44,977 nucleotides of DNA, taken from assembly GCA_005888115.1 (NCBI GenBank), contig VBKO01000335.1:1-44977 (forward strand). Direction: 5' to 3'. Shown here piece by piece: positions 1-44,977 of the stretch (the first letter of the stretch is position 1; every line of letters begins with the position of its first letter). This DNA comes from Deltaproteobacteria bacterium (lineage in GTDB: Bacteria; Myxococcota; Myxococcia; Myxococcales; 40CM-4-68-19). The translations under genes were made by a program, and so were the position numbers. Under the pieces are notes generated by a model. The model was not told where the DNA came from and did not search any database. It saw only the letters and a program-made list of their open reading frames with translations.

Positions 1-2
1 TG

Positions 3-254
3 GCAGTGGGCGGCAAGGAGGTACAAGGCGTCGTGGTCGCGCCGGCGTACTTCCACCTGGCGGCGGGCGGCAGGCTCGAGGGCGTCTCGGTGAGCGCGTT
101 CAACCGCGTTCTCGGTGAGCAGCGCGGCGTTGCCATCGGGCTCTTGAACTACGCATCGCGGCTGCACGGGGTGCAGATCGGGCTAGTGAACTGGGCCGAC
201 AACAATCCCGCCGGGCTCAAGGTGCTCCCGGTCGCGAACGCCCACTTCGAGTGA
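3..254 (+). CDS. Surface-repeat protein, C-terminal fragment (5' end outside window)
   Basis: This frame is open from the left edge and ends in TGA, so only the C-terminus is present. A GTG at base 6 is probably internal. The visible part has two tandem copies of a short unit of the type GVAIGLLNYA and GVQIGLVNWA, alternating small, hydrophobic and aromatic residues. Such units occur in the surface-repeat family first annotated in Leptospira (LA_2272 type), where they are thought to form beta structure at the cell surface. Family membership is inferred from the repeat pattern. No catalytic motif is visible and the exact role is unknown. The next gene follows on the same strand after a short gap. 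Confidence 0.5.
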   Translation, partial: AVGGKEVQGVVVAPAYFHLAAGGRLEGVSVSAFNRVLGEQRGVAIGLLNYASRLHGVQIGLVNWADNNPAGLKVLPVANAHFE

Positions 255-309
255 AGCCGGCCGCTGCCCCTTGACCTGCGGCGCCAGGCACCGTTCACTC
301 GCGCTCCCG

Positions 310-1053
310 ATGGCGACGATGCTGCTGGTGAGGCACGGGCAGGCCTCGTGGTTCGAGGAGAACTACGATCGGTTGTCCACCGTGGGCGAGGCGCAGTCGC
401 GCCTCCTCGGTGAGCTGTGGGCGGGGCGCGGGCTGGAAGTGACGCGCGTGTTCACCGGCCCGCGGTTGCGGCAGGTGCGCAGCGCCGAGCTGTGCGGCGA
501 GGCCTACTCCGCCTCCGGCAGGCGCTGGCCGGCGCCGGTCGTGCTCGAGGACCTCGACGAGATGCGCATCGAGCCCATCTTCCGCGAGCAGATGCCCGAG
601 CTGTTCGAGCGGCACGCGCACCTGCGCGCGATCGGCGATTCGATGCTGGCCGCCGGCGGCGACGAGGCGCGCGCCCGCATCATGGGCCGCCTCTTCGAGG
701 GCGTGATCACGATGTGGGTCAAGGGCCAGATCGCCGCGAAGGGAGTGGAGAGCTGGGGCGACTTCCACTCCCGCGTGCAGCGGGGGCTCCGCGCCGCCCA
801 GGAATTCCGCACCGACGGAAATCTCGCGCGCTCTCCGTCGGGCCGCACGGTGGCGGTGTTCACCTCGGCGGGCGTGATCGTCGCCGCCGCGCAGACGGCG
901 CTCTCGCTCGACGACGACAAGGCGCTGGGGCTCGCCTGGCACGTGCGGAACTCGTCGGTCTCCGAGTTCCTCTTCTCCGGCGAGCGCTGGTCGCTGCGGT
1001 CGTTCAACTCCGTCCCGCACCTGCCCGACGCCGAGATGATCACGTACCGGTGA
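310..1053 (+). CDS. Histidine phosphatase (phosphoglycerate mutase-like) superfamily protein
   Basis: The protein has 247 residues from ATG 310. An upstream in-frame TTG at 271 would add 13 residues before the conserved core and is less likely. The N-terminal LLVRHGQASW (R8-H9-G10) is the phospho-histidine signature of the histidine phosphatase superfamily, and downstream GPRLRQVRSAE fits the usual arginine-containing helix. The second catalytic histidine, normally in a VSHGG-like strand, appears to be replaced: the matching segment reads VFTSAGVI, with Ser at about 186. I recall relatives with TSGG at this place, so this is probably a subfamily trait rather than decay. The substrate cannot be told. 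It is likely cytosolic. It converges on the aldo/keto reductase, whose 3' end is only 7 bases away. Confidence 0.8.
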   Translation: MATMLLVRHGQASWFEENYDRLSTVGEAQSRLLGELWAGRGLEVTRVFTGPRLRQVRSAELCGEAYSASGRRWPAPVVLEDLDEMRIEPIFREQMPELFERHAHLRAIGDSMLAAGGDEARARIMGRLFEGVITMWVKGQIAAKGVESWGDFHSRVQRGLRAAQEFRTDGNLARSPSGRTVAVFTSAGVIVAAAQTALSLDDDKALGLAWHVRNSSVSEFLFSGERWSLRSFNSVPHLPDAEMITYR

Positions 1054-1060
1054 GCGGATT

Positions 1061-1903
1061 TCACAGGGTGGGCAACTCGCGGCGGCGGCGCACCGGGAAG
1101 GCGGCGTCGATGCGAGCGAGCTCCGCCTCGCTGAGCTTCAGTCTCAGCGCGCCCGCGTTCTCCTCGGTGTGCTCGACCCGGCTCGAGCGGGGGATGGTGA
1201 AGAGCGAAGGCCGCCGCGTGAGGAAGGCGAGCGCCACCTGCCGGGGCGTGGCGCCGTGCGCCCGCGCGATCTCGGCGAGCGCCTTGCCTCCGCGCGACTG
1301 CGGGGAGGGGAAGCTGCCCGAGCCGAACGGGCTGTAGCCCACGAAGGCGATCCCCAGCTCCTCGCAGAGAGGGATGAGGCCGGCCTCCGCGTGGCGCTCC
1401 TCGAGATGGTAGAGCACCTGGTCGCACGCGATCTTGCCGCGGCCGGCGATGGCGACGGCCTTGCGGAGCAAGTCCTCGTCGAAGTTGCTCACCCCGTACG
1501 AGCGGATGGCGCCGCTGCGCTGCAGGTCCTCGAAGGCCGCGATCGTATCCTCGAGTGGGTGCTCCGACGAGGGCCAGTGCAGCAGGTAGCAGTCGAGCCG
1601 GTCGGTCCGGAGGCGCCGCAGCGACCGCTCGCAGGCGGTCACCGTGCCCCGGCGGGAAGCGTTGGAGGGGAGCACCTTGGAGACGAGGAACACCTCGTCG
1701 CGCCGCCCCTCGATCGCCTCGCCGACCATCTCCTCGACGGAGCCGTCGCCGTACATCTCGGCCGTGTCGACGTGCGCGAGGCCCAGCTCGAGGCCGCGGC
1801 CGAGCGCGGCCACCACCTGCGAGCGGTGGTGGTGCTCCAGCTGCCAGGTTCCTTGCCCGATGGGCGGAACCGACGCCTTCACCGGCCCGAATCGATTGCG
1901 CAT
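1061..1903 (-). CDS. Aldo/keto reductase
   Basis: This 280-residue protein is a typical single-domain (beta/alpha)8 NAD(P)H-dependent reductase acting on small aldehydes and ketones. The catalytic tetrad is visible: Asp46 and Tyr51 in HVDTAEMYG, Lys76 in LVSKVLPS and His109 in YLLHWP. The following YGVSNF and late IPRSSRVEH segments are the usual family signatures, the latter contacting the cofactor phosphate. The start is ATG at 1903. It lies on the minus strand 40 bases downstream of the oxidoreductase beta subunit and may be the last gene of that transcript. The physiological substrate is not evident. Confidence 0.9.
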   Translation of the reverse strand: MRNRFGPVKASVPPIGQGTWQLEHHHRSQVVAALGRGLELGLAHVDTAEMYGDGSVEEMVGEAIEGRRDEVFLVSKVLPSNASRRGTVTACERSLRRLRTDRLDCYLLHWPSSEHPLEDTIAAFEDLQRSGAIRSYGVSNFDEDLLRKAVAIAGRGKIACDQVLYHLEERHAEAGLIPLCEELGIAFVGYSPFGSGSFPSPQSRGGKALAEIARAHGATPRQVALAFLTRRPSLFTIPRSSRVEHTEENAGALRLKLSEAELARIDAAFPVRRRRELPTL

Positions 1904-1943
1904 GCCGGTGAAGTGCTCCGCGCCCGGCCAGAGCGCAACCTCG

Positions 1944-2945
1944 TCAGTTCGTGCCCACCGTCCACACGTCGCCGGAGTGGAGGAGCGCCCTCAAGTCCGG
2001 GGGTCGCTTGCGGGCCGCCTCTTCCTCCTGCTCGCGCGCCAACGCGTCGACCGTGGGCCGCTGCACGGCGCGGAGAACGCCCATCGGCTGCGGGAGAGGT
2101 GGCTCGAGCGCCGCCAGGGCCATGGCGAGTGCCAGGTCGTCGCGCGTCTCGTCGTGGACCAGCGCGCTGCCGGTCATCGGGCCCGCTTCCAGCCGGAAGC
2201 CGTCGCCGATGCGCAGCGCCTTCTCCTTCGACTTGCCGAACACCAGGGGCTTGCCGTGCTCCAGCTTGAGCAAGGAGTCGTCGCGGACCTCGCGCTCGGA
2301 CCATTCGTCGAAGGCGCCGTCGTTGAACACGGGGCAGTTCTGCCAGATGTGGACGAACGCGGCCCCCTTGTGCGCCGCCGCGCGCCGCAACACCTGCGCC
2401 AGGTGCGTCGTGTCGGTCGCCACGCTGCGGGCGACGAACGTCGCGCCGGCGCCGAGGGCCAGCGTGAGCGGATTGAAGGGCCGATCCACCGTGCCGTACG
2501 GGCTGGACTTGGTCTTCTTGCCCAGCTCGCTGGTGGGCGAGGCCTGTCCCTTGGTGAGGCCGTAGATGCGGTTGTCGAAGAGGAGGATCTTCAGATCGAC
2601 GTTGCGCCGCAGGGCGTGGATGAGATGGTTGCCGCCGATGGAGAGCCCGTCCCCGTCGCCGGTCACCACGAACACCGTCAGCTCGGGCCGCGCCATCTTG
2701 AGGCCCGTCGCGATGGCCGGAGCGCGGCCGTGGATGCCGTGTATCCCGTACGTGTTCATGTAGTAGGGAAAGCGGCTCGAGCAGCCGATGCCGCTGACGA
2801 ACACGATGTTCTCCTTGGGCACGTTCAGCTCGGGCATCACCTTCTGCACGGTGGCGAGGATGGCGAAGTCGGCGCAGCCGGGGCACCAGCGCACTTCCTG
2901 ATCGCTGACGAAATCCTTCTTGGCCAGGTTCAGCTTGCCGCTCAT
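1944..2945 (-). CDS. korB: 2-oxoacid:ferredoxin oxidoreductase, beta subunit (TPP-binding)
   Basis: This is the thiamine-diphosphate subunit of an enzyme that oxidatively decarboxylates a 2-oxoacid (2-oxoglutarate or similar) to acyl-CoA while reducing ferredoxin, in the cytosol. It has 333 residues. Four cysteines fit the [4Fe-4S] ligands of the archaeal-type enzyme: C21 and C24 in WCPGC, C55 and C204. The TPP/Mg motif GDGDGLSIGGNH begins at about residue 96 and ends with N125 and IYGLT. Its ATG overlaps the stop of korA by four bases (ATGA), which suggests translational coupling and equal amounts of both subunits. Substrate choice among 2-oxoglutarate, pyruvate and others cannot be settled from motifs alone, so the symbol is provisional. 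Confidence 0.88.
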   Translation of the reverse strand: MSGKLNLAKKDFVSDQEVRWCPGCADFAILATVQKVMPELNVPKENIVFVSGIGCSSRFPYYMNTYGIHGIHGRAPAIATGLKMARPELTVFVVTGDGDGLSIGGNHLIHALRRNVDLKILLFDNRIYGLTKGQASPTSELGKKTKSSPYGTVDRPFNPLTLALGAGATFVARSVATDTTHLAQVLRRAAAHKGAAFVHIWQNCPVFNDGAFDEWSEREVRDDSLLKLEHGKPLVFGKSKEKALRIGDGFRLEAGPMTGSALVHDETRDDLALAMALAALEPPLPQPMGVLRAVQRPTVDALAREQEEEAARKRPPDLRALLHSGDVWTVGTN

Positions 2946-4804
2946 GCAATCTCCTTGGCCCGCGGCGCCAGCTTCTCGATCGCGCTGCGCACCTCGGCCA
3001 CGTGGAAGGGTTTTCCCTGCACCTTGTTGAGGCCCACCGTCTCCATGCCCAGCTGACCGCGCAGGTGCAGGCGGAGCTGCCCCAGGTTCAGCTCGGGCAC
3101 CAGCACGTTCCGGTAGCGCGCCGCGACCGTCAGGAGGTCGAGCGGGAGCGGGTGGATGTAGCGCAGGTGGACGTGGCCGACGCGCATTCCGGCGGCGCGC
3201 GCGTCGATCAGGGCCTGCGTGACGGAGCCGTAGGTGCCGCCCCAGGAGATGACCAGCACGTCACCGTCGGGATCGCCGGCCACCTCGGTGGGCGGGTAGG
3301 TCCGCGCCACCCGCTGCACCTTCTCCGCGCGCGTCCGCACCATCCTCTCGTGGTTCTGCGCGTCGTAGCTGACGTTCCCGGTCGTCGCGTCCTTCTCCAG
3401 GCCCCCGACGCGATGCTCGAGCCCCTTGGTCCCGGGGACCGCCCACGGCCGGGCCAGCGTCTCGGGATCGCGATCGTAGGGTTGGAAGCCCTCCGGATCG
3501 GTGCGCAGCTTGGCGTCGATGCGCGGCAACGCCTCGAGGTCGGGCAGCTTCCAGGGCTCGCTGCCGGTCCCGATCGCGCCGTCCGACAATAATATAACGG
3601 GTGTACGATACTCGATGGCGATGCGCGAGGCCTCGATGCAGGCGTCGAAGCAGTCGGCCGGCGACCGCGTCGCGAGCACCGGCACGGGAGACTCGCCGTT
3701 GCGGCCGTAGACGGCCTGGAACAGGTCGGACTGCTCCGTCTTGGTGGGCAGGCCCGTCGAGGGACCGCCACGCTGCGCGACCACGATGACGAGCGGCAGC
3801 TCGATCATCAGCGCCAGGCCGATCGCCTCGGTCTTGAGTGCGACCCCCGGGCCGCTGGACGCGGTGGCCCCGAGCGCGCCGCCGAACGAGGCGCCAATGG
3901 CCGCGGTCACCGCGGCGATCTCGTCCTCGGCCTGGAAGGTCGTCACCCCGAACTGCCGGTGCTTGGCCAACTCGTGCAGGACGTCGCTCGCGGGCGTGAT
4001 CGGGTAGCTGCCGAAGAAAAGCCGCAAGCCGGACTGGCGCGCCGCCGCGATGAGCCCCAGCGCCAGCGCCGTCGATCCCATCACGTTGCGGTAGGTGCCC
4101 GGCTGCAGGCGCGCGGGGGCGATCTGGTACGGCGCGTCAGCGGCCTCGGTGGTCTCGCCGTAGTAGTAGCCGGCCTTGAAGGCGCGCCGGTTCGCCTCGG
4201 CCAGGTCGGGCCGCTTGGCGAAGCGCTCGCGGATCGAGCTCTCCTCCCGGGCCGTGTCGCGCGAGTACAGCCAGAAGACGAATCCCAGCGCGAAGAAGTT
4301 CTTGGTGCGCTGCACGTCCTTGGCGGGCAGACCCATCCCCTCGCAGGCGAGCGTCACCAGCTTGTCGAAGTCGACCTGGATGACGCGGTAGCCCTCGACG
4401 GTGCCATCGGTGAGCGGGTTCGACTTCCACCCCGCGCGCGTCAGGTCTCCCGGCGTGAAGGACGCCTCGTTGACCACCAGGAGGCCGCCCTTCTTGAGAT
4501 CGGCGAGGTGGACCTTGAGGGCCGCCGGGTTCATCGCGACGAGCGTGTCCGGCTGGTCGCCGGCCGAGAACACCTCGTGCGCCGCGAACTGGATCTGGTA
4601 CCCGGAAACGCCCGCGGTGGTGCCCGCAGGTGCGCGAATTTCCGCCGGGAAATCCGGGAATGTCGCCAGGTCGTTGCCGTGGAGCGCCGCCTCGCGGGTG
4701 AACTCCGTGCCGGTGAGCTGCATGCCGTCGCCGGAGTCGCCGGCAAACCGGACGACGGCTTGATCCAGGTTGCGTGGCGTGCGGGCGGAAGTCTGGTCTT
4801 GCAT
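2942..4804 (-). CDS. korA: 2-oxoacid:ferredoxin oxidoreductase, fused gamma-alpha subunit
   Basis: This 620-residue protein carries the gamma domain first (AGDSGDGMQLTG at about residues 21-32) and the alpha pyrimidine-binding domain after it (YPITPASD from residue 267). This is the gamma-alpha fusion known from archaeal and some aerobic bacterial KorAB enzymes. The open frame continues upstream across several genes. I chose ATG 4804 because GGAGG lies 8 bases before it and the conserved domain begins right after. It is coupled to korB. Together the pair would make a two-subunit enzyme able to replace or supplement 2-oxoglutarate dehydrogenase with ferredoxin as acceptor. No ferredoxin gene is seen nearby. 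Confidence 0.88.
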   Translation of the reverse strand: MQDQTSARTPRNLDQAVVRFAGDSGDGMQLTGTEFTREAALHGNDLATFPDFPAEIRAPAGTTAGVSGYQIQFAAHEVFSAGDQPDTLVAMNPAALKVHLADLKKGGLLVVNEASFTPGDLTRAGWKSNPLTDGTVEGYRVIQVDFDKLVTLACEGMGLPAKDVQRTKNFFALGFVFWLYSRDTAREESSIRERFAKRPDLAEANRRAFKAGYYYGETTEAADAPYQIAPARLQPGTYRNVMGSTALALGLIAAARQSGLRLFFGSYPITPASDVLHELAKHRQFGVTTFQAEDEIAAVTAAIGASFGGALGATASSGPGVALKTEAIGLALMIELPLVIVVAQRGGPSTGLPTKTEQSDLFQAVYGRNGESPVPVLATRSPADCFDACIEASRIAIEYRTPVILLSDGAIGTGSEPWKLPDLEALPRIDAKLRTDPEGFQPYDRDPETLARPWAVPGTKGLEHRVGGLEKDATTGNVSYDAQNHERMVRTRAEKVQRVARTYPPTEVAGDPDGDVLVISWGGTYGSVTQALIDARAAGMRVGHVHLRYIHPLPLDLLTVAARYRNVLVPELNLGQLRLHLRGQLGMETVGLNKVQGKPFHVAEVRSAIEKLAPRAKEIA

Positions 4805-4890
4805 CAAGGTTCCTCCGATGCGGGACTGACCGCTTGTGTAGCCCGGAACATCCCGCCGCACAACGACTCTTGGCGTCGCCCGGCGAGCGT

Positions 4891-6297
4891 TCAAGCGTCG
4901 CGCACCGGCGGCCCTTTGAACCTCGAGCGCATCCAGAGGAACCACCAGGCGCAGACGAGCGCGAGGGCGCCAGCGAACGTGTAACCGGCCACCTGGTTCG
5001 GGGGCAGGACGAAGAGGACGGTCAACGCCGCGATCCAGAGCAGCGCGGCGACGTTCACCGCCGTCGACCAGCGGCCGAGGTGCCACGGCCCGAAACGGGT
5101 CCACCGGCCGCTGCGGCGGGCGCGAAGTCCCATCCAGATGGGCAGCCCGTAGCTGGCGTAGAGCGCGATCGTGCTGAGCGCGGTCATCGCCGAGTAGGCG
5201 TGCGACCAGAGAGCCACCGCGAACGCCGCCGCGGCGGAGATCCAGACCGCCACGTGCGGAGAGCGGTAACGCTGGGAGACGGCGGCCACCTGCCGCGAGA
5301 ACGGCAGGCCGCCGTCGCGCGCGAAGGCGAACAGCATGCGCGAGTTGGAGGTCACCGAGGAGAGCCCGCAGAACCACATCGCCAGAATTGCCACCCACAC
5401 CAGCGCGCCGCCGGCGCGAGTCCCGAGAGCGCCGCGCAGGACGTGGATGAACGGGTTCTCGGCGGCGGCGGTCGCGGGCAGGTCTCCGATGGCGAGCGTC
5501 ACCGCGAGGAGAAGCGCCCAGCCGACGAGGGCGCTCACCGCGACGGACAGGAAGATGCCCCACGGCGCATTGCGCGTCGGATCGTGCGTCTCCTCGGAGA
5601 CGTGGGCGCTGGCATCGAACCCGGTGAAGGTCCACCCTGCCTGCAGGAGTCCGAGGAGGAACCCGAGCCAGTACGGACGCGGAGCGTCGGTGAAACGGGT
5701 GAGCAGGAACTGCACCGGCTGACGCGGCGCGAAGGCAACGAGCCCGATGACCAACACCGCCACGCCGGCGATGTGGACCCAGGCGGAGAGGTCGTTGAGC
5801 CTGGCGACGAGCCGCACCCCGAGGTGGTTCATGACCGCGTGGCTGACGAGGACTGCCGCATAAACCCCGAGTGTGCGCTGGGGGGCGAGCCCGAGCAGCG
5901 CGACGACGAACTGCGCGAGGCCGTAGTCGATGCCCGCCGTGATGGCGAACTGGCCGATGCAGTTGAGCCAGGCAGTGAAGAAGCCGGCGCCGCGCCCGCC
6001 GAGCAGCGCCGCCCAGTGGTAGAGCGCGCCGGCGGTGGGATAGCTCGAGGCGAGCTGCGCGAGAGACGCGGCCACGGGCAGCGTGAGCAAGGACACCAGC
6101 GGCCACCCGAGCGTCATCTCCAGCGGGCCGCCGTGCTTCAGGCCGTGGCCGTAGAGCGTCACCGCGCCGGTGAGGATGGAGATGATGGAGAAGCTGATGG
6201 CGAAGTTGGCGAACCCGCCCATGTCGCGGAGCAGCTGCTGCGCGTAGCCGAGCCGCCGGAGCTGCGCCGCATCCCGATCGAGGGGGCCCTCGCCCAT
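4891..6297 (-). CDS. APC-superfamily amino acid permease
   Basis: The protein has 468 residues and about twelve hydrophobic segments, starting with FANFAISFSIISILTGAV near residue 29. This arrangement is typical of the amino acid-polyamine-organocation superfamily. Features resembling the bacterial amino acid/choline transporter group are the short charged N-terminus ending in LRRLGYAQQLLRDMGGF, the TAGALYHWAALL segment after helix 2, and FTGFDASAHVSEET in the middle. It would act in the inner membrane as a secondary transporter for an amino acid, a related amine or a polyamine. The substrate is not decided by sequence alone. It lies upstream of korA on the same strand with an 86-base gap, so co-transcription is possible but unproven. 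Confidence 0.85.
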   Translation of the reverse strand: MGEGPLDRDAAQLRRLGYAQQLLRDMGGFANFAISFSIISILTGAVTLYGHGLKHGGPLEMTLGWPLVSLLTLPVAASLAQLASSYPTAGALYHWAALLGGRGAGFFTAWLNCIGQFAITAGIDYGLAQFVVALLGLAPQRTLGVYAAVLVSHAVMNHLGVRLVARLNDLSAWVHIAGVAVLVIGLVAFAPRQPVQFLLTRFTDAPRPYWLGFLLGLLQAGWTFTGFDASAHVSEETHDPTRNAPWGIFLSVAVSALVGWALLLAVTLAIGDLPATAAAENPFIHVLRGALGTRAGGALVWVAILAMWFCGLSSVTSNSRMLFAFARDGGLPFSRQVAAVSQRYRSPHVAVWISAAAAFAVALWSHAYSAMTALSTIALYASYGLPIWMGLRARRSGRWTRFGPWHLGRWSTAVNVAALLWIAALTVLFVLPPNQVAGYTFAGALALVCAWWFLWMRSRFKGPPVRDA

Positions 6298-6394
6298 CTT
6301 CCCGCAGTCCTACCGCACGCGGGCCAGCCGGAGCGAGCGCCCATTGTGGCGGCGCGGGCCCATCTCCACCGTCACGGCAAACGAGGAGGCCCCC

Positions 6395-7615
6395 ATGAAG
6401 GCGATCGTGTTCCACGGGATCGGCGACGTCCGGCTCGACACGGTGAAGGAGCCGAAGATCCGCGAGCAGACCGACGCGATCGTGCGCCTGACGGCCAGCG
6501 CGATCTGCGGCACCGATCTGCACCTCATCCGCGGAACCCTGCCCGGAGTGAAGCCCGGGACCATCCTCGGTCACGAGGGCGTGGGGGTGATCGAAGAGCT
6601 GGGGAAGGAAGTGCGAAACTTCAAGGTGGGCGAGCGGGTGGTCATCCCGTCCACCATCGGCTGCGGGTACTGCTCGTATTGCCGGGCCGGCTACTACGCG
6701 CAGTGCGACAACGCGAATCCGAACGGGCGCGACGCCGGAACGGCCTTCTTCGGCGGACCCGCGATGAGCGGCCCGTTCGACGGGCTGCAGGCGGAATACG
6801 CCCGCATCCCCTTCGGCGCGGTGAACATGCTCGACCTGCCCGACGAGGTGAGCGACGAGCAGGCCATCGTGCTCTCGGACATCTTCCCCACCGCGTACTT
6901 CGGCGCGGAGCTGGCTGAGATCAAACCTGGAAACACGGTGGCCGTCTTCGGTTGCGGTCCGGTCGGGCAGCTCTGCATCGCCTCGGCCAAGCTGATGCGG
7001 GCGGGGCGCATCTTCGCCATCGACTGCATCGAGTCGCGCCTCGACGCCGCGAGGGCGCAAGGAGCGGAGGTCATCAACTTCGACGAGGAGGAGCCGGTCG
7101 CGGCGCTCAAGCAGCTCACCGGCGGCATCGGCGTCGACCGCGCCATCGACGCAGTGGGCGTGGACGCGGTGGCTCCGCAGCGCGGACCGGCGCGCAAGGC
7201 GCTCCCGAAGGAGGAGAAGAAGGCGCTGGCCGAGGAGGTGGAGAAGGTCGCGCCCAAGCAAAACCCGGACGGCGACAACTGGCACCCGGGCGACGCGCCC
7301 TCGCTGGCGGTCAGCTGGGCGGTGATGGCGCTGGCCAAGGCGGGCACGCTGTCGGTGATCGGGGTCTACCCGCCCGGATCGAAGGTGTTCCCGCTGGGCA
7401 TGGCGATGAACAAGAACCTCACCGTCAAGATGGGGAACTGCAACCACCGCGCTTACCTCCCTCTGCTGCTCGAGCTCGTGCGCGCCGGCGCCGTCGATCC
7501 GAGCCGGCTGCTCAGCCAGAGGGCGCCGATGTCGGACGCCATCGAGGCGTACAAGGAATTCGACCGGCGCCAGCCGGGCTGGATCAAGGTGGAGCTGCAG
7601 CCGCAGGTCCACTGA
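6395..7615 (+). CDS. Zinc-dependent alcohol/formaldehyde dehydrogenase-like oxidoreductase
   Basis: The protein has 406 residues from ATG 6395, preceded by GAGGAGG at 6383-6389. A longer frame from 6344 lacks such support. It is a medium-chain dehydrogenase/reductase. Catalytic zinc ligands are C38 (ICGTD) with H60-E61 (GHEG). Structural zinc ligands are C90, C93, C96 and C104 in the usual spaced pattern. A Rossmann glycine motif GCGPVG follows near residue 187. A charged insert rich in Lys and Glu at about 266-298 and the later HPGDAPS stretch resemble the formaldehyde dehydrogenase / threonine dehydrogenase-like branch. It probably oxidises an alcohol or aldehyde with NAD(P). It is transcribed divergently from the permease and is followed 36 bases later by the GAF protein. 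Confidence 0.88.
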   Translation: MKAIVFHGIGDVRLDTVKEPKIREQTDAIVRLTASAICGTDLHLIRGTLPGVKPGTILGHEGVGVIEELGKEVRNFKVGERVVIPSTIGCGYCSYCRAGYYAQCDNANPNGRDAGTAFFGGPAMSGPFDGLQAEYARIPFGAVNMLDLPDEVSDEQAIVLSDIFPTAYFGAELAEIKPGNTVAVFGCGPVGQLCIASAKLMRAGRIFAIDCIESRLDAARAQGAEVINFDEEEPVAALKQLTGGIGVDRAIDAVGVDAVAPQRGPARKALPKEEKKALAEEVEKVAPKQNPDGDNWHPGDAPSLAVSWAVMALAKAGTLSVIGVYPPGSKVFPLGMAMNKNLTVKMGNCNHRAYLPLLLELVRAGAVDPSRLLSQRAPMSDAIEAYKEFDRRQPGWIKVELQPQVH

Positions 7616-7651
7616 TCGGCAAGCCGGTCCCGCTCCTGCTAATCTGGCGGC

Positions 7652-8878
7652 GTGACCGCCCCTCGCGTCCCTCTGCAGCTCATCGCGCCGTCGCGGCGGC
7701 TGGAGGCGGCGCTTCGGCTCGCCGCCGGCCCGAGCGCAGGCAGTGTCTCCGCGACGTTGAGCTACCTGTGCCAGCAGCTTTCGGCGCTGTGCGCGTCCCC
7801 GGTCGCCTCGGTGTACGTGCTGGAGGACCGGGACGACCTGGTGCTGCGCGGCAACCATGGCTTCCCCGAGGCGGTCCTCGGCGAGGTCCGGCTCAAGGTG
7901 GGGCAGGGGATCACCGGCACGGCGCTGGAGACGATGCGGCCGATGACGGTCGACGATGCGGGCGTGGTGGAGCAATTCGAGTACTTTCCGCAGCTCGCCG
8001 AGGAGCGCTACCCGGCATTCCTCGCCCTGCCGTTGCTCGCGGGCCCCAGGCCGCGCGGAGTGCTGGTGCTGCAGCGGGAGAAGGGTCCGTTCTCCGAAGC
8101 GGACGTGCTGCTCGCGACCGCGGCCAGCCGCGCCATCACCGCTGTTCTGGAAGCGCAGCACCCGCAGGGCGCGAACCTCCTCCTGCACGGCGCCGGCAAC
8201 GGCCGGGGGCGCGTGCTGGGCGCGGCGCGGGTGCTCTCCCGCGCGCTTCCCCGGCGCCAGCGCACGGGGGACCTCTCCTCCGAGGACCCCCACAGCGATC
8301 TGATGAATGCCTTCACCGCGGAGCGCGAGGAGATCCGCGCGCTGGCAGAGCGCGCCCGATCGGTCTTGCACGACCGCGTCCGCGAGCTGGAGGAGGCCGC
8401 GACCGTGGCCGAGGACAGGCGCCTGCAGGAGCGCGCCGTCGAGCACCTCTCGGCCGGCCTGCCTCCGTCGCTTGCGCTGGAGCGCATCGCGGCCGAGTTC
8501 GCGCGCACGCTGGCGAGCCACGGTCCAGCCGCGCGGCGGGCGGTCGACGTGGAGGCGTTCCTCGGGGGGGTGGCGCACCGCCATGCCGGGCTGGAGCCCG
8601 TCCGGGTACGCCGGGGCGAGCTGATCGTCGCCGTCCACGTCTCGGGACTGTCCGCGCTGCGCGCCTGGGCGAGCGGCGCGGTGGGCGCGCTGTGCGCGGG
8701 CGTCGCGGAGGACGCGACCGGAGCGCCGGTGCTGACCGCGCTGGGAGTGCCTTCGGCCTTCGGCGTGCGGCAGCTCTTCGACTCGGTGGGGAACGGGACC
8801 CGCCTCGCGCTCGACTCGGATTCCGGCGAGATCTACGTCAACCCGACTGCGGCGCAAGCCGCTTCCTGGCGACGCTGA
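7652..8878 (+). CDS. GAF-domain protein with degenerate PtsI/PtsP-like region
   Basis: The protein has 408 residues from GTG 7652. Residues 25-168 form a GAF sensory domain, with VASVYVLEDRDDLVLRG and VGQGITGTALE as signatures. The rest, about 175-400, resembles the N-terminal half of enzyme I of the PEP:sugar phosphotransferase system. It has a short strand-rich start, a helical stretch from 213 to 290, and a swivelling phospho-carrier domain ending GEIYVNPTA like PtsI. By hand alignment with E. coli PtsI the phospho-accepting histidine falls on Thr356, and the PEP-binding barrel of true PtsP is absent. It therefore cannot work as a normal phosphotransferase and may be a signalling derivative. 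Function is inferred only. It ends 36 bases before a hairpin shared with the convergent STAS gene. Confidence 0.6.
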   Translation: MTAPRVPLQLIAPSRRLEAALRLAAGPSAGSVSATLSYLCQQLSALCASPVASVYVLEDRDDLVLRGNHGFPEAVLGEVRLKVGQGITGTALETMRPMTVDDAGVVEQFEYFPQLAEERYPAFLALPLLAGPRPRGVLVLQREKGPFSEADVLLATAASRAITAVLEAQHPQGANLLLHGAGNGRGRVLGAARVLSRALPRRQRTGDLSSEDPHSDLMNAFTAEREEIRALAERARSVLHDRVRELEEAATVAEDRRLQERAVEHLSAGLPPSLALERIAAEFARTLASHGPAARRAVDVEAFLGGVAHRHAGLEPVRVRRGELIVAVHVSGLSALRAWASGAVGALCAGVAEDATGAPVLTALGVPSAFGVRQLFDSVGNGTRLALDSDSGEIYVNPTAAQAASWRR

Positions 8879-8914
8879 GCGCCGCTCCGTCCCTCCAGTA
8901 TCCGGTGATCGGTA

Positions 8915-8933
8915 TCCGATCCTCAGGATCGGA
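8915..8933. terminator. Bidirectional hairpin between convergent genes
   Basis: A perfect 8-bp inverted repeat (TCCGATCC, loop TCA, GGATCGGA) lies between the ends of the GAF gene (8878, plus strand) and the STAS gene (8937, minus strand). There is no T-run on either side, so it is not a classical intrinsic terminator. Its position between two stops suggests a shared transcript end or 3'-end stabiliser. Confidence 0.5.
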
Positions 8934-8936
8934 CAC

Positions 8937-9248
8937 TCAGTGTCGGGGCTCCGGCTCGTCGCGGACGCCGCCGTGCTCGTCCAGCTCGATGCCGAAGTAC
9001 CGGAGCAGGCGCTCGTGGTGGCGGCGCAGACCGCGCACGCGCAGCGAGCGCGAGTGCGCGCTGCGCAGGACGTGGCTGAGCACCGCCACGCTCGCGTCGC
9101 CCAGCTCGTCGACCGAAGCGAAGTCCAGGACCACTTCCTCGGTCACGTCTTCCTTGACCAGCTCGCGCTCGAGAAGGAGCGCGCTGGCGGGATCGAACCT
9201 GCCGGTGATGCGGAGGAGGACCCGCCCGTCCGTCGTCTCCCGCTGCAT
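8937..9248 (-). CDS. STAS-domain protein (anti-anti-sigma-like)
   Basis: The 103-residue protein is short enough to be a single STAS domain. After a strand-rich start (GRVLLRITGRFDP) comes VVLDFASVDELGDASVAVL. That is the strand-loop-helix in which SpoIIAA-like proteins carry a Ser or Thr target of an anti-sigma kinase. Here the position is occupied by Asp-Ala-Ser, so Ser at about 53 may or may not be phosphorylated. Such proteins bind partner kinases or regulators in the cytosol. No kinase or sigma factor is adjacent. There is no good ribosome-binding site before ATG 9248, so the start is uncertain. The family call is moderate. Confidence 0.62.
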   Translation of the reverse strand: MQRETTDGRVLLRITGRFDPASALLLERELVKEDVTEEVVLDFASVDELGDASVAVLSHVLRSAHSRSLRVRGLRRHHERLLRYFGIELDEHGGVRDEPEPRH

Positions 9249-9339
9249 GGGGCGCAGCCTGTACCCTGCAGGGGGGCCGGCTCAAGAGGCAGGTGCCCCC
9301 TCTGTCGCTCGTCGGGCGGGGCGACCAGCACGATGTCCA

Positions 9340-9840
9340 CTAACGGACTGCGCGCACCGCCCGGTCCAGCGCGGCCGGATCGGTGCGTCCGAGGAAGCTC
9401 TTGATCAGCTTTCCCTGCGAGTCGAACACGAACGTCGAAGGGAGCGTGCCGTCCCAGGCGGGCTCGCCGACCGCCTTGACGACCGGCTCCGGGTCGGGCG
9501 CATCGAGCACGACCGCGGGCAGCCGCGAGACCCCGAACTTCCGCAGGTCGCGCTTCACCTCCTCGAGCTTGTCGGGCCGGTCGATGCTGACCAGCAGCAC
9601 GCCCACGTTCCGCGCCGGCAGCCGGTTGAGGAGCTTGCGGATGCGCGGGAACTCGTCGCGGCAGGCGCCGCACCAGGTGGCCCAGAAGTGGAGCACGGCG
9701 GGACGGCCATGTCCCGCCTCGCGGGCCAGGCTGGCCGCCTCGGAGACGGGCCGCACGGCGAGGGGGCGAAGCTCCTCCTTCGAGCTCGGGGTCGAGGAGG
9801 TTGCGGCCGCCAGGAGCGTTGCGAGGATCGCGATGCGCAT
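9340..9840 (-). CDS. TlpA/ResA-like thiol-disulfide oxidoreductase, exported
   Basis: The 166-residue protein begins with a signal-like stretch (MRIAILATLLAAATSS), then a thioredoxin fold. The active site is FWATWCGACRDEFP with Cys-Gly-Ala-Cys at about residues 57-60, LLVSIDRPD follows, and the cis-proline loop reads GTLPSTFVFD. The shape matches TlpA and ResA proteins, which reduce disulfides in the periplasm, for example during cytochrome c maturation. Cleavage or membrane anchoring cannot be decided. Its ATG overlaps the stop of the preceding unknown gene by one base (TGATG), so the two are translationally coupled and probably act together. The frame is open further upstream but only this start fits a signal peptide. 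Confidence 0.82.
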   Translation of the reverse strand: MRIAILATLLAAATSSTPSSKEELRPLAVRPVSEAASLAREAGHGRPAVLHFWATWCGACRDEFPRIRKLLNRLPARNVGVLLVSIDRPDKLEEVKRDLRKFGVSRLPAVVLDAPDPEPVVKAVGEPAWDGTLPSTFVFDSQGKLIKSFLGRTDPAALDRAVRAVR

Positions 9841-10406
9841 CAATCCAGCTCGATCAGCTCGAACCGGTCGTGCGTCGGCGCCGGGTCGGGTTGGCGCCGC
9901 GGCTCGGGGGGAGGAGCCGCGTCTGGAGGCAAGGGGGACAAGCGCAAGAGCAACGCCTCGAGCTTGCGCAACGCTTCGTCCTCCCAGACGCGCAGCTCCT
10001 GGTCCTCCGGGCTGTCCGAGCCTTGTGGCAGCTCGCGGAAGAAGAGGTTGATGAGCGCCACGGGACGGCCTCGGTGGAGCACGACGGCGAACCGCGCGTC
10101 GTCCTCGTCGCGAAGCAGCATCGGCCATGCCTCTCGCGACACGCCCAGGGAGCGCAGCAGGGTCTCTCCGTCGCGCTCGCGTTCCGCTTGCGGCCATTCC
10201 GCGAGCACCAGCACGTGCATCCGGTCCCGGAGCTTCTCGGCGAGCGGCGCGAACGGCCGGAGGCTGGACTCGCTCGTATAGCGATCGGCGAGAAGCACGA
10301 AGAGCGTCGGCTCCGGTCGCAAGTGGTCCGCGACCAGCTGCACGATGGGCGTGCGCGACTTCCGAGCGGTGGACCAGGAGACGACGTTCAGCACACCGTG
10401 AAGCAT
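9840..10406 (-). CDS. Hypothetical protein coupled to the TlpA-like gene
   Basis: I do not recognise this 188-residue protein. The middle (PTLFVLLADRY, then HVLVLAEWPQ, then AVVLHRGRPVALINLFF) alternates strands and helices in the way of a thioredoxin-like fold. No CxxC is present, so if it is such a fold it is redox-inactive. The C-terminus from about residue 158 is a proline-rich low-complexity tail. No signal peptide is seen. It overlaps the following TlpA-like gene by one base, which is the only functional clue. The ATG at 10406 is the furthest-upstream plausible start and lacks an obvious ribosome-binding site. Confidence 0.55.
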   Translation of the reverse strand: MLHGVLNVVSWSTARKSRTPIVQLVADHLRPEPTLFVLLADRYTSESSLRPFAPLAEKLRDRMHVLVLAEWPQAERERDGETLLRSLGVSREAWPMLLRDEDDARFAVVLHRGRPVALINLFFRELPQGSDSPEDQELRVWEDEALRKLEALLLRLSPLPPDAAPPPEPRRQPDPAPTHDRFELIELD

Positions 10407-10492
10407 AACCCGGCCTGCGCCCCGGGTCCGGTCGAGGTCGAGATCGGGGTCGCTTGACCGGTCTTGCCTGCCGGGTCACCCTTCGCCCCTCA

Positions 10493-11392
10493 GTGCACGT
10501 CACCCTGCTCAGCCGCGGTTTGTCCATCTACACCACGCGCCGGCTTGCCCAGGCAGCGCGCTTGCGCGGCGCCCGCGTGCGCGTGCTCGATCCACTCGGG
10601 GTGGAGATGCACCTCGACGACCGGCCGGCGGCGTTCTACCGGCAGCGCAAGCTGCCGCCGACCGACGTGGTGGTCCCGCGCATCGCGCCGTCCATCCAGG
10701 CGTACGGGCTGGCGGTCGTGAACCACTTCGGCATGATGGGCGTGCCGACGCTCAACGACGCCACGGCCATCGCCTCCAGCCGCAACAAGATGCGTTCCCT
10801 GCAGCTGCTCGCGGCCAGCGGTGTTCCCGTCCCCGCCACGGTGATGGCGGCCACCGCGTCGGACCTGCGCGAGATGGTCGAGCTGGTCGGCGGGGTCCCG
10901 GTGCTCATCAAGCTGCTCACGCCGGCCGAGCGGCCCGGAGTGATGGTTTGCGAGAGCCTCCAGTCCATGGAAGCCGCCATGGAGGCCGTGCTCTCGATGG
11001 GCCACAACCTGCTGGTGCAGCGGTACGTCCGGAGGCGGCGCGAGCGCGACCTGCGCGCGCTGGTCGTCGGCGGACGCGCCGTCGCCTGGGTGGAGCGCCG
11101 GCCGCGCCCGGGCCGGCTGCTGCACACGCGCGCCCGCGGGGCCCAGCTGAAGGCGGTCAAGGTACCGGCGGCGGTGGATCGCATCGCGGTCGAAGCGGCG
11201 CGCGTGGTCGGCCTGGAAGTGGCCGCCGTCGACCTCATCGAGACCCATGGCGGCCCGATGGTCTTCGACGTCAACTCCAGCCCCGGCCTCAAGGGCCTGG
11301 AGCGCGCCACCGGCAAGGACCTGGCGCTCCCCATCATCGGCCGCGCCGAGGAACTGGCCCGTTCCCAGCCCCGCCGCAAACAGGCTCCTTGA
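10493..11392 (+). CDS. RimK-type ATP-grasp ligase
   Basis: The protein has 299 residues from GTG 10493. An upstream TTG at 10454 would give 312. I prefer GTG because the first residues (VHVTLLSRGLSIYTTRRL) then line up with the usual start of RimK-family ligases. The family adds amino acids, often glutamate, to a protein C-terminus or small acceptor using ATP. ATP-grasp features seen are NKMRSLQLLAASGVPVP, PVLIKLL, LLVQRYV and the metal-binding FDVNSSPGLKGLE near the C-terminus. The acceptor is unknown, and ribosomal protein S6, the E. coli target, is not encoded here. Its direction is divergent from the TlpA-like pair. Confidence 0.85.
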   Translation: MHVTLLSRGLSIYTTRRLAQAARLRGARVRVLDPLGVEMHLDDRPAAFYRQRKLPPTDVVVPRIAPSIQAYGLAVVNHFGMMGVPTLNDATAIASSRNKMRSLQLLAASGVPVPATVMAATASDLREMVELVGGVPVLIKLLTPAERPGVMVCESLQSMEAAMEAVLSMGHNLLVQRYVRRRRERDLRALVVGGRAVAWVERRPRPGRLLHTRARGAQLKAVKVPAAVDRIAVEAARVVGLEVAAVDLIETHGGPMVFDVNSSPGLKGLERATGKDLALPIIGRAEELARSQPRRKQAP

Positions 11393-11433
11393 ACGAGCTT
11401 GCAACATTCGTGGGTTTCTGGCGTCTAAGAGGC

Positions 11434-11865
11434 ATGCGGACCTGGATGACGAGCCTCGTCGCGGCCTGCCTGATTGCGGCGCCGGCAATCGCGGAGACGG
11501 ATGCCCATGCGGATGCGGCGAAGGCGTACAAGATCGAGACCAGTCCGTCGTCTCTCAAGATCAAGAAAGGTGAGAAGGGACAAGCCAAGGTGACGGTCGT
11601 GCCGCGCAGCGACGCGCACGTCTCGCCCGAGGCCCCGCTCTCGGTGACCGTCTCCGCGGGCCCGGCGTTGGAGCTTCCCAAGCAGAAGCTGGGACGGCCG
11701 GATGCGAAGGCGACCGAGGGCAAGGGCGTCGAGTTCGAAGTCCCGTTCGTCGGCAAGCAGCCGGGGAAGGACGAACTGAAGGCGCAGATCACCTTCTTCA
11801 TCTGCACCGAGAAGCTCTGCGAGCGGCAGAAGCGCGAGGTGGCGCTCGCCGTCGTGGTGGAGTGA
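11434..11865 (+). CDS. Small exported protein, DsbD alpha-domain-like
   Basis: The 143-residue protein has a clear Sec signal peptide (MRTWMTSLVAACLIAAPAIA, probable cleavage after the second AIA Ala), so it is periplasmic. The mature part is a lysine-rich start followed by strands. It ends in FFICTEKLCERQKREVALAV, where two cysteines separated by four residues sit in a place resembling the N-terminal domain of DsbD-like proteins. That resemblance is my inference; the protein could be any small immunoglobulin-like periplasmic protein. Its TGA overlaps the GTG of rlmB by four bases. An ATG at 11446 is an alternative start that would shorten the signal peptide. Confidence 0.6.
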   Translation: MRTWMTSLVAACLIAAPAIAETDAHADAAKAYKIETSPSSLKIKKGEKGQAKVTVVPRSDAHVSPEAPLSVTVSAGPALELPKQKLGRPDAKATEGKGVEFEVPFVGKQPGKDELKAQITFFICTEKLCERQKREVALAVVVE

Positions 11866-12623
11866 GCCGGTTCGTCTACGGGCTGAACCCGGTCCTCGAA
11901 GCGCTCAAGGCCCATCCGCAGGACGTGGTCCGCGTGTTGCTCGAGCGCGGCCGGGACGGGCGCCGGTCGCACGGGGGCGACCGCGTCGCGGAGGCGGCAG
12001 CCGCGGCCGGCGTCCGGGTCGAGGATGCGCCGCACGGCGATCTGGCGCGGAGGTCCCGGGGCGGCGTGCACCAGGGCGTGGGCGCCGAGCTGGCCGAGTT
12101 CCGCTATGCCGAGCTGCCCGACCTGCTCGATGCCGCGCGGGACCGCGGCGAGCCTCCCTTCCTGCTGCTCCTCGACGGCGTCACCGATCCGCAGAACCTG
12201 GGTGCTTTGCTCCGCAGCGCGCATGCGCTGGGCGCACATGGAGTGGTGCTGCCGAAGGACCGCGCCGCCGGCATCACGCCGGCGGTCTCCAAGGCCGCGG
12301 CGGGCGCCCTGGAGCACTGCTCGGTCGCCCGGGTGACGAATCTCTCTCGCGCTGTCGACGATCTGAAGGACGCGCAGGTCTGGTCGGTGGCGCTGGCCGC
12401 CGACGCCGAGCGAGAGCTGCCCGAGGTGGACCTCACCGCCGGCACGGCGCTGGTCCTGGGGAGCGAGGGCAGGGGTGTCCGTCCGCTGGTCCGCAAGACG
12501 TGCGACCACGCGGCCCGGATCCCGATGGCGGGACTGGTCGGATCGCTCAACGTGGCGGCGGCCGGCGCCATCGCGTTGTACGAGGTGGTCCGGCAGCGGC
12601 GCGCACGGCGGAAGGCTCCTTGA
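11862..12623 (+). CDS. rlmB: 23S rRNA (guanosine-2'-O-)-methyltransferase, SpoU family
   Basis: The 253-residue protein starts at GTG 11862, overlapping the previous stop. It has the two-part layout of RlmB. An N-terminal substrate-binding domain (FVYGLNPVLEALKA) is followed by a SpoU methyltransferase domain with a deep trefoil knot. Motif 1 is LLLDGVTDPQNLGALLRSA, motif 2 is LVLGSEGRGV and motif 3 is GSLNVAAAGAIALYE. In E. coli RlmB methylates G2251 in the peptidyl-transferase P loop of 23S rRNA using S-adenosylmethionine. The related TrmH-type enzymes act on tRNA, but the N-terminal domain favours RlmB. It is followed directly by the tRNA cluster, whose likely promoter overlaps its stop codon. 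Confidence 0.9.
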   Translation: MSRFVYGLNPVLEALKAHPQDVVRVLLERGRDGRRSHGGDRVAEAAAAAGVRVEDAPHGDLARRSRGGVHQGVGAELAEFRYAELPDLLDAARDRGEPPFLLLLDGVTDPQNLGALLRSAHALGAHGVVLPKDRAAGITPAVSKAAAGALEHCSVARVTNLSRAVDDLKDAQVWSVALAADAERELPEVDLTAGTALVLGSEGRGVRPLVRKTCDHAARIPMAGLVGSLNVAAAGAIALYEVVRQRRARRKAP

Positions 12624-12648
12624 CAAGGCGCGCAAGGTCTTGTAGACC
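12620..12648 (+). promoter_or_regulatory. Likely promoter of the tRNA-rpmG-secE cluster
   Basis: A perfect TTGACA at 12620-12625 is followed after 17 bases by TAGACC. The -35 is consensus and the -10 is weak. The -35 box overlaps the stop of rlmB. It lies about 70 bases upstream of the first tRNA. This is the best sigma-70-like match before the cluster. Confidence 0.6.
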
Positions 12649-12715
12649 CCCTCGTCCCCGCAGGGTCCGGGGAAGGCGCGCGCGCAGTGAACATGAATGA
12701 TTCCGGGGACTTGAG

Positions 12716-12791
12716 GCTGGCGTAGCTCAGCCGGCAGAGCACCTGCCTTGTAAGCAGAAGGTCGCGGGTTCGACTCCCGCCGCCAGCTCCA
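12716..12791 (+). tRNA. tRNA-Thr (TGT)
   Basis: The 76-base cloverleaf has acceptor stem GCTGGCG/CGCCAGC, D-arm with GCTC...GAGC, anticodon loop CTTGTAA (anticodon TGT), T-arm GCGGG TTCGACT CCCGC, discriminator T and an encoded CCA. The top pair of the anticodon stem (C-A) is a mismatch. It is the first of the four-tRNA cluster Thr-Tyr-Gly-Thr, the same order as the E. coli thrU-tyrU-glyT-thrT group. Confidence 0.95.
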
Positions 12792-12859
12792 GAGGCTAAA
12801 GCCCGCCGCCCCGACGAGGAGGACGCACGAAACGGATGCGGAGGACGGGCTGAGAAACC

Positions 12860-12946
<87 letters not shown>

Positions 12947-12969
12947 CTCCCCCACTCGACCATTCGACC

Positions 12970-13045
12970 GCGGGAATAGCTCAGCTGGTAGAGCGTCAGC
13001 CTTCCAAGCTGAATGTCACGGGTTCGAATCCCGTTTCCCGCTCCA
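12970..13045 (+). tRNA. tRNA-Gly (TCC)
   Basis: The 76-base cloverleaf has acceptor GCGGGAA/TTCCCGC, anticodon loop CTTCCAA (anticodon TCC), T-arm ACGGG TTCGAAT CCCGT, discriminator T and encoded CCA. Confidence 0.95.
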
Positions 13046-13070
13046 CGAAGGACGTCACAGGAGAATGCGG

Positions 13071-13146
13071 GCCCACCTAGCTCAGTTGGTAGAGCACGTC
13101 CTTGGTAAGGACGAGGTCACCAGTTCAATCCTGGTGGTGGGCTCCA
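13071..13146 (+). tRNA. tRNA-Thr (GGT)
   Basis: The 76-base cloverleaf has acceptor GCCCACC/GGTGGGC, anticodon loop TTGGTAA (anticodon GGT), T-arm ACCAG TTCAATC CTGGT, discriminator T and encoded CCA. In many bacteria a tuf gene follows this tRNA; here rpmG starts 24 bases later. Confidence 0.95.
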
Positions 13147-13170
13147 ACCTGGTTTCCAGAAGGGTATCCG

Positions 13171-13323
13171 ATGAACCGCACGATCATCACGCTCGAGTGC
13201 AACGTGTGCAAGGAGCGGAACTACACGACGACCAAGAACAAGCGGACCATGACCGACAAGCTGGTCAAGCCGAAGTTCTGTTCGCGGTGTCGCAAGCACA
13301 CGGACCACAAGGAGACCAAGTAG
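13171..13323 (+). CDS. rpmG: 50S ribosomal protein L33
   Basis: This 50-residue protein of the large ribosomal subunit reads as a standard L33 ([20 protein letters not shown], then [16 protein letters not shown]). Four cysteines in two CxxC pairs (C11, C14, C37, C40) show the zinc-binding form. The frame is open further upstream through the tRNA, so ATG 13171, preceded by a weak AGAAGGG, is chosen. It sits between two tRNA genes, so its mRNA must come from the processed tRNA transcript. Confidence 0.95.
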
Positions 13324-13327
13324 CTCC

Positions 13328-13403
13328 AGGCCAGTAGCTCCAATGGTAGAGCGGCGGTCTCCAAAACCGCATGTTGGGGGTTCGAGTCCCTCCTGGCCTG
13401 CCA
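13328..13403 (+). tRNA. tRNA-Trp (CCA)
   Basis: The 76-base cloverleaf has acceptor AGGCCAG/CTGGCCT, anticodon loop CTCCAAA (anticodon CCA), T-arm GGGGG TTCGAGT CCCTC with one G-T pair, discriminator G and encoded CCA. It starts only 4 bases after the rpmG stop. Its place before secE is common in bacteria. Confidence 0.95.
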
Positions 13404-13428
13404 ACCCGCTCGAAGCTGAAGAGAGACG

Positions 13429-13821
13429 ATGACGAACACTCGGATCGTGCAGATCGGACTTGTGGTGCTGGCGATCCTCGCCGGCCTCTTCCTCGAGCAC
13501 GTGCTGCTCGCGGGCTTCGGCGCCTGGAGCGTCACGCAGCCGCTCACGCGCCCGCTGTGGAACGACTGGACCTGGTCCTCGTTCATCGGGCTGGGCATCT
13601 CGGTGGCGGCGGCCATCTACCTGTGGGTCACGCCGAAAACGCGCGACGTGGCGATCGACATCGTGGCCGAGCTGCGGAAGGTGAGCTGGCCCAGCCTGCC
13701 GGAGACGCGCGCCGCGACCGTGGCGGTGATCGTCGCGAGCCTGATCGCCGCCGCGCTGCTGGGCCTCTTCGACGTCTGCTGGCAGTTCCTCACCGACAAG
13801 ATCCAGAACCCGAGTCTGTAG
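13429..13821 (+). CDS. secE: Preprotein translocase subunit SecE
   Basis: This 130-residue inner membrane subunit of the SecYEG channel has three hydrophobic segments: residues 7-24, about 47-65 and about 100-122. The last, preceded by the amphipathic ELRKVSWPSLPET, is the conserved SecE core, with the WP motif typical of the family. The two extra N-terminal helices resemble the long proteobacterial form. It lies directly after tRNA-Trp and 5 bases before nusG, its usual neighbours. Confidence 0.93.
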   Translation: MTNTRIVQIGLVVLAILAGLFLEHVLLAGFGAWSVTQPLTRPLWNDWTWSSFIGLGISVAAAIYLWVTPKTRDVAIDIVAELRKVSWPSLPETRAATVAVIVASLIAAALLGLFDVCWQFLTDKIQNPSL

Positions 13822-13826
13822 AGAAG

Positions 13827-14381
13827 ATGACCGCCATGGGTGCGACCAAGATCGACAAGAAATGGTACGTGGTCCACACGTACTCGGGCTTCGAGAACAA
13901 GGCCAAGAAGAGCCTCGAGGAGAAGATCAAGCAGAACGCCCTCGAGGAGTTCTTCGGCGACATCCTCATCCCCATGGAGAACGTGGTCGAGATGGTGAAG
14001 GGCGAGAAGCGCGCCTCGAAGCGCAAGTTCTTCCCGGGCTATATCCTCGTCCAGATGGAGCTGAACGACCGCACCTGGCACCTGGTGAAGAACACGCCCA
14101 AGATCACCGGATTCGTCGGCAACGCCACCAAGCCTCCGGCGGTGAGCGAGCACGAGATCGCGCGGCTCACCACCCAGCTCTCCGAGGGGGCGCTCAAGCC
14201 GAAGCCGAAGGTGGAATTCGAGGAAGGCGACAACGTGCGCGTGGTGGACGGGCCGTTCTCGAACTTCAACGGCACGGTCGAGGAAGTGAACCCCGACAAG
14301 GGCCGCGTGCGCGTGCTGGTGTCGATCTTCGGTCGCGCCACGCCGGTCGAGCTGGATTTCATGCAGGTGGAGAAGACCTGA
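13827..14381 (+). CDS. nusG: Transcription termination/antitermination factor NusG
   Basis: The 184-residue protein has an N-terminal NGN domain ([30 protein letters not shown]) that binds RNA polymerase. A C-terminal KOW domain ([21 protein letters not shown]) contacts Rho or ribosomal protein S10. Length and order match standard NusG. The open frame extends far upstream, so the start must be ATG 13827 or ATG 13836; neither has a strong ribosome-binding site. It is cotranscribed with secE and followed by rplK after 97 bases. Confidence 0.95.
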
Positions 14382-14416
14382 ACGCGGTCGGCAAGCCGTT
14401 CGAACCACGCAGCGGA

Positions 14417-14439
14417 GGCTGGCGGGTCCCCCGCCAGCC
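14417..14439 (+). promoter_or_regulatory. Perfect 10-bp hairpin in the rplK leader
   Basis: GGCTGGCGGG and CCCGCCAGCC pair perfectly around a 3-base loop between nusG and rplK, with no T-run after it. It ends 39 bases before the rplK start. In other bacteria the rplK leader carries the site through which L1 represses rplKA. This hairpin may be that site or a partial terminator; the L1 recognition sequence is not evident to me. Confidence 0.45.
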
Positions 14440-14478
14440 GGGCGGAGCCCGAAGGGGCGTAGCATTGGAGACGAGGCA

Positions 14479-14922
14479 ATGAAGAAGGTCACCGGAATGG
14501 TCAAGCTGCAGCTCCCCGCGGGGAAGGCGAACCCTTCGCCGCCGGTGGGCCCCGCGCTCGGCCAGCACGGCGTGAACATCATGGGCTTCTGCAAGGAGTT
14601 CAACGCGGCCACCCAGGCGCAGGCCAAGGAAGGCCTGATCGTCCCCGTGCTCATCACCATCTATTCGGACCGCAGCTTCACCTTCGTGGTGAAGACGCCG
14701 CCCGCCGCCATCCTCATCAAGAAAGCGCTCGGGCTGCACACCGAGAAGAAGAAGGGCTCCGGCGCGCACAACCCCGGCAAGGAGAAGGTGGGGAAGCTGA
14801 CGCGGCGGCAGCTGGAGCAGATCGCGAAGACCAAGATGCCCGACATGACGGCGGGCTCCCTGGAAGCGGCGATGAACAGCATCGCAGGCACGGCGCGCTC
14901 GATGGGCGTCGACGTCGAGTGA
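14479..14922 (+). CDS. rplK: 50S ribosomal protein L11
   Basis: The 147-residue protein binds the GTPase-associated region of 23S rRNA. It shows the expected proline-rich start ([33 protein letters not shown]) and the C-terminal RNA-binding domain ([21 protein letters not shown]). Length is normal. A GACGAGG precedes the ATG. It is followed 11 bases later by rplA, the usual L11-L1 pair. Confidence 0.96.
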
Positions 14923-14933
14923 GGAGCGCGCAC

Positions 14934-15638
14934 ATGGCCAGGCACGGGAAGAAGTACGAGGAAGCGGCGAAGCTGGTGGATCGCAACAAGCGCTACACGG
15001 TCGACGAGGCGTGCGCGCTGGTGGGCAAGACCGCCAAGAAGAAGTTCGACGAGACGGTCGACGTCTCCATCCGGCTGGGGGTCGATCCCAAGCATGCGGA
15101 CCAGATGGTCCGCGGGGCGGTGGTGCTGCCGCACGGGATCGGCAAGACGGTGCGGGTGGCGGTGTTCGCCAAGGGTGACAAGGCGCGCGAGGCGCAGGAG
15201 GCGGGCGCGGACACGGTGGGCGAAGCGGACCTGGCCGCCAAGGTGCAGGAGGGCTGGCTGGAGTTCGACGTGGCGATCGCCACGCCCGACATGATGGGCG
15301 TGGTGGGCCGCCTGGGAAAGGTGCTCGGACCGCGCGGCCTGATGCCCAACCCGAAGGTGGGCACGGTGACGGCGGACGTGGCGCGGGCGGTGCGCGAGGC
15401 CAAGGCCGGCAAGGTGGAGTTCCGCGTCGAGAAGGCGGGCATCGTGCACGTGCCGGTGGGCAAGGCGTCCTTCGAGGCGAGGAAGCTGCTCGAGAACACC
15501 AACGCGATCCTGGAGACCATCCTGCGGGCGCGACCCGCGACGGCGAAGGGAACCTACCTGAGGGGCGTCTCGATCAGCACCACCATGGGCCCCGGAATCC
15601 CGCTCGATGCAGCCGCGATCACGGCCGCCCACAAATAG
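14934..15638 (+). CDS. rplA: 50S ribosomal protein L1
   Basis: The 234-residue protein forms the L1 stalk and in many bacteria represses its own rplKA mRNA. The signatures [34 protein letters not shown] and [19 protein letters not shown] are all present and length is standard. ATG 14934 is chosen over an in-frame GTG-type start at 14919 because GAGGAG lies 7 bases before it and the family starts here. Confidence 0.96.
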
Positions 15639-15777
15639 GAGCGAACGGACACGAAGCTTCTGGGGGGTCCAGGGGGGAGGCGACCGCCCCCCTGATGGAG
15701 GCGCCGAAGGCGCCGGATCTAGAGCGTGTTGAGGGAGCAGAGCGAAGGAGCTTTTGAAAGACTTGCGAGGTCACACG
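15639..15777 (+). promoter_or_regulatory. rplJ leader, probable L10(L12)4 autoregulatory region
   Basis: The 139 bases between rplA and rplJ contain two clear hairpins. AGGGGGG (15671-15677) pairs with CCCCCCT (15687-15693), and GGCGCC (15700-15705) pairs with GGCGCC (15709-15714) around GAA. In other bacteria this gap holds the L10 leader, bound by the L10-L12 complex to repress translation. The position supports that role, but I did not verify the family's kink-turn consensus. Confidence 0.5.
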
Positions 15778-16296
15778 ATGCAGCGCAACGAGAAGCAGGA
15801 GATGGTCGGCGCTCTCCACGCAATGATGGCCAAGGCGAACTTCGCCGCGGCCGTCGCCTACAAGAACATCGACGCCGAAGCGACCGTGAAGCTCCGGAGG
15901 ACGTTCCGGGAGGCGAAGGTCGACTACAAGGTGGTCAAGAACACCCTGGCCAGGCTCGCCGCGAAGGGTACGCCGCTGGAGCAGTTCGCGGAGCAGCTCA
16001 CGGGACCCAGCGCCATCATCCTCGGGTACGAGGACGTCGTCATTCCCGCGAAGGTGCTCCGGGACGTGCTCAAGGAGCAGGGCGAGAAGATGAGCGTCAA
16101 GGCCGGCGTGGTCCAGGGCAACCTGGTCGACGCGACGGGCCTGAAGGCCCTGGCCGACATGCCGGGCTTGCCCGAGCTCCGGGCAATGCTGCTGGGGGTC
16201 ATTTCCGCCCCGGCCAGCAAGCTGGTCCGCCTGCTCAACACACCGGGAAGTCAGCTGGCCCGGGTGCTCCAGGCAAAGAGCGAGAAGGCCGCCTGA
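15778..16296 (+). CDS. rplJ: 50S ribosomal protein L10
   Basis: The 172-residue protein anchors L7/L12 dimers on the ribosome. The N-terminal rRNA-binding domain (QRNEKQEMVGALHAMMAKA; YKVVKNTLARLAAKG) and the C-terminal L12-binding helix (PGSQLARVLQAKSEKAA) are both present. ATG 15778 has GAGG 7 bases before it. An upstream TTG at 15754 would add eight unconserved residues. It is followed by rplL after 72 bases. Confidence 0.95.
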   Translation: MQRNEKQEMVGALHAMMAKANFAAAVAYKNIDAEATVKLRRTFREAKVDYKVVKNTLARLAAKGTPLEQFAEQLTGPSAIILGYEDVVIPAKVLRDVLKEQGEKMSVKAGVVQGNLVDATGLKALADMPGLPELRAMLLGVISAPASKLVRLLNTPGSQLARVLQAKSEKAA

Positions 16297-16368
16297 CCGC
16301 GGCTAACGTCGTACGGCAGTTCAACCCTTTGCGTCCCACGCGACGCGTCGTTAAAAGGAACGGTTCCG

Positions 16369-16755
16369 ATGGCAGACCTGAATCAGATTGCTGAATCGCT
16401 CAGCTCGCTCACCGTCATGCAGGCGGCCGAGTTGGTGAAGCTGCTCGAGCAGAAGTGGGGCGTCTCGGCCGCCGCGCCGGTGGCCGTGGCCGCCGGACCG
16501 GCCGCTGGCGGTGCCGCGGCCGCCGCCAAGCCGGCCGAGGAGAAGACCGAGTTCACCCTCGTCCTCAACGCGGCGGGCGACAAGAAGATCAACGTCATCA
16601 AGGAAGTTCGCGCGATCACTGGGCTGGGCCTGAAGGAGGCCAAGGACCTCGTCGAAGGTGCTCCCAAGACCGTGAAGGAGGGCCTCTCGAAGGAGGACGC
16701 GAACAAGTTCGTCGAGCAGCTCAAGGCTGCCGGCGCGACCGTTGAGCTGAAGTAA
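16369..16755 (+). CDS. rplL: 50S ribosomal protein L7/L12
   Basis: The 128-residue protein shows the three-part layout of the stalk protein that recruits translation GTPases. It has an N-terminal dimerisation part ([21 protein letters not shown]), an Ala-rich hinge at about 36-56, and a C-terminal factor-binding domain ([23 protein letters not shown]). Length is normal. An AAAAGGAA ribosome-binding site precedes ATG 16369. Confidence 0.97.
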
Positions 16756-16775
16756 CGGATTTCTCTAGGAATAGG

Positions 16776-16824
16776 CCGGCGCCGACGGGGGTTCCTCAAG
16801 ATCCCCCGCCGGTGCCGGAGTTTT
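16776..16824 (+). terminator. Attenuator-like hairpin between rplL and rpoB
   Basis: A 16-bp stem (arms 16776-16791 and 16803-16818, one G-U pair and one mismatch) with an 11-base loop is followed by AGTTTT. The place matches the known rplL-rpoB attenuator of E. coli, which lets only part of the transcripts continue into rpoBC. The T-run is short, so partial termination is the likely effect. Confidence 0.7.
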
Positions 16825-16896
16825 CGCTTCGGGCAGGTCCGAGGGGTGTTTCCGGCAGTCTCCGGATGTCCTTAGAGCAAGGGAGCGATCGCTGAC

Positions 16897-21093
<4,197 letters not shown>

Positions 21094-21154
21094 CCAGGGC
21101 GTCGAGCCGGGAGCCGCAGGCCGTCATCCCCAACGTTTTGGAAGGAGCGTGGAC

Positions 21155-25366
<4,212 letters not shown>

Positions 25367-25390
25367 GCCGGCGGTACCGAAGATGCAGTT

Positions 25391-25418
25391 GCGGAGGGCG
25401 CCTTCGGGCGCCCTCCGC
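25391..25418 (+). terminator. Hairpin with UUCG loop after rpoC
   Basis: A perfect 12-bp stem (GCGGAGGGCGCC / GGCGCCCTCCGC) closed by TTCG starts 25 bases after the rpoC stop. The extra-stable tetraloop and position indicate the end of the rpoBC transcript. There is no T-run, so termination may need Rho, or the hairpin may just protect the 3' end. Confidence 0.7.
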
Positions 25419-25464
25419 GCTTCGGCCGTTGACGCGGGCGCTGCCTCGCCCAAGACTGCCGCGT

Positions 25465-25653
25465 ATGCGATTCGTCCTGGCTCTCGCCGCTGCTCTCTGC
25501 CTGTTCGGGTGCGCGCACTCGCCCGAGACCCCGCAGCGCGCCGCCTGCCCCGACTCCGAGATGGCCTCGCAATGCACGTCCGGCGGGCTCAAGTGCGAGG
25601 TGGACGAGAAACGCTCCTGCCAGCTCTGCAAGTGCGAACGGATGGCGTTCTGA
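25465..25653 (+). CDS. Small cysteine-rich lipoprotein
   Basis: The 62-residue protein starts at ATG 25465, after an open frame without other support. Residues 1-16 form a lipoprotein signal with lipobox LFGC (Cys16 to be lipidated), so it should be membrane-anchored. The mature 46 residues hold six further cysteines (CPDSE, SQC, KCE, SCQLCKC), suggesting disulfides or metal binding. I do not recognise the family. Its stop is only one base from the stop of the convergent OmpA-type gene. Confidence 0.6.
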   Translation: MRFVLALAAALCLFGCAHSPETPQRAACPDSEMASQCTSGGLKCEVDEKRSCQLCKCERMAF

Positions 25654-25654
25654 G

Positions 25655-27205
25655 CTAGTCGGGTGCGGGCACCTCGTCCAGGATGGGGCGGCGTTCCAGG
25701 ACGCGGAACTCGACGCGGCGGTTCGCTTCGCGACCGGTCCGGGTGACGTTGGTGGCCAGCGGCCGCGAGGGACCGAACCCGCGCGCCTCCAGCCGCGCGC
25801 GCTCGATCCCGTGCGAGACCAGGTAGGCGGCCACCGATCCGGCGCGGGCCTGCGACAGTACGGTGTTGGTCCGCCCGCTGCCGGTCGAATCGGTGTGCCC
25901 CTCGACCTGCACGCGCACCACGTCGGGGTGGTTCTTCAGCACGCTCACCACCTGGTCCAGCATGGCGAAAGAGCGCGGGCGGATCCGCGCGCTGCCAGGC
26001 GCGAACTGGACCTTCTCCAGGATGTCGATGCGGTCCTCGCGCATCGCCACCTTCTGGCGGCGGGACATGGGGCAGCCGCGGTTGATCACCGGCCCCTTCT
26101 CCAGCGGGCAGTTATCGAGGATGTCGGGAATGCCGTCGTCGTCGCTGTCGCGCTCCTCGGCCTCGCGCAGCGCCCGCCCGCGCGCCGCGGCCCGCTCCTC
26201 CGAGTCCTTCAAGCCGTCCCGGACGGCGCCGCGGGACGCGACGGCCGCCGCTTCTTCCTCGGCCTGAGCCAGGGCGTCGCGCAGCGCCCGCGCAGCGGCG
26301 AGCTCGGCGAGGAGCGCGTCGACGGGCGGGGCGGGCGGAGCGGCGGCTGCGCACGCGGCGGGAGCGTAGCGGACGGAGACGACCAGGCGGAGGTCGGGCG
26401 CGCCGAGCCCGTCGGAAAGGCGTGTGCCCGCCGCTCCGTCGAACGCAAGGCGCCCGAGCGCGCAGGCGCGGACGCCCAGGCGCCACTCGGCCGGCGTGGT
26501 GAGAAACGAGAGGTCGCGCACCGAAGTCTGCGCTTCCAGCTCGAGATAGGCGCGAAGGGCCGGCGCGAGGGAGTAGATCCCCGCCGCGCGCAGACCGATC
26601 TGGCTGCCCAGCCGCGCGGTTCCGAGGTCCCGGGGCGGCCGGAAACGCACCAAGGCGTTGCCGAGGAGCTCTACCCGGTCGGAGAGGCGGCGGCTGCCGG
26701 AGAGGAGCGCCTCGACCCCCAACCGCCCGTCGCCGGTCAGCGCCTGCGGCTGCGAGGTTGCCAGCTCCAGCGTGGCCTGCGCGGCGAGCGCAAGCGCAGG
26801 CGTCGAGAGGAGCGCTCCGCGCACGCCGACGCGCACGTCGCCGAGGCCTCCCCCGAGGAGGGACCCCCCGGGGCCGCCGAGGTCGCCGTCCTCGCGCAGG
26901 GTGACGGGGATCTGGACGGACAGCGAGATGCGCGAATCGACCCGGCCCTGCATCGAGATCCAGCCGCCCAGCCGGCGGTCGATGCGGGGCGGGGAAGGCC
27001 GGACCGGATTCAGGGCGCCGTCGAGCAGGAGCTGCAGCTCGATCGGGTCGACACCCTCGGGAAGCGGCCTTGCTCCCTCGACGCCCACCGTCCCGTCGCC
27101 GCCGCTGGCCGGTCGGAACAGCGACAGATCCACCTCGGGCGCCTGTGCCCCCGCCGGGAGCGCTCCGCACAACAACAGCAGCGCGCCGACCGCGCGAAGG
27201 TGCAT
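25655..27205 (-). CDS. OmpA-family outer membrane protein with thrombospondin type 3-like repeat
   Basis: The 516-residue protein begins with a signal peptide (MHLRAVGALLLLCGALPAGA). Residues to about 310 look like a beta-barrel of alternating strands. A coiled, Ala/Glu-rich helical linker (about 318-372) leads to a calcium-binding repeat (DSDDDGIPDILDNCP), then an OmpA domain with VQVEGHTDSTGS and SQARAGSVAAYLVSHGI that binds peptidoglycan. This is the common myxobacterial layout tying outer membrane to cell wall. Start ATG 27205 has AGGAGG 4 bases before it. The frame continues much further upstream without meaning. Confidence 0.88.
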   Translation of the reverse strand: MHLRAVGALLLLCGALPAGAQAPEVDLSLFRPASGGDGTVGVEGARPLPEGVDPIELQLLLDGALNPVRPSPPRIDRRLGGWISMQGRVDSRISLSVQIPVTLREDGDLGGPGGSLLGGGLGDVRVGVRGALLSTPALALAAQATLELATSQPQALTGDGRLGVEALLSGSRRLSDRVELLGNALVRFRPPRDLGTARLGSQIGLRAAGIYSLAPALRAYLELEAQTSVRDLSFLTTPAEWRLGVRACALGRLAFDGAAGTRLSDGLGAPDLRLVVSVRYAPAACAAAAPPAPPVDALLAELAAARALRDALAQAEEEAAAVASRGAVRDGLKDSEERAAARGRALREAEERDSDDDGIPDILDNCPLEKGPVINRGCPMSRRQKVAMREDRIDILEKVQFAPGSARIRPRSFAMLDQVVSVLKNHPDVVRVQVEGHTDSTGSGRTNTVLSQARAGSVAAYLVSHGIERARLEARGFGPSRPLATNVTRTGREANRRVEFRVLERRPILDEVPAPD

Positions 27206-27279
27206 CCCTCCTCCTCGGGCAGGATATCCGCCCGCCACGATCCGTCGAGGAAACGGCCGGGTCCCCGCGCAGATGGGCG

Positions 27280-28572
27280 CTACTGGGCGCGGCCCAGCGC
27301 GGAGCGGCGGGCCCAGCGCAGCACGGCGAACAGGGCCAGGCCGCCGGCCAGAGTCACCAGGGCGAATCGCAGATCGTCGCCCTTCATGTCCTTGAGGAAG
27401 AGCAGGCATCCTGCGGTGCCCGCCACGGGGATGAGTGGGCCGAACGGCAGCCGGAAGCGCCGCGGGATGTCCGGCTGCAGCCAGCGGAGCACCGGCACCG
27501 CGAGGCAGGTGGAGAGGTACTGGGCGAAGACGGCCACGTTGCCCAGGTCGGAGAGTCGATCGAAGTCCGCCCACAGGGCCAGCGCCATGGTGACCGCGGC
27601 GGTCACCACGATGGCGACCCCCGGAGTCGCGAATCTCGGATGCCGGCGGCCCAGCGCAGGAGGGACCAGCCCGTCGTCCGCCAGCGCGGAGAGATACCGC
27701 GGCCCGACCAGCGCCACCCCGGTGCAGTAGCCGAACGACGATACCGCGGCCCCGACGGTGAGCAGGCGGGCGGCCCACGGACCGGCGAAGGCGGCCGCGG
27801 CCTCGGCCAGCGGCTTGTCCGCGTTCGCCGGGTCCGGATGCGTGCCCATGAAGACGATCTCGACCAGCGCGTAGAGCAGCGTGGCGCCCAGGAGAGCGCC
27901 GAGCAGCGCCAGAGGCACGTTCCGGCGTGGATTGTCGGTCTCTCCAGCAGGAACCGGCACATACTCGAAGCCGGTGCAGGCGAAGAGACCGGCGAGCCCG
28001 CCTAGCCGCAGCGCGGTCAAGGCAGATTCTCCGTGCGGGGGCGGGACGGCGAGGCGATGCGGCTCGATGAAGAAGAGGCCCACCGCCACGAAGCCGAGCA
28101 GGGGCAACAGCTTCGCGCCGCTGAAGACGTCGCTCGCGACTGCGCCCGGCTTCACGCCGCGCCAGTTGAGCAGCGCGAGCGCGGCGACCACGGCGGCCGC
28201 CAGCGCGCCCTGCGCGAGCGGAGCGGCGAGGCTGGGAACGATGTACGACAGGTTCCTGCCCAGAGCGCGCGCCACCGCTGCATAGGAGAGCACCACCGAG
28301 GCGAACGCCATCCAGCCGACCGCGAAGCCCACCCAGTCCCCGAAGGCCGCCCGGGCGTACACGTACGGGCCGCCGCTGCGCTCGGTGCCGGAAGCGACCT
28401 CGCCGAAGCAGAGCCCGACCAGCAGGCACACCCCTCCGACCGCAAACCAGGAGGCCCAGGCGAGCCCGCCCGCGGCCGCGAAGACTCGCGCGGGCAGCAG
28501 GAAGATGCCGCTCCCGATGATTCCGTTGATGCCGATGGCGAGGCAGTCGAGGAGCGTCAAGCGGGACTTCAA
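27280..28572 (-). CDS. APC-superfamily amino acid permease
   Basis: The 430-residue inner membrane protein has about twelve hydrophobic segments. The first, LDCLAIGINGIIGSGIFLLPARV, carries the GSGIF motif of amino acid/polyamine antiporter-like permeases. GGPYVYARAAFGDWVGFAVGW and GFEYVPVPAGETDNPRRNVP follow in the usual order. Start is taken as TTG 28572, with AAGGGGAG about 9 bases before it; the longer frame adds 85 residues that look untranslated. Substrate unknown. It is divergent from rpsL and differs clearly from the permease at 4891. Confidence 0.82.
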   Translation of the reverse strand: MKSRLTLLDCLAIGINGIIGSGIFLLPARVFAAAGGLAWASWFAVGGVCLLVGLCFGEVASGTERSGGPYVYARAAFGDWVGFAVGWMAFASVVLSYAAVARALGRNLSYIVPSLAAPLAQGALAAAVVAALALLNWRGVKPGAVASDVFSGAKLLPLLGFVAVGLFFIEPHRLAVPPPHGESALTALRLGGLAGLFACTGFEYVPVPAGETDNPRRNVPLALLGALLGATLLYALVEIVFMGTHPDPANADKPLAEAAAAFAGPWAARLLTVGAAVSSFGYCTGVALVGPRYLSALADDGLVPPALGRRHPRFATPGVAIVVTAAVTMALALWADFDRLSDLGNVAVFAQYLSTCLAVPVLRWLQPDIPRRFRLPFGPLIPVAGTAGCLLFLKDMKGDDLRFALVTLAGGLALFAVLRWARRSALGRAQ

Positions 28573-28676
28573 GCGAGCGGCTCCCCTTCCGGGCGTCCGG
28601 GCGTGGCAGGATAGCGGGCAAGCGCAACGGGAAGCAACGCGCAGCCGTGGGCCCCGCTCGAGGCCCCGATCGCTGC

Positions 28677-28704
28677 TTGACACAGGGCGACTCGCCGCTA
28701 TCAT
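28677..28704 (+). promoter_or_regulatory. Sigma-70-like promoter of rpsL-rpsG
   Basis: TTGACA (28677-28682) and TATCAT (28699-28704) are separated by 16 bases, about 95 bases before rpsL. Both boxes are near consensus. The rest of the 226-base divergent region before rpsL shows no other gene. Confidence 0.72.
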
Positions 28705-28798
28705 GGCGCGCCCTTTCGCCCCGGGTGGGCGAGGGTCTCTCCTGCTTCCAGGCCGCCGCGGGCATTTTCCGAGGCGGCTCGTCTGTTGAAAGGCACTG

Positions 28799-29170
28799 AT
28801 GCCGACGATCAGCCAGCTCATCCGCAAGGGGCGCGAGAAGGTTGTCTACAAGGGCAAGGCGCCCGCGATGACCCGCTGCCCGCAGAAGCGCGGGGTGTGC
28901 ACCCGCGTCTACACCACCACCCCGAAGAAGCCGAACTCGGCGCTGCGCAAGGTCGCCCGCGTGCGACTCACCAACGGGATGGAGGTCACGAGCTACATCC
29001 CCGGCGTGGGCCACAACCTGCAGGAGCACTCGGTGGTGATGATCCGCGGCGGCCGCGTGAAGGACCTGCCGGGCGTCCGCTACCACATCATCCGCGGGAC
29101 GCTCGATTCCGTCGGCGTCGCCGGCCGCAAGCAGGGCCGCAGCAAGTACGGCGCGAAGCGCCCCACCTGA
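28799..29170 (+). CDS. rpsL: 30S ribosomal protein S12
   Basis: The 123-residue decoding-centre protein has standard length and sequence ([45 protein letters not shown]). The lysines in the [10 protein letters not shown] and GRVKDLPG loops, the usual sites of streptomycin resistance changes, are wild type. It is the first gene of the str operon and is followed by rpsG after 13 bases. Confidence 0.98.
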
Positions 29171-29183
29171 GGACTACACAGAC

Positions 29184-29654
29184 ATGCCTCGCCGTCGCGA
29201 AGTCGCCAAGCGCAAGATCCTGCCCGATCCGAAGTTCCAGGACCGGCTGCTCGCCAAGTTCATCAACGACATGATGCGGAAGGGCGAGAAGGCCGTCGCC
29301 GAGCGCGTCTGCTACCGCGCCATGGACCTCGTCCAGCAGCGGACCAACGACGATCCGCTCAAGACCTTCAAGAAGGCGCTCGACAACGTGAAGCCGGTGC
29401 TCGAGGTGAAGAGCCGGCGCGTCGGCGGCGCGACCTACCAGGTCCCGGTCGAGGTGCGCCAGGACCGGCGCACGGCGCTCGCCATGCGCTGGCTCATCGA
29501 CTACGCCAAGGAGCGCGGCGAGAAGACGATGGACCAGAAGCTCGCCGCCGAGCTGATCGACGCTTCCAACAACCGCGGCAACGCGGTGAAGAAGCGCGAG
29601 GACACGCACAAGATGGCCGAGGCCAACAAGGCCTTCGCCCACTACCGCTGGTAA
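29184..29654 (+). CDS. rpsG: 30S ribosomal protein S7
   Basis: The 156-residue protein initiates assembly of the 30S head. [19 protein letters not shown] at the start and the conserved [20 protein letters not shown] segment identify it, and the length is standard. In most bacteria fusA and tuf follow directly. Here about 2 kb with a decayed rsgA, an inverted repeat and a divergent gene separate them. Confidence 0.97.
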
Positions 29655-29658
29655 CAAA

Positions 29659-29675
29659 CGCTCGCGGAGCGAGCG
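29659..29675 (+). terminator. Short hairpin after rpsG
   Basis: CGCTCGC and GCGAGCG form a perfect 7-bp stem with loop GGA, starting 4 bases after the rpsG stop. No T-run follows. It may close the rpsL-rpsG transcript, which would agree with fusA having its own promoter. Confidence 0.45.
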
Positions 29676-29748
29676 CGTTGAGCAGTCCTGCGGGAGCGCC
29701 CCGCCTCGCGGCGCTTGGACGCGTTTCGGACTACGAGAGGACGGTCCG

Positions 29749-30318
29749 ATGCCGTCGCTCGATCTCCTCGGCTGGACTGCCGATCGCGCTGCCGCCTTCG
29801 CGCCGCACGAAGCGCGCGGCCTGCGCCCGGCGCGGGTCATGTCCGAGCACAAGGGAGGCCTCGCGCTCGCCTGGGAGGCCGGCGAGCTGCTCGGCTCGCC
29901 CGCGCGTGCGCGAGGTGCGCGTCCGCGACGAGCGGGGGCGCCACACCACCGCCCGGCGCGACCTGCTCCTCCTTCCCGACGGCGGGCTCCTGCTCGATAC
30001 GCCGGGAATGCGCGAGCTCCAGCTGTGGGACGCGGAGGAGGGCGTCGCCCGCGCCTTCCCGGACGTCGAAGAGCTCGCCTCCTCGTGCCGGTACGCCGAC
30101 TGCAGCCACGCGGGAGATGCGGGCTGCGCGGTGACCTCCGCGGTCGAGCAGGGAGACCTCGCGCCGGAGCGGCTCGACAGCTACCTTCGGCTCGCCCGCG
30201 AGATGGACCGCCTGCGCGTGCTGCAGGACGAGCGCGCCCGCGCGGAGCGGAAGGCCGGGACAAAAGCGCCCAGCGCGCGCTCCGCTCCCGCCTGCGCGAA
30301 AAGGGCCGCGGGGACTAG
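29749..30318 (+). pseudogene. rsgA: Decayed rsgA (ribosome small-subunit GTPase), internal deletion and frameshifts
   Basis: ATG 29749, with GAGAGGA before it, opens a frame (PSLDLLGWTADRAAAFAPHE, then ARVMSEHKGGLALAWEAGE) that matches the start of RsgA. At about 29895 the homology jumps to another frame, which continues with REVRVRDERGRHTTARRDLL, LLDTPGMRELQLWD and the zinc motif CRYADCSHAGDAGC. Near 30258 the tail returns to the first frame (AQRALRSRLREKGRGD, stop at 30318). The rest of the OB domain and the GTPase P-loop, roughly 180-200 residues, are missing. RsgA matures the 30S subunit. This copy cannot bind GTP. It could be decay or an assembly fault. Confidence 0.8.
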
Positions 30319-30395
30319 AGTGGGTCTCATAACCGGTTCCAGAGGCCGAGCACAGGCAGGCGGAACAAAAACGCGAACGCCGGGCGATCGTCGCA

Positions 30396-30546
30396 GAGTG
30401 CACCGGCGGAGGGGGAAATCCGCTCGCGTGCAAGGGAGGGGCACCGTCGGTGCGCCTGACCGAAGCATCGGCATACGGCACCGCACATCTCTGGCTAAAA
30501 TGTCCCGAACCAGACAGTCAGTTCAGCCGGCTGAACCGGATCGGTT
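30396..30546 (+). repeat. Left arm of a long interrupted inverted repeat
   Basis: This arm matches the reverse complement of 30622-30773. Over 30421-30536 my hand alignment gives 92 identical of 116 positions with no gap; symmetry centre is 30584.5. Near its inner end is a perfect 16-base palindrome GTTCAGCCGGCTGAAC (30521-30536). One frame reads SARVQGRGTVGAPDRSIG and, further on, KMSRTRQSVQPAEPD. The 526 bases from 30319 to 30844 hold no gene I can support other than this structure. Confidence 0.75.
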
Positions 30547-30621
30547 CTTCGCAGGGGTCTGAAACCGGGCATGTGGGTAACAGACGCTGGATAGGCCCGG
30601 CCGTACACGCCGTTGCTCCTC

Positions 30622-30773
30622 ACCGGAATCCAATTCAACCGGCTGAACTAAATGTCTGGTCCGGAACATTTTCGGCAGAGTTGCCCGGTCCGCTAGCCCG
30701 ATGCTGCGGTCAAACGCAGCGACGGGCGCCGTCCCTTGCACGCGAGCGGAGTCCCCTCTGCCGGTCCGCTCTA
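30622..30773 (-). repeat. Right arm of the long interrupted inverted repeat
   Basis: This is the mirrored copy, separated from the left arm by about 75 bases. On the minus strand it reads SARVQGTAPVAAFDRSIG and KMFRTRHLVQPVELD, so peptide similarity to the other arm is kept in frame. The inner palindrome is imperfect here (30633-30648). Two overlapping short frames cross it, and I do not call either as a gene. No transposase is nearby. It could be two inverted copies of a dispersed repeat or one palindromic element. Confidence 0.75.
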
Positions 30774-30844
30774 GCCTCACTGAAAAGCAATGGAAACCCA
30801 GGTCGTGCGTCTTCCGACGGGGAGTGGACACCCAGTGCTCGAGT

Positions 30845-31510
30845 CTAGTGCCCGACCCGCAGCTGCACGCGCAGGCACAGGTTGTCGATGCCCAGGCCGT
30901 GCAGCGGCACGTGGAAGGAGGCGCCGTCGCGCGTGAGCGGGGGGACGCGCAGGTGCACCGGCTCGACGTCCTCGATCATCCCGGTCTGCCCACAAGCGAA
31001 GCAGGCATACAACCCGTCATGGCCTTGGCCGCGGCACTCCGGACAGGGGTAGAACACCGGCACACCCAGCTCGAGCACTCCGCCGAACGCAGCCAGCTCC
31101 GGTGACACGCCGATGGTCAGATCGAGCGCCTCGAGCCGTTCGGACTTGGGCACGTTCCGCGCGGTGAAGTTCCGCAGGACCCGATCGAGCACCTCGTCCA
31201 CGGACGGATCGCGCGCCTCGAAGTCGCGGGTCAGCGAGAGCTGCTCCGGGATCAACGGTTCGGGGCGCAGAGCCATCCCCACCGTCCTCGCGGGGACAGG
31301 CGCGCCGCGGGCCTCGTCGTACGAGGCCCGGCGCTCCGGGTCCGAGAGGACCCGGTAGGCGTCGATCAGGTCTCCGAGCGAGGCGGCGCCTGGTGCGCGG
31401 ACCAAGCTGCCCGGACGGCCCAGCGTCCGTTGCCGATAGGCGGCGCGCACCGCGTCGGAGGCGACTTCGGGGGCTACTCCGAGGATCACGTAGAAATCCC
31501 GTGTCTCCAT
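30845..31510 (-). CDS. J-domain-like protein lacking the HPD motif
   Basis: The 221-residue protein starts at ATG 31510, after GGAGGAGA. Residues 5-70 look like a J domain (DFYVILGVAPEVASDAVRAAYRQ and AYRVLSDPERRASYDEA). The HPD tripeptide needed to stimulate DnaK falls on Pro-Gly-Ser (33-35). Two CxxC pairs (CPECRGQG, CFACGQTG) at about 160-180 recall half of a DnaJ zinc domain. The C-terminal VHLRVPPLTRDGASFHVPLHGLG resembles the DnaJ substrate-binding fold. It may bind substrates without driving DnaK. It is divergent from fusA. Confidence 0.7.
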   Translation of the reverse strand: METRDFYVILGVAPEVASDAVRAAYRQRTLGRPGSLVRAPGAASLGDLIDAYRVLSDPERRASYDEARGAPVPARTVGMALRPEPLIPEQLSLTRDFEARDPSVDEVLDRVLRNFTARNVPKSERLEALDLTIGVSPELAAFGGVLELGVPVFYPCPECRGQGHDGLYACFACGQTGMIEDVEPVHLRVPPLTRDGASFHVPLHGLGIDNLCLRVQLRVGH

Positions 31511-31592
31511 GGGGTTCTCCTCCGAGACAGGGCTGTGGCGCCTCCCTTTTAGGCCGGTCCCGGCGCCCGTCAAGGGCCGGCCCGCCGTTCAC

Positions 31593-31621
31593 TTGACACA
31601 GCGCTCCGGAGCGGATACAAG
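31593..31621 (+). promoter_or_regulatory. Likely promoter of fusA-tuf and the S10/spc genes
   Basis: TTGACA (31593-31598) is followed after 17 bases by TACAAG (31616-31621). It lies about 105 bases before fusA and in the divergent gap with the J-domain-like gene. The -35 is consensus and the -10 fair. It could drive the whole fusA-to-secY run. Confidence 0.65.
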
Positions 31622-31636
31622 CCCCCGCTTTCGCCT

Positions 31637-31659
31637 CTGAGAAGTCAGATCTTTCTCAG
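31637..31659 (+). promoter_or_regulatory. Hairpin in the fusA leader
   Basis: CTGAGAA (31637-31643) and TTCTCAG (31653-31659) pair perfectly around a 9-base loop between the likely promoter and fusA, about 65 bases before the start. It may take part in control of the str operon, for which S7 or S12 are known repressors elsewhere; this is inference. Confidence 0.4.
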
Positions 31660-31725
31660 GCCGTCCTTCATTCCCGTCCTACCGCACGCCCGCGCGAGCG
31701 GGCGCACACTCGCTGGAGTTTCGCC

Positions 31726-33789
<2,064 letters not shown>

Positions 33790-33858
33790 GGGCTGGCGTA
33801 AAACGCCCGGCCCTCCGGCAAGAATTCAAGGAAGCAGTACCCAGCGAGGAGCACGACC

Positions 33859-35064
<1,206 letters not shown>

Positions 35065-35135
35065 GGAAGAGGTTCCAACGTGCGCGGCGGGCGGAAACCC
35101 GCCGCGCGCGCTTCGCTCTTTGAGAAGAGGTTTTG

Positions 35136-35444
<309 letters not shown>

Positions 35445-35446
35445 CC

Positions 35447-36070
35447 ATGGCCACCCTGGACGTCATTGACCTCGATAATCGGAAAGTCGGCACCATCGAG
35501 CTGGCCGACGCGCTGGTCAACGCCTCGCTGGAGAACGCCGACGCGCTCTTCTACGAGACAGTCAAGGCGCAGCTCGCCTCGCGCCGGGCCGGCACCCACG
35601 CGGTGAAGAACCGCTCGCTGGTGTCCGGCGGCGGGAAGAAGCCGTGGCGCCAGAAGGGCACCGGCCGCGCGCGCCAGGGCTCCATCCGCGCCTCGCAGTG
35701 GGTGGGCGGCGGCAAGGCCATGGGCCCCAAGCCGCGCGATTACGAGTACCACGTGCCGAAGAAGGTGCGGAAGGCGGCCATCCGCGCGGCGATCTCCAAG
35801 CGCAACGCCGACAAGGCGCTCTTCATCCTCGACAAGTGGGCGCCGGAAAAGCCCTCCACCAAGGCGGCGGTCGAGGCGTTCGCCCGGCTCGGGATCGAGA
35901 ACGCGCTGGTCATCGACACCAGGAACGAGACGCTCTTCAAGTCGATCCGCAACGTGAGGAAGTACAAGTTCCTGCCCGCCGAGGGCGCGAACGTCTACGA
36001 CATCCTCCGGCACCACGCGCTGGTGCTGACGCAGGCGGGCGCCAAGGCGCTCGAGGGGGCGCTCTCGTGA
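35447..36070 (+). CDS. rplD: 50S ribosomal protein L4
   Basis: The 207-residue protein lines the exit tunnel and in E. coli represses the S10 operon. The conserved loop ([29 protein letters not shown]) and C-terminal [19 protein letters not shown] segment are complete. ATG 35447 starts two bases after rpsJ with only a weak AAGAG before it, so translation probably depends on coupling. The stop overlaps rplW by four bases (GTGA). Confidence 0.96.
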
Positions 36071-36354
36071 ACCGCTTCGACGTGATCAAGCGGCCGCTCG
36101 ACACCGAGAAGCTGGACCGCATGCGCGATCGCGAGAACAAGTTCGCCTTCGAGATCGACATGCGCGCCAGCAAGACCGAGGTGAAGCAGGCCGTCGAGGC
36201 GCTCTTCAAGGTGAAGGTGACCGGGGTGAAGACCGCGATCGTGCGCGGCAAGCACCGGCGCATCGGCCGCTCCGAAGGGATGCGGCCCAACTGGAAGAAG
36301 GCGATCGTCACCCTCAAGGAGGGCGACGCCATCTCCATCTTCGAGGGGAAATAG
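36067..36354 (+). CDS. rplW: 50S ribosomal protein L23
   Basis: The 95-residue protein sits at the tunnel exit and binds trigger factor and [15 protein letters not shown] and the [25 protein letters not shown] segment identify it; length is normal. It starts at GTG 36067 inside the rplD stop. Confidence 0.95.
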
Positions 36355-36358
36355 GAAC

Positions 36359-37194
<836 letters not shown>

Positions 37195-37195
<1 letters not shown>

Positions 37196-37545
37196 TGGCA
37201 CGCAGCATCAAGAAGGGCCCGTTCATCGACCGGCACGTGATCAAGAAGGTCGAGGAGATGAATCGGGCCAACCAGAAGAAGGTGGTGAAGACCTGGTCGC
37301 GGCGATCGACGATCGTGCCCGAGCTGGTCGGCCACACCTTCGCGGTGCACAACGGCCGCAAGTTCATCCCGGTCTTCGTCACCGAGAACATGGTGGGACA
37401 CAAGCTCGGCGAGTTCGCCCCGACCCGCACCTTCCACGGGCACACCGGCGACAAGAAGGCGGTCAAGCCCGGCGCCCCCAGCGGTCCGCCGGCCATGCCC
37501 GGCGCTCCCACCCCGGCGGCCCCGGCAGCGCCCGCGGCCAAGTGA
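37195..37545 (+). CDS. rpsS: 30S ribosomal protein S19 with Pro/Ala-rich tail
   Basis: The first about 88 residues are a standard S19 ([58 protein letters not shown]) of the 30S head. A further 28 residues form a Pro/Ala/Gly-rich tail that ordinary S19 (about 92 residues) does not have. The rplV GTG overlaps its stop, but rplV probably starts at the later ATG. Confidence 0.95.
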
Positions 37546-37553
37546 GGAACGAG

Positions 37554-37952
37554 ATGGAAGCGAGAGCCAACTTGAAGTACCTCCGCATCACGCCGCGCAA
37601 GGTGCGCGTGGTGGCGGACCTGATCCGCGGCAAGAAGGTCGGCGCGGCGCTCGCGCAGCTCGCCTACGTCGAGAAGCGCGCGGCGCTCCCGGTCGCCAAG
37701 CTTCTCCGCAGCGCGGTGGCCAACGCCGACCAGGCCTCGAAGGGCCAGCTCGACGTGGACCAGCTGTACGTGAAGGAGTTGCAGGTCGGGCAGGGACCCT
37801 CGCTGCGGCGCTTCATGCCGCGCGCGATGGGGCGCGCCTTCAAGGTGCTGAAGAAGACCAGCCACATCTCCATCGTGGTCGGGGACGAGGTTCCGGGGCG
37901 CAAGAAGAAGCCGGCGAAGCGGAAGTCCAGCGCGCCGCAGGCGAAGGCCTAG
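37554..37952 (+). CDS. rplV: 50S ribosomal protein L22
   Basis: The 132-residue protein contacts all domains of 23S rRNA and lines the tunnel. [22 protein letters not shown] and [15 protein letters not shown] are the family signatures. ATG 37554 is chosen because GAGG lies 6 bases before it; a GTG at 37542 is possible. The last 20 residues are a Lys/Ala tail. Confidence 0.95.
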
Positions 37953-37962
37953 GGAGAGCACA

Positions 37963-38676
<714 letters not shown>

Positions 38677-38687
38677 GGAGAGACGAG

Positions 38688-39110
38688 ATGCTTCAGCCAG
38701 CACGCACCAAGTACCGCAAGCAGATGAAGGGCCGCCACAAGGGCAAGGCCTACCGCGGGGGCGATCTCGCCTTCGGCGACTACGGCCTCAAGGTCCTCGA
38801 GTCGGGGCGGCTCACCGCGCGGCAGATCGAGGCGGGCCGCATCGCGATGACCCGCTTCATCAAGCGCGGCGGCAAGGTCTGGATCCGCGTGTTCCCGGAC
38901 AAGCCGGTCACCAAGAAGCCGGCCGAGACGCGCATGGGGCACGGCAAGGGGAACGTGGAGGAGTGGCACGCGGTGGTGAAGATGGGCCGCATCCTCTACG
39001 AGATGGAAGGCGTGACCGACGACATCGCCAAGAAGGCCATGTCGCTCGCCTCGCACAAGCTGCCCCTGCCCACGAAGCTCGTCCGCCGCTCGGCCGAGCT
39101 GGGAGCGTAA
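38688..39110 (+). CDS. rplP: 50S ribosomal protein L16
   Basis: The 140-residue protein near the A site starts at ATG 38688 within a longer open frame. [39 protein letters not shown] and [19 protein letters not shown] are standard. It is followed three bases later by rpmC. Confidence 0.97.
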
Positions 39111-39113
39111 GCG

Positions 39114-39344
39114 ATGAAGGCCGCCGAGCTGAGGGACCTGCCCGTCGACGAGCTGAGCCGCAAGGCAGCCGAGCTGCGGGAGAACGTCTTCAACCTGAGG
39201 ATCCGGCACGCCGCCGGGACGCTCGACTCGAGCGCCGACCTGGGCAAGCAGCGCCGGGACCTGGCGCGGGTGCTGCGCATCCTCAACCAGAAGACGAAGG
39301 CCGAAGGAAAGCAGCCTTCACCGCCCGCGGAGAAGAAGGGTTAA
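39114..39344 (+). CDS. rpmC: 50S ribosomal protein L29
   Basis: The 76-residue protein has the two-helix layout of L29 (AAELRDLPVDELSRKAAELREN; NLRIRHAAGTLDSSADLGKQ), with about ten extra Lys/Pro-rich residues at the end. It lies in its usual place between rplP and rpsQ. Confidence 0.94.
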   Translation: MKAAELRDLPVDELSRKAAELRENVFNLRIRHAAGTLDSSADLGKQRRDLARVLRILNQKTKAEGKQPSPPAEKKG

Positions 39345-39347
39345 GCC

Positions 39348-39665
39348 ATGTCCGAGAACGTCCAGAAGCAGCAGCCGGAAGCGGCCCGCGGGCGCCCCAA
39401 GATGCGCGTCGGCACCGTCACATCCAACAAGATGACCAAGACGGTGGTGGTGCAGGTCGAGCGGCGCATGAAGCACGGCCGCTACGGCAAGTACATGACG
39501 GAGAAGAAGAAGTACAAGGCGCACGACGAAGAGCAGGCCTGCAAGGTCGGCGACGTCGTGCGCATCACCGAGACCCGGCCGCTGTCCAAGGACAAGCGCT
39601 GGCGGGTCTCCGAGATCGTGACCCGCGCCGAAGTGGTCGAGGGCGCGCCGGCGGAGAGGAGCTAG
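39348..39665 (+). CDS. rpsQ: 30S ribosomal protein S17
   Basis: The 105-residue OB-fold protein shows [38 protein letters not shown] and [20 protein letters not shown], all typical. It has a 15-residue N-terminal extension and an acidic end. Ordinary S17 is about 85 residues. Confidence 0.95.
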
Positions 39666-39669
39666 TCCC

Positions 39670-40038
39670 GTGATCCAGATGCAGACCGTCCTCGACGTGG
39701 CGGACAATAGCGGCGCCAAGCGGGTGGCGTGCATCAAGGTGCTGGGCGGGACCAAGCGCCGCTACGCCACCATCGGAGACGTCGTCGTCGTCTCCGTCAA
39801 GGAAGCGCTGGTGAACAGCAAGGTGAAGAAGGGCGAGGTCGCCCGCGCCGTGATCGTGCGCACCAAGCGCGAGGTGAAGCGGCCCGACGGCAGCTACATC
39901 AAGTTCGACAACAACAGCGCGGTGATGGTGAGCAAGGACGGCGAGCCGATCGGCACCCGCATCTTCGGACCGGTGGCGCGCGAGCTCCGCGGCCGCAAGT
40001 TCATGAAGATCATCTCGCTCGCGCCGGAGGTGCTCTAA
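39670..40038 (+). CDS. rplN: 50S ribosomal protein L14
   Basis: The 122-residue protein at the subunit interface starts at GTG 39670 ([18 protein letters not shown]) and has standard length and ending ([20 protein letters not shown]). It starts 4 bases after the rpsQ stop. Confidence 0.97.
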
Positions 40039-40040
40039 CC

Positions 40041-40373
40041 ATGCAGCGCTCGACGCGGATCAAGAAGGGTGACGTGGTCTACGTCCTCACTGGCCGGGAG
40101 AAGGGCAAGACCGGCAAGGTCCTGGACATCGACCACGACAAGGAGAGGGCGGTGGTGGAGAAGCTGATGGTCTTCAAGCGCCACTACAAGCGCGGCCGCA
40201 ATCCGGCGCAACCGGAGGGCGGCATCGTGGAGAAGAACGGCTCCATCCACCTCTCCAACCTCTCGCTCATCGACCCCGAATCGAAGAAGCCGACCCGAAT
40301 CGGCACCAAGCTCCTGGAGAACGGCAAGCGGGTGCGCTTCGCCAAGCGGAGCGGCGCGCAGATCGACCAGTAA
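40041..40373 (+). CDS. rplX: 50S ribosomal protein L24
   Basis: The 110-residue assembly protein has the KOW motif (KKGDVVYVLTGREKGKTGKVL) and the conserved PEGGIVEKNGSIHLSNLSLI. Length is close to the usual 104. ATG 40041 is two bases after the rplN stop. Confidence 0.95.
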   Translation: MQRSTRIKKGDVVYVLTGREKGKTGKVLDIDHDKERAVVEKLMVFKRHYKRGRNPAQPEGGIVEKNGSIHLSNLSLIDPESKKPTRIGTKLLENGKRVRFAKRSGAQIDQ

Positions 40374-40382
40374 GGATCGCCT

Positions 40383-41099
40383 ATGGCAGACGACAAGAAG
40401 ACGAAGGAAGAGAAGCCCGACAAGAAGCACGCCAAGGGCGAAGGTCCGCCCTCTCCGCCGACAGGGGAGAAGAAGGCGAAGAAGGGCGGCAAGAAGGAGA
40501 AGGCCCCCGCGACCATCCAGGCCGCGCAGGGGAAGGCGCATGCCAAGGGCGACCATCCCGCGCGCCTCGCCGAGGCCTACAAGGCGAACGTGATCCCGCA
40601 GCTGATGAAGGACTTCGGGTACAAGAACCCCATGCAGGTCCCGAAGCTGGAGAAGATCGTCGTCAACATGGGACTCGGCGAGGCGATCAACAACAACAAG
40701 CTGATCGAGCAGGCCGAGGAACAGATGATGGCGATCACCGGCCAGAAGGCCGTGGTGACCCGCTCGCGCAAGAGCATCGCCAACTTCAAGCTGCGCGAGA
40801 ACCAGGCCATCGGGTGCATGGTCACCCTGCGCAAGGACCGCATGTACGAGTTCTTCGACCGCCTGGTGAGCGTCGCGCTGCCGCGCGTGCGCGACTTCAA
40901 GGGCGTGTCCTCGAAGTCGTTCGACGGGAAGGGCAACTACACGCTGGGCATCCGCGAGCAGATCATCTTCCCCGAGATCAACTACGACAAGATCGAGAAG
41001 ATCAAGGGCATGAACGTCACCATCGTGACCACCGCCAGGAACGACGAGGAAGGTCGCGCGCTCCTGCGCCACATGGGCATGCCCTTCCGGACCACCTAA
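40383..41099 (+). CDS. rplE: 50S ribosomal protein L5 with Lys-rich N-terminal extension
   Basis: Residues from about 61 are a standard L5, which binds 5S rRNA and the P-site tRNA ([51 protein letters not shown]). The first about 58 residues are extra: a Lys/Glu/Ala-rich stretch without fold signals, making 238 residues against about 180 normally. I kept ATG 40383, as no internal start sits at the domain boundary and the frame is coupled to rplX. Confidence 0.93.
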
Positions 41100-41109
41100 A
41101 GGAAACGAA

Positions 41110-41304
41110 ATGGCCAAGCTGTCCAAGATCGCCCAGGCGAAGCGGCTCGCGCTAAAGCCCAAGTTCAAGGTGCGGGCGTACCACCGCTGCCCCATCTGCG
41201 GGCGGAGCCGCGCCTTCCTGAACAAGTTCCAGATGTGCCGCATCTGCTTCCGCAACCGCGCCCTGAAGGGCGAGGTGACCGGAGTGATCAAGTCGTCCTG
41301 GTAG
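41110..41304 (+). CDS. rpsN: 30S ribosomal protein S14, zinc-binding type
   Basis: The 64-residue short form has the zinc motif C27, C30, C43 and C46 ([21 protein letters not shown]). This contrasts with the longer cysteine-free form of E. coli. The N-terminus ([20 protein letters not shown]) is standard. A GGAAACGA precedes the ATG. Confidence 0.95.
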
Positions 41305-41358
41305 TTCCACAACCAGTTCGCGCGCCCCGTCGGGGTACGGCGAGCCGGAGGTAGTCAC

Positions 41359-41757
41359 GTGAGCCTGACCGATCCCATCGCGGACCTCTTGACCCGGATC
41401 CGCAACGCCCAACGCGCCGGCCTCGAACAGATCGAGCTGCCGGCCAGCAAGATGAAGCAGCGCATCTGCGAAGTGCTGCGCGAGGAGGGCTTCGTCCGCG
41501 AGGTCACCGCCAAGGAGGACGGCCAGCAGGGCGTCCTGACCGTGGTGCTCAAGTACGACGCGGACAAGCGTCCGGCGATCAGCGAGATCCGGCGGCAGTC
41601 CAAGCCGGGCCTGCGTCGCTACGTCTCGTACCGTGACATCCCGCCGGTCATGAACGGCCTCGGAATCGCGGTCCTGTCCACCTCGCACGGCGTGATGGTC
41701 GACCGCGAGGCCCGCAAGCAACACCTCGGCGGCGAGCTGCTCGCCACGGTCTGGTAG
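41359..41757 (+). CDS. rpsH: 30S ribosomal protein S8
   Basis: The 132-residue protein (MSLTDPIADLLTRIRNAQRA; GLGIAVLSTSHGVMVDREAR) has normal length. It starts at GTG 41359. In E. coli it represses the spc operon. The 54 bases before it contain no evident structure. Confidence 0.96.
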   Translation: MSLTDPIADLLTRIRNAQRAGLEQIELPASKMKQRICEVLREEGFVREVTAKEDGQQGVLTVVLKYDADKRPAISEIRRQSKPGLRRYVSYRDIPPVMNGLGIAVLSTSHGVMVDREARKQHLGGELLATVW

Positions 41758-41766
41758 GAGCGCGAC

Positions 41767-42238
41767 ATGTCCCGCATCGGAAGGCTTCCCATCAAGATCC
41801 CCGAGAAGGTGAAGGTCAACGCGCAGCCCGGCCTGGTCCAGGTCGAAGGGCCGAAGGGAAAGGTCGCGCAGAAGCTCGACCGCGAGATGAAGGTCACGGT
41901 CGAGAACGGCCTGGTGAAGGTCGACCGCCCCAACGACTCGCGCCGCTCTCGCCAGCTGCACGGCCTGTCCCGCACGCTGGTCGCCAACATGGTCCAGGGC
42001 GTCACGCAGGGGTTCCAGCGCTCGCTGGACATCTCGGGCGTCGGTTACAAGGCCGAGCTGAAGGGCAAGGAGATCCAACTCATCGTCGGCTTCTCGCACC
42101 CGGTGCGCTTTCCGCTGCCCGAAGGGATCAGCGCCGAGTACGACGCCAAGGCGAACAGGATCACGGTGAAGGGCGCCGACAAGCAAGTATGTCGAGGAAA
42201 CCATCCGCCGCAAGCAGGGCAAGACGGGGGCTACCTGA
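41767..42238 (+). pseudogene. rplF: 50S ribosomal protein L6, internal deletion with frameshift
   Basis: Residues 1-140 ([17 protein letters not shown] to VKGADKQ) are standard L6. After the CAA at 42184-42186 the frame no longer matches. The expected C-terminus ([16 protein letters not shown], stop TGA 42236-42238) appears in the next frame from 42188. About 25 residues that L6 normally has between, including the RPPEPYKGKG region that binds 23S rRNA, are missing. Unframed translation runs on into rpsE as a meaningless fusion. L6 is normally needed, so an assembly deletion or another copy elsewhere must be considered. Confidence 0.85.
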
Positions 42239-42241
42239 GCC

Positions 42242-42610
42242 ATGAGCCAGTCCACCATCCAGAAGAAGCGGGACCTGCGCGAGCGGCGCAAGGTGCGCAT
42301 CCGGTTCAAGGTGTCGGGCAGCACCGAGCGGCCGCGCCTCTCCGTGTACCGCAGCCTGAACCACATCTACGCCCAGGTGATCGACGACGCGAGCGGCAAG
42401 ACGCTGGCGGCCGCGTCGACGCTCTCGCCGGAGCTCAAGGACGGCAAGGGCAAGAAGCGCGAGCTGGCCAAGGAGGTCGGCAAGCTGGTGGCGAAGAAGT
42501 GCCAGGTCGCGCAGATCCAGGCGGTGGTCTTCGACCGCAACGGCTTCAACTACCACGGCCGCATCGCTGCGGTCGCCGAGGGCGCCCGCGAGGGCGGCCT
42601 GAAGTTTTAG
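42242..42610 (+). CDS. rplR: 50S ribosomal protein L18
   Basis: The 122-residue protein binds 5S r[23 protein letters not shown] and [21 protein letters not shown] are standard. ATG 42242 lies 3 bases after the L6 stop in the correct frame, which supports that reading of rplF. Confidence 0.96.
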
Positions 42611-42615
42611 CCGCG

Positions 42616-42680
42616 GCCGCCGAAAGGCGGCTTAGCGGCCATGCAGTTAACCTGCCCGTTTCCGTGAAGACGGGAACGGG
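42616..42680 (+). promoter_or_regulatory. Two hairpins in the rplR-rpsE gap
   Basis: GCCGCC/GGCGGC with GAAA loop (42616-42631) is followed by an 11-bp stem with one G-U pair and loop GAAG (42655-42680). The second ends just before the rpsE ribosome-binding region (AAGGAA). The gap of 86 bases is unusual in this tight operon. It may regulate rpsE translation or mark a processing site. Confidence 0.45.
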
Positions 42681-42696
42681 CTTAAGGAATGGAATC

Positions 42697-43218
<522 letters not shown>

Positions 43219-43222
43219 GAGC

Positions 43223-43483
43223 ATGGCAGCACTCCGAGTGAAGCTCGTCCGTGGTTTGAGCGGCCACCCCGAGGACCACCGCGCCACCGTGCGCGGCCTG
43301 GGCCTCACCAAGGTGGGCCGCGAGCGCATCCTCCAGGACACGCCAGACATCCGCGGCATGGTCGCCAAGGTCGGCTACCTGCTCGAGGTGCAACCGACGT
43401 CCGAGGAGTTCAAGCCCTTCGGCCGCCGCTCCCGCGCGAAATCCCAGCGTGAAGCGGCCAAACCGGCCGGAAAGGGAGCCTAG
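43223..43483 (+). CDS. rpmD: 50S ribosomal protein L30 with C-terminal extension
   Basis: Residues 1-60 are a normal bacterial L30 ([20 protein letters not shown], then [12 protein letters not shown]). A further 26 residues form a basic tail rich in Arg, Ser, Ala and Lys. ATG 43223 follows the rpsE stop by 4 bases. A hairpin repeat starts two bases after its stop. Confidence 0.94.
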
Positions 43484-43484
43484 A

Positions 43485-43570
43485 AGATCACCGCAGAGAC
43501 GCGGAGGGCGCGGAGGTTTTTGTTTTTAAGAACCCCATCCTCCGCGACCTCAGCGCCTCCGCGGTGATCT
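43485..43570 (+). repeat. Short palindromic repeat element (MITE-like) between rpmD and rplO
   Basis: Two 32-base arms (43485-43516 and 43539-43570) are inverted copies with 28 matching positions. They begin with AGATCACCGC and enclose a 22-base T-rich loop. The arms contain repeated short GCGGAGG-like units. Repeats of this general look (ACCGCAGAG...) are dispersed in many bacterial genomes, as I remember. The base use of the loop is unlike its neighbours, pointing to an insertion. Confidence 0.75.
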
Positions 43571-43646
43571 GTTGGTTATTACATTGAGTGTAGGCGGCTG
43601 GATAGGCGCCGAGCGAGCAGCGGGAAGCTGCGTTAGAGGAAACGAG

Positions 43647-44183
43647 ATGAACGAGCTGAGTAGACTGACTCCCCCGGCCGGTGGTGGAGTGAAGGAAAAG
43701 AAGAGGGTCGGCCGCGGGCAGGCCAGCGGGACGGGCAAGACGGCCGGCCGCGGCGGCAAGGGACAGAAGGCCCGCACCGGCAACATGAACTTCATCGGGT
43801 TCGAGGGTGGGCAGATGCCCATCCAGCGCCGCGTCCCCAAGCGGGGCTTCACCAACCCGTTCCGGGTCGAGTACGCGATCGTCAACGTCGGCGACCTGGA
43901 GCGGATCGATCCCAAAGAGCCCGTGACGCTCGAGTCGCTGCTCGCCGCCGGCGCGTTGAAGGACGGCCGGGACGGGCTGAAGATCCTCGGCGACGGCGAG
44001 CTCACCAAGGTCATCACCGTCCGCGCGCACAAGGTGAGCGCCCAGGCGCGCGAGAAGATCGAGAAGGCCGGCGGCAAGATCGAGCTGATCGAGCCCGCGC
44101 CCCGCAAGACCCCGCAGCAGCGCAAGGCGGAGGAAAAAGCCGCCGCCGCCGCCGCCAAGGGCGCGAAGGGACCGAAAGCCTAG
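43647..44183 (+). CDS. rplO: 50S ribosomal protein L15
   Basis: The 178-residue protein starts at ATG 43647 with GAGGA 6 bases before; the longer frame from 43572 runs into the repeat element. The glycine-rich start (KRVGRGQASGTGKTAGRGGKG) and GFEGGQMPIQRRVPKRGF are typical. The end is an Ala/Lys tail of about 25 residues. Confidence 0.95.
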   Translation: MNELSRLTPPAGGGVKEKKRVGRGQASGTGKTAGRGGKGQKARTGNMNFIGFEGGQMPIQRRVPKRGFTNPFRVEYAIVNVGDLERIDPKEPVTLESLLAAGALKDGRDGLKILGDGELTKVITVRAHKVSAQAREKIEKAGGKIELIEPAPRKTPQQRKAEEKAAAAAAKGAKGPKA

Positions 44184-44228
44184 TAGAATCCCGGCTCCCG
44201 CAACGGACGCGGGGGAGAGGCCACTGAC

Positions 44229-44977
<749 letters not shown>

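Follow-up and report, generated by a model that had tools for sequence, protein, structure and literature searches.

The stretch of DNA analysed here (the window; 44,977 nucleotides) is contig C239 of a genome assembly of 571 contigs and 4.73 Mb, and carries a long interrupted inverted repeat in the gap between two genes that converge on it (gene flanks were called with a purpose-built codon-usage gene caller). On the left lies an rsgA-like pseudogene (29749-30318, plus strand), in which Pfam RsgA_GTPase matches profile positions 132-174 only, the remainder being frameshifted or deleted: about 50 N-terminal residues are followed by a frameshift, the P-loop half of the GTPase domain is lost and a second frameshift occurs near the C terminus. 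The right-hand neighbour is a DnaJ-domain gene on the minus strand (30845-31516; Pfam DnaJ, E = 3.4e-7). The rpoC-rpsL-rpsG-fusA order of this region is broken twice within 25655-31516, ahead of rpsL by two minus-strand ORFs that look OmpA-like and permease-like by eye, and again between rpsG and fusA, which are separated by 2 kb here and by 244 bp in the relative G009. The DnaJ-like gene is not adjacent to fusA in G001, and comparison by synteny yields no clean empty site among the relatives, whose rpsG-fusA gap varies and matches neither neighbour of the window element.

The repeat consists of two arms of 132 nt each, at 30410-30541 (plus strand) and 30628-30759 (minus strand), which a repeat search of the window finds to be 79% complementary and spaced 86 nt apart. 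The inverted repeat that the first-pass annotation placed symmetrically about position 30584.5 is thus real, and the 378-nt strand that spans it has a predicted folding energy of -244.3 kcal/mol (shuffle mean -151.9; z = -17.4; 0 of 100 shuffles equal it). The 16-base palindrome reported in the same annotation, GTTCAGCCGGCTGAAC, is present at 30521-30536 and is joined by a single-mismatch version, ATTCAACCGGCTGAAC, at 30633-30648; none of 100 shuffles reaches that count of two sites. The inter-arm loop (GGGCAYGTGGGTAAC...GCCGTTGCTC; 30542-30627) includes a motif, CCGAAACCGGGCAYRTSGGTRAC, that recurs in contigs C537, C217, C561 and C60. Homology to copies elsewhere in the genome extends the element beyond the span first noted, from about 30394 (homology to C223) to about 30840 (homology to C537, reaching 30835-30842), and takes in an end module (TCCGAGGAC-like ... 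GGTTTCCATTGCTTTTCAG) at 30769-30827 on the minus strand. The right boundary sits barely past the stop codon of the DnaJ-like gene. Because the terminal core module is absent at the left end, the window copy is 5'-truncated. A conserved small hairpin around TTGCTTTTCAG was considered and rejected, as its flanking bases pair inconsistently between copies.

A search with the inverted repeat returns 17 matches in the bacterium's own genome. The core palindrome GTTCARCCGGYTGAAC occurs there 17 times when up to one mismatch is allowed (reversed control pattern, 0) and a second module, GGTYTCNCTTGCTTTTCAGG, 26 times (12 forward and 14 reverse; control, 0), while the outer end CTCATCATCGGTCACTTC marks a further dozen. 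The palindrome, the end module, which terminates in TTGCTTTTCAGG, and the outer ends jointly define about 25-30 loci, a count that derives from searches and may be incomplete, and in which a single element may figure twice where its halves fall at contig ends. The copy search in the genome and its relatives that the first-pass annotation had proposed therefore finds a multi-copy rather than a single-copy sequence, and its suggestion of inverted copies of a dispersed repeat fits these loci. The copies range from 200 to 600 bp and are mosaics that combine the core palindrome with a terminal module and with inner arms peculiar to each subfamily. Four subfamilies can be told apart: A (the window, C537, C223, C365/C171 and C412), B (C60, C561, C297, C13 and others), C (C326 and C104) and D (C7, C257, C263, C185, C564 and C112). 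Among the simple copies, C60:1193-1808 is the most complete; its inverted ends, each about 128 bp long, are 72% identical, and it is bounded on both sides by CCCGGG inside AACTYGY...RCRAGTT half-palindromes, which could represent either the element end or a target duplication; inverted modules are also carried by C7 and C104. About nine contigs terminate inside a copy, as expected because repeats break assembly. Multiple dispersed copies, terminal inverted repeats (C60, C7 and C104) and the lack of a transposase gene of its own are among the features by which MITEs are recognised, and the family combines these three. The outer side of A-type copies shares a geneless motif, ATCAGGTGCTCGAGAARACC (C223 at about 1991, C537 at about 1770, C365 at about 260 and C171 at about 1650). 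A transposase remnant suspected beside C223, C537 and C365, which have ATCAGGTGCTCGA in common, turned out to be another shared module without a gene.

That the window copy belongs to this dispersed hairpin family is well supported. An nhmmer model built from 24 other arms finds its end module at E = 2.2e-8, and the match persists when A-type arms are left out of the model (E = 1.4e-6) and when the model contains seven D-type arms only, HNH-bearing loci included (E = 2.8e-6); the best E value for shuffled sequence is about 1. The two window arms are about 80% (79.7%) alike, and each is closer to an arm of another copy, the left arm being 88.4% identical to that of C223 and the right arm 86.6% identical to that of C537. 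Since the window arms are nearer to the arms of other copies than to each other, the palindrome spread as a unit once the arms had diverged, and the window repeat is not a local inverted duplication. Its common ground with the other subfamilies is limited to the right-hand end module and the core palindrome, and its inner arms are unlike those of the HNH-bearing copies.

At two loci, C112 and C564, the end module adjoins a DUF222-HNH endonuclease gene. The C112 element, roughly 1.7 kb long and with its left end at the contig start, encloses an intact HNH ORF of 367 aa (154-1254, minus strand). This ORF is flanked on both sides by an end module (23-62 and 1586-1625) and an inner motif (112-142 and 1498-1528), each pair being in inverted orientation. 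C564 follows the C112 layout upstream, at 78% identity across 1 kb, and has lost part of the gene. In C263, positions 87 to about 157 of C112, the latter being the HNH stop codon, are fused directly to the opposite (right) end module and the gene is missing; C257 resembles C263 in structure. Both look like internal-deletion derivatives of a C112-type element. The observation in the first-pass annotation that no transposase is seen consequently holds for the locus itself but not for its relatives in the genome, two of which carry this nuclease gene. The encoded protein family has an invariant E-x-D-H ... C-R-x-H-N signature, and two members of its alignment match Pfam HNH (E = 1e-4). PF02720 (DUF222) is matched by one of five family members (E = 1.8e-4), the C112 protein itself giving no match, and the protein-family profile finds Cas9 HNH structures at E = 3e-5.

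Outside this genome, none of 144 further genomes of the order contains the exact core AGTTCARCCGGYTGAACT, and searches with the window DNA give nothing useful among 59 other genomes. GTDB contigs yield only single chance-like matches to family modules, and viral contigs, plasmids and phages yield chance matches or none. The family, found in this bacterium only, thus appears to be confined to one species and previously uncatalogued. The HNH gene is itself many-copy in relatives (a genome from the same family gives 27 matches), where most such genes are without the end modules described here and their ends are often marked by a different palindrome, RACTYGYCCCGGGRCRAGTY. Half of RACTYGYCCCGGGRCRAGTY also terminates long copies in the present genome, and C60 is flanked by that half on both sides.

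In five related genomes the palindrome ACTYGYCCCGGGRCRAGT marks the ends of DUF222-HNH genes or lies close to them (L210, L211, L214, L220, L225, L229, L230, L233 and L235), and at L211 three copies of it surround a single DUF222-HNH gene. The exact core palindrome GTTCAACCGGTTGAAC occurs in frame, encoding VQPVE, in the inter-domain linker of two HNH paralogs, one in C517 (L191, contig position about 12650) and one in G009, of another genus (L212, 1969). Around GTTCAACCGGTTGAAC, C517 has 57 bp in common with C326 at 84% identity, and a similar stretch occurs in C104. The core palindrome piece may have moved from gene to element or from element to gene.

The family members show a marked preference for a particular genomic position. 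At 19 loci both flanking genes were called, and the pair is convergent at 14 of them, tandem at 4 and divergent at 1 (p = 1.2e-5 for convergence against an expectation of 25%). Counted as single flanks, the 3' end of the gene faces the element in 39 of 48 cases (p = 8e-6), and most copies start 0-100 bases behind a stop codon. Background gene pairs on the same contigs are convergent in 5 of 69 cases (Fisher p = 1.5e-8), this background being rich in ribosomal operons.

A placement of this kind, from a few to some 100 bases past the stop codon, together with the extreme fold energy, might be expected of a bidirectional terminator or stabiliser of 3' ends that serves the host, is kept under selection and has spread by gene conversion rather than by transposition. 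We consider this improbable: the family is restricted to one species, its copies show internal deletions and truncations, the window element lacks an intrinsic terminator followed by a T tract, base pairing beside the end-module hairpin is inconsistent from copy to copy, and a bias in retention accounts for the position with no need to invoke functional selection. That the element is a structured non-coding RNA gene or a remnant of coding sequence is barely credible, even though the predicted fold is very strong and both arms give similar peptides in one frame. The peptide similarity, which had been taken for coding-like conservation, does exist but simply follows from the inverted symmetry of the arms. 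Between A-type copies 1-nt indels disrupt the reading frame, substitutions in the arms of six A-type copies relative to the window left arm are distributed almost evenly over codon positions (9, 7, 7 and 10, 9, 9, for example) and the element frames tested give no Pfam match, all of which rules out the arms as coding sequence. As to the early suggestion of a structured RNA, a known family finds no support, since the window element matches no Rfam covariance model, and no promoter-like site was found in it.

The reading we favour, at a probability of roughly 60%, takes the inverted repeat for a diverged, non-autonomous copy, truncated at its 5' end, within a foldback/MITE-type hairpin family that is restricted to one species and descends from a 13E12-like element encoding an HNH protein, with putatively HNH-driven mobility. 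The HNH protein, supplied in trans, would recognise the element ends and cut DNA, and repair would copy the element and so spread it. Copies would persist where insertion harms least, behind stop codons between facing genes, and the hairpin there may, as a consequence, act as a two-way transcript end. A non-autonomous mobile element had already been proposed in the first-pass annotation, and the proposal fits the many copies, their absence from relatives, the terminal inverted modules, the deletion derivatives and an interrupted transposase ORF: in C208 (L153, 201-420), the end of a B-type element breaks a Y1-transposase-like ORF right after ...GKVFADR. Only tentatively do we suggest that the DUF222-HNH endonuclease drives a transposon family with palindromic ends, whose MITE progeny settle between convergent genes, and the HNH protein could be a mere passenger, since most HNH genes of the relatives are without such end modules. 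To our knowledge, the DUF222-HNH nuclease class is not generally counted among bacterial transposases, and we know of no established case of HNH-only transposition of this kind.

Were the gene a passenger or a neighbour, the family could be the MITE progeny of a conventional DDE-transposase insertion sequence that is missing from the fragmented assembly. Multi-copy insertion sequences are often lost from short-read assemblies, and the contigs that end within these elements, the classical anatomy of inverted ends and internal deletions, and the HNH genes of relatives that lack the modules are all compatible with such a loss. This alternative is a real possibility, though a doubtful one, given that no other gene lies between inverted modules among the 26 inspected, that the HNH stop codon and the opposite end are the exact limits of the C263 deletion and that matching ends are absent from other genomes of the order and from GTDB contigs. 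Movement by a RAYT (Y1 transposase) would instead make the family REP/BIME-like. Its copies are indeed palindromic, mosaic, species-specific and preferentially placed where two genes converge, features that REP sequences are also reported to show (PMC1525189, PMC3733652), and the genome has Y1_Tnp genes. However, the copies, at 200-600 bp against 20-40 bp, are ten times longer, and no association with RAYT was found: the intact Y1 genes in C3 (L159) and C146 (L158) are without a family module in the sequence inspected, on which ground a RAYT was rejected as the mobiliser, and the third Y1 gene, in C208, is the fragment broken by the element. We judge a REP/BIME-like family to be very unlikely. 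The Y1 gene in C3 is flanked by repeated GATCTCTGCCC, probably REP-like sequences of its own.

With the HNH-derived hairpin family as the preferred reading, its closest counterparts are prokaryotic MITEs and foldback (snap-back) elements, which are likewise non-coding, have terminal inverted modules and a strong hairpin, are dispersed in multiple copies and arise as internal-deletion derivatives of a gene-bearing element. The arms described here are unusually long and mosaic by comparison, and the putative parent encodes a DUF222-HNH nuclease rather than a recognised DDE or HUH transposase. Correia- and ERIC-type sequences are likewise imperfect palindromes, of 100-200+ bp, dispersed in intergenic DNA; both size and putative parent differ. 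As for the parent, REP13E12 (DUF222-HNH) is listed among the repetitive elements of Mycobacterium (PMC10589994). The present family resembles it in consisting of multi-copy repeated elements that encode a DUF222-HNH protein with the same layout of DUF222 plus HNH, although the similarity to DUF222 is weak here, being confined to the single member noted above. We know of no short non-autonomous derivatives of 13E12 with inverted ends, and of no clear account of how DUF222-HNH (13E12-type) genes move.

Comparison within a single genome can thus resolve an isolated hairpin of an uncultured organism into a family. The sharp preference of this family for gaps between facing genes allows insertion preference, purging and a role as terminator to be tested against one another. 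Short non-coding elements that have their ends in common with a DUF222-HNH gene and resemble its deletion products offer a direct handle on the movement of 13E12-type repeats and, if the HNH-driven reading is true, such repeats elsewhere would be mobile elements of the same class.
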